NCBI RefSeq assembly: GCF_900102905.1
Contig: NZ_FNFV01000002.1
Coordinates: 248,001 to 312,000, forward strand
From: Meinhardsimonia xiamenensis
GTDB taxonomy: Bacteria; Pseudomonadota; Alphaproteobacteria; Rhodobacterales; Rhodobacteraceae
DNA: 64,000 nt
Direction of reading: 5' to 3'
Of this stretch, positions 1-64,000 are shown piece by piece. Numbering within the stretch: position 1 is the stretch's first letter; each line of letters opens with the position of its first letter. The position numbers and the translations under genes are program-made. The notes under the pieces are model-generated. The model was given only the letters and a program-made list of their open reading frames with translations. It was not told the DNA's origin and searched no databases.

Positions 1-437
1 GGAATGAGATAGACAAAGGTCGGCAGCGTCTGCATCAGGTCCAGCACGGGCCGCATCGCCGCATAGAGTCGCGGCCGGTGCGCCGCGGCGATGCCCAGCG
101 GCACGCCTGCCGCCATGCAGACCACGCAGGCAGAGAGCACCAGCGTGAGGCTCTCGGTGGTCTCCTCCCAGTAACCCTGGTTGAGGATGAAGAGAAAACC
201 GGCCGCCACGAAAAGCGCTGTCTTCCAGCTGCGCTGCAGCACCCAGGTCAGGGCCACGAAGGCGGCGACCACAATGAGCGGATGGGGCGTCTGCAACAGC
301 CACAGGATCGCGGCAATCATTGCATCGAGCCCGTCCGACAGCCCGTCGAAGAACCACGCTCCATGCCCCTGCAGCCAGTCGAAGGCATCGCGCGCCACCG
401 CGCCGATGGGGATCTTGCGCTCGGTCAGCCACTCCAC
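1..437 (-). CDS. choW: Choline/glycine betaine ABC transporter permease (ChoW/ProW family), 5' part only
   Basis: Inner-membrane permease of a quaternary-amine ABC importer. Only the first ~145 codons are inside the window; the C-terminus lies beyond base 1. Hydrophobic segments lie at roughly residues 37-48, 53-67, 72-86 and 94-118, followed by the LMQTLPTFVYL stretch typical of ProW/OpuAB/ChoW permeases. I chose the GTG at 437 because a GGGAG ribosome site lies 8 bases upstream and no ATG fits the frame. It follows the binding-protein gene choX on the same strand, so the likely order is choX-choW-choV as in Sinorhizobium meliloti, with choV outside the window. Choline specificity is inferred from choX and from the divergent bet operon. 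A betaine permease is the alternative. Confidence 0.85.
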   Translation of the reverse strand, partial: MEWLTERKIPIGAVARDAFDWLQGHGAWFFDGLSDGLDAMIAAILWLLQTPHPLIVVAAFVALTWVLQRSWKTALFVAAGFLFILNQGYWEETTESLTLVLSACVVCMAAGVPLGIAAAHRPRLYAAMRPVLDLMQTLPTFVYLI

Positions 438-490
438 GGCCAATTCTCCCCGCCTTGGGGGCGGTCACCAAATGACCGCCCCCTTGTTCA

Positions 491-569
491 TCATCCTGGT
501 GAAAATACCCCGGGGGTCGCCATTGATGGCGCCATCGGTTCAAGCCCAATGGCGACGGGGCAGAGCCCC
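491..569. repeat. Dispersed intergenic repeat, copy A (box plus hairpins) between choX and choW
   Basis: On the plus strand the box TCATCCTGGTGAAAATACCC begins at 491. It is followed by a perfect 9-bp inverted repeat (TCGCCATTG at 517-525, CAATGGCGA at 547-555) and a GGGGC-AGA-GCCCC hairpin at 557-569, ten bases past the choX stop. Related copies occur at 13208, 25567 and 32634 (reverse). In the choX-choW transcript the hairpins come first, so they could lower choW expression relative to choX. Confidence 0.6.
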
Positions 570-578
570 CGCCACTGC

Positions 579-1523
579 TCACTCGATGCCAAGAGCCGCC
601 TTGACCGCCGCGAGCCCGTCGCCGCCGTCGCGGGTCTTCACGCCGTCAAGCCATGCCTCGAGCACCTCGGGATGCGCCTTCAGCCAGTCGCGGGCGGCTT
701 CCTTCGGGTCGCGGCCCTCGTCGAGGATGGCCCCCATGATCTCGTTCTCCATCTGGAGCGAGAACTTGAGGTTCTTCAGAAGCCGGCCCACATTCGGGCA
801 TTCCTCGACATACCCCGCGCGGGTGTTGGTATAGACCGTCGCGCCGCCATAGTCGGGCCCGAACCAGTCGTCGCCGCCCGAGAGATAGGTGATGTCGAAA
901 TTGGCGTTCATCGGGTGCGGCTCCCAGGCGAGAAAGACGATCGGCTCGCCGCGGCGCTCGGCGCGCGCGACCTGCGCCAGCATCCCCTGCTCGGAGCTTT
1001 CCACCACCTCGAAGCCCGAGAGCCCGAAGGCATCCTGCGCGATCATGTCCATGATCAGGCGGTTGCCGTCATTGCCCGGCTCGATGCCGTAGATCTTGCC
1101 GTCAAGCTCATCGCGGAACCTGGCGATGTCGGCGAAGTCGCGGATTCCAAGTTCGGCCCCCTTGGCGTTGGTCGCGAGCGTGTATTTCGCGCCCTCGAGA
1201 TTGACGCCGACGACATCCACCTTGCCGGAGTCGCGGTAGGGGGCGATGTCGGCCTCCATGGTCGGCATCCAGTTGCCGAGGAACACGTCGATGTCGCCAT
1301 TGGCGAGCGAGGTGTAGGTGACCGGCACGGAGAGAACTTTCACGTCCGTGTCATAGCCGAGCGCCTCGAGCACCACGGTCGTGGCCGCCGTGGTGGCGGT
1401 GATGTCGGTCCAGCCCACATCGGAGAAGCGCACGGTGCCGCACTGTTCGGGCTCCTGCTGCGCCAGCGCCGGCGTGCCGGCCAGCGCAAGCGCCAGGGCG
1501 GCGAGAATGGGTCTGATGTTCAT
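579..1523 (-). CDS. choX: Choline ABC transporter periplasmic binding protein
   Basis: Periplasmic substrate-binding protein (314 aa, OpuAC fold) that delivers choline to the ChoWV transporter. Residues 1-21 form a signal peptide with an AxA-type cleavage site before QQEPEQ. The aromatic cage of S. meliloti ChoX (W43, W90, Y119, W205) is matched, at a constant offset of five, by W38 (VGWTDI), W85 (GNWMP), Y114 (AKYTL) and W200 (FLAWEPHP), which supports choline as ligand. The start has a GGGAGGA ribosome site. The gene diverges from betI over an 84-bp spacer containing the BetI-type palindrome, so it is probably repressed by BetI and induced by choline. The choW gene follows after 141 bases of repeat and hairpins. 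Confidence 0.93.
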   Translation of the reverse strand: MNIRPILAALALALAGTPALAQQEPEQCGTVRFSDVGWTDITATTAATTVVLEALGYDTDVKVLSVPVTYTSLANGDIDVFLGNWMPTMEADIAPYRDSGKVDVVGVNLEGAKYTLATNAKGAELGIRDFADIARFRDELDGKIYGIEPGNDGNRLIMDMIAQDAFGLSGFEVVESSEQGMLAQVARAERRGEPIVFLAWEPHPMNANFDITYLSGGDDWFGPDYGGATVYTNTRAGYVEECPNVGRLLKNLKFSLQMENEIMGAILDEGRDPKEAARDWLKAHPEVLEAWLDGVKTRDGGDGLAAVKAALGIE

Positions 1524-1544
1524 GGCGGGATCCTCCCCGGTTTC

Positions 1545-1564
1545 TTGATTGACGAGTCAATTAA
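1545..1564. promoter_or_regulatory. BetI-type operator between choX and betI
   Basis: The perfect core palindrome ATTGAC-GA-GTCAAT extends to nine-base arms (TTGATTGAC / GTCAATTAA) with one mismatch. It is the only strong palindrome in the 84-bp divergent spacer. Its TTGA..TCAA layout resembles known TetR-family BetI sites. It lies 21 bases from the choX start and 43 from the betI start, so one dimer could control both directions. The assignment is by position and similarity, not tested. Confidence 0.75.
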
Positions 1565-1607
1565 AGACCAGCTAGCTTCGTCCCGCAACCCCGCACGGAG
1601 GTCAGGC

Positions 1608-2189
1608 GTGCCGAAACTCGGGATGGAACCTATCCGACGCCAGGCGCTGGTCCAAGCGACCATCGCCGAGATCGGCCATGTCGGCTCGCTCGACGTCACC
1701 GTCAGCCGGATCGCCCGGCGCGCCGGCGTCTCCGCGGCGCTCGCGCATCATTACTTCGGAAACAAGGAACGGCTCTTTCTCGCCGCCATGCGCCACATCC
1801 TCGCCGTTTACGGCCGCTCGGTCCGCGAGGCACTGAGGACGGCGGAGAGCCCGCGCGCGCGACTCGATGCCATCATTCGCGCAAGCTTCGGCCCGGAGAA
1901 TTTCGACGACGCGACCATCTCCGCCTGGCTGAACTTCTATGTCGCCGCGCGCCTCTCGCCCGAAGCCTCGCGGCTGCTCGCGATCTATCAGCGCCGGCTG
2001 CGCTCGAACCTTCTGCACGCCCTGCGCCCGTTGGTGGGTCCGCGCGCCGCGCAGCTGGCGGAAGCCATCGCCGCGCTCATCGACGGGCTCTACATCCGCG
2101 CCGCCCTGGCACCGAAGGCGCCGGATGCCACCGCCGAGATCGCCCTTGTCCGAGACGTGATCGACGCTCTGATCGGAGAGGCGCCATGA
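1608..2189 (+). CDS. betI: Choline-responsive transcriptional repressor BetI (TetR family)
   Basis: TetR-family repressor of the betaine synthesis genes (193 aa; E. coli BetI is 195 aa). The N-terminus PKLGMEPIRRQALVQAT closely follows the E. coli BetI start, which fixes the GTG at 1608 as the initiation codon; a GGAGG ribosome site lies just upstream. The helix-turn-helix spans about residues 27-48 (SRIARRAGVSAALAHHYFGNK). The rest is the helical ligand-binding and dimerisation domain. Its stop overlaps the betC start (ATGA), so betI-betC-betB form one operon and the regulator is autoregulated through the palindrome 43 bases upstream. The frame stays open far upstream, but that extension is antisense to choX and is not coding. 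Confidence 0.93.
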   Translation: MPKLGMEPIRRQALVQATIAEIGHVGSLDVTVSRIARRAGVSAALAHHYFGNKERLFLAAMRHILAVYGRSVREALRTAESPRARLDAIIRASFGPENFDDATISAWLNFYVAARLSPEASRLLAIYQRRLRSNLLHALRPLVGPRAAQLAEAIAALIDGLYIRAALAPKAPDATAEIALVRDVIDALIGEAP

Positions 2190-3694
2190 CCCGCCCCAAT
2201 GTTCTCATCGTGATGGTGGACCAGCTCGCCGGCACGCTGTTTCCCGACGGCCCGGCGTCCTGGCTCGTCACACCCAATCTGGCCCGGATTGCCGAGCAGT
2301 CGGTGCGGTTTGCCAACTGCTACACCGCCTCGCCGCTCTGCGCGCCCGGCCGCGGCGGCTTCATGACCTCGCGGCTGCCATCGGCCACCGGCATCTACGA
2401 CAACGCCGCCGAGTTCCGCGCCGAGCTGCCCACCTTCGCCCACCTTCTGCGTCGCGCCGGCTGGCGCACCTGCCTTTCGGGAAAGATGCATTTCGTCGGC
2501 CCCGATCAGCTGCACGGCTTCGAGGAGCGGCTCACGACCGACATCTACCCCGCGGATTTCGGCTGGACGCCCGACTGGCGCCGCCCCGGCGAGCGCATCG
2601 ACTGGTGGTACCACAACCTCGGCTCGGTGACGCAGGCGGGCGTGGCCGAGATCACCAACCAGCTCGAGTATGACGACGAGGTCGGCTTTCTCGCCCGCCA
2701 GTGGCTCTATGACGCCGCCCGCGGCGCCGATGCGCGGCCCTGGTGCCTGACGGTGAGCTTCACCCACCCGCATGACCCTTACGTCGCGCGCCGGCGCGAC
2801 TGGGATCTCTACGCGGGGTGCGAGCACCTTCTGCCGGAGGTGCCGGCGCTGCCCTATGAGTCACATGACCCGCATTCCCAGCGCATTTTCGACGCCAACG
2901 ACTGGCGATCCTATCATATTTCCGACAATGACATCACCCGCGCCCGCCGCGCCTATTTCGCCAACATCTCGTACATCGACCGGCAGATCGGCGAGATTCT
3001 CCAGGTGATGGAGGACACGCGCCAGGAGGCCGTCGTCATCTTCTGCTCCGATCACGGCGACATGCTGGGCGAGCGGGGGCTGTGGTTCAAGATGAGCTTC
3101 TTCGAGGGCTCGGCGCGCGTGCCGCTGATGATCGCGGCGCCCGAACTGGCCCCGGCCCGCATCGATGCACCCGTTTCCCTGATGGACCTTGGCCCGACGC
3201 TGCTGGAGCTTCTGGGCATCGAGGCGGGCGATGCGGCCGAATGGTGGGATGGCCGCTCGCTCCTGCCGCTCGTCGCGGGCGGCGAGCGTGGGGCGCCGGT
3301 GGCGATGGAATATGCCGCCGAAGCCTCCGTGGCGCCGATGGTGGCACTGGTGGAAGGCGGCTGGAAATACACCCGCTGCCGGGTTGACCCCGAGCAACTC
3401 TTCGACCTCAAGGCCGACCCCCATGAGCTGACGAATCTCGCCGCGGACCCCGCTCATGCCGACCGCCTCGCCGCCTTCCGCGCCAAGGCCGATGCGATGT
3501 GGGATCTCGACCGTTTCGAGGCCGAAGTGCGCGATTCGCAGGCGCGCCGGCTCATTGTCTACGAGGCCTTGCGCAAGGGCGGCTACTACCCGTGGGACTA
3601 CCAGCCGCTCAAGGACGCCTCCGAGCGTTTCATGCGCAACCACAAGGATTTGAACGTGCTGGAGGAAAGCCAGCGCTTCCCGAGAGGAGAGTGA
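2186..3694 (+). CDS. betC: Choline-sulfatase
   Basis: Hydrolyses choline-O-sulfate to choline and sulfate, feeding the BetB/BetA route to glycine betaine. The 502-aa length is normal for BetC. The alkaline-phosphatase-fold sulfatase domain begins at residue 3 ([10 protein letters not shown], with the metal-binding Asp). The sulfatase signature CxPxR is present as C52-A-P-G-R56, where C52 should be converted to formylglycine. [11 protein letters not shown] supplies the second metal site and the WFKMSFFEG stretch follows. The C-terminal part ([19 protein letters not shown]) matches the BetC C-terminal extension used for oligomerisation. The start codon overlaps the betI stop, and betB begins two bases after the betC stop, so the genes are translationally coupled. 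Confidence 0.95.
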
Positions 3695-3696
3695 GA

Positions 3697-5157
3697 ATGC
3701 GCCCCGATGTCCAGCCCGCCGCCAGCCATTTCGTGAACGGCCAGCCGATGGAGGATGCGGCCGGCACGCCGATGCCCGTCATCTACCCTGCCACCGGAGA
3801 AGAGGTCGCGCGCGTTCACGCCGCCACGCCCGAGGTGGTGGAAGCGGCGCTTTCGGCCGCGGCCGCGGCGCAACCGGCATGGGCTGCGCTCTCGGGCACC
3901 GAGCGTGGGCGCATCCTGCGCCGGGCGGCAGAAATCATGCGCGAGCGCAACCGCGCGCTCTCCGAGATCGAGACCATCGACACCGGCAAGCCCCTGCAGG
4001 AGACGCTGGTGGCCGACGCCACCTCGGCGGCCGATGCACTGGAATTCTTCGGCGGCATCGCGGGGGCGCTGCGCGGCGAGCATGTGCGCCTGCCCGGCGG
4101 CGATTTCGCCTACACGATCCGCGAGCCGCTGGGCGTGTGCGTGGGGCTCGGGGCGTGGAACTATCCCACGCAGGTCGCCTGCTGGAAGGCGGCGCCCGCG
4201 CTTGCCTGCGGCAACACCATGGTCTTCAAGCCGTCCGAACTTACGCCGCTCTCGGCGCTGAAAGTGGCCGAGATCTTCATGGAGGCGGGCGCGCCGCCGG
4301 GCGTGTTCAACGTCGTCCAGGGCGCGGGCGAGGTGGGGGCCGCGCTCGTCACCGACCCGCGGGTGGCCAAGGTCTCGCTCACGGGCTCGGTCGAGACCGG
4401 CAGGCGCGTCTATGCCGCCGCGGCCGAAGGCATGCGCCATGTGACCATGGAACTTGGCGGCAAGTCGCCGCTCGTGATCTTCTCCGATGCCGATCTCGAG
4501 GCGGCGGTGGGCGGCGCGATCCTCGGCAACTTCTATGCCTCGGGGCAGGTCTGCTCGAACGGCACGCGGGTGTTCGTTCAGCGCCCCATTCGCGACGCCT
4601 TCCTTGAGCGGCTTACCGAGCGGCTCAAGGGCGTGGTGATGGGCGATCCGCTGGATGAGGCGGTGAATTTCGGCCCCCTCGTCAGCGCCGAGCAGCTCGC
4701 GATCGTCGAGGGCTACATCCGCAAGGGGGTGGAGGAGGGCGCGCGGCTCGTCACCGGCGGGCGGCGCGCCAACCGGCCCGGCTTCTTCATCGAGCCTACC
4801 GTCTTTGCCGAGGTCACCGACGAGATGACCATCGCGCGGGAAGAGATCTTCGGCCCCGTCATGGCGGTGCTCGACTTCGACGACGAGGAAGAAGTCATCG
4901 CGCGCGCCAATGCCACGCCCTATGGCCTCGCGGCCGGCGTCTTCACCCGCGATCTGGCCCGCGCCCATCGCATGGTGGCGGCGTTTCAGGCCGGCAGCAC
5001 CTGGATCAACAGCTACAACCTCACACCCGTCGAGGTGCCCTTCGGCGGCAACAAGCTCTCGGGCGTGGGGCGGGAGAACGGGCTTGCCGCCATCGAGCAC
5101 TATTCGCAGCTCAAGACGGTCTATGTCGGGATGGGAGGGCTGGATGCGCCTTATTGA
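3697..5157 (+). CDS. betB: Betaine-aldehyde dehydrogenase
   Basis: NAD(P)-dependent aldehyde dehydrogenase (486 aa) that oxidises betaine aldehyde to glycine betaine in the cytoplasm. The key residues are visible: N155 (GAWNYP), K178 (VFKPSE), general base E252 (MELGGK) and nucleophile C286 ([10 protein letters not shown]). The C-terminal [15 protein letters not shown] stretch is typical of BetB. I chose the ATG at 3697, preceded by GAGAGGAGAG; the frame remains open upstream inside betC, but that would overlap betC without reason. The gene continues the betI-betC run. A 210-bp spacer with strong inverted repeats separates it from the gst-betA pair. Confidence 0.94.
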
Positions 5158-5226
5158 GTTTAACGCGCGCCCGGCAGGCGCCCCGCCGTGCCCGCCCGAG
5201 GCGTGCGGGGACTCTGCCGAGAAGCG

Positions 5227-5252
5227 CTTCAGGGGGCTTCGCGCCCCTGAAG
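5227..5252. terminator. Hairpin downstream of betB
   Basis: CTTCAGGGG and CCCCTGAAG form a perfect 9-bp stem around an 8-base loop, about 70 bases after the betB stop. No T-run follows, so it is not a classical intrinsic terminator on either strand. It may cause partial termination or protect the betB 3' end. Confidence 0.45.
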
Positions 5253-5276
5253 GCGCGCGTTCCAGTGTGATGTGGC

Positions 5277-5351
5277 GAGTCGCCGCCGCGTCAAGGACCT
5301 GCGGCCGCCTGCGGCGGTCGCCTGCGGCGATCCTTGACCCGGCGACGACTC
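5277..5351. repeat. 75-bp imperfect inverted repeat in the betB-gst spacer
   Basis: The 21-base arms (5277-5297 and 5331-5351) pair with only two mismatches. The interior repeats the unit CGCCTGCGGCG, so a long, nearly continuous stem is possible. It ends 4 bases before the GGAGGA ribosome site of the gst gene, so it could affect translation of gst as well as read-through from betB. Confidence 0.6.
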
Positions 5352-5367
5352 ACCGGAGGAAAGGGCG

Positions 5368-6015
5368 ATGCTGACGGTCTATGGGCGCGCGACCTCGTCG
5401 AATGTGCAGGCCGTGATGTGGGGGGCGGCCGAGCTCGGGCTTGAGGTGGAGCGGCTCGACTACGGCCATGTTTACGGCGGGGTCGATACGCCCGAGTTTC
5501 TGGCCATGAACCCCAACGGGCGGGTGCCGGTCTTGCGCGACGGCGAGCTGGTGCTCTGGGAGAGCTGTGCCATCCTGCGCTACCTCGCCGCTCGCTATGG
5601 CGACGGCGGCGCCTTCTGGCCCGCCGATCCGGTGGCGCGCGCGCCGGTGGATCAGTGGGCGGAATGGGGCAAGGTCACCTTCGCCGCGGCCTTCATTCAC
5701 CCGATCTTCTGGCCGCTCGTGCGCAAGCCTGCGCGCGAACGCGATGCCGTGGCGGTTGGGCGCGCCATCGACGAATTCATCCGGCTCGCGGGCATTCTCG
5801 AGGCGCAGATCGGCGAAGGGCCATGGGTGATGGGCGAGGCCTTCACCCTTGCCGATATCGTCTGCGGCCATGCGCTCTACCGCTGGTTCACCCTCGACAT
5901 CGACCGCCCGCCCGCGCCGGGGCTTGAGGCCTATTATGCGCGGCTCACCGGGCGGCCGGCCTATCGCGCGCATGTCATGGTTGACTACGCGCCGCTCAGA
6001 CATCCGGAGGCATGA
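5368..6015 (+). CDS. Glutathione S-transferase family protein within the bet operon
   Basis: Cytosolic glutathione-transferase fold (215 aa). The thioredoxin-like N-terminal domain (residues 1-80) starts [13 protein letters not shown], with the Ser-rich activation loop at 9-11. The NGRVPVL cis-proline turn and the [10 protein letters not shown] glutathione-binding segment follow. The C-terminal helical domain carries [17 protein letters not shown], the GST N-capping box region. A GGAGGA site supports the ATG at 5368. The stop overlaps the betA start (ATGA), so its product is made together with choline dehydrogenase. The substrate is unknown. Detoxifying aldehydes formed during choline oxidation is a guess from context only. 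Confidence 0.88.
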
Positions 6016-7673
6016 TGGAAGCGGATTTCGTCATTGTCGGCGCCGGCAGCGCCGGTTGCGCCATGGCCTATCGCCTTTCCGAGGCGGGAGCCTCGGTGCT
6101 GGTCATCGAGCATGGCGGCTCGGACGCGGGGCCGTTCATCCAGATGCCGGCCGCGCTTTCCTACCCGATGAACATGCGCCGCTATGACTGGGGCTTCGTC
6201 ACCGAGCCCGAGCCGCATCTGGGCGGCCGGCGGCTTGCCTGCCCGCGCGGCAAGGTGATCGGGGGCTCCTCCTCGATCAACGGGATGGTCTATGTGCGCG
6301 GCCACGCCCGCGACTTCGACACATGGGCCGAGATGGGCGCCGACGGCTGGGCCTTTGCCGACGTGCTGCCCTATTTCAAGCGCATGGAGTGCTGGCATGA
6401 CGGCGGGCATGGGGGCGATCCGTCATGGCGGGGGCTGAACGGGCCGTTGCACGTCACCCGCGGGCCGATGAAGAACCCCCTCGTGCGGGCCTTCATCGAG
6501 GCCGGGGTGCAGGCGGGCTATCCGCGCACCGAGGATTACAACGGCCGCCAGCAGGAGGGCTTCGGCCCCTTCGAGGCGACGATCTGGAAGGGGCGGCGCT
6601 GGTCTGCGGCGAACGCCTATCTGAAGCCCGCGCTGAAGCGGCCGAACTGCGATCTCGTGCGCGCGCTGGCCCGCCGCGTCGTGATCGAGGAGGGCCGGGC
6701 GCGCGGCGTCGAGGTGGCGCGCGGCGGGCGCATCGAGGTGATCCGCGCGCGCCGCGAGGTGATTCTCGCCGCCTCCTCGATCAATTCGCCGAAGCTCCTG
6801 ATGCTGTCGGGCATCGGGCCCGCCGCGCATCTGGCCGAACACGGCATCGAGGTGATCGCCGATCGCCCCGGCGTGGGGCAGAACCTGCAGGATCACCTCG
6901 AGCTCTACGTGCAGATGGCGGCCAAGCAGCCCGTGAGCCTCTACAAGTACTGGAACCTGTTCGGCAAGGCGCTGATCGGGGCGCAGTGGCTCTTTTTCCG
7001 CCGCGGGCTCGGCGCCTCCAACCAGTTCGAGAGCTGCGGCTTCATCCGCTCGGCGGCGGGGGTGGAGTATCCTGACATCCAGTTTCACTTCCTGCCCATC
7101 GCCGTGCGCTATGACGGCAAGGCGGCGGCAGACGGGCACGGCTTTCAGGTGCACACCGGGCCGATGCGCTCGCCGAGCCGCGGGGCGGTGACGCTGCGCT
7201 CTGCTGATCCGGCCGAAGCCCCGATCATCCGCTTCAACTACATGAGCCACGAGAAGGACTGGCGCGATTTCCGAGCCGCCATCCGCTTTACCCGCGAGAT
7301 CTTTGCCCAGCCCGCCTTTGCGCCCTACGCCGACCGCGAGCTTCTCCCCGGCCCCGACGCGCAGAGCGACGACGAGCTCGACGCGGTGATCCGCGAGCAT
7401 GCCGAGAGCGCCTATCACCCCTGCGGCACCGCGCGCATGGGGCGGCGCGACGACCCGATGGCGGTGGTTGATCCCGAATGCCGGGTGATCGGCGTCGACG
7501 GGTTGCGGGTGGCCGATTCGTCGATTTTCCCGCAGGTGACCAACGGCAACATCAACGCGCCCTCGATCATGGTCGGCGAGAAGGCCTCCGACCACATTCT
7601 CGGGCGCAGCCCGTTGCCGCGCGAGGAGCGCGAGCCCTGGATCAATCCGCGCTGGCGGGAATCACAGCGTTGA
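6012..7673 (+). CDS. betA: Choline dehydrogenase (GMC oxidoreductase)
   Basis: FAD-dependent, membrane-associated dehydrogenase (553 aa) oxidising choline to betaine aldehyde, the first step of glycine betaine synthesis. The FAD-binding GAGSAG motif lies at residues 10-15. The GMC signature [19 protein letters not shown] follows near residue 80, a second GMC signature ([16 protein letters not shown]) lies near 257, and the catalytic His is in [10 protein letters not shown] near residue 470. ATG codons at 6012 and 6015 are both possible starts; the first overlaps the gst stop. The product is best called choline dehydrogenase because of the operon. Other GMC alcohol dehydrogenases look similar, but the bet context is decisive. 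Confidence 0.93.
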
Positions 7674-7736
7674 GCCGTTAACCTTTCGTCAGCGAGGGGC
7701 TTGTGCCCCGCACCGCTGCGCGCGCATCTTGACGCC

Positions 7737-8411
7737 ATGTTAAGATTTCGTTCGCAGCATGTTCTCGCCGTGGCGCTCCTGGCCCTGTGTGGTGCCGGTG
7801 CCGCGGCCGACGAACGGTTTTCCGGCGCCGCGGTGGTGATCGACGGGGACACGCTGGAGGTTCGGGGCAGGAAGGTCAGGCTGTTCGGCATCGATGCGCC
7901 CGAGCTGGGGCAGAGCTGCACGCGCGATGACGGGCGCGGCTGGGCCTGCGGCCGCTGGGCGCGGGACTGGCTCGCCGCCCGTCTGCGCGGCCGGGAGGTG
8001 ACATGCGAGAAGCTGGGCACGGATCGCTACGCGCGCACGGTTGCCCGCTGCGCCGTGGAGGGAGAGGATATCGCTGAGGTGCTGGTGCGCGCCGGCGCGG
8101 CGATGGCGTATCGGCGCTACTCCCTCGACTATGTCGATGCGGAGAAGGAAGCCCTGTTTGCCAGGCGCGGTGTCTGGTCGGGGGAGGTGGACTCGCCCGC
8201 GGAGTTCCGCGCCCGCGCCGCGTCGCCGGTCCAGTCTGCGCCCGATCCTTCCTGCGCGATCAAGGGCAACGTCTCGCGCGCCGGACGGATCTATCACATG
8301 CCCGGCCAGCGCGACTACGAGCGGGTGCGCGTTGATCCGGCGAGGGGCGAGAGATGGTTCTGCTCCGAGGCCGCGGCCCGGGCGGCGGGCTGGCGGAGGG
8401 CGCTGAGGTAG
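7737..8411 (+). CDS. Secreted thermonuclease-family (SNase) protein
   Basis: Staphylococcal-nuclease-fold protein (224 aa), probably a periplasmic or secreted Ca2+-dependent nuclease. A signal peptide covers about residues 1-24. All residues of the SNase active site have counterparts: D36 and D38 in VIDGDT, R48, D53 and E56 in RLFGIDAPE, and R100 in DRYART. A Cys-containing tail from about residue 167 (SCAIKGNVS, IYHMPGQ, ERWFCSE) is a conserved extension often found on proteobacterial SNase proteins. I chose the ATG at 7737 because it places the signal peptide at the N-terminus; the frame is open further upstream without a ribosome site. It follows betA by 63 bases but has no obvious link to it. 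Confidence 0.88.
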   Translation: MLRFRSQHVLAVALLALCGAGAAADERFSGAAVVIDGDTLEVRGRKVRLFGIDAPELGQSCTRDDGRGWACGRWARDWLAARLRGREVTCEKLGTDRYARTVARCAVEGEDIAEVLVRAGAAMAYRRYSLDYVDAEKEALFARRGVWSGEVDSPAEFRARAASPVQSAPDPSCAIKGNVSRAGRIYHMPGQRDYERVRVDPARGERWFCSEAAARAAGWRRALR

Positions 8412-8496
8412 GCGGGGTTGACCTGCCCGTTCCCATCACACAGATGGATGCGCAAGCCCGACGGGCAAGACAGCGGAACGAAGGAGATCGATACCC

Positions 8497-8757
8497 ATGT
8501 CCCACCGACCCCACCTTCTGGAAGACGAGTTTCCCGAGCACGCCGCGCTCATTGCCGAGCTGAAGCAGAGCGACACCCACTTTGCTCACCTGGCGGAGCG
8601 GTTCGAGGCCCTGAACCGGGAGATTCATGCGCTCGAGGTCAGCCCGGATCCGGAGCTTGAACCCAAGGCCGAGGAGCTGCGCCGCAAGCGGGTGGCCCTG
8701 AAGGACGAGATCTACGCCTACCTGAAGAAAAAGGCGGCCGGGGCGGCGGCGGGCTGA
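8497..8757 (+). CDS. YdcH/DUF465 family small protein
   Basis: 86-aa, charged, helical protein. The pattern LLEDEFPEHAALIAELKQSDTHF at the start, then FEALNREIHALE and LRRKRVALKDEIYAYLKK, is the DUF465/YdcH signature: two antiparallel helices forming a coiled coil. The molecular function of the family is unknown. A GGAG site lies upstream of the ATG at 8497. The gene is convergent with pccR, the stops being 8 bases apart. Confidence 0.88.
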   Translation: MSHRPHLLEDEFPEHAALIAELKQSDTHFAHLAERFEALNREIHALEVSPDPELEPKAEELRRKRVALKDEIYAYLKKKAAGAAAG

Positions 8758-8765
8758 CGCCCCGC

Positions 8766-10154
8766 CTACTGCACCCGGTAGGGCAACAGGGCACGGCAGT
8801 TCGGGTCAATGGTGAGCCGCCGTTCCAGAGGTGGAACCGAGCGCTGGTGGCAGTCGGGTCGCTCGCAGATGCGGCACGAGATGCCGATGGGCTCGAAGGC
8901 GGCGCGGCGCGAAAGATCCATGTCGTCGGCATAGACAAGCGCGCCGGCGTGCCGGATCTCGCAGCCAAGCCCGATGGCATAGCGCTGCACCGGGGCGCGA
9001 AAGCTGCCGCCCGGTTTCGTGACCGCCCGCGCAAGGCAAAGGTAGCGCACGCCGTCGGGCGTCTCCGCCAGCTGGCGCAGGAAGCGGCCGGGCGTCTCGA
9101 AGGCCTGGTGAACGTTCCATAGCGGGCAGGCGCCGCCGTAGCGGGCGAACTGCAGGCGCGTGGCGGAATGGCGCTTGGTTATCGTGCCGGCCTGATCGAC
9201 CCGCACGAAGAAGAAGGGCACGCCCTTGGCTCCGGGCCGCTGCAGCGTCGAGAGGCGGTGGGCGACCTGCTCGATCGAGGCGCCGAAGAGTCCGGCGAGG
9301 CGCTCGAGATCATGGCGCGTCTCCCGCGCGGCATTCAGAAACCGCTCATAGGGAAGCAGCGCAGCGCCGGCGAAATAGTTGGCAAGCCCGGTCTTGGCGA
9401 TCGCCCGCGCCGCATCGCTGGAGAAACGGGCGAGATCGAGCGTGGCCTCGATCAGCGGTTCCTGCGTGAGAAGTGCAATCTGGTGCAGAAGCTGGAACAG
9501 TCTCGTCGATGTCGCCACCCTCCCGGAAATGCGCAGAACACGGGTTTCGGCATCGTATGAGCGCAGCGTGTCAGAGTCTTCGATCCGAAGGGTAATCCCA
9601 AGCTTTTCAAGCTGCGCCAGCGCGGCGGACTGCGCGTCTCCTGCGCCGGCGAAACGCTCCGCGGCCCGATCAACGGCGTCGATGTAATTGTCGCAATAAT
9701 GAAAGAAGTCGCGCACCTCCTCCCAAGGCGACAGGCGCAGTCCCGCACCGTCCTGTCCGAGTGCTTCATCAAGCGACGCAAGCCGCTCCTGCGCCTGCAC
9801 GTAAGCGCGATGCAGCCCCAGAAAGGCGCGCGCGAGCGCGGGCGCGTTCGACGCAACGAGCCTCAGATCGGCAAGAGCGGGAGCCTCTTCGCCGAAGACC
9901 GGATCGGCCAGCGCCTCCCGCATGTCCGAGACGAGCCGCTCGGCCTCGCCGGTGGAAAGCTCGGTGACGTCAAAACCGAACTCATGCGCAAGCGCCAGCA
10001 CCACTGCGGCCGACACGGGGCGGTGGTTGTTCTCCATCTGGTTGAGATATGGCAGCGAGATGCCGAGCTTCTCGGCGAAGCTCCTCTGGGTCAGCCCCAG
10101 GCGCGTCCTGAGCTCCCTGAGCTTTGCTCCGGCATAGAGCTTGCGCGCGCCCAT
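8766..10154 (-). CDS. pccR: PccR-type short-chain fatty acyl-CoA regulator (ScfR family)
   Basis: Transcription factor (462 aa) of the ScfR family (PccR, MccR, RamB), which senses short-chain acyl-CoA and controls propionyl- or acetyl-CoA assimilation. An XRE helix-turn-helix lies at about residues 10-65 (LGLTQRSFAEKLGISLPYLNQMENN). The middle is a degenerate ImmA/IrrE-like domain and the C-terminal DUF2083-type domain carries the Cys cluster CRICERPDC near residue 430. In R. sphaeroides, PccR activates pccB on propionate and acetate. Here the gene lies upstream of pccB with only an exporter gene between, and TTTGCAA elements lie upstream of both. The ATG at 10154 fits the HTH start (MGARKLYAGAKLRELR). 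Assignment as PccR rather than MccR/RamB rests on the pcc neighbourhood. Confidence 0.9.
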   Translation of the reverse strand: MGARKLYAGAKLRELRTRLGLTQRSFAEKLGISLPYLNQMENNHRPVSAAVVLALAHEFGFDVTELSTGEAERLVSDMREALADPVFGEEAPALADLRLVASNAPALARAFLGLHRAYVQAQERLASLDEALGQDGAGLRLSPWEEVRDFFHYCDNYIDAVDRAAERFAGAGDAQSAALAQLEKLGITLRIEDSDTLRSYDAETRVLRISGRVATSTRLFQLLHQIALLTQEPLIEATLDLARFSSDAARAIAKTGLANYFAGAALLPYERFLNAARETRHDLERLAGLFGASIEQVAHRLSTLQRPGAKGVPFFFVRVDQAGTITKRHSATRLQFARYGGACPLWNVHQAFETPGRFLRQLAETPDGVRYLCLARAVTKPGGSFRAPVQRYAIGLGCEIRHAGALVYADDMDLSRRAAFEPIGISCRICERPDCHQRSVPPLERRLTIDPNCRALLPYRVQ

Positions 10155-10165
10155 GGCCGCTCACC

Positions 10166-10204
10166 TTTGCAATTTCCGCAAGCCGATTTCTAGCTTTGCA
10201 AATT
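10166..10204. promoter_or_regulatory. Putative PccR sites upstream of pccR
   Basis: TTTGCAAT (10166-10173) and TTTGCAAATT (10195-10204) lie 11 and 40 bases upstream of the pccR start, 29 bases apart from start to start. They match the half-motif of the published R. sphaeroides operator TTTGCAAA-X4-TTTGCAAA. This suggests autoregulation. No canonical close-spaced pair is present. Confidence 0.6.
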
Positions 10205-10225
10205 GCGCGCGGCAAGAGAGGGGGG

Positions 10226-11473
10226 CTAGTCGCCGCTCAATTGGCGCTCCCGCCGGATGGTGAAGAGCATTGCCGCCACGCCCGCGAGCGCGGTGGCAAG
10301 CATGATGACGATGAGCGGCTCGGCGCCCCGGCCGTCGCCGAGAACCGCGCCCGCCAACGCCGAGAGCGCCGCGCCGCCGCCGATCATCATGGCGCCGCCA
10401 AGCCCGCTTGCGGTGCCGGCCAGATGCGGGCGCACCGAGAGCATGCCGGAAGTGGCGTTGGGAATGGTCAGGCCGTTGCCGAGGCCGACGAAGGTCATGA
10501 AGCCGAAGAAGACGTAAGGGTTGCCGAGGCCGAGTTCGAAAAGCGCAAGCGAGGCCAGCATGCCGCCGCTGCACAGCAGTGTTCCGGCCAGAATCATGCG
10601 ATTGATCCCGAAACGGACCGAGTACCGCCCCGAGAGGTAATTGCCGAGGAAATAGCCCACGGCCGGGGCGCCGAAGAAGGCGCCAAGCACGGCCGGGTCA
10701 AGTCCGAAGACACGGTCGCCGACATAGGGCGCGCCGCCGAGATAGGCGAAGAAGGCGCCGGAGGAGAATGCCGAGGCCAGGCAGTAACCCCAGAACCGGC
10801 GCGAGGTGAGCAGCTCGGGATACTGCCGGAACTGCGCCAGCAGCGAGATGCTGCCCCGCTGTCCGGTTTCCCCGAGGTCGAACCAGACCAGCAGGAAAAG
10901 GATCACGCCGATGGCCAGAAGGGCCCAGAAGTTGGCCTGCCAGCCGAAGAGCTCGTCGAGCCAGCCTCCGAGAGCGGGTGCGAGCATCGGCACCACGGAC
11001 ATTCCCATGGTCACATAGCCGATCATCGAGGCAGCCTGATCGGGGGGGAACATGTCGCGCACAATGGCGCGACTGAGCACCATGCCGGTCACGACCGCCG
11101 CCTGCGCCATGCGGAAGGCGAGGAAGATCTCGACATTCGGGGCGTAGATGCAGCCCAGCGTGGCCAGCAGAAACAGGACGAGGCCGCCGATGATCACGGG
11201 CCGCCTGCCATAGAGATCGGCAATGGGGCCGACGAAGACCTGCAGCAGCGCGTTCATGCCGAGGTAGATTGCCACCGAAAGCTGCATCAGCGCGTAGTCG
11301 GTGCCGAAATGGGCGGCCATCCTTGGCAGAGACGGAAGAAACACGTTCATCGACATGGCCGAAACTCCGGCCAGCAGGACGAGCGTGATCACATGTGGCG
11401 GTGACGCGCGGTCGAGAAAGCGCACGGAAGACTTGCGCCGCTCGTCGCGCCGGTCGGCGATTCCGATTGGCAT
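10226..11473 (-). CDS. Bcr/CflA-type MFS multidrug efflux transporter
   Basis: Major facilitator transporter (415 aa from the ATG at 11473) with twelve predicted membrane segments. Motif A is visible as GPIADLYGRRPVIIGG after the second segment. FLPSLPRMAAHFGTDYALMQL in the first region and RAIVRDMFPPDQAASMIG are typical of the Bcr/CflA drug/proton antiporter subfamily. The substrate is unknown. An in-frame TTG two codons upstream (11479) is a weaker start, and neither has a good ribosome site. It sits between pccR and pccB on the pccR strand. The location does not by itself link it to propionate metabolism, although export of an acyl compound would fit. Confidence 0.85.
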   Translation of the reverse strand: MPIGIADRRDERRKSSVRFLDRASPPHVITLVLLAGVSAMSMNVFLPSLPRMAAHFGTDYALMQLSVAIYLGMNALLQVFVGPIADLYGRRPVIIGGLVLFLLATLGCIYAPNVEIFLAFRMAQAAVVTGMVLSRAIVRDMFPPDQAASMIGYVTMGMSVVPMLAPALGGWLDELFGWQANFWALLAIGVILFLLVWFDLGETGQRGSISLLAQFRQYPELLTSRRFWGYCLASAFSSGAFFAYLGGAPYVGDRVFGLDPAVLGAFFGAPAVGYFLGNYLSGRYSVRFGINRMILAGTLLCSGGMLASLALFELGLGNPYVFFGFMTFVGLGNGLTIPNATSGMLSVRPHLAGTASGLGGAMMIGGGAALSALAGAVLGDGRGAEPLIVIMLATALAGVAAMLFTIRRERQLSGD

Positions 11474-11554
11474 TGTCAATCGCTATGACGAACTTGGTGC
11501 GATGTCCATCTGCATCAGCGCACAACCGATGGTGCGTTTCGTGTTGTTTTCATC

Positions 11555-11597
11555 TTTGCAATTTTCGAGAGCGCTTGGTGGTCATGTTTGCAAATTT
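11555..11597. promoter_or_regulatory. Putative PccR sites upstream of pccB
   Basis: TTTGCAATTTT (11555-11565) and TTTGCAAATTT (11587-11597) lie in the pccB leader, 32 bases apart from start to start, about three helical turns. The second is 68 bases upstream of the GTG start. They match halves of the R. sphaeroides PccR motif TTTGCAAA-X4-TTTGCAAA, but the X4-spaced partner of each is degenerate. Activation of pccB by PccR is the likely role. Confidence 0.65.
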
Positions 11598-11665
11598 ACC
11601 GGTTTTTTCTTTTCCGCGTGCGTCCTTGCTTCTAGTTTCGTCGCCACCGCGCAAGGAGGACACCG

Positions 11666-13198
11666 GTGAACGACATCCTGCAGGAACTGGAACGCCGCCT
11701 CGCCTCCGCCCGTCTGGGCGGGGGCGAGGCCCGCATCGCCGCTCAGCACGCCAAGGGCAAGCTGACCGCACGCGAGCGGCTTGAAATTCTGCTCGACGAG
11801 GGCTCCTTCGAGGAGTTCGACATGTTCGTGACCCACCGCTGCACCGATTTCGGCATGGCGGCGCAGCGGCCCGCGGGCGACGGGGTGGTCACCGGCTGGG
11901 GCACGATCAACGGCCGACTGGTCTATGTCTTCTCCCAGGATTTCACCGTGTTCGGCGGCTCGCTCAGCGAAACCCACGCCCAGAAGATCTGCAAGATCAT
12001 GGACATGGCGGTGCAGAATGGCGCGCCGGTGATCGGGCTCAATGACTCGGGCGGCGCGCGCATCCAGGAGGGCGTCGCCTCGCTGGCGGGCTATGCCGAG
12101 GTGTTCCAGCGCAACATCATGGCCTCGGGGGTGGTGCCGCAGATCTCGGTCATCATGGGGCCGTGTGCGGGTGGCGCGGTCTACTCCCCGGCCATGACGG
12201 ACTTCATCTTCATGGTGAAGGACACCTCCTACATGTTCGTCACCGGCCCCGATGTGGTGAAGACCGTCACCAACGAAGTCGTCACCGCCGAGGAGCTCGG
12301 CGGCGCCACCACCCACACGCGCAAGTCCTCGGTGGCCGACGGGGCGTTCGAAAACGACGTCGAGGCGCTGATGGAAGTTCGCCGCCTCGTCGATTTCCTG
12401 CCGAAGTCGAACCGCGAAAAACCCCCGGTCCGACCCTTCTTCGACGACCCCGAGCGCGTCGAGCCCTCGCTTGACACGCTCATTCCCGACAATCCCAACC
12501 AGCCCTACGACATGAAGGAGCTGATCCTGAAGGTCGCCGATGAGGGCGATTTCTTCGAGATCCAGGAGGAGTTCGCCAAGAACATCATCACCGGCTTCAT
12601 CCGCCTCGAGGGGCGCACGGTGGGGGTGGTGGCCAATCAGCCCATGGTGCTCGCGGGCGTGCTCGACATCGATTCAAGTCGAAAGGCCGCGCGCTTCGTG
12701 CGCTTTTGCGATGCCTTCGAGATCCCGATCCTGACCTTCGTCGATGTCCCCGGCTTCCTGCCTGGCACGGCGCAGGAATACGGCGGCGTCATCAAGCATG
12801 GCGCCAAGCTCCTCTTCGCCTATGGCGAGGCGACGGTGCCCAAGGTCACGGTCATCACCCGCAAGGCCTATGGCGGCGCCTATGACGTGATGTCGTCGAA
12901 ACACCTGCGCGGCGACATCAACTACGCCTGGCCCACGGCCGAGATCGCGGTGATGGGCGCCAAGGGCGCCGTCGAGATCCTCTACCGCTCCGAGCTTGGA
13001 GACCCCGAGAAGATCGCCGCGCGCACGAAGGAATACGAGGAGCGTTTCGCCAACCCCTTCGTCGCGGCCGAGCGCGGTTTCATTGACGATGTCATCATGC
13101 CCCACTCGACCCGCCGTCGCGTCTGCCGCGCCTTCGCCTCGCTTCGTGAGAAGAAGCTGACAAACCCCTGGAAGAAGCACGACAACATCCCGCTCTGA
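11666..13198 (+). CDS. pccB: Propionyl-CoA carboxylase beta subunit (carboxyltransferase)
   Basis: Carboxyltransferase subunit (510 aa, the usual length) that moves CO2 from biotin on PccA to propionyl-CoA, giving methylmalonyl-CoA. The N- and C-terminal crotonase-like carboxyltransferase domains are intact. [16 protein letters not shown] and [13 protein letters not shown] form the first oxyanion region, and [20 protein letters not shown] with [12 protein letters not shown] the second. The GTG at 11666 has an AAGGAGG site nearby. In the ethylmalonyl-CoA and methylmalonyl-CoA pathways this step serves both propionate and acetate growth. Regulation by PccR is suggested by the TTTGCAA elements upstream. 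The partner pccA lies 1.5 kb downstream, after four small genes. Confidence 0.96.
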
Positions 13199-13207
13199 CC
13201 GGTTGCA

Positions 13208-13255
13208 TCATCCTGGTTCAAATACCCTCGCCGAAGGCACGCGGCGCCAGCCGCG
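13208..13255 (+). repeat. Dispersed intergenic repeat, copy B, downstream of pccB
   Basis: The box TCATCCTGGTTCAAATACCC starts 10 bases after the pccB stop. It runs through TCGCCGAAGGCACGCG into a hairpin (CGCGGC-GCCA-GCCGCG, 13240-13255). The downstream flank CGCCGnnGGCACGCG is shared with copy D at 32580-32634, which shows that the repeat extends beyond the box. Confidence 0.6.
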
Positions 13256-13271
13256 ACAAGGAACCCGACCC

Positions 13272-13394
13272 ATGGAGACCACGCCCGATTTCGTCATCAC
13301 CCGCGCCGATGACCGCCACCGCGACGACATGGAGCTGATCGGGACCACCGCCCCAGCCCGCTTCGGCGCCCGCGCGGCGGGGGCGCCGGCCTGA
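13272..13394 (+). CDS. Small hypothetical protein (40 aa) coupled to the next gene
   Basis: A 41-codon frame beginning METTPDFVITRADD. It has an AAGGA ribosome site 9 bases upstream, almost exclusively G or C at third positions as in its neighbours, and a stop that overlaps the next start (TGATG). The product is charged at the N-terminus and Ala/Pro-rich at the end; I recognise no domain. It may be a real small protein or a leader that couples translation to the DUF6497-like gene. Evidence is limited to codon bias, the ribosome site and the overlap. Confidence 0.45.
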   Translation: METTPDFVITRADDRHRDDMELIGTTAPARFGARAAGAPA

Positions 13395-13822
13395 TGGCGC
13401 CGGCGGCCGCACATCGCGCGGCGCTCGTCGCCGGTCTCGCCCTTGCCCTGCCTGCGGCGGCGCAGGAGGCGGGCGCGCGCGTCGAGGTGCCTTCGGGGCA
13501 GGAGGTGCGCTTCATCGAGGCGCGGAGGGATGCCGGCGCCGCGGCGGGACTCACGGCGGGAATCACCTGGCGGTTCCGCTTCGTGGCGCCAGCCATTTCC
13601 CGCGTTGGTGGCACGGTGAATCTCGACACCGCCGCGCAGGACATGGAGCATCTGTGCAACCGATTCGCGTTGCCCTGGCTTCCGCAAGGCGAGGCGGTCG
13701 GACAGATCGTCATCGAACTCGCCGATCGGGAGGTCGAATTCGGCCAGCCGGCGCCGGAGGCGACCCGATATTTCGAGGCTTTCTCGGTGCAGGGCGGCCG
13801 ATGCGTGTGGGAGGGCTTTTGA
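13394..13822 (+). CDS. Secreted DUF6497-like protein
   Basis: 142-aa protein with a signal peptide (about residues 1-23, ending PAAAQ). The mature part contains VPSGQEVRFIE, WRFRFVAPAISR, MEHLCNRFALP and a conserved ending CVWEGF. This matches my memory of the Rhodobacteraceae-restricted DUF6497 family, often found beside pcc genes, whose function is unknown. Two Cys in the mature part could form a disulfide in the periplasm. It starts within the stop of the 40-aa frame, so the two are probably co-translated. It lies between pccB and pccA, but there is no direct evidence for a role in the carboxylase. Confidence 0.75.
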   Translation: MAPAAAHRAALVAGLALALPAAAQEAGARVEVPSGQEVRFIEARRDAGAAAGLTAGITWRFRFVAPAISRVGGTVNLDTAAQDMEHLCNRFALPWLPQGEAVGQIVIELADREVEFGQPAPEATRYFEAFSVQGGRCVWEGF

Positions 13823-14036
13823 TGATGGGCCTGAAGCCGCTGGCGCAGCGTCCGGGCATGCGCGGAAATGATGCAATCGCGCCACAACTGCGGCATCATG
13901 TCTGCACGGAATTTTCATTCGCCGAACGATGCCGTATTGTCGGCGCGGGTTACCGGACAGGGACCTGTACCTTGTATGGGGGGAACCGCGCCCATCAGAA
14001 CGCGGGAAACCGCCAGGATTTGAATAGGAGACAAAC

Positions 14037-14168
14037 ATGTCGAAAGCCGTCAAACTGGTTCTCGCTCTCGGCCTCGTCGGCTTCGTTGCTGCCTGTGCGC
14101 AGCAGGAGGAAGTGGTCGTGCCCGAGCCGATCACCGTCGAGCCCGTCCAAACGGGCAAATACAAGTAA
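14037..14168 (+). CDS. Small lipoprotein (43 aa)
   Basis: A 44-codon frame with an AGGAG ribosome site 8 bases before the ATG. The product has a short basic N-terminus (MSKAVK), a hydrophobic stretch (LVLALGLVGFVA) and a lipobox VAAC at residue 21. An acidic, Val/Pro-rich tail of about 22 residues ends in QTGKYK. It should be processed by signal peptidase II and lipidated. Small entericidin-like lipoproteins of this kind are common in Rhodobacteraceae; I do not know the function. A 214-bp spacer upstream may contain its own promoter. Confidence 0.75.
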   Translation: MSKAVKLVLALGLVGFVAACAQQEEVVVPEPITVEPVQTGKYK

Positions 14169-14240
14169 GATCACGCCGGGGCAGGCCGCCGCGCCTGCCC
14201 CGACCCACCGCCGCGCCCGTTTCCTGCCGGGGGGTGCGGC

Positions 14241-14600
14241 ATGATCAAGCATCGCGGCTTTCCCGGCCGCCTTCCCGGCACCGATTTCCAGTTCACCATC
14301 CGACGCGCCAACCCGCGCGGGGCCACGCGGCTCGTCGCGCGTGAGCGTTACGCCGACCGCCGGCCGGCCGACCGCACCGCGGACGAGGCGTTTCTGGCCG
14401 CGCTGATCGCGCATTTCGGCGCCGAACCCTTCCCGCGCGGCAACCTCGATGCCGGCCGACTGTCGTGGCTCTTCGGCCGCGAGGTGGTGCCCGCCGAAGA
14501 TTCTTTCGACCCCGAAAGCTACGACGCCATGCTGCGCGTCGATCTCGACGCCGCCCGGCGCAGCTTCCCCCAGCTCTTCGACGGGGAGGACCGGCCATGA
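14241..14600 (+). CDS. Conserved hypothetical protein between pccB and pccA
   Basis: 119-aa, Arg-rich soluble protein starting MIKHRGFPGRLPGTDFQF. It contains FLAALIAHFGAEPFPRGNLDAGRLSWLFGRE and ends with an acidic segment (FPQLFDGEDRP). I see no signal peptide, membrane segment or catalytic motif. Codon use matches the neighbours, and it is in line with pccA (83 bases upstream). I do not recognise a named family. Its constant place between the carboxylase genes in related genomes is from memory, not checked. Confidence 0.65.
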   Translation: MIKHRGFPGRLPGTDFQFTIRRANPRGATRLVARERYADRRPADRTADEAFLAALIAHFGAEPFPRGNLDAGRLSWLFGREVVPAEDSFDPESYDAMLRVDLDAARRSFPQLFDGEDRP

Positions 14601-14682
14601 GGCGGCCGGCCCCGTTCCTTGCGCGTGACTCCGCCGCGCGCTCCGCTCCCTTGCCCCTCTTTCCGATACGAGGACAGCGCCC

Positions 14683-16734
<2,052 letters not shown>

Positions 16735-16845
16735 GGGAAGAGGGGACGTGCGACGCGCCGGTGAGCCGATGAGAAAACGCATGCGCCCGCCCGGCCTGCC
16801 TCGGGCGCGGCTCTCGCCGGCGCCTTGCGCGATGCGGGCGGCGCC

Positions 16846-17349
16846 TTACCCGTCCTGCGCTTCCAGCAGTCGCCGCCGCTCCTCCTCGATCTCCTGCTGT
16901 CTGAGCGGCGTCTTGTCGATGGCGCGAGTGATCTCGCGCACATGCCAGGGCAGGGGCTTGCGCAGGATCACCGTTCCGTCCTTGTCCACCAGCACCCAGG
17001 AGAAGCCGCGCGGGCGCAGGGCAAGGCGGATCTCGGAGCGGGCGGCCGGGTCGGTGTCGACGATCACCACCACGTCGCGCTCGATCAGCGGCTCGGGGCG
17101 TTCTGCCAGAAGCTCGAGCTGGCGCTGGAAGCGCGGATCGGCCGGCGTATCTGCAAAGACGACGAGCGGGCGCGCCACCCACAGGAACTCGTCAAGCGTA
17201 TGGTTCGCGGCATCGAGCGGAACAAGGCCGCGTGGCTCGGCCTGCGGTGCGGGTTCCTCTTCGGGCGTCTCGGCAATGCCGTTCTCGGCCGCGGCGGGGG
17301 CGGCGAGCGCAAGCGCGCCGGCAAGAACGAGGGAAAGGATTCGCGTCAT
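16846..17349 (-). CDS. Secreted DUF4174 domain protein
   Basis: 167-aa protein with a signal peptide ([21 protein letters not shown]). The DUF4174 domain follows: [27 protein letters not shown] and [17 protein letters not shown], ending [17 protein letters not shown]. The domain looks like a peroxiredoxin/thioredoxin-like fold without the redox cysteines; its function is unknown. I used the ATG at 17349, which has an AGGAGG site; the open frame continues upstream without support. It is on the opposite strand, inserted between pccA and mcm, an arrangement I associate with other Rhodobacteraceae. Confidence 0.85.
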
Positions 17350-17459
17350 CGGGCCTCCTGCCGGGGCAATATAGGCGCGCGGGAGAGGATGGCGAAAGGT
17401 TGAAAGCCGCGGCGGCTGCGAATGAGGCGTGGCCTTCCGGCGCAAGAGGAGAAAGGGCG

Positions 17460-19607
<2,148 letters not shown>

Positions 19608-19611
19608 GGAC

Positions 19612-20142
19612 ATGGCAGGCAGGAGCGGGGCAGAAGGCGCCGGCCGCGCCGCGCGCGCCCTTGGCGCCGGGGCGGGCATCGTGCTGGCAATCGCCGAGGT
19701 CTGGGCGGGCGTGGCGCTTCTCAACCTGCCGGTCTATTCGCTTCTGGCCACGCTCGCCTTTGCCTTTCTCGCGCCGGGGCTCATCCTCGCCGCCATGCTC
19801 GGCTGGCTGGCAGCGGGGCGCTTTGCCGATGACGTCCATCCTTCGCAGCCCCCCGCTCCGGGCAGCCGGCGGGCCATCGACGCCCATGTGCTGGCCGAGA
19901 CGGTGGCCCTCACGGTGATGGCGCTCGCGCTCTGGCCGCCGCTGGCCTATCTCCTCGTGGGCGACGGCCCCGGAGTTGTGGTCGCGCTCGGGCTGGGGCT
20001 TGCGCTTGCCCGCATCGCTGCCTGGGCGGGGTGTCATCTTTCGCCCGGACTGCGCGCCTTCGGCTTTGCCGCGAGCTATTTTCCCACGCTGGTGGCCATG
20101 CTCTGGGCAGGGGCGGGATGGCTTGCGCGTCTTGCACAATGA
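19612..20142 (+). CDS. MAPEG-like integral membrane protein
   Basis: 176-aa membrane protein with four or five hydrophobic segments (about residues 18-38, 42-65, 85-110, 118-138 and 148-170). A central RRAIDAHVLAETVALTVMALALW segment and a later LARIAAWAGCHLSPGLRAFGF stretch resemble MAPEG-family proteins, which are often glutathione-dependent membrane enzymes. The match is by general pattern, so the family call is tentative. It begins 4 bases after the mcm stop and may be co-transcribed with it, without evidence of a related function. Confidence 0.7.
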   Translation: MAGRSGAEGAGRAARALGAGAGIVLAIAEVWAGVALLNLPVYSLLATLAFAFLAPGLILAAMLGWLAAGRFADDVHPSQPPAPGSRRAIDAHVLAETVALTVMALALWPPLAYLLVGDGPGVVVALGLGLALARIAAWAGCHLSPGLRAFGFAASYFPTLVAMLWAGAGWLARLAQ

Positions 20143-20152
20143 GGGGGTGGGG

Positions 20153-20776
20153 ATGCCCTGCACCATCGACCATCTGGTGATCGCGGCCGAGGATCTCGAT
20201 GCCGGGGCCGAGGCCGTCTCCGCCACGCTCGGCGTGCCGCTTGCACCCGGCGGCCAGCACCCGGCCATGGGCACGCACAATCGCCTCCTGTCGCTGGGCG
20301 AGGGGGAATACCTCGAGGTCATCGCCATCGATCCGCAGGCGATCCCGCCCGGCCGCCCTCGCTGGTTCGCGCTCGACAGCTTCGAGGGGGCGCCGCGCCC
20401 CGTGGCCTGGGTGCTGCGCTGTGACGACCTCGACGCCGCGCTTGCCGCCGCGCCCGAGGGCATCGGCGCGCCGATGGAGCTTTCGCGCGGCGACCTCGCC
20501 TGGCGGCTGACGGTGCCCGAAATCGGGGTGACGCCGTTCGACGGGCTGTTCCCGGCGCTGATCGAGTGGGAGGAGGGCGACCACCCCGCCGAGCAGCTCC
20601 CGCCCTCGGGCTGCACGCTTGAGCGGCTGGAGCTTTTTCACCCTGCGGCCGAAGCGCTCGAGGCCGCGCTGGCGCCTCTGGTGGAGGATGCGCGCCTTCT
20701 CGTCAGATACGGCGCACTCCCGCAGATGCGCGCGGTGATCGCCACGCCGCACGGGCCAAGGCTGCTCGGGCCATGA
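20153..20776 (+). CDS. VOC/glyoxalase-like domain protein
   Basis: 207-aa soluble protein. The N-terminal IDHLVIAAEDLDAGAEAVSATLGV with a His at residue 7 and GGQHPAMGTHNRLLSLG.GEYLEVIAID is the Glyoxalase_3-type domain (PF13468-like). The second half (PSGCTLERLELFHPAAEALE) is the paired domain. Substrate and metal use are unknown. The ATG at 20153 has a GGGGGTGGGG site; an upstream open stretch overlaps the membrane protein and is not used. The stop overlaps the next start (ATGA), so it is translated with the acetyltransferase. Confidence 0.82.
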   Translation: MPCTIDHLVIAAEDLDAGAEAVSATLGVPLAPGGQHPAMGTHNRLLSLGEGEYLEVIAIDPQAIPPGRPRWFALDSFEGAPRPVAWVLRCDDLDAALAAAPEGIGAPMELSRGDLAWRLTVPEIGVTPFDGLFPALIEWEEGDHPAEQLPPSGCTLERLELFHPAAEALEAALAPLVEDARLLVRYGALPQMRAVIATPHGPRLLGP

Positions 20777-21261
20777 TCCGCGACGCCAGGGCGGAGGATG
20801 CCCCCGCCATCGCCGCGATCTGGAATCCGGTGATCCGGGAGACGGCGATCACCTTCAACAGCGTCGAGAAGAACCCCGAAGAGATCGCCGCGCTCATCGC
20901 CGCGCGGCAGGCCGAGGGGCTGGGTTTCTTCGTGGCCGAAGGAGCCGGAGGCGCGATCGCGGGCTTTGCCACCTATTTCCAGTTCCGCGCCGGGGTGGGC
21001 TATGCGCACAGCATGGAGCACACGGTGATCCTCGCGCCTGAGGCGCGCGGGCGCGGGGTGGGGCGGAGCCTGATGGCGCATGTCGAGGCCCACGCCACCG
21101 CCCGCGGCGCGCATTGCATCTTCGCCGGGGTTTCCTCGGGCAATCCTGCCGGACGCGCCTTTCATGCGCGTCTCGGCTACGTGGAAGTGGCGGTGCTGCG
21201 CGAGGTGGGCTTCAAGTTCGGCCTCTGGTTCGACCTGCACCTGATGCAGAAGTTTCTCTGA
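20773..21261 (+). CDS. GNAT N-acetyltransferase (phosphinothricin acetyltransferase-like)
   Basis: 162-aa acetyl-CoA-dependent N-acetyltransferase. It starts MIRDARAEDAPAIAAIWNPVIRETAITF, has the acetyl-CoA pyrophosphate loop in EARGRGVGRSLM (about residues 93-104), and ends with GNPAGRAFHARLGYVEVAVLREVGFKFG.W.DL, the layout of the phosphinothricin/methionine-sulfone acetyltransferase subgroup. Such enzymes acetylate small amines or amino-acid analogues; the natural substrate is not predictable here. Its start overlaps the VOC gene, and it is convergent with hisE, 19 bases away. Confidence 0.88.
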   Translation: MIRDARAEDAPAIAAIWNPVIRETAITFNSVEKNPEEIAALIAARQAEGLGFFVAEGAGGAIAGFATYFQFRAGVGYAHSMEHTVILAPEARGRGVGRSLMAHVEAHATARGAHCIFAGVSSGNPAGRAFHARLGYVEVAVLREVGFKFGLWFDLHLMQKFL

Positions 21262-21280
21262 AGGCGCCCTCGCTGCGCCC

Positions 21281-21604
21281 TCAGACCTTGCGCGCGGCCT
21301 TCTCGGCGATGCCGGAGGTGCCTTCGCGGCGGGCGAGCTCGGCGAGCACCTCATCAAACGTCACCTCGCGCGCGGCCAGCATGACGAGCAGGTGATAAAG
21401 AACATCCGCCGCCTCCGCCGCGAGCCGCGCGCGGTCGCCCTTGACCGCCTCGATGATCGCCTCCACCGCCTCCTCGCCGAACTTCCCGGCGCATTTCTCG
21501 GGCCCCTGGGCCAGAAGCCGGGCGGTCCAGGAGCTTTCGGGATCGGCCCCGCGGCGGGCGGCGATGGTATCAGCCAGGCGCTGCAATGTCTCGATCTGTG
21601 CCAT
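21281..21604 (-). CDS. hisE: Phosphoribosyl-ATP pyrophosphatase
   Basis: Second enzyme of histidine biosynthesis (107 aa), hydrolysing phosphoribosyl-ATP to phosphoribosyl-AMP. The MazG-like all-helical core is clear: LAQGPEKCAGKFGEEAVEAIIEAVKGDR contains the acidic metal site (E-E-x-x-E), and LAAEAADVLYHLLVMLAAR contributes the second (E-x-x-D). An in-frame GTG three codons upstream is an alternative start; the ATG at 21604 gives MAQIETLQRLADTI, the usual N-terminus. It is separated from hisF by a secreted-protein gene on the other strand, so it has its own promoter or reads through about 570 bases. Confidence 0.94.
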   Translation of the reverse strand: MAQIETLQRLADTIAARRGADPESSWTARLLAQGPEKCAGKFGEEAVEAIIEAVKGDRARLAAEAADVLYHLLVMLAAREVTFDEVLAELARREGTSGIAEKAARKV

Positions 21605-21695
21605 GCGCCCCACATCCCGCCGCGTCGCGGCGGTGTCAATCCCTTGCCTCGCTCCGAAGATGCGCGAAAATCGGCCTCAGCCAAGGGAGGCGAAG

Positions 21696-22169
21696 ATGTG
21701 GAAGGCCCTTGCAGCTCTGCTGGCTCTGCTGCCCGGTGCCGGGCTTGCGCTCGAGCCATTGCGCTATCTTGACGACCGCTCCACGCCGGAGGCGGTGATC
21801 CAATCGCTCTACAATGCCGTCTCGATGCACCACTACCCCCGCGCCTGGAGCTATTTCGACGACGATGTGCGCCCCGACTTCCACCGTTTTGTGGCCGGCT
21901 ATGCCGATACGCTGTGGGTCGATGTGCGCACCGGCGAGGTGGTCTCGGAAGGCGCGGCCGGCACCACCTACTGGCTGGTGCCCACGGTGATCGCCGCGGT
22001 TCGGCGGGACGGCTCGCGCGCGGTCTTTGCCGGCTGCTATGTGCTGCGCCAGACCAACCCGGACCTCATCAAGGAGCCGCCCTATGACCCGATCGCGATC
22101 TTCAAGGGGCGGCTGAGGCCCGTGGCCGTGCCCTTCGCTGAGGCGAAGGGTGACTGCTCGGGGTTCTGA
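21696..22169 (+). CDS. Secreted hypothetical protein between hisE and hisF
   Basis: 157-aa protein with a clear signal peptide (MWKALAALLALLPGAGLA). The mature part begins LEPLRYLDDRSTPEAVIQSLYNAVSMHHYPRAWSYF, which looks like an NTF2/SnoaL-like lumazine-type scaffold, although I cannot assign it firmly. Two Cys occur late (AGCYVLRQT and KGDCSGF) and could be oxidised in the periplasm. A GGGAGG site precedes the ATG at 21696; the frame is open upstream antisense to hisE and is not used there. It is convergent with hisF, 7 bases apart. Function unknown. Confidence 0.8.
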   Translation: MWKALAALLALLPGAGLALEPLRYLDDRSTPEAVIQSLYNAVSMHHYPRAWSYFDDDVRPDFHRFVAGYADTLWVDVRTGEVVSEGAAGTTYWLVPTVIAAVRRDGSRAVFAGCYVLRQTNPDLIKEPPYDPIAIFKGRLRPVAVPFAEAKGDCSGF

Positions 22170-22176
22170 GCGGCGT

Positions 22177-22938
22177 TCAGGTGAGCCGGACGGGGATGCC
22201 GGCCGCGGCCATATGCGCCTTGGCCTCGGCGATGGTGTAATGGCCGAAATGGAAGATCGACGCTGCGAGCACCGCGCTCGCGTGCCCCTCCACCACGCCT
22301 TCCACCAGATGATCGAGCGTGCCGACGCCCCCCGAGGCGATGACCGGTATCGGCACGGCATCAGCCACCGCCCGGGTGAGGGGGATGTTGAAGCCCGCGC
22401 GCGTGCCGTCGCGGTCCATGGAGGTCAGCAGGATTTCGCCCGCCCCCTTCTCGGCCACAAGCCGGGCGAATTCCACCGCGTCGATGCCGGTGGGCCGGCG
22501 CCCGCCATGGGTGAAGATCTCCCACCGCCCCGGCGCCACGGTCTTGGCATCGATCGCCACCACGATGCACTGCGAGCCGAAACGGTCGGCCGCACGGGCC
22601 ACCACCTCGGGGTCGGCCACGGCAGCGGAGTTGAATGACACCTTGTCGGCCCCGGCAAGCAGAAGGTTGCGCACATCCTCCACCGTGCGCACGCCGCCGC
22701 CGATGGTCAGCGGCATGAAGCACTGCTCGGCCGTGCGCGTGGCCAGATCATACATCGTGCGCCGGTTCTCATGCGTGGCATGGATGTCGAGAAAGCACAG
22801 CTCATCGGCCCCCGCCGCGTCATAGGCGCGGGCCGATTCCACCGGGTCGCCGGCATCAACGAGATCGACGAAATTGACGCCCTTGACGACCCGCCCATCG
22901 GCGACGTCAAGGCAAGGGATGATGCGCGTCTTGAGCAT
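22177..22938 (-). CDS. hisF: Imidazole glycerol phosphate synthase, cyclase subunit
   Basis: Cyclase half of IGP synthase (253 aa). It takes ammonia from HisH and converts PRFAR to imidazole glycerol phosphate and AICAR. The (beta/alpha)8 barrel has the catalytic Asp in [19 protein letters not shown] (D11) and the second in LTSMDRDGT (about D130). The phosphate-binding loops ending VIASGGVG are typical. The ATG at 22938 gives the classic [13 protein letters not shown]-terminus. The gene follows hisA on the same strand after 39 bases; with hisH and hisB it makes up the minus-strand histidine group. Confidence 0.97.
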
Positions 22939-22977
22939 GGCCCGCGAGATAGCGCGATTGCACCGGCCTGAAAAGCG

Positions 22978-23697
22978 TTACTCTCCGAGTGCGGCCAACG
23001 CCTCTGCAAGGTCGATGGCCCCGTCGTAAAGCGCCCGCCCCACGATCGCGCCCGTGATCACGCCGGTGTCCCTCAGCGCGATGAGGTCGGCCAGCGAGGA
23101 GACCCCGCCCGAGGCGATCACCGGGATCGACACCGCCCGCGCCAGCGCCGCCGTGGCCGCCACATTCGGACCTGCCATGGCGCCGTCGCGCTCGATGTCG
23201 GTGTAGATGATGGCCGCCACCCCGGCATCCTCGAAGGAGCGGGCAAGATCGCTGGCCATCACCTCCGTCTCCTCGGCCCAGCCGCGCGTGGCCACACGCC
23301 CCTGGCGCGCGTCGATCCCCACTGCCACGCGGCCCGGAAAGGCGCGCGCCGCCTCGCGCACGAGCGCAGGATTCTCGACCGCCACCGTGCCGAGGATGAC
23401 CCGCGCAAGCCCTCGCTCGAGCCAGCCCTCGATGGTGGCCATGTCACGGATGCCCCCGCCGAGCTGCACCGGGATCGACACCGCCGCCAGAATCGCCTCC
23501 ACCGCCGCGGCATTGACGGGGTGGCCGGCGAAGGCGCCGTTGAGATCGACCACGTGCAGCCATTCGCAGCCGGCCTCGGAAAAGGCGCGGGCCTGCGCGG
23601 CGGGATCGTCGCCAAACACCGTCGCCGCCTCCATCTCGCCGCGCAGAAGCCGCACGCACTGGCCGTCCTTGAGATCAATCGCAGGGTAGAGGATCAT
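22978..23697 (-). CDS. hisA: ProFAR isomerase (HisA)
   Basis: Isomerises ProFAR to PRFAR in histidine biosynthesis (239 aa). The TIM barrel begins [21 protein letters not shown] with the catalytic Asp at position 8. The second catalytic Asp is in [15 protein letters not shown], and the phosphate loop [13 protein letters not shown] lies near the end. I chose the ATG at 23697 rather than an upstream in-frame start because it gives the conserved N-terminus and follows a plausible GGGAGTGCG region. It diverges from the DUF2147 gene. Confidence 0.97.
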
Positions 23698-23836
23698 CGC
23701 GCACTCCCGACACTCGGATTTCGGCCGCTCTTTGGCACCCCGCGCGCCGCGATGCAATTCGCAGACGCCACGTCAGCCTTGAGCCGCGCCCGCCAAACCG
23801 GCAGCATCCACCTCAGGGAGACGGGAGGATACCAAC

Positions 23837-24229
23837 ATGAAGAGACTTGTGCTCGCCTTCGCCATGCTGCTCGGCCTTGCCCTGCCGGCCGCCGCTGCCG
23901 ATCCGGTGGAGGGGCTGTGGAAGACCGAGGCCGACGATGGCGCCTATGCCTACGTTCGCATGGCGCCCTGCGGGCAATACATCTGCGGCGTGATCGAACG
24001 CACCTTCAACGCCTCGGGCGAGTATGATTCGCCCAACAAGGGCAAGGTTCTGGTCATCAACATGGAACCCAAGGGCAACGGCAGCTACCGCGGCAAGGTC
24101 TGGCGCCCCTCCAACAACAAGATCTACATCGGCAAGATGGACCTGCAGGGCCCCGACAGGCTCAAGCTGCGCGGCTGCGTGGCCGGAGGTCTCCTGTGCT
24201 CCTCGCAGACCTGGACACGCGTGAAGTAG
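23837..24229 (+). CDS. Secreted DUF2147 family protein
   Basis: 130-aa protein with a signal peptide (about residues 1-21, ending PAAAA). The DUF2147 core follows: DPVEGLWKTEADDGAYAYVRMAPCGQYICGVIERTF, then GKVWRPSNNKIYIGKMDLQGPDRLKLRGCVAGGLLCSSQTWTRVK. Four Cys are spaced as in the family and probably form disulfides in the periplasm. The family is a small lipocalin-like beta-barrel of unknown role. A GGGAG site lies upstream. The gene is inserted, opposite strand, between hisA and hisH, and convergent with hisH. Confidence 0.88.
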   Translation: MKRLVLAFAMLLGLALPAAAADPVEGLWKTEADDGAYAYVRMAPCGQYICGVIERTFNASGEYDSPNKGKVLVINMEPKGNGSYRGKVWRPSNNKIYIGKMDLQGPDRLKLRGCVAGGLLCSSQTWTRVK

Positions 24230-24235
24230 CGCCGC

Positions 24236-24874
24236 TCAGGGACGCCAGCGCAGGAAATTGGCAATCAGCCGCAGCCCCGGCTTCTGGCTCTTCTCGGGGT
24301 GGAACTGCGTGCCGATGATGTTGTCGCGCCCGACGATGGCGGTGATCTCGCCGCCATAGTCGCAATGCGCAAGCCTGTGCGCCGCATTCTCCACCACGAA
24401 ATGGTAGGAATGCACGAAATAGGCGTGATCGCCCGTCTCTATGCCCTCAAGCACCGGGTGCGCCGTGTCGATGACCAGGTCGTTCCAGCCCATGTGCGGT
24501 ACCTTCAGCGCGGGATCGGCGGGCGCGATCTTCACCACCTCGCCCGGAATCCAGCCAAGCCCCGGCGTGGGGCGATACTCAAGCCCGCGCGTCGCCAGCA
24601 TCTGCATGCCCACGCAGATGCCCAGAAACGGCACGCCGCGCCCGATCACCGCCTCCTCCAGCGCCTCGGCCATGCCGTCGATGGCGAAAAGCGCCTCCCG
24701 GCAGGCCGGAAACGCCCCGTCGCCCGGCAGCACGATGCGGCTCGCGCGCGCCACATCCTCTGCCCGCGAAGTGACCTTCACAGCACCCGCCTCCACCTCG
24801 GCAGCCATGCGGCTCAAGGCCTTCTCGGCGGAGTGGAGATTGCCCGACTCGTAGTCGATCAGGACGGTGGTCAC
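24236..24874 (-). CDS. hisH: Imidazole glycerol phosphate synthase, glutamine amidotransferase subunit
   Basis: Class I glutamine amidotransferase (212 aa) that makes ammonia for HisF. The triad is visible: C87 in PFLGICVGMQML, and H192 and E194 in GTQFHPEKSQ. The N-terminus VLIDYESGNLHSAEKAL is typical of HisH. It begins 3 bases after the hisB stop and is translationally linked with it. The hisA-hisF pair follows beyond the opposing DUF2147 gene. Confidence 0.97.
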   Translation of the reverse strand: MTTVLIDYESGNLHSAEKALSRMAAEVEAGAVKVTSRAEDVARASRIVLPGDGAFPACREALFAIDGMAEALEEAVIGRGVPFLGICVGMQMLATRGLEYRPTPGLGWIPGEVVKIAPADPALKVPHMGWNDLVIDTAHPVLEGIETGDHAYFVHSYHFVVENAAHRLAHCDYGGEITAIVGRDNIIGTQFHPEKSQKPGLRLIANFLRWRP

Positions 24875-24877
24875 GGC

Positions 24878-25465
24878 CTAAAGCGTCCCCTTGGTCGAGG
24901 GAATCGCATCCCCCTTGCGCGGGTCATTCTCCACCGCGTCGCGCAGCGCCCGTGCCACCGCCTTGAAGGCCGCCTCGGCGATGTGGTGGCTGTTGATCCC
25001 GTGCAGGCAATCGACATGAAGCGTGATCCCGCCATGGGTCGAGAACGCCTGGAAGAACTCCCGCACGAGCTCGGTGTCGAAGCTGCCGATCTTCGCCGTC
25101 GGCATGGCGACGTTCCACACCAGAAACGGCCGGCCCGACAGATCGAGCGCGGCGCGCACCAGCGCGTCATCCATCGGCAGAAGGCAGGCGCCGTAGCGCC
25201 TGATCCCGCGCTTGTCGCCGAGCGCCTGCGCCAGCGCCTGGCCGAGCACGATGCCGGTGTCCTCCACCGTGTGGTGATCGTCGATATGCCTGTCGCCCTC
25301 GGCCCGCACCTTCATGTCGATGAGCGCATGGCGCGCGAGCTGGTCGAGCATGTGGTCGAAGAAGCCCACCCCGGTGGCGTTGTCATAGACGCCGCTGCCA
25401 TCAAGGTCGATTTCCACCGAAATCTCGGTTTCGGCAGTCTTGCGGGTCATGCTGGCGCGACGCAT
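24878..25465 (-). CDS. hisB: Imidazoleglycerol-phosphate dehydratase
   Basis: Dehydrates imidazole glycerol phosphate to imidazole acetol phosphate (195 aa, single-function form). The duplicated metal-binding His motifs are both present: [13 protein letters not shown] with [12 protein letters not shown] in the first half, and [15 protein letters not shown] with [12 protein letters not shown] in the second. The ATG at 25465 has GGAGG 5 bases upstream; a TTG just before it and an internal ATG at 25450 are less likely. A perfect 23-bp tandem duplication lies directly upstream of the start. Confidence 0.96.
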
Positions 25466-25473
25466 CAAAGCCT

Positions 25474-25519
25474 CCGGTCTCTGGCCAGCCGCCTTACCGG
25501 TCTCTGGCCAGCCGCCTTA
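25474..25519. repeat. Perfect 23-bp tandem duplication upstream of hisB
   Basis: The 23-base unit starting CCGGTCTCTGGCC and ending GCCGCCTTA occurs twice, end to end, at 25474-25496 and 25497-25519, with no mismatch. Copy one ends 9 bases from the hisB start and overlaps its ribosome-site region. A recent slippage event, or an error from assembly, could produce this. Confidence 0.9.
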
Positions 25520-25566
25520 TAGGAAGAGGCGCGGCGCCTGCCAAGCCGGGCGTGCCCCTTCCCTTC

Positions 25567-25624
25567 TCACCCTGGGTGGAAATACCCCGGGGGGAGCGCG
25601 AAAGCGCGGGGGGCAGCGCCCCCC
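25567..25624. repeat. Dispersed intergenic repeat, copy C, between arsC-like gene and hisB
   Basis: The plus-strand box starts TCACCCTGGGTGGAAATACC at 25567. A small GCGC-GAAA-GCGC hairpin follows (25596-25607), then GGGGGG-CAGCG-CCCCCC (25608-25624), which lies five bases past the arsC-like stop on the minus strand. The layout (gene stop, GC hairpin, then the box in antisense) is the same as copy A after choX. Confidence 0.6.
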
Positions 25625-25628
25625 TCTG

Positions 25629-25979
25629 TCACAGAATGTCGAGCACCGCCTCGGGCGGCCGGCCGATCGCGGCACGCCCGCCCTTGATGACGATGGGCCG
25701 CTCGATGAGCTTCGGCGTTGCCGCCATCGCCGCAAACAGCGCCTCGTCATCGGCTTGGGCCAGACCCTGCGCGCGATACTCCGGCTCCTTCACGCGCATC
25801 ATCTGCCGCGGCCCGACGCCGAGCATGCGCGCCACCTCCCTGAGCTCCTCCACGCTTGGCGGATCGGTCAGATAAAGCCGGATTTTCGGTGCAATCCCGC
25901 GCTCCTCGAGCAGCTTCAGCGCCGCCCGCGACTTCGAGCAGCGTGGATTGTGCCAGATGATCACTTCGCCTTCGCCCAT
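25629..25979 (-). CDS. ArsC-family (glutaredoxin-type) arsenate reductase-like protein
   Basis: 116-aa thioredoxin-fold protein of the ArsC/YffB/Spx superfamily. The N-terminal active-site loop IIWHNPRCSKSRAALKLLEERG has C14, which is the catalytic Cys in ArsC. FTDPPSVEEL-like text (YLTDPPSVEELREVARMLG) and the ending LIERPIVIKGGRAAIGRPPEAVLDIL carry the Arg-rich arsenate pocket typical of glutaredoxin-coupled ArsC. No arsR, arsB or acr3 is nearby, so arsenic resistance is uncertain and a thiol-redox role is possible. The ATG at 25979 is 2 bases from the pyrD stop, suggesting co-transcription. Confidence 0.87.
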   Translation of the reverse strand: MGEGEVIIWHNPRCSKSRAALKLLEERGIAPKIRLYLTDPPSVEELREVARMLGVGPRQMMRVKEPEYRAQGLAQADDEALFAAMAATPKLIERPIVIKGGRAAIGRPPEAVLDIL

Positions 25980-25981
25980 CC

Positions 25982-27064
25982 TCAACCTCCCTGAGCCGGT
26001 TCCCGCAGCCAGCGCTCCCGTCCGGTGCCCACCGCCTCGGCAACGCTCGCAAATCCCTCGCGCTCCAGCAGCCGGTCGAGCCCGCGCGCGATGCGCGGGG
26101 CAAGCGAGAGCCCCTCATAGATGAGCGCGGTGTAAAGCTGCACCGCACTTGCGCCCGCGCGGATCTTCTCGAAGGCGTCCTCGGCGGAGAAGATGCCGCC
26201 CACCCCGATCAGCGGCAGTGCGCCCCCGGTCTCGAAGGAGAGCCGCGCCAGAACCCGAGTCGAGAGCGCAAAGAGCGGCCGCCCCGAGAGCCCGCCCGCC
26301 TCGCCCCGCGCAGCGCTTCTCAGCCCTTCGCGGCGCACGGTGGTGTTGGTCGCGATGATCCCATCGAGCCGCGCCTCCATCGCCACGGCGGCGATCTCGG
26401 CGATCTCGGCGTCGGAAAGATCGGGGGCGATCTTCAGAAACAGCGGCACCGGGCGGGGCAGCGCGGCATTCGCCTGCCGCACCCGCGCGATCACCGCCTC
26501 GAGCGCGGCCCGGCCTTGCAGATCGCGCAGGGCTTCGGTGTTGGGCGAGGAGACATTGACCGTGGCAAAGTCGATGTGCGGGCCGGCAATGCGCAGCACC
26601 TCGGCATAGTCGCCGGCGCGGTCGGGGCTGTCCTTGCCCGCGCCGAGGTTGAGCCCGCGCGGCACCGCGCAGCGGCTTGCGGCGAGCCTCGCGGCGATGG
26701 CCTCGGCACCCTCGTTGTTGAAGCCGAAGCGGTTGATGACGGCGCGATCGGTGGTCAGGCGGAAGAGTCGCGGGCGAGGGTTGCCGGGCTGCGGGCGCGG
26801 CGTGGCGGCGCCGAACTCGACAAAGCCGAAACCGGCGCGGCAGAGGGGCGCGACGGCCTCGGCATTCTTGTCAAAGCCCGCCGCGAGCCCCACGGGGTTG
26901 GGCAGCGTGAGCCCGGCGATGCGGGTTGCAAGCCGCGGGCTTGTCACCGGCCCGCCTTCGAGCGGCACCAGCCCCGCCTTGAGCGCCCTGAGCGCCAGGT
27001 GGTGCGCCCGCTCCGGCTCGAGCCGGTGAAGCGCGGCGAGCCCGAGCCGTTCGACCAGCCTCAT
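25982..27064 (-). CDS. pyrD: Dihydroorotate dehydrogenase (quinone), class 2
   Basis: Membrane-associated FMN enzyme (360 aa) of pyrimidine synthesis that oxidises dihydroorotate to orotate with quinone as acceptor. The N-terminal class 2 extension helix is present ([28 protein letters not shown]). [18 protein letters not shown] is the FMN/substrate region and NVSSPNT carries the catalytic Ser of class 2 enzymes. [11 protein letters not shown] and [21 protein letters not shown] bind the FMN phosphate. The ATG at 27064 overlaps the stop of the DUF952 gene (ATGA). The open frame continues upstream within that gene but is not used. Confidence 0.96.
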
Positions 27065-27402
27065 GCGAGCGCCTCGGGAAACGTGTGCCGGCCGTCGGGC
27101 CCCAGCGGCAGCGGCGTGTGCCAGACCACCTCCGCACGCCTCAAGGCCCGGTAGAGATGCGGAAAGAGCTGCCCGCCGCGCGAGGGCTCCCAGCGCAGCG
27201 CAGGCCCGAGCGCCTCCGTCTCCACCGCCGCGAGCACGAGGCCCTTTTCGCCCGCGAAATGCTTCGCCGCGGTTTCGGCCAGCTGCTCGGCGGTGGAGAA
27301 ATGGATGAAGCCGTCGGCAAGATCGACCGGCGCGCCCGCGGTCTCGCCGGCTTCCTCCAGCCCCTGCCATTCGGCGGCGCGGAATATCTTGTAGATCAGC
27401 AT
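27061..27402 (-). CDS. DUF952 family protein
   Basis: 113-aa protein starting [20 protein letters not shown]. The family features are [61 protein letters not shown] and [18 protein letters not shown]952 proteins have unknown function but resemble the ADP-ribosylation-fold scaffold. The ATG at 27402 is preferred over a longer frame because it matches the family start. It is translationally coupled to pyrD by an ATGA overlap and probably leads the pyrD/arsC-like transcript. Confidence 0.88.
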
Positions 27403-27564
27403 GGCCGCGTCCTTGCCGCGCGCGCGCCCGCCGGTCAAGCCGCGTGTCACCGCAGTGTTACGTCACGGCAGTCGCCGGGGCCTTGTCTTGCGCTTTGACT
27501 CACGCCCCCGGGCGGGCGCAGAGTGGCGCAATCGACAACAACAAAGTCATCAGGGAGACGCATA

Positions 27565-29082
27565 ATGACAAGGTTGATTCGCAACATCGCCGGCGGGCTC
27601 GTTGCGGGTGCCACTCTGGCACTCGGCGCGGCCGCGCAGGCGCAGGAGACGGTGAAGCTCACCATCCTCGGCATCGGCGACATCTACGAGTTCAGCGACA
27701 AGGACGGTGTCGGCGGCGTGGCCAGGCTCAACGCGGTGGCGCGCGCCGAGCGCGCCGCAAACCCCAACACGCTTTATGTCTTCGACGGCGACATGCTCTC
27801 GCCCTCGCTCCTGTCGGGCTTCGACAAGGGGCAGAACATGATCGACCTGACCAACATCGTGCCCTTCGACATCGCCGTTCCCGGCAACCACGAGTTCGAT
27901 TTCGGAATGGACAACTTCGTCGAGAAGATGAAGGCGTCGAAATACCCCTGGGCGGCGATCAACATCACCAAGGCCGACGGCTCGCCGCTCGAAGGGCTTG
28001 GCGGGGTGATGTGGAAGGAGATGGCGGGGCTCAGGATTGCGCTCATTCCGGTGGCGCAGGACACCTCGCCCGAGGTCTCCGACACCGGCGATCTCGTCTT
28101 CCTGCCCACGGTGGAGACGGCGATTGAAGCGGCGAAGGCGGCGCGCGGCGAGGGGGCCGATCTCGTCATCGGCGTCGTGCAGACGCCCATGCCCAACGAC
28201 CGCGCGCTGATCGCGAGCCATGCCTTCGACGTGATCATGTCGGGCGACGACCATTCCTACGCCACCGCCTATGACGGGGTGACAGCCTATGTCGAGACGG
28301 GGATGGACGGCCGCTTCATCGCGCCGCTCGATCTCTACGTCACCATCGGCGAGCGGCGCGGCGAGCGGCATGTGAGCTGGAAGCCGAACTTCCGCTTCAT
28401 CGATTCGGCCAATGTCGAGCCCGACCCCGAGACGCAGGCGCTGGTCGATGCCTTCAAGGCCAAGCTCGACGAGAGTCTCAATGTCGAGATCGGCGTGACC
28501 GAGGTGACGCTCGACAGCCGCCGCAACGTGGTGCGCGCCGAGGAGGCGGCGATCGGCAATCTCATAGCCGACGCCATGCGCGCGGCCACCGGCGCGGATG
28601 TGGCGATCACCAATGGCGGCGGCATCCGCGGCGATCGCACCTATGAGCCGGGCACGGTTCTCACCCGCCGCGACATCCTCACCGAGCTGCCCTTCGGCAA
28701 TGTCACGGTGATGACCGAGATCACCGGCGCCCAGATTCTCGACGCGCTCGAGAACGGCTTCTCGCGTGTGGAGGAGGGCGCGGGCCGCTTCCCGCAGGTC
28801 TCGGGGCTGACGGTGGTGTGGGATCCTTCGGCCGAGCCGGGCAGCCGCGTCGTGGAGGTCAAGGTGAACGGCGCGCCGCTCGATCTGAACAAGGTCTATC
28901 GGGTGGCCACCAACGACTACATGCTGGCCGGCGGTGACGGCTATGCCGCGCTCGGCGGTGGCCGTGTGGTCATCGACAAGGGCAACGGCAACCTCATGGC
29001 CAATGACGTGATCGACTACATCGCGAAGATGGGAAAGGTCACGCAGACGGTCGAGGGCCGCATCCGTCGCGTTGGGGAGTGA
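27565..29082 (+). CDS. Periplasmic 5'-nucleotidase/metallophosphatase with altered metal site
   Basis: 505-aa two-domain protein with a signal peptide (about residues 1-27, AQAQ). Residues ~30-260 form the calcineurin-like phosphoesterase domain and ~300-500 the 5'-nucleotidase C-terminal domain (NGGGIRGDRTYEPG, ATNDYMLAGGDGY). Compared with classical UshA-type enzymes several ligands differ. The DxH motif reads D39-I-Y41, the His of the later VxxSH-type strand is Q206 (GVVQTPMP), and GHxH reads G-D-D-H230. D76 and N108-H109 (GNHEFDFG) remain. I recall that proteobacterial relatives with LNDIYE/GDDH exist, so this is probably a subfamily with a changed metal centre rather than a dead gene. 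A GGGAG site precedes the ATG. Confidence 0.85.
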   Translation: MTRLIRNIAGGLVAGATLALGAAAQAQETVKLTILGIGDIYEFSDKDGVGGVARLNAVARAERAANPNTLYVFDGDMLSPSLLSGFDKGQNMIDLTNIVPFDIAVPGNHEFDFGMDNFVEKMKASKYPWAAINITKADGSPLEGLGGVMWKEMAGLRIALIPVAQDTSPEVSDTGDLVFLPTVETAIEAAKAARGEGADLVIGVVQTPMPNDRALIASHAFDVIMSGDDHSYATAYDGVTAYVETGMDGRFIAPLDLYVTIGERRGERHVSWKPNFRFIDSANVEPDPETQALVDAFKAKLDESLNVEIGVTEVTLDSRRNVVRAEEAAIGNLIADAMRAATGADVAITNGGGIRGDRTYEPGTVLTRRDILTELPFGNVTVMTEITGAQILDALENGFSRVEEGAGRFPQVSGLTVVWDPSAEPGSRVVEVKVNGAPLDLNKVYRVATNDYMLAGGDGYAALGGGRVVIDKGNGNLMANDVIDYIAKMGKVTQTVEGRIRRVGE

Positions 29083-29111
29083 TCCGCGCCGACCCTGTGG
29101 CAAGAAGGGCG

Positions 29112-29170
29112 GCGCCCGGCCCGGCGGGGTGGGCGTGAAGCGCCCGCCCCGTGGGGGGCGGGCCGGGCGC
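29112..29170. terminator. GC-rich inverted repeat between the nucleotidase gene and yedK
   Basis: GCGCCCGGCCCG (29112-29123) and CGGGCCGGGCGC (29159-29170) form a perfect 12-bp stem. Inside it and just after it are further hairpins (GGCCGGGC-GCT-GCCCGGCC from 29161). There is no T-run. It begins 29 bases after the nucleotidase stop, so it most likely marks the transcript end and separates it from yedK. Confidence 0.55.
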
Positions 29171-29261
29171 TGCCCGGCCTCGCGGCCGGGCGGCAGGCCT
29201 TCCGCTCTTCACTCCGCCGCATGCTTTTCCTTCCTCGCCGCGATGCGCTAGCCTCGCACCC

Positions 29262-29936
29262 ATGTGCGGGCGTTTCGCCATAACCCTGCCGCCGGAGGCG
29301 ATGGTCGAGCTCTTCGGGGCGGTGCCCGACAATGACCTCCCGCCCACGCCCAATTACAACGTCTGCCCGACCATGCGCATTCACGCCGTCACCCATGAGG
29401 ATGGCATCCGCCGCCTCCGTGGCTTGCGCTGGGGCTTCATCCCGCATTGGTACAAGACGCCCGATGACGGCCCGCTCCTCATCAACGCCCGCGCCGAATC
29501 GGTCGCCAAGAAGCCCGCCTTCGCCCGCGCCGCGCGCGAACGCCGCTGCCTGATCCCCGCTTCGGGCTTCTACGAGTGGCAGAAGGCTCCCGACGGCCGC
29601 CGCCTGCCGTGGTACATCACCGCCCGCGACGGCAGCCCGCTGGCCTTTGCCGGCATCTGGCAGCGCTGGGAGGCGGAGGGGCAGGAGCCGATGACCACGA
29701 CCGCCATCGTCACCACCAGTGCCAACCCCGACATCGCCCATATCCACAGCCGCGCGCCGGTCATCATCGCGCGCGAGGACTGGCCCTTGTGGCTTGGCGA
29801 GGCGGGGAAGGGCGCGGCGCTTCTGATGCGGCCTGCGCCTGCGGGCAGCCTCAGGGCGTGGCGGGTGAGCACCCGCGTCAACTCTTCCCGCGCCCAAGGG
29901 CCGGAGCTGATCGAACCCGTTTCCGAGGAGGCTTGA
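29262..29936 (+). CDS. yedK: SRAP/HMCES-family abasic-site DNA-crosslinking protein (YedK)
   Basis: 224-aa SOS-response-associated peptidase-fold protein. After removal of Met1, Cys2 forms a thiazolidine crosslink with abasic sites in single-stranded DNA and shields them. The residues known in E. coli YedK fall at the same numbers here: C2 (MCGRF), N75 (LINARAES), E105 (SGFYEW) and H160 (DIAHIHSRAP). This fixes the start at the ATG at 29262, because Cys must be residue 2. No LexA box is obvious upstream. The gene lies alone between two hairpin regions. Confidence 0.95.
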   Translation: MCGRFAITLPPEAMVELFGAVPDNDLPPTPNYNVCPTMRIHAVTHEDGIRRLRGLRWGFIPHWYKTPDDGPLLINARAESVAKKPAFARAARERRCLIPASGFYEWQKAPDGRRLPWYITARDGSPLAFAGIWQRWEAEGQEPMTTTAIVTTSANPDIAHIHSRAPVIIAREDWPLWLGEAGKGAALLMRPAPAGSLRAWRVSTRVNSSRAQGPELIEPVSEEA

Positions 29937-29964
29937 AAAAAGAGGCCGCGACGAAGCGCGGCCT
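29936..29964 (-). terminator. Rho-independent terminator (minus strand) beside yedK
   Basis: On the minus strand AGGCCGCG and CGCGGCCT form an 8-bp GC stem with a 6-base loop (29943-29964), followed by CTTTTTT. This is a textbook intrinsic terminator for leftward transcription. It lies about 160 bases beyond the stop of the enolase-superfamily gene at 30124, and it touches the yedK stop codon on the other strand. Confidence 0.85.
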
Positions 29965-30080
29965 GTCCAGTCAGGGAGGAAGCTGCCATCGGCCCGTTTC
30001 CGGCGGGCCAGGGAAAACCCGAATGCCTCTTTGCTCGACTTTCCTTGTAGCGGCGAAATGCGGCGATTCTGAGGCATTGT
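29936..30080 (-). ncRNA. Possible structured 3'-UTR or small RNA ending at the terminator
   Basis: Reading leftward, the gene-free 187 bases contain an 8-bp perfect stem (AATGCCTC/GAGGCATT, 30071-30078 with 30022-30029) enclosing 41 bases. Then comes a GGCCCG/CGGGCC hairpin (29991-30009), an unpaired CTTCCTCCC (29982-29974) complementary to Shine-Dalgarno sequences, and the intrinsic terminator. Structure plus anti-SD motif plus terminator is the layout of many Rhodobacteraceae regulatory RNAs. I see no clear promoter, so a 3'-UTR-derived RNA of the upstream gene is equally possible. Confidence 0.3.
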
Positions 30081-30123
30081 TCTCGCGTTGGGCGGGAAGG
30101 GTGGCGCGCAACGCGATCTGTCC

Positions 30124-31356
30124 TCATTCCTTCACAGGCGGTGCACCTCCGGCAAAGCAGTTGACGCCAACATAATCGCAAGGTGCCTCCTGCATCTGCA
30201 GATGCAGCCCCTCGCCGGTGAAGGGGTGGGCGCGGGCGAGCGCTTCGTCAAGATCGATGCCAAGCCCGGGGCCCTGCGGGGCGGCGATGAAGCCCTCCTC
30301 CACCGCGATCGCGCCGCCGATGAGGTCGCGGTGAAACTCCGTCTCGATGGTTTCGGCCATCAGCAGATTCGGGACTGCCACCGCCAGATGCACATTGGCC
30401 GCCCATTCCACCGGCCCGGCGTAGAGATGCGGGGCCATCTGGGCGCCGAAGGCCTCGGCCAGCGCGGCGAGCTTGCACCCCTCCCAAAGCCCGCCCGCGC
30501 GCCCCAGCGCCGGTTGCAGTATCGCCGCCGCACCGGCGCGTAGGACGGCGGCGAATTCCGCGCGCGTGGTCAGCCGCTCGCCGGTGGCCACGGGAATGCG
30601 CACGGCCCGCGCAACCTCGGCCATGCCGGCAACATCGTCGGGCGGCACCGGCTCCTCGAACCAGAGCGGCGCGTAGGGCTCGAGCGCTTGGCCCAGCCGG
30701 ATGGCGCCTGCGGGCGTGAATTGCCCGTGCGTGCCGAAGAGAAGATCGGCCCGGTCTCCCACCGCCTCGCGGATCGCGGCACAGAAGGCCACCGAACGGG
30801 TGATGTCCCGCATCGCCGGCATGTGCCCGCCGTGAATGGTATAGGGGCCGGCGGGGTCGAACTTCACCGCCGTGTAGCCGCGCGCGACACAGTCGGCAGC
30901 CGCTTCCGCGTGCATCTCGGCGCTGATCCAGAAGCCGTCGATGTCGTGGTGGGGCAGCGGGTAGAGATAGGTGTAGGCGCGCACGCGCTCGTTCACGCGC
31001 CCGCCGAGTAGAGCCCACACGGGCCGCTCGCGCGCCTTGCCCAAGATGTCCCAGCAGGCGATCTCGAGGCCAGAGAAGGCGCCCATCACCGTCAGGTCAG
31101 GGCGCTGGGTGAAGCCCGAGGAATAGACGCGGCGGAACATCAGCTCGATGTTCTCGGGGCTCTCGCCCTGCATGTGGCGGGCGAAAACATCCTCGATGAC
31201 GGCGCGCATCGCCTCCGGGCCGACGCTCGAGGCGTAGCACTCGCCCCAGCCGGTGAGGCCGTCATCGGTGGTGAGCTTGACGAAGATCCAGTAGCGCCCG
31301 CCCCAGCCGGGCGCCGGCGGGGCGGTGATGATGATCTCGAGATCCTCGAGCCGCAT
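30124..31356 (-). CDS. Mandelate racemase/muconate lactonizing enzyme family protein (enolase superfamily)
   Basis: 410-aa enolase-superfamily enzyme, probably a sugar-acid dehydratase of the galactonate dehydratase type. The N-terminal capping domain (1-125) has YWIFVKLTTDDGLTGWGE. The barrel has LWFEEPVPPDD and PVATGERLT, giving two of the three metal acids (the E of FEEP and the E of GER), and MAPHLYAGPVEW with the general-acid His. The first metal position, usually Asp in DFHGR or DANQ, reads LLFGTHGQF here, with Gly-Thr-His. This is a subfamily feature I recall but cannot assign to a substrate. It starts 6 bases after the alcohol dehydrogenase stop and so forms a two-gene operon with it. 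Confidence 0.85.
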   Translation of the reverse strand: MRLEDLEIIITAPPAPGWGGRYWIFVKLTTDDGLTGWGECYASSVGPEAMRAVIEDVFARHMQGESPENIELMFRRVYSSGFTQRPDLTVMGAFSGLEIACWDILGKARERPVWALLGGRVNERVRAYTYLYPLPHHDIDGFWISAEMHAEAAADCVARGYTAVKFDPAGPYTIHGGHMPAMRDITRSVAFCAAIREAVGDRADLLFGTHGQFTPAGAIRLGQALEPYAPLWFEEPVPPDDVAGMAEVARAVRIPVATGERLTTRAEFAAVLRAGAAAILQPALGRAGGLWEGCKLAALAEAFGAQMAPHLYAGPVEWAANVHLAVAVPNLLMAETIETEFHRDLIGGAIAVEEGFIAAPQGPGLGIDLDEALARAHPFTGEGLHLQMQEAPCDYVGVNCFAGGAPPVKE

Positions 31357-31362
31357 CGGGCT

Positions 31363-32448
31363 TCAGAAGACGATGACGTTGCGCCGGGCCGCGCCTGACT
31401 TAGTGTCGGCGATGGCCTCGTTGATCTGATCGAGCGACCAGCGCCCGGAAACCAGCTCATCGAGCTTCAGCCGCCCCTGGCGGTAGAGGTCGACCATCCA
31501 GGGGATGTCGCGCTCGAGCACCACATCGCCCATCTTCGAGCCCAGCATCTGCTGGCCGATGGCCGAGACAATCACCGGCTCGTAGCTGGAGAGCTCGCCC
31601 GAATGCGGCATGCCGACCATCACCATCCGCCCCATCGGTGCGAGATAGCGCAGCGCGGTGTCATAGGCGGGAATGGCGCCCACGGTGACGAAGACCGCGT
31701 CGGCAAGCCGTCCGCCGAGGATCTCGCGCACCCGGCGCCAGGGCTTCGGCTCGGTGGCAAGCACCCCGTCGGTGGCGCCGAATTCGGCCGCGGCCTCAAG
31801 CTTCTCGGGCGTCATGTCCACCGCCACGATCCGCCGCGCGCCGGCAAGCCAGGCGCCCTGGATGGCGTTGAGCCCGACCCCGCCCGCGCCGATGACCACC
31901 ACGCTCTCGCCGGAGCGCAGGCGGGCGGTGTTGACCACCGCGCCGACGCCGGTGACGACGCCGCAGCTCAACAGGCAGGCCGCGTCAAGCGGTAGCTCGG
32001 GCGGAATCTTCACGATCTGCGACTGATCGACCACGGCGCGCTCGGCGAAGCAGCCCGAGCCGAGCCCCTGCTCCACCGGTGTGCCATCGGGCAGGGTGAG
32101 GGGGCCGGCGGCGCGGTCATAGGGTGTCTCGCACACCGCCGGATGGCCGGCGGCGCAGGAAGGGCAGTGGCCGCAGGCGCGCAGGAAGGTGACGAGCACC
32201 GTGTCGCCCGGTGCGAAGCGGCTCACCCCCTCGCCGACCGCGCGCACATGCCCGGCCGCCTCGTGGCCGTAGACCGCCGGCAGATGCCCGCCCCAGCCAC
32301 CATCGGCATAGGAGATGTCGGAGTGACAGATGGCGCAGGCGGCGATGTCGACCTCAACTTCGCCGGGGCCGGGGGCGCGCAGCTCCACCTCTTCTATGGT
32401 GAGCGGTGCGCCGAAGCTGCGGCACAGAGCGGCGCGGATGCGGGCCAT
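31363..32448 (-). CDS. Zinc-dependent alcohol dehydrogenase (MDR family)
   Basis: 361-aa medium-chain dehydrogenase. Catalytic zinc residues are in AICHSDISYADG (Cys) and YGHEAAGHV (His-Glu). The structural zinc lobe is complete, with four Cys in CGHCPSCAAGHPAVC. The Rossmann motif VVIGAGGVGLNAIQGAWLAGA binds NAD(P). The sequence is closest in layout to class III/NDMA-type alcohol dehydrogenases. With the adjacent enolase-superfamily dehydratase it probably serves a small sugar-acid or polyol pathway; the substrate cannot be told from sequence. The leader upstream carries repeat copy D and other hairpins. Confidence 0.9.
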   Translation of the reverse strand: MARIRAALCRSFGAPLTIEEVELRAPGPGEVEVDIAACAICHSDISYADGGWGGHLPAVYGHEAAGHVRAVGEGVSRFAPGDTVLVTFLRACGHCPSCAAGHPAVCETPYDRAAGPLTLPDGTPVEQGLGSGCFAERAVVDQSQIVKIPPELPLDAACLLSCGVVTGVGAVVNTARLRSGESVVVIGAGGVGLNAIQGAWLAGARRIVAVDMTPEKLEAAAEFGATDGVLATEPKPWRRVREILGGRLADAVFVTVGAIPAYDTALRYLAPMGRMVMVGMPHSGELSSYEPVIVSAIGQQMLGSKMGDVVLERDIPWMVDLYRQGRLKLDELVSGRWSLDQINEAIADTKSGAARRNVIVF

Positions 32449-32579
32449 GGCGGTCCTCCTCGATTGTCACGGCGCCGAGAGTGGCGCCGCGTGCCGGCGC
32501 TGGCAAGGGCGAAACCGACCAGGCATGGCGTCATGGTCCGGGGCCGGGATTGTGGCCCTTCGGGCCGCAGTTCTTCCTT

Positions 32580-32634
32580 GCGCTCCCCTGCGGGGAGCGC
32601 GTGCCCCCGGCGGGGGTATTTGCACCCAGGGTGA
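32580..32634 (-). repeat. Dispersed intergenic repeat, copy D, downstream of the DUF1178 gene
   Basis: On the minus strand the box TCACCCTGGGTGCAAATACC starts 17 bases after the DUF1178 stop. It is followed by CCCCC-GCC-GGGGG (32604-32616) and a perfect GCGCTCCCC/GGGGAGCGC hairpin (32580-32600). As with copy B, the box comes directly after a stop codon in sense orientation and is followed by GGCACGCG and a hairpin. A further GGCCC-TTC-GGGCC stem lies at 32554-32566. Confidence 0.6.
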
Positions 32635-32650
32635 GAGGGCAGGGCAGCGC

Positions 32651-33100
32651 TCAGTTGGTGTTGCGCGGGCCGATGAAGGGAAGCGGCGCGATGGGTACGC
32701 CCTCCTCGAGCAGCTCGCGCGCCTCCTCCGGGGCCGCCTCGCCGTAGATCGGCCGCTCGGGCGCCTCGCCGAGATGGATGGCGCGTGCTTCGGTGGCGAA
32801 GTTGCGCCCGACATAGTCGCAGTTCTCCTCGACCTTGCGACGCAGCGCGCGGAGGAACTCCTCCACGGGATGGCGCGGCCCGGTCAGCGGCTTGCGTTCC
32901 TCGGGCACTGGGCCGTCTGCCGCAGCACGCTTGCGGGAGGGGCGGATCTGCGGCGCCATCAACGCCTTTTCCACGGCGGTGCTGCCGCAGGCCGGGCAGG
33001 CAACCATGCCCGAGGCCTTGAGCCCGTCGAAGGCATCGGCGGACTGGAACCAGCTCTCGAACTCGTGGCCGGTGTCACATTTCAGGGCGTAGCGGATCAT
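32651..33100 (-). CDS. DUF1178 family protein
   Basis: 149-aa cytoplasmic protein starting MIRYALKCDTGHEFESWFQSADAFD, with a probable zinc ribbon made by C8 and the pair VACPACGS near residue 35. The rest contains RRKVEENCDYVGRNFATEARAIHLGEAPERPIYGEAAPEEARELLEEGVPIAPLPF, which is diagnostic for DUF1178. The function is unknown; the ribbon suggests nucleic-acid or ribosome contact. It is divergent from the mannose-1-phosphate guanylyltransferase gene across a 192-bp spacer. Confidence 0.92.
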   Translation of the reverse strand: MIRYALKCDTGHEFESWFQSADAFDGLKASGMVACPACGSTAVEKALMAPQIRPSRKRAAADGPVPEERKPLTGPRHPVEEFLRALRRKVEENCDYVGRNFATEARAIHLGEAPERPIYGEAAPEEARELLEEGVPIAPLPFIGPRNTN

Positions 33101-33292
33101 GCTCGGCTCTGCTCTGGCGCAACTTGCCCGAACATAAGCCTGCGTGGCGAAAATTCAATTCGCGGGGCGGGCCGATTTGGGACTCGTCAAGGTGGTTGCG
33201 GGCGCGCATAGTGGCGGGCAGGTTAATGGGTGAGGCGGAGGAGTGGCTTTCCCGCCTTGCGTGTGTGAAGCGGAGCGGTGGAGCGGTCGTCG

Positions 33293-34735
33293 ATGAGAGA
33301 TGATGTAACGCGGCAGGTGCATCCGGTTCTGCTTTGCGGCGGCTCGGGGACGCGGCTTTGGCCTGTGAGCCGGGCGAGTTATCCCAAGCAGTTCGCGCGG
33401 CTTGTCGGGGAGGAGAGCCTGTTTCAGGCCGCCGCGCGCCGGCTCTCGGGGCCCGGCTTCGCGCCGCCGGTGGCGATCACCGGCGAGCCGTTCCGCTTCA
33501 TCGTGGGCGAGCAGCTGGCGGAGGCCGGCGTGCGCCCCGGGGCGATCATCATCGAGCCCGCGGGGCGCAATACGGCACCCGCCGTTCTTGCCGCGGCGCT
33601 TCATGTTGCGCGCGCGGATCCGCAGGCGGTCATGCTTGTGGCGCCCTCCGATCATCTCATTCCCGATGCCGAGGCGTTCCGCGCGGCGGTGGCACGGGGC
33701 GGCGCGGCGGCGCGGGAGGGGGCGATCGTGACGTTCGGCATCCGCCCCGACCGGCCCGAGACGGGTTATGGCTATCTTGAGCTTGGCCGCGACGCCGACG
33801 CCGGCGCGCGGGGGGTGCTGCCGCTCTCGGGCTTTGTCGAGAAGCCCGATGCCGCGCGGGCGGCCGAGATGGTGGCCTCGGGGCGGTATCTGTGGAACGC
33901 CGGCATCTTCATGTTCACCGCCGAGCGCATCATCGCCGCCTTCGAGGAGCACGCACCCGAGATCGTCGCGCCGGTGCGCGCGGCGGTCGAGGGCGCGCGG
34001 GCCGATCTCGACTTTCTGCGGCTTGCCGCCGAGCCCTGGGGCGAGGTCCCCGACATCTCCATCGACTACGCGGTGATGGAGAAGGCCCGCGATCTCGCCG
34101 TGGTGCCTTACGATGGGGCGTGGTCCGATCTCGGCGGGTGGGAGGCGATCTGGCGCCACTCGTCGCCCGACGCCGAGGGCGTGGCCGCCGAGGGGCCGGT
34201 GACGGCGCTCGACTGCCGGGACGTTCTGCTCCGGTCGGAGGAGGAGGGGCCGGAGCTCGTGGGCATCGGGCTTGAGGGCATTGTTGCCGTGGCGATGCCC
34301 GATGCGGTGCTCGTGGCCGCCAAGGACCGCGCGCAGGAGGTGAAGGAGGCGGTCGAGGCGCTCAAGGAAAAGGGCGCGCGGCAGGCCACGGCCTTTGCCC
34401 GCGACTTCCGGCCCTGGGGCTGGTTCGAGACGCTGGCGCTGGGCGACCGGTTCCAGGTCAAGCGCATCGTGGTGAAGCCCGGCGGCAAGCTTTCGCTGCA
34501 GAGCCATGTGCACCGCGCCGAGCACTGGATCGTGGTGAGCGGCACGGCGCGGGTGACGGTGGGCGAGGAGGTTAAGCTCGTCACCGAGAACGAGTCGATC
34601 TACGTGCCGCTCGGGGCCGTGCACCGGCTCGAGAACCCCGGCAAGCTGCCGATGGTGCTCATCGAGGTGCAGACCGGCGCCTATCTCGGCGAGGATGACA
34701 TCGTGCGCTACGAGGATGTCTACGCCCGCGAGTGA
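33293..34735 (+). CDS. manC: Mannose-1-phosphate guanylyltransferase/mannose-6-phosphate isomerase
   Basis: Bifunctional type II enzyme (480 aa) making GDP-mannose for exopolysaccharide or LPS. The nucleotidyltransferase domain (10-290) starts with the signature LLCGGSGTRLWPVSRASYPKQF and includes the FVEKPD motif. The C-terminal cupin domain (about 350-475) has RPWGWFETLALGDRFQVKRI and SLQSHVHRAEHWIVVSGTA, where the His pair and Glu bind the isomerase metal. The ATG at 33293 is preferred; an in-frame GTG lies 15 bases upstream. No other polysaccharide gene is nearby. It is convergent with the TRAP dctM gene. Confidence 0.94.
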   Translation: MRDDVTRQVHPVLLCGGSGTRLWPVSRASYPKQFARLVGEESLFQAAARRLSGPGFAPPVAITGEPFRFIVGEQLAEAGVRPGAIIIEPAGRNTAPAVLAAALHVARADPQAVMLVAPSDHLIPDAEAFRAAVARGGAAAREGAIVTFGIRPDRPETGYGYLELGRDADAGARGVLPLSGFVEKPDAARAAEMVASGRYLWNAGIFMFTAERIIAAFEEHAPEIVAPVRAAVEGARADLDFLRLAAEPWGEVPDISIDYAVMEKARDLAVVPYDGAWSDLGGWEAIWRHSSPDAEGVAAEGPVTALDCRDVLLRSEEEGPELVGIGLEGIVAVAMPDAVLVAAKDRAQEVKEAVEALKEKGARQATAFARDFRPWGWFETLALGDRFQVKRIVVKPGGKLSLQSHVHRAEHWIVVSGTARVTVGEEVKLVTENESIYVPLGAVHRLENPGKLPMVLIEVQTGAYLGEDDIVRYEDVYARE

Positions 34736-34741
34736 GCGCGC

Positions 34742-36034
34742 TCAGGCGAGCCACAGCACCAGCCCCGGCGCGACGATGATGAGGAAGGTCACGAGAAGGT
34801 CGGCGGCGAAGAAGGGGGCGACGCCCTTGAACACCTGCACCGTGGTCACGTGCCGCGAGGCGACGTTGCGGATGACGAAGACGTTGAGCCCCACGGGCGG
34901 TGTGATCATGCCGATCTCGAGGAGCTTCACCACCAGCACGCCGAACCACACGAGGCTGATGCCCTCGGCCTGAAGGATCGGCAGGAACACCGGCAGCGTC
35001 ACCAGCATCGCCCCGAACGGCTCCATCACCATGCCGAGGGCGAGATAGACGAGCACGATGATGAGCATCAGCTCGGCATAGGAGATGTCGGCCGCGCCCA
35101 CCTGGCGGGCCAGAAACCCCGACAGCCCGGTGAGGCCCAGAAAACGGGTGAACATCGCCGCGCCGATGCCGATGATCAGAAGCGACGTGGTGGTGGTCAG
35201 CGTCTCGAGCAGCGCATCGCGCAGCACGCGCGGCGAGAGCCGGCCCATGAGTGCGGAGATGACGATGGCCCCGCCCGCGCCGATCGCCCCCGCCTCGGTG
35301 GCTGTGAAGAAGCCCGAGAACAGCCCGCCGAAGACGATGACGACGAGCACCAGCACCGGCCAGACGCGCGCGAGTGCGGCACGCGCGGAGAGGGTTTCGC
35401 TCTCGATGGGGCGGCGCGGCACCAGATCGGGGCGTGCCCAGGCGAAGGCGAGCACGACGAGCGCGTAGCCGATGGCGGTGAGGATGCCCACCGAAATGCC
35501 GCCGAGAAAGACCCGGGTGATCGAGGTCTCAGCGAAGACGCCATAGACGATCATCAGGATCGAGGGCGGGATCAGCGCCCCGATGGTGCCGCCCGCGGCA
35601 ATGGTGCCCGAGGCAAGCGAGGGGGCGTAGCCTGCGCGCACCATCTCGGGGATGGCGATGCGCCCCATGGAGGCGGCGGTGGCGAGCGACGAGCCGCAGA
35701 CGGCGGCAAAGCCCGAACAGGCGAAGATCGAGGCGATGGCCAGCGCCCCCGGCACCCGGCGCAAGAGCGCCTTGGCGGCATCGAAGAGTCCGCCGGTGAG
35801 CTGGGCGTGATAGGCGACGAAGCCCATCAGCAGGAACATCGGCACCGCGCTCAGCGTCCAGTTGGCGGCAAAGCTGTAGGGGGTGTTGGAGAGGATCCCG
35901 AGCGCGGGCTTGAGCCCGAGCAGCGCGGCGATGCCGCCGAAGGAGACGGTCATCAGCGACAGCGCCACCGGCACCCGCAGGATGAGCAGGATGAGAAGCG
36001 CGGCGATGCCCCAGAAGCCGGTCTCGACGCTCAT
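34742..36034 (-). CDS. dctM: TRAP transporter large permease (DctM), hydroxycinnamate unit
   Basis: 430-aa inner-membrane protein with about twelve hydrophobic segments, the 12-TM subunit of a tripartite ATP-independent periplasmic transporter. Family signatures are SGFAAVCGSSLATAASMGRIAIPEM near residue 105-130, ASGTIAAGGTIGALIPPSILMIVYG near 140, and TPPVGLNVFVIRN near 375. It overlaps the dctQ stop by four bases. As the last gene of the ech-marR-amidohydrolase-dctPQM operon it probably imports hydroxycinnamates or related aromatic acids, like TarPQM of Rhodopseudomonas palustris; the substrate is inferred from context. Confidence 0.93.
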   Translation of the reverse strand: MSVETGFWGIAALLILLILRVPVALSLMTVSFGGIAALLGLKPALGILSNTPYSFAANWTLSAVPMFLLMGFVAYHAQLTGGLFDAAKALLRRVPGALAIASIFACSGFAAVCGSSLATAASMGRIAIPEMVRAGYAPSLASGTIAAGGTIGALIPPSILMIVYGVFAETSITRVFLGGISVGILTAIGYALVVLAFAWARPDLVPRRPIESETLSARAALARVWPVLVLVVIVFGGLFSGFFTATEAGAIGAGGAIVISALMGRLSPRVLRDALLETLTTTTSLLIIGIGAAMFTRFLGLTGLSGFLARQVGAADISYAELMLIIVLVYLALGMVMEPFGAMLVTLPVFLPILQAEGISLVWFGVLVVKLLEIGMITPPVGLNVFVIRNVASRHVTTVQVFKGVAPFFAADLLVTFLIIVAPGLVLWLA

Positions 36035-36528
36035 GGCAGCGACCGCCCGGAAAGAAGCGCAAGAATGCGCTGAGCGACGACGAGCGCGGCGAGGAAGAAG
36101 CCCGCCGCGGGCAGGAAGAAGGTCGGCCAGACGATGACGCGGCGGCCCAGCACATCAACGAAGGCGCCGACGTTCCATTGCTTCAGCGCGTGCTCAGAGC
36201 TGACCCAGGCCAGCGTCAGGTAGATGGCAAGGGTGAGCGCTGCGACCGCCAGCTCGGAGAGGCGCTTGAGCCCCGGCGACAGCGCCGCGTCGATGAGCTC
36301 GACCCGGACCATGCCGCCGCGCCGCTCCACCCAGGCGAGCGGCAGGAAGGCCATCGCGACCATGTAGTAGCGCGAGACGATCTCGTTGGTGGCCGGAATC
36401 GGGCGCGCCAAGAGATTGCGCAGCGCGACATCTGCCGCGACATGCACAAGCAGCGCCACGACCCCCAGCGCCCCGACGAGCGCGAGCGCCTGGGCAAGCC
36501 GTTCGGCGGCGCGGTCGAGCCGGTCCAT
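36031..36528 (-). CDS. dctQ: TRAP transporter small permease (DctQ)
   Basis: 165-aa membrane protein with four transmembrane helices, the small subunit that joins DctM. LVGALGVVALLVHVAADVALRNLLARPIPATNEIVSRYYMVAMAFLPLAWVERRGGMVRVELID is the standard DctQ core. The ATG at 36528 has a GGGAGGAGAAGG site. It is separated from dctP by a perfect 10-bp hairpin (36564-36590) and overlaps dctM. Confidence 0.9.
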   Translation of the reverse strand: MDRLDRAAERLAQALALVGALGVVALLVHVAADVALRNLLARPIPATNEIVSRYYMVAMAFLPLAWVERRGGMVRVELIDAALSPGLKRLSELAVAALTLAIYLTLAWVSSEHALKQWNVGAFVDVLGRRVIVWPTFFLPAAGFFLAALVVAQRILALLSGRSLP

Positions 36529-36563
36529 GCCTTCTCCTCCCCTGGCTCCTCCTTCGGCGGCAA

Positions 36564-36590
36564 GGGCCGGCGCGCTGCGGGCGCCGGCCC
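36564..36590 (-). terminator. Hairpin between TRAP dctP and dctQ
   Basis: GGGCCGGCGC and GCGCCGGCCC form a perfect 10-bp stem with a 7-base loop, nine bases downstream of the dctP stop. There is no T-run. Such stem-loops often follow binding-protein genes and give more binding protein than permease by partial termination or by mRNA protection. Confidence 0.6.
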
Positions 36591-36598
36591 CCACCGGT

Positions 36599-37717
36599 TC
36601 ACATGCCGTAGCTGGCGAGGTCCACCTTGCTCCAGACCTCTTCCCATACCTTCTGCGTCATCGCATCGCGGTCGCGGCCGGTCTCTTCGGAGATCTTCTC
36701 CCACTTCTCCACGAGCGCGACGAACTCGGCCACGCGCTCCTCGGCATCCTCCATGCCGAAGCGCTCCTTGGCGATGCGGGCCGCGGTCTTGCGATCCTCG
36801 ATGGCGAAGGCGCGGGCGGCCTCGACCAGCGCGGGATCGGGCTCGTGGAAGGTGATGCCGGCATCGCGCGCCGCCTTTTCGGCGATGGCGGGGAAGTCGT
36901 AGCCCCAGCGCCAGGTGAAGTCGAAATTGGCGCGGTTGGCCGCGCGCAGGAGCGCGGCGCGTTCATCCACGCTCAGCTCGCTCCAGGTGCCCTTGGCGAC
37001 GCAGAAGTTGCAGGTGGAGAAGTAGGTGCCGAGCGGCACGGGCGTGACGTGCTTGACAAGCTCCACCAGGCGGAAGGCGAGCAGATCGCCGATCGAGGCC
37101 ATGGTGCCGTCAATGGTGCCCTGGCTCATCGACTCGAAGGTCTCGAGCACGCTGATCGCGACGGGCACGGCGCCGAAATGCTCTGCCCAGCGCGAGTAGG
37201 GTGCCCCGCCCGAGCGCAGGCGCACGCCCTTGAGGTCATCGGCGGTGACCACCGGCTCCTTGGTCAGAAGCCGGTAGGGGTCGGACGAGCCCGAGCCCAG
37301 ATAGACCATGCCGAAGTCCGAAAGCTCCTTCTGGCAGCTCTCGCAGTTGACGGTGTATTCGGTCAGCGCTGCGGCCACGGCGTAGGGGTCGCGCGCCGAG
37401 AGCGACAGCTCGCCGGCGAGCGCGAAGTTGGGCAGTTCGGCCGGGAAGTAGAGCGGCAGGAGGTTGCCCACGTCGATGAGACCCGTTTGCAGCGCGTCCT
37501 TCATCTGGCCGAGGCTGACCACCTCGGGGCCAAGGAAGATCGCGGTCAGGGCGCCGCCCGACTCCTCGGGCAGGTATTTCGCCAGTCCGTTGTAGAGATG
37601 GCTCGTCGCCGGATGCGGCGGCGGCGCGCCCGAGGCGATGCGCAGCTCGCGCGCGTCAGCCCCCGCGGAGACGGCAATCCCGGCAGCGAGAAGAAGTGAA
37701 AGCGAAAGTTTCGACAT
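36599..37717 (-). CDS. dctP: TRAP transporter periplasmic substrate-binding protein (DctP)
   Basis: 372-aa secreted protein; signal peptide about residues 1-22 (SLLLAAGIAVSAGADA). The DctP/7 fold shows LKGVRLRSGGAPYSRWAEHFGAVPV, which includes the Arg that salt-bridges the carboxylate of TRAP ligands, and MSQGTIDGTMASIGDLLAF. A CESCQKELSDFG segment with two Cys could form a disulfide. The ligand is likely an aromatic or cinnamic carboxylate because the gene sits in the ech-marR operon. It begins 26 bases after the amidohydrolase stop. Confidence 0.92.
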   Translation of the reverse strand: MSKLSLSLLLAAGIAVSAGADARELRIASGAPPPHPATSHLYNGLAKYLPEESGGALTAIFLGPEVVSLGQMKDALQTGLIDVGNLLPLYFPAELPNFALAGELSLSARDPYAVAAALTEYTVNCESCQKELSDFGMVYLGSGSSDPYRLLTKEPVVTADDLKGVRLRSGGAPYSRWAEHFGAVPVAISVLETFESMSQGTIDGTMASIGDLLAFRLVELVKHVTPVPLGTYFSTCNFCVAKGTWSELSVDERAALLRAANRANFDFTWRWGYDFPAIAEKAARDAGITFHEPDPALVEAARAFAIEDRKTAARIAKERFGMEDAEERVAEFVALVEKWEKISEETGRDRDAMTQKVWEEVWSKVDLASYGM

Positions 37718-37743
37718 GACGTGTCCTCCCTGGTTTCATGTCG

Positions 37744-38619
37744 TCAGATCTTCAGAAGCCGCCGTGCGTTCTCCTTCAGGATCAGCGGCTTGACCTCGTC
37801 TCGGATGCCGATCGTCTCGAAGTCGGCAAGCCAGCGGTCAGGCGTGATCGCCGGCCAGTCGGAGCCGAAGAGCATCTTCTTCTTGAGGATCGTGTTGGCG
37901 TATTTGACAAAGAGCGGCGGAAAATACTTCGGCGACCAGCCCGACATGTCGATGTAGACATTGGGCTTGTGCTGGGCGACGGCGAGGCCCTCCTCCGTCC
38001 ACGGAAAGGAGGGATGCGCCAGCACGATGGGCATGTCGGGAAAGTCCACCGCCACATCGTCGATGTGGATGGGGTTGGAGTATTTCAGCCGCATCCCCAT
38101 GCCGCCGCGAAGCCCCGAGCCCACCCCCGTCTGCCCGGTGTGGAAGAGCGCGATCGCCCCTTCCTCGGCGATCGCCTCGTAAAGCACATAAGCCGAGCGG
38201 TCGTTGGGGAAGAAACCCTGCATGGTGGGGTGGAACTTGAAGCCCTTCACCCCGAAGTCGCGCACGAGCCGGCGCACCTCGCGCGCGCCCATCCTGCCCT
38301 TGGCCGGGTCGATCGAGGCGAAGGGGATGAGAATGTCGGAATTCTCGGCCGCGATCCGCGCCACCTCCTCGTTGGAATAGCGGCGGAAGCCCGTCTCGCG
38401 CTCGGCATCGACGGGAAAGATCACGGCGCCGATCCGCCGCTCGCGGAAATAGGCGGCGGTCTGTTCCACCGTCGGCAGCATGCCTTCCGCGCCGGCCGGG
38501 TTCTTGAAATAGGCCGCCATGCCTGCCTGAAACTCGTTGTAGCCGTCGTCGCGGGCGGGGTTGCAGGGCTCCTCGGCGTGGGTGTGAAAGTCGATGGCAA
38601 CAAGCTCGTCGGCATTCAT
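37744..38619 (-). CDS. Amidohydrolase-superfamily protein (ACMSD-like) in the hydroxycinnamate operon
   Basis: 291-aa TIM-barrel metal-dependent hydrolase or decarboxylase of the amidohydrolase_2 (ACMSD) group. It begins VAIDFHTHAEEP, supplying the HxH metal ligands. It continues with GVKGFKFHPTMQGFFPND, PIVLAHPSFPW with the downstream His ligand, and MLFGSDWPAITPDRWL with the conserved Asp. Family members include aromatic acid decarboxylases and 4-oxalomesaconate hydratase (LigJ); which reaction it performs is unknown. It overlaps marR by four bases and precedes dctP, so it is clearly part of the ech operon. Confidence 0.88.
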   Translation of the reverse strand: MNADELVAIDFHTHAEEPCNPARDDGYNEFQAGMAAYFKNPAGAEGMLPTVEQTAAYFRERRIGAVIFPVDAERETGFRRYSNEEVARIAAENSDILIPFASIDPAKGRMGAREVRRLVRDFGVKGFKFHPTMQGFFPNDRSAYVLYEAIAEEGAIALFHTGQTGVGSGLRGGMGMRLKYSNPIHIDDVAVDFPDMPIVLAHPSFPWTEEGLAVAQHKPNVYIDMSGWSPKYFPPLFVKYANTILKKKMLFGSDWPAITPDRWLADFETIGIRDEVKPLILKENARRLLKI

Positions 38620-39104
38620 GGTTGCGCCTCCCGGCCGTCGGACTGGCTGTCGATTTCGAGATATTTCCGCAAGAGCCGCTTGAGCTCCTGCTCCTCGCGC
38701 GGGGTGAGCCCGCGGTGGCTCACCGCATCGAGGCGGGCAAAGATCGGCTGCGCCTGCGCCACCCGCGCGCGGCCCTTGGGCGTGAGGCGCAGCTCAACGC
38801 CGCGCCGGTCCGCCTCGGGCACGGATTTTTCCACCAGCCCGTCGGCTTCCATCGCCGCGATCATCTTGGCCATGTGCGCGCGCTTGATCATCAGCCGCCG
38901 CGCGAGAACCCCCTGCCGGATCCCCGGATTCTCACCGATGAGCATCAGGACGGAGATCTCGCCTGGCCGAATGCCGGTGCCGTCGAAGGCGGCATAGAAG
39001 TCGGAGAAGTTGGTCAGCTGCGCGAGGCGCAACAGAAAGCCGAGCGAATTGGCGAGCGCGCCAAGCCGCACCTCGTCATGCGTGGCGGCGGCGGTCTCAT
39101 GCAT
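38616..39104 (-). CDS. MarR-family transcriptional regulator of the hydroxycinnamate genes
   Basis: 162-aa winged-helix regulator. The recognition region is NPGIRQGVLARRLMIKRAHMAKMIAAMEADGLVEKSVPEADRRGVELRLTPKG (about residues 55-110), which includes the MarR wing. Relatives near hydroxycinnamoyl-CoA genes (CouR, FerC) are repressors that release DNA on binding coumaroyl- or feruloyl-CoA. It overlaps both neighbours (ech upstream, amidohydrolase downstream), so it is co-transcribed and autoregulated through the palindrome between ech and fcs. That effector is inferred from the family. Confidence 0.9.
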   Translation of the reverse strand: MHETAAATHDEVRLGALANSLGFLLRLAQLTNFSDFYAAFDGTGIRPGEISVLMLIGENPGIRQGVLARRLMIKRAHMAKMIAAMEADGLVEKSVPEADRRGVELRLTPKGRARVAQAQPIFARLDAVSHRGLTPREEQELKRLLRKYLEIDSQSDGREAQP

Positions 39105-39903
39105 TGCCGCCGCCTCCCGCTGGTGCCTCGACCTTTCCGGCGCGCTTCTCGAGGAAGGCGCGCAGCCGCTCCTCCGCCTCGGGTGTGGCCGAGGCGAGGG
39201 CGGACATGATCGATTCGGTGAATAGCCCGTCCTCGCTGCTCATGTCCTGGATGCGGGGCAGGGCGTTGAGAATGGCGTAGTTCGACATCGGCGCGTTCTG
39301 CGCCGTGCGCTCCGCGAGCTTCAGCGCCATCTCGAAGGCCTCGCCCTCGGGGGCGATGTAGCTCACCCCGCCCCAGCGCTCCATCTCCGCGGCCGGGACG
39401 GTGCGGCCGGTCAGCATCATGTCGGCCATGCGCGCCGCCCCGATCAGCCGGGCGATTCGCACCGAGCCGCCGCCGCCTACGAAGATGCCGCGCGAGCCCT
39501 CAGGCAAGGCGAAATAGGCGCCGGGGTCGGCGACGCGGATGTGGGTGGAGGCGGCAAGTTCGAAGCCGCCGCCCACCACCGCGCCCTGCAGGGAGGCAAC
39601 CCAAGGGATGCACCCCCGCTGGATACGGTCGAAGACGCGATGCCATGTGCGGGAGTTCTCCACCGCCTCGATCAGCGTCTTCTCCACATGCTCGGCCAGA
39701 TCAAGCCCGGCCGAGAAATGCGGCCCCGCGCCACAGATCACCGCCGCCTTCGCCTCCGCCGTGGCGCGGCTCACCGCCTCGTCGAGCGCGGCAACCACCC
39801 TGTCGCTGATGGCGTTGCGCTTCTCGGGGCGGTTGAGGGTCACGACGGCCACCGCCCCCCTCAGCTCATAGGTGACGAGCGGTGCTTCGGCGCTGGCGTC
39901 CAT
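39097..39903 (-). CDS. Enoyl-CoA hydratase/isomerase family protein, probable feruloyl-/coumaroyl-CoA hydratase-lyase
   Basis: 268-aa crotonase-fold enzyme. The oxyanion-hole residues lie in AGPHFSAGLDLAE (near 65) and LQGAVVGGGFELAASTHIR (near 110), and a candidate catalytic Glu lies in FALPEGSRGIFVGGGG (near 138). The C-terminal trimerisation helices end LRAFLEKRAGKVEAP. It diverges from a feruloyl-CoA synthetase gene, and a MarR gene lies in the same operon. The likely reaction is hydration and retro-aldol cleavage of feruloyl-CoA or coumaroyl-CoA to vanillin or 4-hydroxybenzaldehyde plus acetyl-CoA. The sequence differs from the Pseudomonas Ech type, so the call depends on context. Confidence 0.85.
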   Translation of the reverse strand: MDASAEAPLVTYELRGAVAVVTLNRPEKRNAISDRVVAALDEAVSRATAEAKAAVICGAGPHFSAGLDLAEHVEKTLIEAVENSRTWHRVFDRIQRGCIPWVASLQGAVVGGGFELAASTHIRVADPGAYFALPEGSRGIFVGGGGSVRIARLIGAARMADMMLTGRTVPAAEMERWGGVSYIAPEGEAFEMALKLAERTAQNAPMSNYAILNALPRIQDMSSEDGLFTESIMSALASATPEAEERLRAFLEKRAGKVEAPAGGGGNA

Positions 39904-39934
39904 CGAACCCTTTCCCTGGCATCAGGCGACTGGA

Positions 39935-39958
39935 ATTTTGTTTCCAAGTAGACAAAAT
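39935..39958. promoter_or_regulatory. Putative MarR operator between ech and fcs
   Basis: ATTTTGT (39935-39941) and ACAAAAT (39952-39958) are perfect 7-base inverted arms separated by 10 bases, making a 24-bp operator-sized palindrome. It is A+T-rich in a GC-rich genome, lies 32 bases from the ech start and 47 from the fcs start, and is the only such element in the 101-bp divergent spacer. One MarR dimer could control both promoters. Confidence 0.7.
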
Positions 39959-40004
39959 AGAGGGGCAATGTCAAGATTCGTCGGTGTCACGGAAGGAGGA
40001 GGCG

Positions 40005-41846
40005 ATGGCGTTCGATCGCAGCAAGGTCAGGTTCTGGACGCCCAGCGTGCGCCATGAGCGGCGGGGTGACGGGAGCCTCGTGATCTGGCAGGAGGAGCCC
40101 CTGGGCCCTTACCCCGTGACCATGACCGACCGCTTCATGGAATGGGCCGCGCGCGACCCCGACCGGCCCTGGATGGTGGAGCGCGATGACACCGGCGAAT
40201 GGGTCGCCACGAGCTATGGCGAGGGCGCGGCGCGCATCCGCGCCATCGCCACGGCGCTTCTGGCCGAGGGCGTGTCGGTCGAGCGCCCGCTCCTGATCCT
40301 CTCGGGCAACTCCACGAAGCACGCGCTGATGGCGCTGGGCGCCCAGCACGCCGGCGCGGCCTCGGCGGCGATCGCGCCGGCCTATGCGCTTTCGGGCGGC
40401 GAATACGCCAAGCTGCGCGATGTGGTCGGCCAGCTGACGCCCGGCATGGTGTTTGTCGAAAAGGCCGACCCTTTCCGCCCCGCCATCGAGGCGGTGATCG
40501 GCGAGGATGTGCCGGTGGTCACCGCAGAGGGCGAGGTGCCCGGGCGGCGCAACCTCTCCTTCGAAGCCCTCTGCGCCACCGCCCCGACGCCGGAGATGGA
40601 CGCCGCCCATGCCGCGCTGACCGGAGATGACATTGCCAAGTTCCTCTTCACCTCCGGCACCACCGGCGCGCCCAAGGCGGTGATCCAGACCCACCGCATG
40701 CTGTGTGCGAACCAGCAGATGGTGCGCCAGTGCTACGTCTTTCTCGAGGACATCCCGCCCGTGGTGGTGGACTGGGCGCCGTGGAACCACACCGCCTCGG
40801 GCAACAAGGTCTTCAACATGGTGATCTACAACGGCGGCACCTTCTACATCGACGACGGCCGGCCGGCGCCCGGGGCGATGGAGCGCTCGATTCGCAACCT
40901 CCGCGAGGTGGCGCCGACATGGTATTTCAACGTGCCGCTCGGCTATCAGATGCTCGCCGATGCGCTCGAGGCCGACGAGGGGCTCAGGCGGCATTTCTTC
41001 TCGCGGCTGGCAATGATGATGTATGCGGGTGCCGGCATGAGCCAGCCGGTGTGGGACCGGATCACGCGGCTCGCCGACGAGACGGTGCCGGGTGGCGTTC
41101 TCCTGGCCACGGGCTTCGGCTCCACCGAGACGGGGCCTTTTGCGCTGATGTGCATGGAGCGGCAGGAGCGACCCGGCAATGTCGGCATCCCCGCCCACGG
41201 CGTGACCTTCAAGCTCGCGCCCGAGGCCGGCAAGCTCGAGGGGCGGGTGAAGAGCCCCTCGGTCACGCCCGGCTACTGGCGCGACCCCGAACTCACCCGC
41301 GCCGCCTTCGACGAGGAGGGCTTCTACCGCTTCGGCGACGCCTTCCGCCTGGCCGACCCGGAGGATCCGGCCAAGGGCGTGTATTTCGACGGGCGGCTTG
41401 CCGAGAACTTCAAGCTTGCCTCGGGCACCTGGGTGGCGGTGGGTGCGCTGAGGTCGGGGCTTGTCGATGACTTGGGCGGCATCGCCTCTGACGCGGTGAT
41501 TGCCGGGGAGGGGCGGGAGGAGCTTGCCGCGCTGATCGTGCCGAACCTCGCCGCGCTCCGGGCCATCGCGGGCGATGCCACGCTTGAGGGAGAGGCGCTC
41601 ATCAACCACCCCAAGGTGCGGGCGGTGGCGGCCGAGCGGCTCGCCGCCCATGCCGCGCGCGCCACGGGCTCGGCCAGCCGGGTGATGCGCATCATGTTCC
41701 TTGCCGAGCCGCTTTCCTTCGATGCCGGCGAGGTCACCGACAAGGGTTCGGTCAACCAGCGCGCGGTGCTCAGAAACCGTGCCGATCTCGTCGAGCGGCT
41801 CTATTCGGACGATCCGGCGGTGATCAGGGTGGCGCCGGCGGGCTGA
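40005..41846 (+). CDS. fcs: Feruloyl-CoA/hydroxycinnamoyl-CoA synthetase
   Basis: 613-aa ANL-family acid-CoA ligase that activates hydroxycinnamates with ATP and CoA. The AMP-binding P-loop is FLFTSGTTGAPKAV (about residue 213). DWAPWNHTASGNKVFN, ATGFGSTETGPFALM (A5 motif) and the YRFGDAFR/DGRLAENFKLASG hinge region (A7-A8) are typical of feruloyl-CoA synthases (Fcs/FerA type). The ATG at 40005 has a GGAGGAGG site. It diverges from the hydratase/lyase, and both are probably de-repressed together through the palindrome at 39935. It is convergent with the SPFH gene. Confidence 0.92.
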   Translation: MAFDRSKVRFWTPSVRHERRGDGSLVIWQEEPLGPYPVTMTDRFMEWAARDPDRPWMVERDDTGEWVATSYGEGAARIRAIATALLAEGVSVERPLLILSGNSTKHALMALGAQHAGAASAAIAPAYALSGGEYAKLRDVVGQLTPGMVFVEKADPFRPAIEAVIGEDVPVVTAEGEVPGRRNLSFEALCATAPTPEMDAAHAALTGDDIAKFLFTSGTTGAPKAVIQTHRMLCANQQMVRQCYVFLEDIPPVVVDWAPWNHTASGNKVFNMVIYNGGTFYIDDGRPAPGAMERSIRNLREVAPTWYFNVPLGYQMLADALEADEGLRRHFFSRLAMMMYAGAGMSQPVWDRITRLADETVPGGVLLATGFGSTETGPFALMCMERQERPGNVGIPAHGVTFKLAPEAGKLEGRVKSPSVTPGYWRDPELTRAAFDEEGFYRFGDAFRLADPEDPAKGVYFDGRLAENFKLASGTWVAVGALRSGLVDDLGGIASDAVIAGEGREELAALIVPNLAALRAIAGDATLEGEALINHPKVRAVAAERLAAHAARATGSASRVMRIMFLAEPLSFDAGEVTDKGSVNQRAVLRNRADLVERLYSDDPAVIRVAPAG

Positions 41847-41867
41847 CGCCACCCTCTCCGGGGGCGC

Positions 41868-43427
41868 TCAGCCCTTCTTCGCCTCTCCGGCGGAGCCGCC
41901 GGTGCCCTCGAGGTTGAGCCCGATCGACTCGCCGATCTTCTTCAGCGCGGGCATGGCCACGGCCATTTCGAGCATCGAGTCGACCACCTGATTGATGGGG
42001 CCGGCCGGCGCGGGCTCGCCCGCCCCTCGGCCAAGGCCGGTGATGTGGTTGATCGAGATACCCTCGATCTTCTCGGCCGGCTTGACCGCCTCGGCGATGA
42101 TCTTCGGCATCGCCTCAAGGCGCGCGCGCTCGAGCTCGGCGGCAAGCGTCGCCTCTGACTTGAGGTTAAGCGCCTTGATCCGCGCGGCCTCCGCCTCGGT
42201 CTCGGCCGCGGCGTAGATGCGCAGCGTCTCGGCCTCCTCGCGGCGGATCACCCCGCGCGCCTTGGCCACCACCTTGTCCTTTTCCGCGGCGATGCGGGCG
42301 CGGGTGGCTTCGGCCTCGGCCTCCTGCTCGGCGGCGACAAGGGCGACGCGCCGGCGCCGCTCGGCCTCGGCCATCTGCTTGAGGGTCTCGAGCGCCTGCT
42401 CGGCGGTGACGACGGCGGCGCGCGCCGATGTCGCCTCGGCCTGGGCGCGGCTCGTCTCCTGGCTCTTGGCGGCATTCAGGATCAGCCGCTCCTGCTCGGC
42501 GATCTCGAGCGCGCGCGCCTGGGCGATCTCGGCCTCGCGGATCGCCTGTTCGCGGGCGATGCTCGCGGCCTGGATCTCCTGCTCCATGCGGATACGCGCC
42601 TCCGCCGCCTCGCGCTCGGCCTCGGCCTTGCGGCGGGCGACCTCGGCGAGTTGCTCGGCCAGGAGAAGCTCGATTTCGCGGGTCTGCGCGATCTCGGCGC
42701 GGCGTTCCTCGAGCTCGATCTCGAGCTTGCGGCGCGCGGCCTCCATCTCCGCCCGGCGCACGCTGACGGCACTTTCGGCCTCGATCTCGGCGCGCTCCTT
42801 CTTCGAGCGCGCGATCACCTCGGCAAGCTTGCGCATGCCGACGGCGTTGAAGGCGTTGTTCTCGTCGAGCGCCGAGAAGGGCGTCTGGTCGAGCGCGGTC
42901 AGCGACACGCTGTCAAGCTGCAGCCCGTACCGCCCGAGCACGTCCTTGAGCGCCTCGCGCACCTCGCGGACGAACTCGGCGCGGTTCTCGTGCAGCTCGT
43001 CCATGGTCATCTGCGCGGCCACCGAGCGCAGCGCATCCACCATCATCCCGTCGATCAACTGGGTGAGCTGATCGGGCTGAAAGGTGCGCCGCCCGAGCGT
43101 CTGTGCGGCGCGCGAGATCGCCTCGGGCTCGGGGATCACCGAGGCGTAGAACTCAGCGCCCACGTCGATGCGCATGCGATCGCGGGTGATGAGCGCATTC
43201 TCGCCCGCGCGGGTCACGTGCATGCGGATGGTCTGCATGTTCACCCGGGTGATCTCGTGAAAGAAGGGCAGCGCCAGCGTGCCCCCGTCGATCACCACCT
43301 TGCGCCCGCCGAGCCCTGTCTTGACGAGGCTGACCTCGTTGGTGGCGCGCTCGTAGAACCATGCCGCCAGCACCACCAGCACCGCGGCGATGACGAGCAG
43401 AAGAATGATCCAGCCCAGTGCGGTCAT
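41868..43427 (-). CDS. Flotillin/YqiK-type SPFH domain protein
   Basis: 519-aa membrane-anchored scaffold protein. One N-terminal transmembrane segment (about 4-24) is followed by the SPFH/band 7 domain (30-200: VVIDGGTLALPFFHEITRVNMQTIRM, LQLDSVSLTALDQTPF). A very long Ala/Glu/Arg-rich coiled coil spans about 205-450, and a short tail is GLGRGAGEPAPAGPINQVVDSMLEMAVAMPALKKIG. The architecture is that of flotillin-like YqiK proteins, which form membrane microdomain assemblies. It begins 36 bases after the vanillin dehydrogenase stop, same strand, as the last gene of the aromatic cluster. A role in organising the transporters or in membrane stress from aromatics is speculative. Confidence 0.92.
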   Translation of the reverse strand: MTALGWIILLLVIAAVLVVLAAWFYERATNEVSLVKTGLGGRKVVIDGGTLALPFFHEITRVNMQTIRMHVTRAGENALITRDRMRIDVGAEFYASVIPEPEAISRAAQTLGRRTFQPDQLTQLIDGMMVDALRSVAAQMTMDELHENRAEFVREVREALKDVLGRYGLQLDSVSLTALDQTPFSALDENNAFNAVGMRKLAEVIARSKKERAEIEAESAVSVRRAEMEAARRKLEIELEERRAEIAQTREIELLLAEQLAEVARRKAEAEREAAEARIRMEQEIQAASIAREQAIREAEIAQARALEIAEQERLILNAAKSQETSRAQAEATSARAAVVTAEQALETLKQMAEAERRRRVALVAAEQEAEAEATRARIAAEKDKVVAKARGVIRREEAETLRIYAAAETEAEAARIKALNLKSEATLAAELERARLEAMPKIIAEAVKPAEKIEGISINHITGLGRGAGEPAPAGPINQVVDSMLEMAVAMPALKKIGESIGLNLEGTGGSAGEAKKG

Positions 43428-43463
43428 CTTCGCCTCTCCTCCCTGAATTCCCTGCCCGCCGCC

Positions 43464-44939
43464 TCAGAACTGCGGCGGGAAGTGCCGACCGCCCCGGTCG
43501 AGCGTGATCCACCGCAGCTCGGTGAAGGCATCGAGCGACCAGCGCCCGCCGTAACGGCCCACGCCCGAGGCCTTCACCCCGCCGAAGGGCACATGCGGCT
43601 CGTCGTTGATGTTCTGGCAGTTGACGTGAACCATGCCCGTCTCGAGCTGGCCGGCGATACGCAGCGCCCGCGCCTCGTCGCGCGTCCAGATCGCCGCGGT
43701 CAGCCCGTACTCGGTGTCGTTGTTCAGCGCGATGGCCTCCTCCTCGGTGCGGAAGGGGCAGACGATGACCACCGGGCCGAAGGTCTCCTCGTGCCAGATG
43801 TCCATGGTGGAGTTCACATTGGTCAGCACGGTGGGCTCGACGAAGTTGTCCCACGCCTTGCCGCCGAGCTCGATGCGCGCGCCCTTGGCCACCGCGTCAT
43901 CGATGAGACGCTTCACGCGCTGGGCCTGGCGGGCGTTGACGAGCGGGCCGATGACGTTTTCCTTGTCGGCGGTGTGGCCCGTCTTCAGCCGCGCGGCGCG
44001 GGCGAGGAACTTCTTCATGAACTCGTCATAGACCGACTCCTGCACCAGCAGCTTCTCGGTGGACATGCACACCTGCCCCTGATGCATGAAGCTGCCGAAG
44101 TTGGCCGCGCGCGCCGCCGCGTCGAGATCGGCATCCTCGAAGACGATCATCGAGTCCTTGCCGCCAAGCTCCACGCAGGCCTTCTTGAGGTAGGCGCCCG
44201 CCTTGGCGGCGATGTGCCGGCCGACGGCGGTGGAGCCGGTGAAGCTGATCGCCTTCACATAGGGGTGCTCGATCATCTCGTCGCCCACCTCGGCGACGCT
44301 CTCGCGTGAGCAGGTGACGACGTTGAAGACACCGGCGGGAATGCCGGCCTCCTCGAGGATCTCGGCAAAGTAGAGGCCGCCGGCGTAGGGCGTGTCCTCG
44401 GAGGGCTTGAGCACGACGGTGTTGCCCACGGCCAGCGCGGCGGCAAAGCCGCGCGAGGTGAGGATGCCGGGCATGTTCCAGGGGCTGATGACGCTGACCA
44501 CGCCGAGCGGCCAGCGCGTTGCCATCGACAGCTTGCCATGCTCGGAGGGCAGCAGCTCGCCGGTGGAGTGGTAGCACAGCGCCGCGGCGGCGCGGAACAC
44601 CCCGGCGACATATCCCGCCTCGAACACCCCCTTGCCGTACCAGCCCCCGCCCTCGGCGACGGCGGCGGCAACGAAGTCGGGCGCGCGCCGCTCCCACACC
44701 TCGGCGACCTTCAGAAGCGCTTTCGCCCGCTCGGTGAAGGGCAGGGCGGACCAGGCCGGAAAGGCGGCCTGGGCGGCCTCGATGGCGCGGGCCATGTCCT
44801 CGCGGCTGGCATCGGGGATGCGGGCGTAGAGCGAATTGTCGGAGGGGTTGAGGTCATCGAAGGTGCGCGCAGCCGGCACCCAGCGGCCTCCGATGTACAT
44901 GCCCCGGATGGTGGGGGCGGCGGTGGTGGCGTCAAGCAT
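43464..44939 (-). CDS. vdh: Aldehyde dehydrogenase, probable vanillin/aromatic aldehyde dehydrogenase
   Basis: 491-aa NAD(P)-dependent aldehyde dehydrogenase. Catalytic residues are N155 (SPWNMP), K178 (VLKPSE), E257 (VELGGK) and nucleophile C291 (GQVCMSTEKLL). The last signature has the MSTEKLLV pattern of the benzaldehyde/vanillin dehydrogenase subgroup. With the feruloyl-CoA lyase nearby it should oxidise vanillin to vanillate or 4-hydroxybenzaldehyde to 4-hydroxybenzoate. It sits directly after the ABC importer genes on the same strand (10 bases from livF), which supports co-expression with aromatic uptake. Salicylaldehyde or benzaldehyde are possible alternative substrates. Confidence 0.9.
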   Translation of the reverse strand: MLDATTAAPTIRGMYIGGRWVPAARTFDDLNPSDNSLYARIPDASREDMARAIEAAQAAFPAWSALPFTERAKALLKVAEVWERRAPDFVAAAVAEGGGWYGKGVFEAGYVAGVFRAAAALCYHSTGELLPSEHGKLSMATRWPLGVVSVISPWNMPGILTSRGFAAALAVGNTVVLKPSEDTPYAGGLYFAEILEEAGIPAGVFNVVTCSRESVAEVGDEMIEHPYVKAISFTGSTAVGRHIAAKAGAYLKKACVELGGKDSMIVFEDADLDAAARAANFGSFMHQGQVCMSTEKLLVQESVYDEFMKKFLARAARLKTGHTADKENVIGPLVNARQAQRVKRLIDDAVAKGARIELGGKAWDNFVEPTVLTNVNSTMDIWHEETFGPVVIVCPFRTEEEAIALNNDTEYGLTAAIWTRDEARALRIAGQLETGMVHVNCQNINDEPHVPFGGVKASGVGRYGGRWSLDAFTELRWITLDRGGRHFPPQF

Positions 44940-44949
44940 GGTTGCCTCC

Positions 44950-46215
44950 TCAGGATTTGCGCCCGAAGCCGGGGCGATACGCCTCGGCCCGACGGGCGGC
45001 TTGCTCGATCTCGGCGAGGGCGGCGCGCAGGCGATCGGCGCCGCTGGCGGAGAGATCGGGCATCGGTGTCGGGGTCAGTGTGGGCGCCGAAGGCCGCGGC
45101 GCGGGCGCGGCAGGCCGGCTCGGCCCGTTGCGGGGGCTCGTGCTCGCCGCGCTCTTGCGCTCGGCGCGTGCAACGAGCTCGGCGATGGAGAGGCCGAGCA
45201 TCTCGTCTGCTTTCGAGCGGCGCGCGGCCGGGGGCGCGGGGGCGGTCGAGGGGCACGGCGGCAGTTGCGGGGCCGGCGCGGGCGCCGGCCGCGGCGGGGG
45301 AGCCTGCACCGGTGTCGCCGCCGCTGGTGCTGGTTTCGGCGGCGGCGGGGAAGTGACCTTCGCAAGCGCCGCCGCCGCGATTTCCGGGGGGCTGGGGCCG
45401 GCCGGCCTGCGCGGCGGGGCGGCGGGCGCGGCCAGTGGGCTGGCGGGAGCCGGAGCCGGGGGCGCGCTTGCCGGTGCGCGCGGTGGCGCGGCGGGTGCCG
45501 CCCTGCCGCCCGAGCCGAGATAGGCACGCTGCACGGCCGGGTCGCGCGCCAGCGCCTCGGCGCTGTCGTGGTGCACGATGTGGCCGTTCTCCAGCAGGTA
45601 GCCGCGATCGGCGATGGCGAGGCTCTGGCGGGCGTTCTGCTCGACAAGGAGAATGCCGATGCCGCTGTCGCGCACGGCCTTGAGGCTCTGGAACAGTTCC
45701 TTGCACAGGATCGGCGAGAGCCCCAGCGAGGGCTCGTCGAGCATCAGGATGCGCGGATGCGACATCATCGCCCGCCCGATCGCCACCATCTGCTGCTCGC
45801 CGCCCGACATTGTGCGCACCACCTGCCGGCGCCGCTCCCTGAGCTTGGGAAAGAGCGCATAGACGCGCTCGAGATTGCCCGCCGCCTCGTCGCGGGCATG
45901 GGCGGTGTGGGCGCCGAGGGCCAGGTTCTCCTGCACCGTCAGCTGCGGGAAGATCCCCCGCCCCTCGGGCACCAGCGCGATGCCCTGGGCGACGATCTCG
46001 TGCGGCTCCATGCCGGTGATGTCGATCCCGTCCATGAGGATCTCGCCCGAAACCCGACCCTCGCAGATGCCGGCGATCGCCTTCAGAAGCGTCGACTTGC
46101 CCGCCCCGTTGGCGCCGAGGATCACAACGATCTCGCCTGCATCGAGGCCGGCCGAGACCTCCTCGAGCGCCCGGTGCTGGCCATAGGAGACGCTGAGCGC
46201 GCGGACCTTAAGCAT
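44950..46215 (-). CDS. Liv-type ABC transporter ATPase (LivF) with a long Pro/Ala-rich C-terminal extension
   Basis: 421-aa protein. Residues 1-235 are a normal LivF nucleotide-binding domain: Walker A GANGAGKST (34-42), Q-loop region PEGRGIFPQLTVQEN, signature MSGGEQQ (136-142), Walker B ILMLDEPSLGL (156-166) and switch region VEQNA. Residues 236-421 are an extension not present in standard LivF (~235 aa). It is mostly Pro/Ala low complexity, with two short amphipathic segments (SKADEMLGLSIAELVARAERK near 335 and ADRLRAALAEIEQAARRAEAY near 393). The frame is continuous with normal codon bias, so it is not obviously a read-through artefact. It overlaps livG by eight bases. Confidence 0.92.
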   Translation of the reverse strand: MLKVRALSVSYGQHRALEEVSAGLDAGEIVVILGANGAGKSTLLKAIAGICEGRVSGEILMDGIDITGMEPHEIVAQGIALVPEGRGIFPQLTVQENLALGAHTAHARDEAAGNLERVYALFPKLRERRRQVVRTMSGGEQQMVAIGRAMMSHPRILMLDEPSLGLSPILCKELFQSLKAVRDSGIGILLVEQNARQSLAIADRGYLLENGHIVHHDSAEALARDPAVQRAYLGSGGRAAPAAPPRAPASAPPAPAPASPLAAPAAPPRRPAGPSPPEIAAAALAKVTSPPPPKPAPAAATPVQAPPPRPAPAPAPQLPPCPSTAPAPPAARRSKADEMLGLSIAELVARAERKSAASTSPRNGPSRPAAPAPRPSAPTLTPTPMPDLSASGADRLRAALAEIEQAARRAEAYRPGFGRKS

Positions 46216-46954
46216 CCTCCTCCCCCAGATAGGCCCGGATCACCTCCGGGTCGGAAAGCACCTCGTCGGGCGTCCCTTCTGCGATCTTGGCGCCCGCGGC
46301 CATCACCACGCAAGCGTCGCAGAGCGAGCGGATCGCATCCATCACATGCTCCACGAGAAGAATCGTGCGCCCCTCGTCGCGCAGCCGCCGCACCAGCGCG
46401 ATGCCCTCCCCGAGCTCGGTGGGGTTGAGGCCGGCAAGCCATTCGTCGAGCAAAAGCACCCGCGGCTCGGAGGCCAGCGCGCGCGCCAGCTCGACCCGCT
46501 TGGTGTCGATGTAGGTGAGCTGGCTCACCCGCATCGCCAGCTTGCCCGCAAGCCCGACCTTCTCGGCCATCTGGGTGGCGAAGGCATCGGCCTCATGCCC
46601 CCAGCGCCGGCGATGGCCGAAGACGGCGCCGGCGCGGATGTTCTCGAGCACCGTCATCGAGGGCAGCACCCGCACGAGCTGAAAGGTGCGCGCCACCCCC
46701 CGCCGGGCGATGGCATGGGCGCGCAGATGGGTGATCGGCGCCCCGCGCAGAAGGATGCTGCCGGCGCTGGGCCTGAGCGCGCCGGAGATGAGGTTGAGCG
46801 TGGTGGACTTGCCCGAGCCGTTGGGGCCGATCAGCCCCATGACCTGATGCTCCATCACGTCGAAGTCGAGATTGTTCACCGCCACGAGCCCGCCGAAGCG
46901 CTTGGTCGCGCCCCTCAGCGACAGCACCGGGGTGGAGGAGGAAGGCACCGCCAT
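46208..46954 (-). CDS. Liv-type ABC transporter ATPase (LivG)
   Basis: 248-aa ATPase of a branched-chain-amino-acid-type (HAAT) importer. Walker A is GPNGSGKST, the family-specific VARTFQLVRVLPSMTVLENI follows, the signature region reads LTYIDTKRVELARALASEPRVLLLDE, and it ends EGTPDEVLSDPEVIRAYLGE. The canonical LSGGQ signature is replaced by LTYIDTK, a deviation worth noting; the partner LivF keeps its own LSGGE-type signature. The ATG at 46954 is shared with the livM stop (TGATG). Confidence 0.9.
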   Translation of the reverse strand: MAVPSSSTPVLSLRGATKRFGGLVAVNNLDFDVMEHQVMGLIGPNGSGKSTTLNLISGALRPSAGSILLRGAPITHLRAHAIARRGVARTFQLVRVLPSMTVLENIRAGAVFGHRRRWGHEADAFATQMAEKVGLAGKLAMRVSQLTYIDTKRVELARALASEPRVLLLDEWLAGLNPTELGEGIALVRRLRDEGRTILLVEHVMDAIRSLCDACVVMAAGAKIAEGTPDEVLSDPEVIRAYLGEEDA

Positions 46955-47880
46955 CACCACCCCCCTCCGCCGAGGCGCCGGCGCGCATCCTCGAGAAGCC
47001 CCACGAAGCCCCGTGGCAGCAGATAGACGATGACGAGGAAGGCAACTCCGAGGAGCAGCGTCGTCTGATTGGGGAAGGAGGCCGAGATTGCCTCCCACAG
47101 AAGGGTGAAGGGAATGACGCCCACCACCGCGCCCCACAGCCGCCCGGTGCCGCCCAGAAGCGCCATGATGACGACCTGGAACGAGAGCATCGGCGTGAAG
47201 GCGAGCGAGGGTTCGATGTAGATGTAGCGCGGCGCGAGCATCGCCCCGGCCACGGCGGCCACCGCGCCCGGCACCATGAACAGAACGATCTTGGCAAGCG
47301 CGGTGTCGATGCCGACGTGACGCGCGACCTCCTCGTCATCGCCGATGATGCGCAGTGCAAAGCCGAGCCGCGAGCGCGCGATCAGCCAGCCGGCGAGATA
47401 GACGAGCGCCGCGAGCCCCAGAAGCTGCCAGTAGATGTGCTTCTCGGTCAGGTCGGTCAGCACGTAAAGGCCCTTCTGGCCGGTCAGGTTCTGCACCCAG
47501 GTGATGATCTGGCGCACGAATTCGGCAAGGCCGAGCGTGAAGATCACGAAGTAGACGCCCGAAAGCCTGAGCGTGGCAAAGCCCACGAGGGCGGCCATCA
47601 CCGCACCCAGCGCGGCGGCGATGGGCAGGAGCGTCCAGTAGGGCAGAAGCTCGATGCCGATGGCGGTGGTGTAGGTGCCCACGCCGAAGAAGGCGGCGGT
47701 GGCAAGCGAGATGTAGTGCGTGGGCCCCGAGAACAGCGCCCAGCTCGTTGCCAGCACCGTATACATGGCGATGGTGACGCCCATGGTCAGCCAGTAGCTG
47801 CTGCCCAGCGCCGGCAGCGCCGCGGCAGCCGCGAGGGCAAGGGTGGAGAGGATGAGGGCGCGGAGTTCCTGTCCGGTCAT
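46954..47880 (-). CDS. Liv-type ABC transporter permease (LivM)
   Basis: 308-aa inner-membrane permease with nine to ten hydrophobic segments. LATSWALFSGPTHYISLATAAFFGVGTYT and LRLSGVYFVIFTLGLAEFVRQ are typical of LivM. The cytoplasmic coupling loop SRLGFALRIIGDDEEVARHVGIDTALAKI (the EAA-like region) precedes GAMLAPRYIYIEPSLAF. It overlaps livH at the start and livG at the end, so all four membrane and ATPase genes are translationally coupled. The likely substrate class is aromatic acids, by analogy with CouPSTU of R. palustris and by gene context. Confidence 0.92.
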   Translation of the reverse strand: MTGQELRALILSTLALAAAAALPALGSSYWLTMGVTIAMYTVLATSWALFSGPTHYISLATAAFFGVGTYTTAIGIELLPYWTLLPIAAALGAVMAALVGFATLRLSGVYFVIFTLGLAEFVRQIITWVQNLTGQKGLYVLTDLTEKHIYWQLLGLAALVYLAGWLIARSRLGFALRIIGDDEEVARHVGIDTALAKIVLFMVPGAVAAVAGAMLAPRYIYIEPSLAFTPMLSFQVVIMALLGGTGRLWGAVVGVIPFTLLWEAISASFPNQTTLLLGVAFLVIVYLLPRGFVGLLEDARRRLGGGGW

Positions 47881-48743
47881 GTCGTCCTCTGCCCGAAGAG
47901 ACCCTGCGGACGGAAGAGCAGGATCAGGATGAACAGAAGATAGGCCGCGGCCAGGGTCAGGCCCGGGTCGATGAGGGCGGCGACGAAGGTTTCCATCACG
48001 CCCAGGAGCAGCGCGGCGACGATGGTGCCGCGCACGTCGCCCACCCCGCCCATGATGACGATGATGAGCGCCTTGAGGGTGAAGACAACGCCGGTGGAGG
48101 CGTCGAGGGTCAGAAAGCTCGAGATCAGCGCGCCGCCCGCGGCCGTGACCGCGCCGCCAAGCGCGAAGGCAATCGCGGCAAGGCGGGGCACGTCGATGCC
48201 CACGAGTCGCGCGCTTTCGGGCGCGACCGCAATGGCGCGGATCGACATGCCCGCGCGCGAGCGTTCGAGCCAGAGGTAGAGGGCGCCGCAGATCACCACC
48301 GCGGCGAGGAAGGCGACCATGCGGTTGAGCGCGTAGGTGTCGCCCAGAAAACTGACCGGGCGCGCGAGGTAGGAATAGCTGAAATAGTCGCCGCCGAAGG
48401 CCATCAGCATCAGCCCCACCGCAACGAAGCTGAGGCCGAAGGTGGCAAGGATCGAGTCCACCTCAAGCTGGCCGCGCGACTTCGCCCGCCGCACGAGCGG
48501 CAAGAGCATCACCCGGTAGATCAGCCAGTTGAGCGCAAAGGCGAGCGGCGCAACCAGAAACACCGTCAGAAGCGGGCTCACCTGTCCGGCGTTGTAGAGC
48601 CAGAAGGCGGCGAAGCCCCCCGCCACCAGCATTTCGCCATTGGCGAGGTTCATGATCCGCGCCATGCCGTATTGCAGGTTGAGCCCCATGGCGATGAGCG
48701 CGTAGGTGCCGCCCAGCAGCAGCCCCGTGATCAGGATGTCCAT
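47877..48743 (-). CDS. Liv-type ABC transporter permease (LivH)
   Basis: 288-aa permease with eight hydrophobic segments. It begins LITGLLLGGTYALIAMGLNLQYGMARIMNLANGEMLVAGGF, the standard LivH start. The coupling loop is RSRAGMSIRAIAVAPESARLVGIDVPRLAAIAFALGGA, and the end LLFILILLFRPQGLFGQR is typical. It lies 51 bases after livK, the spacer containing a small GC hairpin, and overlaps livM. Confidence 0.92.
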   Translation of the reverse strand: MDILITGLLLGGTYALIAMGLNLQYGMARIMNLANGEMLVAGGFAAFWLYNAGQVSPLLTVFLVAPLAFALNWLIYRVMLLPLVRRAKSRGQLEVDSILATFGLSFVAVGLMLMAFGGDYFSYSYLARPVSFLGDTYALNRMVAFLAAVVICGALYLWLERSRAGMSIRAIAVAPESARLVGIDVPRLAAIAFALGGAVTAAGGALISSFLTLDASTGVVFTLKALIIVIMGGVGDVRGTIVAALLLGVMETFVAALIDPGLTLAAAYLLFILILLFRPQGLFGQRTT

Positions 48744-48794
48744 GCCTCTCCTCCCCGAAGGCAGCGGCCCCTTGCGGAGCCGCCACCGGCCGGA

Positions 48795-49997
48795 TCACTT
48801 CCAGCCTTCCTTCAGCCGCACCGGCACCGCGCCCTCGCGGCCGGTGGAGCGCACGCCCTTGAACACGCCGCCCTGCCACTGGCCGACGGTCCAGTAGGCG
48901 GGGTTGGAGTTGTTCTCGTCGAAGCGGATCTTGCCGATCACGGTGTCGAACTCGTTCTCGTGGATGTATTTCGCCACCGCCGCGCGGTCGGTGGAGCCCA
49001 CCGCCTCGATCGCCTGCTCGAGGATCTGGAAGCTCGAATAGACCATCGCCGAGGCCCAGTAGTCGGGCTTGGCGCCGGTGACCGCCTCGTGGCGCGCGGC
49101 ATATTCCTTGAACCGCTCGCCATCGGCATGCACGCCGCCGGCACCCAGAACGCCCTCGGCGGCCTTGCCGAACTTCGCCCCGAAGGCAGGGAAGGCGGTG
49201 CCCACCGCGGTGTAATAGACCTTTACCGGAAGATCCTCGATCATCGCCTGTTCGGTCAGCCCGAAGGTGTCGGGCGGATAGGACCAGGCGAGGAAGGCAT
49301 CCGGCCCTGCGGCCTTGGCGCCCTTGACTATCGGCGAGAGATCCTGCGTGCCGAGCGGATAGGAGCTGTCATAGACGAGCTCGTAGCCCGCCTCCTTCAG
49401 AAGCGGGCGGGCCACCTCGGCCATCTCGATGCCGAAGGCGTCGGCGACATTGACCATCGCCACCTTGTTGCCGATCCGGCCGGCATCGCGCAGCTCGTTG
49501 AGGATGTCCACCACCGATCCGACAAGCCCCTGTGCGCCGCCGAGGGTGAAGAACATGTCGGGGAACTTCGCGGCCAGCTCCTCGGTCTGATCGGTGATCG
49601 CGGTGTGGGTGACCATCGGATAGCCGAAGCGGTCGAAGAGCGGCGCCGCGGCGATGTTGAAGCCGGTGCCGTAGGGGGCGAGGATGAAGTCGGCGCCATC
49701 CTGCGTGGCCAGACGCTGCACCGCCTTGATGGTCTCGCCGGGGTTGGTCTGGTCGTCGTATTCGATGATCTCCACAGGCCGCATCTCGCCGCCGACATTG
49801 ATGCCGCCGCGCGCGTTCACGTCATGCGCCCAGAGCTTGACGTTGGGCCAGAAGGTGACGGCCGCGCCGCCGGCGAGCGGCCCGGTCTTCGGGCCGACCG
49901 CGCCGATCTTCAGGGGCTCGGCGGCCTGCGCCGAGGCAAGGCTCAGCCCGAGCGCGGCCGCGGCCAGCATGCCCTTTGCCAGAGTTCTGCGTCTCAT
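48795..49997 (-). CDS. Liv-type ABC transporter periplasmic substrate-binding protein (aromatic acid-type)
   Basis: 400-aa type I periplasmic binding protein. A twin-Arg-like basic start (MRRRTLAKG) and a signal peptide end at about residue 26 (AQAAEPLKIG). The domain contains GGAAVTFWPNVKLWAHDVNARGGINVGGEMRPVEII and YDDQTNPGETIKAVQRLATQDGADFILAPYG, then AMVNVADAFGIEMAEVARPLL. This subgroup is commonly adjacent to aromatic-acid genes; p-coumarate or vanillate-type ligands would fit, as with CouP. A perfect 9-bp hairpin separates it from the preceding TRAP operon. Confidence 0.9.
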   Translation of the reverse strand: MRRRTLAKGMLAAAALGLSLASAQAAEPLKIGAVGPKTGPLAGGAAVTFWPNVKLWAHDVNARGGINVGGEMRPVEIIEYDDQTNPGETIKAVQRLATQDGADFILAPYGTGFNIAAAPLFDRFGYPMVTHTAITDQTEELAAKFPDMFFTLGGAQGLVGSVVDILNELRDAGRIGNKVAMVNVADAFGIEMAEVARPLLKEAGYELVYDSSYPLGTQDLSPIVKGAKAAGPDAFLAWSYPPDTFGLTEQAMIEDLPVKVYYTAVGTAFPAFGAKFGKAAEGVLGAGGVHADGERFKEYAARHEAVTGAKPDYWASAMVYSSFQILEQAIEAVGSTDRAAVAKYIHENEFDTVIGKIRFDENNSNPAYWTVGQWQGGVFKGVRSTGREGAVPVRLKEGWK

Positions 49998-50036
49998 CTG
50001 TTTTCCTCCCTTTTCTGGCGGCTTGTCTCCCGGCGT

Positions 50037-50061
50037 CCCGTCGCCCCGCCGAGGCGACGGG
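50037..50061 (-). terminator. Hairpin between TRAP dctM and the ABC binding-protein gene
   Basis: CCCGTCGCC and GGCGACGGG form a perfect 9-bp stem with a 7-base loop in the 80-bp spacer, 16 bases past the dctM stop. It has no T-run. It probably separates, at least partly, the ligM-dctPQM transcript from the liv-vdh transcript. Confidence 0.55.
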
Positions 50062-50077
50062 CCCGGCCCCTGCTGCG

Positions 50078-51382
50078 CTAGTCGAACATCGAATTTGGCA
50101 GCACGAGGGAGATTTGCGGAAAGGCAATGAGGATGGCCAGCGCGACCAGCATCATCGCCCAGAAGGGCAGGACGCCCCGGAAAATCTGGCCAAGCGGGAC
50201 ATCCGGTGCCACCGACTTGACGATGAAGACGTTTATGCCAACCGGCGGCGAGATGAGGCCCATCTCCAGCGTCAGAACCACGAGTACCCCGAACCAGATC
50301 GGGTCGATGCCGAGTGCGGTGACGATCGGGAAAAAGATTGGCAATGTCAACACAAGCATCGCGAAGCCCTCAAGGAAGCAGCCGAGCACCAGATAGAGGG
50401 CGAGGATCATCACCAGCGTGCCGGTCACGCCGAGCCCGAGCCCCTCGATGAAGCTGCCGACGATGGTGGAGACATGGGCCAGCGCGAGGAACGGGCTGAT
50501 CATGTGCGCGCCGATCAGGATGAGCATCACCGTTGCCGTGGTCGCCACGGAATCCTTCGAGGCGCTCCACAGCTGCGCGAGCGTCAGGTTGCCGCTCAGC
50601 GCGCCCAGAGCAATCACCAGCCCCGCTCCGACCGCGGCAGCCTCGACAGGCGAGAAAAGCCCGGCATAGATGCCGCCGATGGACACCAGGATCACGCCAA
50701 GGATCGGCACCGCCCCGGCAAGCGCCCGCAGCTTCGCGCCGAGCGGCCGGCGCTCCCCCGCCGGCCCCATCTCGGGGCGCCACCAGCAGATCAGGCTGAT
50801 CGCGGTCACGAACAGCGCCAGCAGCAGCAGACCCGGCAGGATGCCGGCGATGAACAACCGGCCGATCGACTGTTCGGTCAGGATGGCGTAGATGACAAAG
50901 CCGGTGGAGGGCGGAATGAGGATGCCCAGCGTGCCGCCCGCCGCCACCACCCCGGTTGAGAGCCGCGGATCATAGTTGAAGCGCTGCATTTCAGCCAGCG
51001 CCACCTTGCCCATGGTCAGCGCCGAGGCCACGGAGGAGCCCGACAGCGCGGCAAAGCCCCCGCATCCGATCACCGTGGCCGAGGCCAGCCCCCCGCGCAC
51101 ATGGCCGATCGCCGCATAGGCCGCGTCGTAGAGCCTCCGGCTCATTCCCGAGGCAGAGGCCACATTGCCCATGAGAATGAAGAGCGGGATCACCACGAGC
51201 TCGGGAGATGTGCCGAGCGTGAAGGCCTCGGATGCCAGGAGGCTCATGGCCGAGGGCAGCCCGTTGAGAATGGCGATGCCGAAGAAACCGACGAGGAACA
51301 TGGCAAACGCCACCGGCACCCGCAGCGCCAGGAGCACCAGCAGGATGAGAAGTCCCGACAGGCCGATGCCGCCCTCGTTCAT
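50078..51382 (-). CDS. dctM: TRAP transporter large permease (DctM), ligM-linked
   Basis: 434-aa membrane protein with about twelve segments. DctM signatures are CGGFAALSGSSVASALTMGKVALAEMQ, AAGGTLGILIPPSTGFVIYAI and LISPPVGINVFIVKSVAPDVPLGQIFRGVLPF. The ATG at 51382 has a good upstream GGGAGCC region and overlaps the dctQ stop; the frame stays open upstream inside dctQ. It is the second complete TRAP system of the window, adjacent to the O-demethylase gene ligM. Methoxylated aromatic acids such as vanillate or syringate are therefore the likely cargo, but this is inferred from context. Confidence 0.92.
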   Translation of the reverse strand: MNEGGIGLSGLLILLVLLALRVPVAFAMFLVGFFGIAILNGLPSAMSLLASEAFTLGTSPELVVIPLFILMGNVASASGMSRRLYDAAYAAIGHVRGGLASATVIGCGGFAALSGSSVASALTMGKVALAEMQRFNYDPRLSTGVVAAGGTLGILIPPSTGFVIYAILTEQSIGRLFIAGILPGLLLLALFVTAISLICWWRPEMGPAGERRPLGAKLRALAGAVPILGVILVSIGGIYAGLFSPVEAAAVGAGLVIALGALSGNLTLAQLWSASKDSVATTATVMLILIGAHMISPFLALAHVSTIVGSFIEGLGLGVTGTLVMILALYLVLGCFLEGFAMLVLTLPIFFPIVTALGIDPIWFGVLVVLTLEMGLISPPVGINVFIVKSVAPDVPLGQIFRGVLPFWAMMLVALAILIAFPQISLVLPNSMFD

Positions 51383-51882
51383 CTGCCCGGCTCCCTCGCG
51401 GCGCTCGGCCGCACGGCAGCTTCGAACGCCCTGAGCAGCATCGCCAGCGCGGTGACGAGCGCGAGGGCGCAGAGCGCCCACTGAAACCATGCCTTGGGCA
51501 GGTTCAGAAGATTGGTGGAGAGGTTCAGCATCACCGACAGCTTCGCGCTCTCATAGACCGCCCATGCGAGCGTGACGAAGATCGCCGCGCCGAGCAGGGC
51601 GGAGAGGACGTCGATCGCGCGATTGAGGGCCGCGGGCAGGCGCGGCTCGAGAAGGTCCACGGCGATGTGGCCGCCGCGGCGGTCGCACAGCGCCATGGCC
51701 CCGAAGACGACGAACACCATGGTCATGGTGATGATGTCCTGCGAGCCATAGAGCGGATGGCCGAAGGCCCGGCCAACCACATCGACAATCACCACGGCGA
51801 CCTCGACCATCAGGCCGAGGGCGCCGAGGCCCGCGCAAAGCTCGATGAGGCCGTCCGCGGCCCGCCTTATCGCGCGGTACAC
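51379..51882 (-). CDS. dctQ: TRAP transporter small permease (DctQ), ligM-linked
   Basis: 167-aa membrane protein with four helices; GLGALGLMVEVAVVIVDVVGRAFGHPLYGSQDIITMTMVFVVFGAMALCDRRGGHIAVDLLEPRLP is typical DctQ. The start is a GTG at 51882, three bases after the dctP stop, so initiation is likely coupled to dctP. It overlaps dctM by four bases. Confidence 0.88.
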   Translation of the reverse strand: MYRAIRRAADGLIELCAGLGALGLMVEVAVVIVDVVGRAFGHPLYGSQDIITMTMVFVVFGAMALCDRRGGHIAVDLLEPRLPAALNRAIDVLSALLGAAIFVTLAWAVYESAKLSVMLNLSTNLLNLPKAWFQWALCALALVTALAMLLRAFEAAVRPSAAREPGR

Positions 51883-51885
51883 GCC

Positions 51886-52890
51886 TTATTCGCCCCGCAT
51901 CGCCGCGAGAGCCGCCTCGCCGCCGACGCTCTTGACGTAGGCTTCGACCACGCCCCGAACCGCCTCGGCGAAGGGCGCTGCCTCCTCCGGCGTGAGATCG
52001 ACGACCGTGTTGCGCGCGTCCGCCCGCGCGGCGTCAAGCGCGGCGTCCGCGGCGGCATACCAGGCATCCTCGGCGCTCTTCGAGAGCGGAATCCCCGCCA
52101 CGGCATCGATGGCGGCGCGATGTTCGGCCGGCAGGCTCTCGTATTTCGCCAGGTTCATGACCGTGTAAAAGGCGATGCGCCCCAGCGGCGCGCCGGTGGT
52201 GATGGCGTCTGCAACCTCGTCGAGCTTGAAGTCGGTGAGGGTGGAGGCGCCGGTGATCACTCCGTCGATCAGCCCGGTCTGCAGCGCGTTGTAGACCTGA
52301 TTGATCGGCATCTGCACCGGCGTGGCGCCGAGCGCCTCGGCCACCTCCGCGGCGGTGGCGCCTGCGACGCGCACCTTCAGCCCGGCGAGATCGGCCGGTG
52401 TGCGGATGACCTTGTTGCGCATGATGAAGATGTTGGGCTCCGACGTCCACAAAGCCAGCGGCTTGGTGGCGGGGAACTCGTCCTTCAGATGCGGATCATA
52501 CGCGGCCCAGAGCGCCTCATAGCCGGGTTTCTCGGGTGGAATCGCCCCCGGAAGCTCGGCGATCATCGTCTTGCGGAACTGCGAGGAGGTGTAGCCCGGC
52601 AGCCCCCAGACGATGTCGGCCACACCCTGAACCGCGCGCACATACTGCTCCACGGGGCCCGAGCCGAGCTCGCCGCCATGGTAGCCCCGCACGCGAAGCT
52701 CTCCGCCGGTGCGGGCGCTGAGCTCGGAATCGAGCTTCTCGATCACGCTCTTGTTGATGGTGTGGAAGGGCGGGGTGAAGTTGGCAAACTTGAGCTCCTC
52801 GGCAAACACCGGCAGCGCCGTCACGGCGGCCATGGCGAAGCCTGCGAGCGTTCCCGCCAAAGCCCCTGCGAATTCACGTGCGATCTTCAT
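51886..52890 (-). CDS. dctP: TRAP transporter periplasmic substrate-binding protein (DctP), ligM-linked
   Basis: 334-aa secreted protein with a signal peptide of about 30 residues (GTLAGFAMAAVTALPVFAEE). The fold signature LAGLKVRVAGATAAEVAEALGATPVQMPINQVYNALQTGLIDGVITG contains the carboxylate-binding Arg. The ATG at 52890 follows a GGAGGAGG site. The upstream spacer holds a perfect 11-bp hairpin between ligM and this gene. Unlike the first TRAP set, no hairpin separates dctP from dctQ here (3-base gap). Confidence 0.92.
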   Translation of the reverse strand: MKIAREFAGALAGTLAGFAMAAVTALPVFAEELKFANFTPPFHTINKSVIEKLDSELSARTGGELRVRGYHGGELGSGPVEQYVRAVQGVADIVWGLPGYTSSQFRKTMIAELPGAIPPEKPGYEALWAAYDPHLKDEFPATKPLALWTSEPNIFIMRNKVIRTPADLAGLKVRVAGATAAEVAEALGATPVQMPINQVYNALQTGLIDGVITGASTLTDFKLDEVADAITTGAPLGRIAFYTVMNLAKYESLPAEHRAAIDAVAGIPLSKSAEDAWYAAADAALDAARADARNTVVDLTPEEAAPFAEAVRGVVEAYVKSVGGEAALAAMRGE

Positions 52891-52939
52891 CTTCCTCCTC
52901 CTGTTGTCTTTTTTCGGGCCGGCTCGCTCCCGGCCGGTC

Positions 52940-52967
52940 GCGGGGACGATAGCGCGATCGTCCCCGC
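52940..52967 (-). terminator. Hairpin between ligM and the downstream TRAP genes
   Basis: GCGGGGACGAT and ATCGTCCCCGC form a perfect 11-bp stem with a 6-base loop, 33 bases after the ligM stop. A weaker GGCCGG/CCGGCC stem follows. No T-run lies downstream on the minus strand. It could cause partial termination, giving more ligM than transporter mRNA. Confidence 0.6.
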
Positions 52968-53000
52968 CGCGGTCATCAATTTCAGGCACAGGCCATAAGT

Positions 53001-54416
53001 TCAGCCTGCTGCCTTCTCCGCCTTGGTGCGCCAGCTGCCCGGCGCGTAGGATTCGCGGGCCTGTCGCGCGTAGGGCGCGGGGCAGACGCGCACGCGGATG
53101 TCCGCCTGGCGGTGACGCTCTGTGGAGGTCTTCATGGTCGGCTCCGGCTCGCCCCATTTCAGCGTCAGCACGTCACCCACCTCGACATCAGGGTCGACCA
53201 CGCCCAGCGACAGGAGCGCGCGCTCGTTGAAGCTGTAGCCGTTGAACATGCTCAGCCCCACCATGCGATCACCCTCGAGCACCATGTCGGCCGAGGTCGA
53301 GGCGTAGTTGGGCTGCGGGAAGTCGATCCACTTCATCGGCGTGCCGTCCTCGAAGGCGGTGGCGATGACCTTGAGCACGTCGTCGCGGTTCCACTCGAAG
53401 GTGACCTTCTTGCGGTGCGGCTTGTCCTTCATCTCCTGAAGGGCGGCCTTGCCGATGAAGTCATCCTTGTTCCAGCCGATGTAGAAGCCGTAGCCGAGGT
53501 CGAAGGGCGTCATGTAGTAGTCTTCGATGTTGTCGGAGACGAAGCTGCCGCCGATCGAGCCCACCGCCTCGTACATGTCGTCGCCGAGCCAGTCGCGGTA
53601 GTCGGCGAGCATGCCCTCGCCGGTGTAGATGCCGGGCAGCGGTGAGGGAATCCAGCCCGACTCGAGCGTGTTCGTCGAATAGGCGCGGCTGCCGCAGCGC
53701 ACGAGGTTGACGCCCGCATCCTCGGCTGCCTGCAGGATCGTGGAGAGGATGTAGCTCTTGTCCTCATAGGGCCCCCAGATCTCGAGCCCCGGCGCGCCCG
53801 ACATGCCGTGGCGCAGCGCCTGCACGCGCTTCGAGCCGACATTGATCCAGTCCACATGGAAGAAGGGGATGTCGGGGATCGGCCCGCCGTTCATCTTCTC
53901 GATGACCTTCCAGGCCTCGGGGCCCTGGATCTGGTAGCGGTAGTGCACGCGCAAGACCCGCTCGCCCTCGGGCCGGCTCGGCGAGCGCGGGTCGTGGCGC
54001 AGGCGCACGTTCCAGTTGCCCCAGGCGGCGGCGAACATCAGCCAGTTGGCCGTCGGCGCGCGGCCCACGAGCACATACTTGTCCTCGCGCTCGCGGAAGA
54101 TGATGTGATCGCCGATCACATGGCCCGCGGGCGTGACCGGCACATAGTGCTTGGCCCGGTTGAGGCCGAAGTTGTCGAAGCGGTTGATCCCGTGGTGGGA
54201 GAGAAACTCGGTGGCCTGCGGCCCCTCGACGATGAGCTCGTCCATGTGGTGGGACTGGTCGAACAGCACCGCCGACTCGCGCCAGGCGCGCTGCTCGTCG
54301 CGCCAGTTGGCGAATTCCGGCGCCACCACCGGGTAGACATAGATCCCCGACCGCGAGTTGCGCAGCATCTCCACGGGGTTCTTCCATTTCTTCATCAGCT
54401 CGCTGAGGCTTGGCAT
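53001..54416 (-). CDS. ligM: Tetrahydrofolate-dependent aromatic O-demethylase (LigM/DesA-like)
   Basis: 471-aa GcvT-fold methyltransferase, the same length as LigM of Sphingobium SYK-6 (from memory). It transfers the O-methyl group of vanillate or 3-O-methylgallate to tetrahydrofolate, giving protocatechuate or gallate. Shared stretches include VEMLRNSRSGIYVYPVVAPEF, SAVLFDQSHHMDEL, HYVPVTPAGHVIGDHIIF, VGRAPTANWLMF, RALRHGMSGAPGLEIWGPYE-like text and YSTNTLESGWIPSPLPGIYTG. The ATG at 54416 gives the matching N-terminus; an upstream in-frame start has no support. Whether vanillate, syringate or 3-O-methylgallate is the true substrate cannot be told. It lies between the gntR and TRAP genes. 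Confidence 0.9.
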   Translation of the reverse strand: MPSLSELMKKWKNPVEMLRNSRSGIYVYPVVAPEFANWRDEQRAWRESAVLFDQSHHMDELIVEGPQATEFLSHHGINRFDNFGLNRAKHYVPVTPAGHVIGDHIIFREREDKYVLVGRAPTANWLMFAAAWGNWNVRLRHDPRSPSRPEGERVLRVHYRYQIQGPEAWKVIEKMNGGPIPDIPFFHVDWINVGSKRVQALRHGMSGAPGLEIWGPYEDKSYILSTILQAAEDAGVNLVRCGSRAYSTNTLESGWIPSPLPGIYTGEGMLADYRDWLGDDMYEAVGSIGGSFVSDNIEDYYMTPFDLGYGFYIGWNKDDFIGKAALQEMKDKPHRKKVTFEWNRDDVLKVIATAFEDGTPMKWIDFPQPNYASTSADMVLEGDRMVGLSMFNGYSFNERALLSLGVVDPDVEVGDVLTLKWGEPEPTMKTSTERHRQADIRVRVCPAPYARQARESYAPGSWRTKAEKAAG

Positions 54417-54444
54417 ATGGGGCTTCCTTTCTTCTGTCGCTGTG

Positions 54445-55170
54445 TCAGTTCGAGATGAGGGCAAGGCCGGGCACCTTTCCGGCCACGCTCGGGCCGGCCT
54501 TCAGAACGTGACGGAGGTTCTGGCGCGCGAGCCGGGCATGTTCGCGCATCAGCGCCTCGGCGCGCGTCCCCTCGCGGCCCGTGATCGCCTCGAAGATCGC
54601 CCGGTGCTGCGTCTGGGCATGTCTGAGAGATGCGGCGAAATCGGGGACCGTCTCCTGCCCCTGCAGGAACGCGCTCGGCGAGGCGAGGGGCAGGCGCGTG
54701 GCCCGCTCGACCTCGCGCGCGATGATCGCGCTGCCCGGCATTTCGGCGATCAGGCGGTGAAAGCGGGCATTCAGTCTGACGTAAGTCTCGAAATCGAGCC
54801 CGCCGGGCGCCGAGACGGCCCGGTCGAGCGAAGCGAGTATCTCCTGCCCCTCGCGGGCATGCGCGGCGGAGATGCCGCGCTCTGCGGCAAGCCGCGCGGC
54901 CGTGCCCTCGACGACGCCGCGCAGCTCGATGGCGTCAAAGATGTCCTCGATGGTGAAGCTGGCCACGCGGCAGCGGCCGGTGTCGAGCCGCTCCAGAAGC
55001 CCTTCCTCGACAAGGCGCGCCATCGCCTGACGCAGCGGCGTGCGGGAAATGCCCAGCTCCTCGGCAAGGGCGGGCTCGGATAGGCGCGCATTCGCCTCGA
55101 AGCGGCCCTGAAGGATCATCGCCCTGAGTTCGCGCAAGGCGCGCTCATGCTGGGATAGCCGCTCGCCCAT
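54445..55170 (-). CDS. GntR-family (FadR/FCD subgroup) transcriptional regulator
   Basis: 241-aa regulator. The N-terminal winged helix has LREL..MILQGRFEANARLSEPALAEELGISRTPLRQAMARLVEEGLLERLDTGRCRV (about residues 12-70). The C-terminal all-helical FCD domain has the metal/ligand His and Asp positions in LDFETYVRLNARFHRLIAEM and HAQTQHRAIFEAI. FCD regulators usually bind organic acids. It is placed between the ring-cleavage genes (upstream) and ligM (28 bases downstream). A TTGACA promoter with an embedded palindrome lies just upstream, which suggests autoregulation and control of the ligM unit. Confidence 0.92.
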   Translation of the reverse strand: MGERLSQHERALRELRAMILQGRFEANARLSEPALAEELGISRTPLRQAMARLVEEGLLERLDTGRCRVASFTIEDIFDAIELRGVVEGTAARLAAERGISAAHAREGQEILASLDRAVSAPGGLDFETYVRLNARFHRLIAEMPGSAIIAREVERATRLPLASPSAFLQGQETVPDFAASLRHAQTQHRAIFEAITGREGTRAEALMREHARLARQNLRHVLKAGPSVAGKVPGLALISN

Positions 55171-55226
55171 GTCTCCTCCCGGCGCTGCCCGAATCCCCTC
55201 CCAAGGCTTCGGGGGCGTTTCGGGAT

Positions 55227-55255
55227 TCGATATTCTGTATACAGTTTTGTGTCAA
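55227..55255 (-). promoter_or_regulatory. Predicted gntR promoter with an embedded operator
   Basis: On the minus strand TTGACA (55255-55250) is followed after 17 bases by TATCGA (55232-55227), a plausible sigma-70 promoter with a perfect -35 and a weak -10. The perfect palindrome CTGTATACAG (55235-55244) lies between the two elements, where a bound repressor would block RNA polymerase. It is 57 bases upstream of the gntR start. Confidence 0.65.
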
Positions 55256-55297
55256 TGCGCCGAAACGAGCGCTTGAGTGCGTCCTGAAGGGCGTAAA

Positions 55298-55305
55298 TGT
55301 ATACA
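55298..55305. promoter_or_regulatory. Second TGTATACA palindrome upstream of gntR
   Basis: TGTATACA repeats the core of the promoter palindrome at 55235-55244, with centres 62 bases apart (about six helical turns). Both fit the general TnGTnnnACnA pattern of FadR/FCD-type GntR sites. Two sites in phase would allow cooperative binding or looping. Confidence 0.55.
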
Positions 55306-55379
55306 AAAAGCAGGCGAGACTTCGGGTGCGGCGACGGAAGGGGCAGCCGCGCGCCCCTTCCGGCGGAGAAGCGGCGGGC

Positions 55380-56270
55380 TCAGTTCTTCGCGCGCATTTC
55401 CTCGAGAAGCCGAGTGGCAAGCGCCTCGTCGGCAAGGTTCCGATCCTGGCGCAGTGCCGCGCCGACCCCGGCGATCTGGCGCTGCCATTCCGCGCTCGCG
55501 CGTGCCATCCGGTTCGGAATGCCCAGCTCGGCAAGGGTGGTGGCCACCTCCTCCATCTCGGCGGCGCGGCGTGCGCCGTGGGTGACCATCCGCTCCAGGT
55601 TGTAGGCGACCTGCCGGTGCCAGTCGATCTTGCCGTGGCTGGCGTTGAGCGAGGCGAGCACCTCGTCGCCGACCCCGGCGGCGGCGGCGGCAAGGCCAAG
55701 CTCGGCCGAGAGCGCCTCGATCCCCTTCACCATCACCGAGCGCAGCATCTTGATCGCCGAGGCCCGCCCGACCTCCTCGCCGGCGGGCTCGGCCGCCATC
55801 GGCAGGGCGCGCAGACGCTCGATGGCGCGCGTCGCGTGCGGCCCCGAGACAAGGAGGGGCGTCAGATGCCGCTTCGGCCCGACAGGCGCCATCACCGCCA
55901 CGTCCACATAGGCACCGCCCGCCGCGTCCACGGCTCGGGCGGCCGCGCGCTTGGTGCCGGGCGAGACCGAGTTCATGTCGCAGTAGAGCGTGCCGGGGCC
56001 GAGATGGGGGGCGGCGGCTCTGGCCGCGGCCAGCGCCTGATCGGCCGTGACAACCGAGATCACCAGATCCGCCCCGGCGAGCGCCTCGGCAAGGCTCGCC
56101 GCGCCTTCCACCCCGAGCCGCTCATACAGCGCGCGCTGGGCTACCGCAGTCTCGGCGCGGTCGGTCTTGATGTCATAGGCGGCGATCTCGGCCGCCGGCC
56201 CGCCCGCCTCGCGCCAGCCGGTAACGAAGGTCGAGCCCGCCTCGCCAAAGCCGATGAAGGCAATGCGCAT
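55380..56270 (-). CDS. NAD(P)-binding beta-hydroxyacid-type dehydrogenase with DUF1932 domain
   Basis: 296-aa protein of the 6-phosphogluconate/3-hydroxyisobutyrate dehydrogenase superfamily. The Rossmann fold starts MRIAFIGFGEAGSTFVTGWREAG (GxGxxG), and YCDMNSVSPGTKRA is the substrate-binding motif. The catalytic Lys is in ASAIKMLRSVMVKGIEAL (about K177), and the C-terminal helical part is the DUF1932 domain. It begins 3 bases after the dienelactone hydrolase stop at the end of the ring-cleavage operon. In that place one would expect a dehydrogenase for the cleavage product (LigC role) or for a later intermediate; the true substrate is unknown. Confidence 0.88.
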   Translation of the reverse strand: MRIAFIGFGEAGSTFVTGWREAGGPAAEIAAYDIKTDRAETAVAQRALYERLGVEGAASLAEALAGADLVISVVTADQALAAARAAAPHLGPGTLYCDMNSVSPGTKRAAARAVDAAGGAYVDVAVMAPVGPKRHLTPLLVSGPHATRAIERLRALPMAAEPAGEEVGRASAIKMLRSVMVKGIEALSAELGLAAAAAGVGDEVLASLNASHGKIDWHRQVAYNLERMVTHGARRAAEMEEVATTLAELGIPNRMARASAEWQRQIAGVGAALRQDRNLADEALATRLLEEMRAKN

Positions 56271-56273
56271 CGC

Positions 56274-56939
56274 TCACTCTCCCTGAAGGTGGCGCGCAAG
56301 GAAGGCCTCGGTGCGCCGGTGCGCAAGCTCGGCAGCCTCGGGCACATGGGCGGCGGGGCGCGCATCATTGGCAAAGGCGTGGCCCGCCTCGTAGAGGTGA
56401 ATCTCCGCCTCTGGCGCATGCCGGCGCAGGGCCTCGATCATCTCGGGCGGGGTGTGGTCGTCGCGCGTGCCGAAATGACACAGGAGCGGCGCGCGCAAGG
56501 GTCGGTCGAGATAGCGCTCGAGCCGGGTGCCGTAGAAGGACACCGCCGCGCCGGTCTCGAGCCGCCCGGCCGCGCCGATCGCCAGCCCCCCGCCCCAGCA
56601 GAAGCCCATCACCCCGACCTTGCCGCCGGCCTCGGCGAGCGTCTCCACCGCCGCGGCGATGTCGCGCATGGTGTCCTCAAGCCCGAGCGAAAGCATGATC
56701 TCCCGCCCCCGCGCGCCTTCGTCGAACGGGATGACAAGGCCGCGCTCGACCCGGTCGAAGAGCGCCGGGATCGCCACCTCGTGGCCCAGCTTCGCATAGC
56801 GCCGCGCCACGCCCTTGAGCTGCTCGGTGACGCCGAAGATCTCCTGCAATATCACGAGCCCCGAGCGCCGCTCGCCTTGTGCCGGTTCGATCCAGCAGTC
56901 GAGCACATGGCCGTCGGCGGCCGTCACTTCTTTCATCAT
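56274..56939 (-). CDS. Dienelactone hydrolase family protein
   Basis: 221-aa alpha/beta hydrolase. The triad is visible as C114 (GFCWGG), D161 (GTRDDHTPP) and H187 (EAGHAFAN), and the conserved Glu that activates the Cys is E33 (LQEIFG). Carboxymethylenebutenolidases open lactones formed in aromatic degradation. LigI in the same operon already hydrolyses 2-pyrone-4,6-dicarboxylate, so this enzyme may act on a different lactone. ATG codons at 56939 and 56936 are both possible. A perfect 10-bp hairpin separates it from the TAXI binding-protein gene upstream. Confidence 0.9.
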   Translation of the reverse strand: MMKEVTAADGHVLDCWIEPAQGERRSGLVILQEIFGVTEQLKGVARRYAKLGHEVAIPALFDRVERGLVIPFDEGARGREIMLSLGLEDTMRDIAAAVETLAEAGGKVGVMGFCWGGGLAIGAAGRLETGAAVSFYGTRLERYLDRPLRAPLLCHFGTRDDHTPPEMIEALRRHAPEAEIHLYEAGHAFANDARPAAHVPEAAELAHRRTEAFLARHLQGE

Positions 56940-56962
56940 GGGCGGTCTCCGCTGAAGGATGC

Positions 56963-56994
56963 GGCCCGGCCGGCGGTGTGCGCGCGGCCGGGCC
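56963..56994 (-). terminator. Hairpin between the TAXI binding-protein gene and the dienelactone hydrolase gene
   Basis: GGCCCGGCCG and CGGCCGGGCC form a perfect 10-bp stem with a 12-base loop, beginning 7 bases after the TAXI stop. There is no T-run. As at the other module boundaries of the cluster, it may protect the upstream mRNA and reduce read-through into the two enzyme genes. Confidence 0.6.
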
Positions 56995-57001
56995 TAAAGG
57001 G

Positions 57002-57976
57002 TCACTGGCCGACCGGGATGCCGGCTTCGGCGTAGTAGCGCAGCGCGCCGGGGTGGTAGGGCACGCGGCTTGCGGGCGCCATCGTCTCGCGTTTGGCAAG
57101 CCTGAAGAGGCCGAAGGATTCGGCGAGCTTGTCCTTGTTCTCGGCCACGGCCTTGACCATGCGATAGACAAGCTCCTCGTCGGCGCCCGCGTGGGTCAGC
57201 ATCACCCACGGGATCTGCATGATATTGGCGCCGTAGTTCTGCAGGCCGTTGATCTTGTCGTTCTGCGGCAGCGACACGATGCTGCCTGCCGGCAGATACT
57301 CCTTGAAGCGCGCCACGCCCTCCTCGGAATTGTCGAGCGAGATGTAGCACAGGCCGCCGCGGTCCTTCAGCTTCACCGCCGCCTGCTGGCCGGCCCCGGC
57401 GTTGAGGCTGACAAGCGCGATGTCCACAAGCCCGTCGCCGAGCGCGTTGATGCCGGCGACGAAGGAGGCCACCGGCACCTGCTGGAAGTCGTCATAGCTG
57501 ATCCCGGCGTTGGCGAGCGCGCCGGCGATGTAGAAGGGAATGATGGTGGAAGAGGTGTATTCCGAAGCAATCCTGAGCTCGCCGGCCCGTGCCTTCAGAT
57601 CCTCCACCGATTTCAGCCCCAGATCGCAGGGCGCCATGATCCCGGTGGTGAGCGGAAACATCACGCCGACGAGGCGGATGTTGGGGTGCGGCCGGTCATA
57701 GTTGCCGGTGCCGGTATAGGCGTATTCGGCCTCCACGGCGTTGGAGAAACCGAAATCCACCTCGCCCGCATTGATGAGCGGCAGATAGCCCACAAGCGGC
57801 TGGGTGCGGGCGATGATCCCGGCCTCGTTGGCCACCTTGGCCACCGCCTGGCCCGAGTTGTAGGCCAGCGAGCCCTGCGCGCCGGTTGCGATGGTCACGA
57901 CCTGCGCCGAGGCGGCGCCTGCCGCGAGCGCGGCGGCAAACAGCCCCGCGCCGATCGAACGTGTGATGAAGGTCAT
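57002..57976 (-). CDS. TAXI-family TRAP transporter solute-binding protein
   Basis: 324-aa secreted protein with a signal peptide (about 1-24, ASAQ). The TAXI fold shows VVTIATGAQGSLAYNSGQAVAKVANE, which is the family's TGxxGGxYY-type start, and later IASEYTSSTIIPFYIAGALANAG and NDKINGLQNYGANIMQIPWVMLTHAG. The start overlaps the permease stop by four bases, fixing the ATG at 57976. It delivers an unknown carboxylate, here probably an aromatic acid such as protocatechuate, gallate or 2-pyrone-4,6-dicarboxylate (from context), to the fused permease. Confidence 0.9.
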   Translation of the reverse strand: MTFITRSIGAGLFAAALAAGAASAQVVTIATGAQGSLAYNSGQAVAKVANEAGIIARTQPLVGYLPLINAGEVDFGFSNAVEAEYAYTGTGNYDRPHPNIRLVGVMFPLTTGIMAPCDLGLKSVEDLKARAGELRIASEYTSSTIIPFYIAGALANAGISYDDFQQVPVASFVAGINALGDGLVDIALVSLNAGAGQQAAVKLKDRGGLCYISLDNSEEGVARFKEYLPAGSIVSLPQNDKINGLQNYGANIMQIPWVMLTHAGADEELVYRMVKAVAENKDKLAESFGLFRLAKRETMAPASRVPYHPGALRYYAEAGIPVGQ

Positions 57977-59925
57977 CCCTTTCCTCCCCTGGTTGCGGGC
58001 GCCCCTGCGCCCGGTTCGGCGGCCGGCCGGTCTTGCGCCCGGCGCGCGTCGGAAATCGAAAGCTTCACCGCCCAGAGCGCCGCGGCGAGCGCGGCGGCGG
58101 CCGATGCGGCGAGCGGCACCGCCCCGAGCGGCAGTGCCAGCGCGCCAAGCGCGGTGAGGCGCGCGCGCGCCGCGAGCCCCAGCCTGCGGCTCCAGAAGCC
58201 GACGATGCCGGCGGTGACCGCCGCCACGCCCACTGCCGTCAGCGCGAAGTCGCGCAGGATCGCGCCCCAGCCGCCCTCCATCAGGAGCGCCGGCGTGGCG
58301 ACGAAGACGAATGGCAGGATGAAGGCCGCCCAGCCCACGCGCATTGCCGCAAGCCCCGTCATCAGCGGATCGTCCCGGCTGATCGCGGCGGCGGCGAAGG
58401 CGGCAAGCGCCACCGGCGGGGTGATCATCGACATCATGCCGAAGTAGAGAATGAAGAGATGCGCGGCGAGCTGCCCGATCCCGGCCTCGACGAGCGCCGG
58501 CGCCACCAGCGCCGCGAGCAGCACATAGACGCCCGAGGTGGGCATCCCCATGCCCAGAACGATGCAGATCGCCGCCGACATCGCCAGAAGCAGCAGCAGG
58601 TTGCCGCCCACCGCATCGACGAGAACCAGCGTCAGGGCAAAGCCGAGGCCGGTGATGTTGAGCACGCCGATGACGAAACCGGCCGCCGCGACCACGAGGA
58701 TGAGGTCGACCATGCCGGTGCCGGTGTCCACGAACACCTGGCCGAGGCTGCGCAAGGTCAGGCGCTTGTCGCCATAGCCGCGCAGAAATCCGAGCCCGGC
58801 AATGGCAACGGCGGCGAGAAGGGCGGAGTCCTCGGGGTCCATCCGCCACCAGAAGAGCCCGGCCAGAAGCAGCGCGAAGGGCACGGCGAAGTGCCAGCCC
58901 TGGGCAAGCACCTCGGCCACGCCGCGCTGATCGGCCTCGGCGGCGGCGATGCGGTCGCGCCCGGCGATGAGATCAACCTGCACGAAGACGGCAAGGAAAT
59001 AGAGCACCGCCGGCAGAAGCGCGGCCGCCGCCACGCTGGCATAGGGGATGTCGAGAAATTCGGCCATCAGGAAGGCCGCGGCGCCCATGATCGGGGGCGC
59101 GAGCTGCCCGCCGGTGGAGGCCACGGCCTCGATGGCGCCGGCATCGCGCGCCCGGTAGCCGCCGCGCTGCATCAGCGGGATGGTGATCACCCCGGTTGTC
59201 GCCACGTTGGAGACGGCCGAGCCCGAGATCGCCCCGAAGAGCGCCGAGCCGATCACGGCGATCTTGGCGCTGCCGCCCCGGCTGCGCCCGGCCGCGGCCA
59301 TGGCCAGATCGGTGAAGAAGGCGCCGCCCCCGGCGGCAAAGAGCAGCTGGCCGAAGAAGACGAAGAGGAGCACCACCATCGTGCCCACCGCAAGCGGCGA
59401 GGAGAACACGGCGCTCGAGTCAAAGCCGACATAGTCGACCAGCCCCTTGGGGCTCACGGCCTTGCCGATCAGCCGGCCCGGCACCCTGTCGGCCAGAAGC
59501 GCATAGAGAAGGAAGGCGGCGACGATGGAAAAGAGCATCCAGCCCGTGCGGCGCCGGATCCCTTCCATCACCGCCAGCACCACCACCGTGCCCACCAGCG
59601 TGATCTGCCAGGGGCGGTAGAACTGCTCCTTCAGAAGCCACTGGAAATCGAGCGCGGCATAGCCGAGCACGCCGAGACAGCCGAGCGCGACGAGAAGCGC
59701 GACCGTCCCCGGCGCTCGCCTGCGGCCGCCGCGGGCATCGAAGGCGAGATAGCAAATCGCCAGCGCAAGGCCGAGCTGCAGCGCCATGTATTGCTGGGGC
59801 AGAATGGCAAAGCCCAGCCGGGTGGGTGCCTCGACGTTCCACAAGATGCAGGCCACCACCATCGTCGTGGCGCATCCGGCCACGAGCCAGCGGCCGAGGC
59901 CCTCGAGCCGGACGGCCCCGCTCAT
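57973..59925 (-). CDS. TAXI-type TRAP transporter fused permease (DctQM)
   Basis: 650-aa membrane protein with about 17-18 hydrophobic segments. The DctQ-like part (about 1-130) is fused to the DctM part, as is usual for TAXI systems. Diagnostic stretches are FGAISGSAVSNVATTGVITIPLMQRGGYRARDAGAIEAVASTGGQLAPPIMGAAAFLMAEF and GMGMPTSGVYVLLAALVAPALVEAGIGQLAAHLFILYFGMMSMITPPVALAAFAAA. It overlaps ligI upstream and the binding protein downstream by ATGA junctions, so the transporter is translated with the catabolic enzymes. Confidence 0.93.
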   Translation of the reverse strand: MSGAVRLEGLGRWLVAGCATTMVVACILWNVEAPTRLGFAILPQQYMALQLGLALAICYLAFDARGGRRRAPGTVALLVALGCLGVLGYAALDFQWLLKEQFYRPWQITLVGTVVVLAVMEGIRRRTGWMLFSIVAAFLLYALLADRVPGRLIGKAVSPKGLVDYVGFDSSAVFSSPLAVGTMVVLLFVFFGQLLFAAGGGAFFTDLAMAAAGRSRGGSAKIAVIGSALFGAISGSAVSNVATTGVITIPLMQRGGYRARDAGAIEAVASTGGQLAPPIMGAAAFLMAEFLDIPYASVAAAALLPAVLYFLAVFVQVDLIAGRDRIAAAEADQRGVAEVLAQGWHFAVPFALLLAGLFWWRMDPEDSALLAAVAIAGLGFLRGYGDKRLTLRSLGQVFVDTGTGMVDLILVVAAAGFVIGVLNITGLGFALTLVLVDAVGGNLLLLLAMSAAICIVLGMGMPTSGVYVLLAALVAPALVEAGIGQLAAHLFILYFGMMSMITPPVALAAFAAAAISRDDPLMTGLAAMRVGWAAFILPFVFVATPALLMEGGWGAILRDFALTAVGVAAVTAGIVGFWSRRLGLAARARLTALGALALPLGAVPLAASAAAALAAALWAVKLSISDARRAQDRPAAEPGAGAPATRGGKG

Positions 59926-60806
59926 GGCGCCACCTCCTCGGGCCAGTAGAGCCGCATGGGGTTGTCCACCAGAAGCGCCTGCCGCGCCGCTTCGGTCACC
60001 GCGATGCGCGGGATCATGTCGACGAGCTCGCCATCGTCGGGCATGTGCGAGCGCATGTTGGGATGCGGCCAGTCGGTGCCCCAGAGCACGCGATCGCCAA
60101 AGCGCTCGACGAGCGCGCGGGCGAAGGGCACGACATCGTCATAGGGCGGGCCCTGAACGGTCAGCCGCTCGGGGCAGGAGACCTTGACCCACATCGCCGG
60201 GTGCGCGTCGAGAAAGCGCAGGAAGTCCTGGAATGCCGCGCCCTCCACGCCGGCGCGCACATCCGGCCGGCCCATGTGATCGATCACCACGGGGCAGGGC
60301 AGGGTGGCGAGAAAGCCCGCGAGCTCGGCAAGCTGCCCGGCCTCGAAATAGACCACCACATGCCAGCCCCGCTTGGCGACGCGCGCGGCGATGGCGGCGA
60401 AATCCTCGCGCGGGGCGGCATCGACGAGCCGGCGCAGGAAGTTGAAGCGCACCGCCCGCACCCCCGCCTCGTCGAGCCGGTCAAGCTCGGCGTCGGTCAC
60501 ATCGGGGCCGACGATGGCAACGCCGCGCGCGCGGCTTCCGGCCGTCTCAATCGCGTCAACGAGGGCGGAATTGTCGCGCCCGTGGCAGGTGGCCTGCACG
60601 ATGACGTTGCGGGAGAAGCCCAGAAAGTCGCGCAGCGCGAACAGCTTTTCCTTCGGCGCGTCGCAGGGGGTGTATTTGCGCTCCGGCGCGAAGGGAAAGC
60701 GCGCCGCCGGGCCGAAGACATGGCAGTGCGCGTCAACCGCGCCCTCGGGCGGGCGGTAGCTCGGCTTGCGCGGGTTCGGGTGGAAGGGAAGGTAGTCATC
60801 GCTCAT
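59922..60806 (-). CDS. ligI: 2-pyrone-4,6-dicarboxylate lactonase
   Basis: 294-aa amidohydrolase-superfamily lactonase, near the 293 aa I recall for LigI of SYK-6. It hydrolyses 2-pyrone-4,6-dicarboxylate to 4-oxalomesaconate/4-carboxy-2-hydroxymuconate. H27 and H29 (VDAHCHVFGP) correspond to the N-terminal HxH. CPVVIDHMGRPD, RLTVQGPPYDDVVPF and LWGTDWPHPNM with the catalytic Asp are typical of LigI. The start overlaps galD and the stop overlaps the permease gene (ATGA both times), which puts it in the middle of a tightly coupled operon. Confidence 0.94.
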   Translation of the reverse strand: MSDDYLPFHPNPRKPSYRPPEGAVDAHCHVFGPAARFPFAPERKYTPCDAPKEKLFALRDFLGFSRNVIVQATCHGRDNSALVDAIETAGSRARGVAIVGPDVTDAELDRLDEAGVRAVRFNFLRRLVDAAPREDFAAIAARVAKRGWHVVVYFEAGQLAELAGFLATLPCPVVIDHMGRPDVRAGVEGAAFQDFLRFLDAHPAMWVKVSCPERLTVQGPPYDDVVPFARALVERFGDRVLWGTDWPHPNMRSHMPDDGELVDMIPRIAVTEAARQALLVDNPMRLYWPEEVAP

Positions 60807-61882
60807 GCTGCCGGCCTCGCATAGACGCGCCCGTCCATCAGCTTGCGCGCGGTGCGCAGCACTTCGGCCCGCGCCACGCTGCCATCCTCGGCGAGGCGGG
60901 CGATCACCGTCATCTCGCCGGTGGGATGCTCGATCGACATGAGCTTCTCCGTCCCCTCGGGGATCACCGCAAGCTCGGCCGCCACGCTGCCGGGAATGAG
61001 GCAGGCGGTCGCCACGGTGACGGCGGCAAGAACGCCGATTGCCTTGTGGCAGCGGTGCGGGATGAAGCTGCGGGTGGAGATCGCCCCGCCCGCCTGCGGG
61101 GGGCTGACGAGGGTCATCTTCGGCACCGATTTCCCGCGCACGTCGCCGAGGTTCATCAGCGGGCCCGCGGCAAGGCGGATCGCCTCGAGGCGCGCGCGCA
61201 AGGCGTCATTGGCCTCGAGCTCGGCGGGGCTCTCGCGCCCGGTGAGCCCGAAGTCGGCCGCGCGCAGGATCACGCAAGGCATGCCGTTGTCGATGAGCGT
61301 GGCCTCCACCCCCTCGATCACGTCGCGCGCGTTGCCCGTGGGCAGGAGCGCCCCGCAGCTCGACCCGGCGGTGTCGCGGAACTCGATCGGCACCGGCGCG
61401 GCGGTGCCCGGCACGCCGTCGATGCGCGCAGTGCCGGCATAGGTGACCCGCCCGCCGGGCGTCTGCACGCGCGCCACCGCGATCTGGCCCGTGTTCTCCA
61501 TGTAGATCGTCACCGGCGTCTCCGGTTCCCGCGCCGCGACAAGGCCGCGCTCGATCGCGAAGGGGCCGACGCCGGCAAGGATGTTGCCGCAGTTCTGGGC
61601 ATCGGTGACGATCGGCTGATCGACAAAGACCTGCAGGAAGAGATAGTCCACATCCACGCCCGGCCGCGCGGAGGGGCGGATGATGGCGACCTTCGAGGTG
61701 AGCGGATCGGCGCCACCCATCCCGTCGATCTGGCGCGGGTCGGGAGAGCCCATGATGCGCAGGAGAAGATCATCGCGCTCGGCCGGATCGGCGGGCAAAT
61801 CGGAGGCGAGGAAGTAGCCGCCCTTCGATGTGCCGCCCCGCATCCACATGCAGGGGATGCCGTCTTGCACCGGGTCAGACAT
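60803..61882 (-). CDS. galD: 4-oxalomesaconate tautomerase (PrpF family)
   Basis: 359-aa PrpF/DAP-epimerase-fold isomerase converting the keto to the enol form of oxalomesaconate (GalD of Pseudomonas putida, LigU in SYK-6 being a related isomerase). It begins [23 protein letters not shown], the PrpF signature, and has [36 protein letters not shown] with a catalytic-type Cys, and [14 protein letters not shown]. The PrpF family also contains aconitate isomerases, but location with ligI, galC and galB makes the aromatic role convincing. The ATG lies inside the end of galC (8-base overlap). Confidence 0.9.
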
Positions 61883-62546
61883 ATTTCAGCCCCTTGGCCG
61901 CAAGCTTCTCGCGCATGCCATACATGTCGAGCCCGAGCTCGCCGGCAGCGAGGCGCCTGCGCTTGTCCTCCTCGCTGGCAAGCCGCTTCTCGGCGGCGGC
62001 GAGCACGTCCGCGGCGCGCTCGCGCGGCACCACGCAGACCCCGTCATCATCGGCGACGATCACGTCACCGGGGTTCACCAGCGCCCCGGCGCAGACGATG
62101 GGGACATTCACGTCGCCCAGCGTCTCCTTCACCGTGCCCTGCGCCGAGACGGCCGTGGACCAGACCAGAAAGCCCATCTGGCGCAGGTCGCGCGTGTCCC
62201 GCACGCCCGCGTCGATCACCAGCGCCCGGCAGCCGCGCGCCATGGCCGAGGTGGCCAGAAGATCGCCGAAATAGCCCATGTCGCAGGGCGCGGTGGGGGC
62301 AAGCACCATGATGTCGCCCTCGCGCAGCTGTTCGATGGCGACATGCACCATCCAGTTGTCGCCGGGCGGGGCGCTGATGGTCACCGCCGAGCCGGCAATC
62401 GCCGCGTCCTGCTGAATGGGGCGCATGCGCGCGCTCATCAGCCCGCGGCGCCCCTGCGCCTCGTGCACCGTGGCCACGCCCGCGCGGGCAAGCCCCTCGA
62501 TGACCTCCTTCGCGGCGCGCTCGATGTTCTGAACGACAATTCCCAT
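61875..62546 (-). CDS. galC: 4-carboxy-4-hydroxy-2-oxoadipate aldolase (RraA-like, HMG/CHA type)
   Basis: 223-aa RraA-fold class II aldolase that splits 4-carboxy-4-hydroxy-2-oxoadipate into pyruvate and oxaloacetate, the last step of the protocatechuate 4,5-cleavage and gallate pathways. Features: [45 protein letters not shown], and the catalytic Arg/Asp loop [17 protein letters not shown], where the metal-bound pyruvate enolate forms. [17 protein letters not shown] is typical. The gene begins 3 bases after the dioxygenase stop and overlaps galD. Confidence 0.93.
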
Positions 62547-62549
62547 TGC

Positions 62550-63518
62550 TCAGCCTTTCTTCTCAACCGGCGGCGTGCCGTGGGTGTGGAAGGTCTCGAT
62601 GGTCTTCAGCCCCCAGGCCTGGCCCTTCTTGCGTTCGGCCTCGGTCCACACCACCGGCTCCCAGTCGGGCGCCAGGACCAGCCGCGCGCCGGCATTGGCC
62701 AGCTCCACCCGGTTGCCCGCGGGCTCCCAGACATACAGAAAGAAGGTGCCCTGAATGGCGTGCTTGTGCGGGCCGGTCTCGATGTGCACGCCGTTCTGCA
62801 GGAAGATGTCGGCGGCGCGCAGGATGTCCTCGCGCTGGTCGGTGGCGTAGGTCACATGATGCAGCCGCCCCATGCCGCCTCCGTGCTCCTCGGTGCAGGC
62901 AAGGTCGTAGGTCTTGTTGTTGACCGTGAACCAGCAGCCGCCGATGCGTCCGTTGTCGAGCTGGATGAGCTCGGTGATGCGCGAGCCGAGGCAGGTGAGC
63001 ATGAAGTCGCGGAAGACGCTCACATCCTCGGCCAGAAGGTTGACGTGGTCGATGCGCCGGGGCGGGGCGCCGGTGAAGGCCGAGGCGGTGTTCTTCAGCG
63101 CCGCCCGCTCGGCTTCCTCCTGGGGCTCGTACCAGCGCGTCTCCCAGTAGATCTCGAAGTCATGGCCGAAGGGGTCGGAGAAGCGGAAGGCCGGCCCGTG
63201 GCTCATGTCGCCCTCGACCCAGCCGGTGACGGGATAGCCCGATGCCTCGATGATCTTCACCCGCCGCTCGAGCGCTTCGGGCGAGCTTGCGCGGTAGCCC
63301 ACATGGCCCACGCCGGTGGCGTGGTGACGGGTGAGCTTGAGGGTGCAGAACTCGTAGTCATCCCAGGCGCGCAGGTAGGCGCTGTTGTCGTCCTGCCCGC
63401 TGAGCTTGAGCCCGTAGACACGGGTGAAGAAGTCGAGGCTCTCCTCGAAGCGGTCGGTATACATCTCGACATGGCCCAGATGGGCGATGTCGAAGCTGGG
63501 GTTCGTCGGTTCGTTCAC
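62550..63518 (-). CDS. Type I (VOC-fold) extradiol dioxygenase, catechol 2,3-dioxygenase-like
   Basis: 322-aa ring-cleavage dioxygenase with two VOC domains. The 2-His-1-Glu iron site is complete in the C-terminal domain: H158 (RIDHVNL), H221 (RLHHVTY) and E272 (NRVELAN). The spacings of 63 and 51 residues are close to those of XylE-type enzymes (H153, H214, E265). The second-sphere H253 and Y262 also have counterparts. I chose the GTG at 63518, which has a GAGGGGGG site 13 bases past the galB stop; the frame extends further into galB. Its place between galB and galC, where LigAB or GalA (unrelated type II enzymes) would normally be expected, suggests it opens the aromatic ring of this pathway. 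The substrate is not known. Confidence 0.9.
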   Translation of the reverse strand: MNEPTNPSFDIAHLGHVEMYTDRFEESLDFFTRVYGLKLSGQDDNSAYLRAWDDYEFCTLKLTRHHATGVGHVGYRASSPEALERRVKIIEASGYPVTGWVEGDMSHGPAFRFSDPFGHDFEIYWETRWYEPQEEAERAALKNTASAFTGAPPRRIDHVNLLAEDVSVFRDFMLTCLGSRITELIQLDNGRIGGCWFTVNNKTYDLACTEEHGGGMGRLHHVTYATDQREDILRAADIFLQNGVHIETGPHKHAIQGTFFLYVWEPAGNRVELANAGARLVLAPDWEPVVWTEAERKKGQAWGLKTIETFHTHGTPPVEKKG

Positions 63519-63531
63519 GGCGCGCCCCCCC

Positions 63532-64000
63532 TCAAAGCTCGTCCACGGTGCGCGGAAAGACGGACTGGAAGGCCTCGGCATATTTGCAGTCACGCCCGCC
63601 GGCCTGGCCGCCGGAGTTGCGCTTGAAGTGGTTGGCGCGCTGCTGGGCGACGCGGGTGTAATAGTCCCACAGGTGCACCTGGCCCTGCATGCACTCCATC
63701 GCCGCGCGCTTTTTCTCCCACACCGGCGTGATGTCGAGGAAGGTGTCGGGCTTCCAGCCCATCTGCTCGGTCTGGTGCGGCTCGAAGAGATAGAGCTGCG
63801 GCGCGCCGAGAACCTTCTCGCCGGGGTTGTGTCCCCAAGCCTGCGCCACCATGCGGCATTCGAGCACCACCTCGGTGGTGTACATGTGGTCGGTGTTGTA
63901 GGGGTCGTATTGCGAGTGGCTCAGCATGAAGGCGGGCTGCACCTTGCGGATCAGGTCGACGAGGCGGAAGCGGTCCTCGTCGGAAAGCCGCAGCGGATAG
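63532..64000 (-). CDS. galB: 4-oxalomesaconate hydratase (PIG-L/LmbE family), C-terminal part
   Basis: About 155 C-terminal codons are in the window; the N-terminus, with the HPDD metal motif of the PIG-L fold, lies beyond base 64000. Visible stretches are YPLRLSDEDRFRLVDLI, PAFMLSHSQYDPYNTDH (the distal His/Asp metal and catalytic region) and TTEVVLECR. LYLFEPHQTEQMGWKPDTFLDITPVWEKKRAAMECM follows, near the end typical of GalB. GalB hydrates 4-oxalomesaconate to 4-carboxy-4-hydroxy-2-oxoadipate, the substrate of the GalC aldolase encoded two genes downstream. An internal GTG at 63942 is not the real start, since the frame continues to the window edge. Confidence 0.9.
   Translation of the reverse strand, partial: YPLRLSDEDRFRLVDLIRKVQPAFMLSHSQYDPYNTDHMYTTEVVLECRMVAQAWGHNPGEKVLGAPQLYLFEPHQTEQMGWKPDTFLDITPVWEKKRAAMECMQGQVHLWDYYTRVAQQRANHFKRNSGGQAGGRDCKYAEAFQSVFPRTVDEL

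Follow-up and report, generated by a model that had tools for sequence, protein, structure and literature searches.

Comparative evidence for short-loop autorepression at a gntR-ligM locus of Meinhardsimonia xiamenensis

Results

A gntR-ligM locus with two identical palindromes

The window analyzed here is a stretch of 64,000 nucleotides from the genome of Meinhardsimonia xiamenensis. On its minus strand, a gap of 209 bp downstream of a DUF1932 dehydrogenase-like gene (55380-56270) is followed by gntR, ligM and a DctP-type TRAP gene, in that order. The features used below are:

51886-53019, minus strand: gene for a TRAP transporter DctP-type binding protein (sequence match; also 3' of gntR-ligM in some relatives)
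53001-54416, minus strand: ligM, THF-dependent vanillate/3-O-methylgallate O-demethylase (curated LigM model NF047885, 621.1 bits, cut-off 580)
54445-55170, minus strand: gntR, FCD-family putative repressor (GntR and FCD domains; 51% identity to Atu1419)
55227-55232, minus strand: -10-like box TATCGA (read from the sequence; weak, 3/6 match to TATAAT)
55235-55244, palindrome: predicted proximal operator CTGTATACAG (exact match; the octamer has the same promoter position in relatives)
55250-55255, minus strand: -35 box TTGACA (read from the sequence; a perfect -35)
55298-55305, palindrome: predicted distal operator TGTATACA (exact match; matching site in relatives; about -82 from the predicted start)

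The first-pass annotation had read the gene after gntR as ligM, and it passes the curated model; for its start we picked the ATG that lies 28 nt past the gntR stop. The DctP-type gene perhaps shares a transcription unit with gntR-ligM. A perfect inverted repeat at 55336-55361, with 9-bp arms (GGAAGGGGC/GCCCCTTCC), an 8-nt loop and no T run, lies past the DUF1932 gene and ahead of the distal operator and is perhaps the end of the unit upstream of gntR.

The octamer TGTATACA occurs on the plus strand at 55236-55243 and 55298-55305. Direct reading thus bears out the earlier description of two identical palindromes about six turns apart, as the start-to-start distance of 62 bp corresponds to 5.9 turns at 10.5 bp. 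The proximal palindrome had also been placed exactly between TTGACA and TATCGA. It is wholly within the 17-nt spacer of these boxes, but CTGTATACAG (55244-55235) does not fill it, leaving 5 nt to the -35 and 2 nt to the -10. A simple consensus promoter scan reported no promoter at the gntR upstream region, because TATCGA fits TATAAT at just three of six positions; by eye, the promoter listing has TAtc or TAgc near the -10 position in several relatives. Transcription of gntR would start near 55219, about 7 nt past the -10, and with this start the operator centres are near -82 and -20.

Based on exact matches, TGTATACA is rare. The window has exactly two copies, compared with none in 100 dinucleotide shuffles, and the earlier remark that the galB-ligI side lacks a copy thus holds for the whole window. 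The genome (3,127,641 bases) has three. The third is on contig C9 at 126614-126621 (L004:6615-6622), flanked by another gene of the GntR family and a divergent DctP-type TRAP gene, and is single, with no second site of up to one mismatch in about 160 bp on either side. When one mismatch is allowed, the genome has 49 sites (the three exact ones included) versus 99 for a reversed control word. Thus, only the exact copies stand out, and a wider one-mismatch regulon, for which there is no enrichment, is not claimed. Between 44 and 64 kb of the window there are two one-mismatch sites, at converted coordinates 47758 and 63456, and both fall within ORFs.

The regulator is related to Atu1419

The gntR product is a member of the GntR superfamily and of its FCD subfamily (PF00392, 59.3 bits, cut-off 27; PF07729, 58.9 bits, cut-off 24.3). 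None of the NCBIfam models scored above its cut-off for this protein. The closest solved relative is Atu1419 of Agrobacterium fabrum (phmmer E 3.6e-60, query residues 9-240), with 119 of 232 aligned residues identical (51%). The palindromes had been proposed as FadR/FCD-type GntR sites. The GntR and FCD domains agree with this proposal; its FadR part needs refining, as the nearest solved relative belongs to the VanR group and a FadR-type operator does not fit.

The Atu1419 residues that contact DNA (Glu34, Arg45, Thr46 and Arg49) correspond to E32, R43, T44 and R47 of the window protein, and its Zn ligands (Asn137, His141, His192 and His214) to N134, H138, H189 and H211. Both sets are invariant in 148 of 148 loci, the window included. 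Elsewhere the two proteins differ: Gly66 of the Atu1419 wing is Thr in the window protein, and only 18 of 29 positions of the tetramer (AD) interface are identical. Of six further residues, in the effector pocket, Arg86, Tyr133, Asn221 and Ser169 are kept and two differ (Lys175 is Gln and Arg183 is Ala). The pocket core is also kept in relatives without ligM and is therefore no proof of the effector.

In the accessible text of the Atu1419 paper, the protein is described as a tetramer both in solution and on DNA that binds ATGTATACAT and whose gene carries a palindrome in its -35/-10 spacer (PMC7797058). It represses its own gene, atu1418, and atu1420, the gene of a THF-dependent vanillate O-demethylase, and methylene-THF releases it in gel shifts (PMC7797058). 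The A. fabrum demethylase uses THF, and the signal methylene-THF is the putative product of Atu1418 (PMC7797058). Electron microscopy showed Atu1419 looping two palindromes that are, by the paper's own value, 190 bp apart, and structures are available (PDB 6z74, 6za0, 6za3, 6za7 and 6zab) (PMC7797058). A term search of the same text found no mention of helical phase (PMC7797058). We searched 82 genomes of one alphaproteobacterial family for Atu1419's own locus and spacing (E 1e-60) and obtained no match, a result that carries no weight. Judged from its sequence, the window GntR would be a newly recognised Atu1419-type (VanR-group) regulator.

The MTHFR gene was considered as a regulon member and rejected: the MTHFR-like protein of locus L175 has one match in the window's genome, on contig C5, and this contig has no site of up to one mismatch. 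In L175 itself (1501-1560), an exact TGTATACA pair spaced 52 bp is just upstream of the MTHFR-like gene (weak TIGR00676 match), next to a DUF1932 gene 43% identical to that of the window and, by eye, an apparent PrpF-type gene.

The predicted operators are conserved upstream of gntR-ligM

Among 49 family matches to gntR (E 1e-40 or better), ligM is directly 3' of gntR in 34. Loss of the sites from orthologous promoters had been set beforehand as the refutation test for the operators. Each of the 34 gntR-ligM loci has one or more exact copies of TGTATACA in the 400 bp preceding gntR, as do 7 of the 15 family matches without ligM. Pairs in phase with the helix occur in 23 of the 25 gntR-ligM loci outside a sister clade nearer Atu1419, and in one of nine inside it. 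Some ligM-linked relatives have only a single recognisable site (L126, L131, L141, L142, L152 and L154).

The position of the promoter relative to the operator was profiled in 29 ligM-linked loci (identity at least 53.9%) and 45 other relatives, after removal by hand of L159, a likely copy of L031. In 15 of the 29, and in none of the 45, the first base of a TTGAC is exactly 12 nt ahead of the proximal site. Given this offset in about half of the ligM-linked loci and its absence from the others profiled, the operator in the spacer is an inherited design of the ligM-linked branch. Among the 80 named relatives listed out of 385 matches, mostly near 50% identity, 41 have no site of up to one mismatch in 400 bp. 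The spacing rule described below belongs to one branch and not to all such regulators.

Two further loci are of note. In L176 (1501-1582), an exact pair 74 bp apart is located between gntR and ligM and precedes ligM instead of gntR. L190, a class-level relative of gntR, was reported with one in-frame TAG.

Operator spacing usually changes by whole turns

The spacing rule was first noticed upstream of gntR relatives and was then tested gene-blind, by a search for exact TGTATACA pairs in 394 genomes of the family, each from a different genus. Pairs spaced 44-74 bp were found in 22 genomes, versus 4 for the reversed control word, and pairs spaced 75-105 bp in 7 genomes versus 1. The 29 spacings are 48, 52 (twice), 62 (six times), 63 (ten times), 73 (twice), 74, 83 (four times), 84, 104 and 105 bp. 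Of these, 28 (all but the 48-bp spacing) deviate by at most 1 bp from a multiple of 10.5 bp, as do 14 of the 62 possible values. The fetched loci include a gntR relative for 24 of the 29 pairs (in L183 merely a distant paralogue), and ligM of at least 55% identity is near 19 of them.

The gene-first set, which overlaps the gene-blind one, gave a similar count: of the adjacent exact pairs spaced 40-200 bp that precede gntR relatives, 34 of 36 are in phase. This set comprises 148 loci after removal of L111 (same contig as L030), L173 and 15 loci of genomes already represented, and it is also without six pair loci that lack a gntR match at the threshold (L174, L175, L180, L181, L183 and L186). 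It includes Betaproteobacteria, for example Thauera and Azoarcus, and in it L031 and L159 are probably one organism. It holds 46 exact pairs when non-adjacent ones are included; the phase count took adjacent pairs only. When one site is exact and the other has one mismatch, 26 of the 41 pairs are in phase to 1 bp and 15 are out (manual count).

Kinship is ignored by binomial values, which mean little because related promoters are not independent. We therefore give greater weight to changes in spacing. Trees of gntR were made in a quick version (89 rows, 88 with an exact site plus Atu1419) and a careful one (36 rows, 35 plus Atu1419). Over 34 rows, with the out-of-phase L069 left uncounted, the tree implies at least 11 changes of turn number. 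Seven turn numbers were seen (5, 6, 7, 8, 9, 10 and 13), which by itself demands six or more changes whatever the tree. A single well-supported clade of five rows has spacings of 62, 63, 73, 83 and 83 bp. Based on a rough Monte Carlo test with nine clusters of distinct spacings, P is about 0.006, with draws from 40-140 although one cluster is at 181. In the family pair listing, the sites are kept while the DNA between them differs.

Other causes of phasing were considered and rejected. Tandem promoters are not apparent, as a TTGAC at a fixed offset before the distal site was found in 1 of 53 loci. Bending assisted by IHF gains no support: its consensus is equally frequent in inter-site DNA and in upstream control, with one occurrence in 3336 bp of each. 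The inter-site DNA is richer in AT (GC 0.433 versus 0.612), partly because the promoter boxes are located in it.

Exceptions to the spacing rule

None of the seven exact pairs spaced less than 40 bp is in phase; their spacings are 13, 14, 27, 35 and 36 bp in the sister clade nearer Atu1419, where the remaining members have single sites, and 16 bp in both L047 and L051. The 40-bp floor was chosen after these short pairs had been seen, and the gene-blind search covered spacings of 44-105 bp. Such close pairs might work by another geometry. Further out-of-phase spacings are 48 (L174), 87 (L069) and 181 bp (L051).

The sister clade (L136, L141-L144, L147, L148, L151, L152 and L154) consists nearly entirely of gntR-ligM loci, mostly with a DctP-type gene, and its single or unphased sites are near the start codon. 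Its operator geometry may differ from that of the window.

Phylum-wide, pairs spaced 44-74 bp were found in 17 of 398 genomes, versus 2 for the reversed control. Of 16 pairs from beyond the family, 11 are within 1 bp of phase and the others are at 54, 55, 55, 55 and 65 bp; one of the 16 (G499) had already entered the gene-first count as the L188 pair. A single genus contributes five of the six 73-bp pairs. With its third site, G295 (L181) also has spacings of 94 and 10 bp, which were not listed by the pair search. In 6 of the 15 loci fetched (L200 and L210-L214), no relative of the window GntR was found within about 1.5 kb. L210-L214, from other families of the phylum, have exact pairs at 54, 55 and 64 bp without a nearby relative, and these pairs possibly serve another regulator with its own spacing.

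Discussion

The comparative evidence for short-loop autorepression at gntR-ligM, drawn from sequence throughout, is strong. We consider it likely that an Atu1419-type GntR tetramer bridges both operators, loops the DNA and represses gntR-ligM until released by a folate one-carbon product. The gntR product would form an Atu1419-type tetramer, a dimer of dimers. One dimer would occupy the proximal operator in the promoter spacer and the second the distal operator, so placed about six turns further upstream that both are on one side of the helix. By bridging the two, the tetramer would close a tight loop of about 62 bp that contains the -35 and the DNA upstream of it, to the exclusion of RNA polymerase. 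The loop would repress gntR together with the co-directional ligM, and perhaps the TRAP genes too. Release would come from a folate one-carbon product tied to O-demethylation, most likely 5,10-methylene-THF as for Atu1419. The effector is the least certain part, since the MTHFR-like gene is elsewhere in the genome and without a site. DNA looping is also known for MatR, MdcY and LldR.

Repressor at the proximal site could block the promoter by itself, and two independent operators could then act without a loop, the distal one being a second roadblock or raising the local repressor concentration. Each Atu1419 palindrome was bound alone in gel shifts, according to the accessible text (PMC7797058), and the single recognisable sites of six ligM-linked relatives and the unphased close pairs also fit this arrangement. 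Independent operators do not require whole turns, yet the spacings of 40 bp and above obey them (28 of 29 and 34 of 36) through 11 changes of turn number, and we regard this explanation as unlikely. To explain the whole-turn rule, a second dimer has to be linked to the first and bind on its side of the helix, and an Atu1419-like tetramer would supply it. The first-pass annotation had mentioned looping with a "perhaps"; of its proposals this one has gained the strongest support, from the whole-turn changes of spacing among relatives.

The sites might instead serve another GntR paralogue, or several, the octamer being used more widely in the family. The genome has 13 GntR-like matches, gntR itself counted, and the third exact site has a GntR-family gene other than gntR on one side and a divergent TRAP gene on the other. 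Against this, the pair travels with gntR and ligM across genera and its autoregulatory position matches that of Atu1419, so we give this explanation little credence. Chance, or inherited similarity without function, is hardly credible: related promoters share ancestry, and 62 or 63 bp alone could be inherited, but two of only three copies in 3.13 Mb are 62 bp apart, sites are kept while the intervening sequence differs, spacing changes by whole turns, and the reversed control gave 4, 1 and 2 genomes versus 22, 7 and 17.

Beyond the looped tetramer at this locus, we think it somewhat more probable than its contrary that operator spacing in this GntR branch evolves by whole turns, with selection keeping small loops across several proteobacterial lineages, and that the repressor, through loops down to 52 bp in length, links aryl O-demethylation with a signal from folate one-carbon metabolism. 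We found no report of phased operators at gntR-ligM in the open-licence literature on GntR with TGTATACA, GntR looping, Atu1419, and ligM with GntR. The looping evidence found there for such GntR regulators is the electron microscopy of Atu1419 only, as given in the accessible text (PMC7797058). A natural spacing series in constant helical phase provides independent evidence for the functioning of such loops in cells, and natural promoters from 5 to 13 turns are ready-made for measuring the shortest natural repression loop. For lignin-derived aromatics, the arrangement suggests that ligM would respond to folate one-carbon status and not to vanillate itself.

FadR, LldR and other FCD regulators share with the window GntR the GT...AC logic of the palindrome and an Arg in the recognition helix, in the accessible text of PMC4494728. 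The FadR subgroup differs in that its TGGTNxACCA-type site, a consensus taken from the accessible text of PMC7797058, does not fit the window operators TGTATACA.

The likeness to Atu1419 is closer. Both are FCD regulators of the VanR group with a TGTATACA core, a palindrome in the -35/-10 spacer of their own gene and a THF-dependent O-demethylase as target, this control being predicted for the window. Autoregulation was demonstrated in A. fabrum and is likewise predicted here. The two systems differ in spacing, which is 190 bp for the palindromes of the atu1418-1419 region and 62 bp for those of the window, and in layout, as the demethylase gene has its own promoter in A. fabrum whereas the co-directional gntR and ligM of the window would form one unit. 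The operator flanks are C/G and A/A in the window versus A/T in A. fabrum. The window protein has Gln and Ala at the Lys175 and Arg183 positions of the pocket, and in the window's genome no MTHFR gene was found with a site.

The lac repressor offers a functional parallel, in that two operators are bridged by one repressor, and loops of 6-8 turns repress in living E. coli with an oscillation that follows spacing, as described in the accessible text of PMC5081198. The lac repressor is an unrelated protein and its spacings were engineered (PMC5081198), whereas those described here form a natural series.
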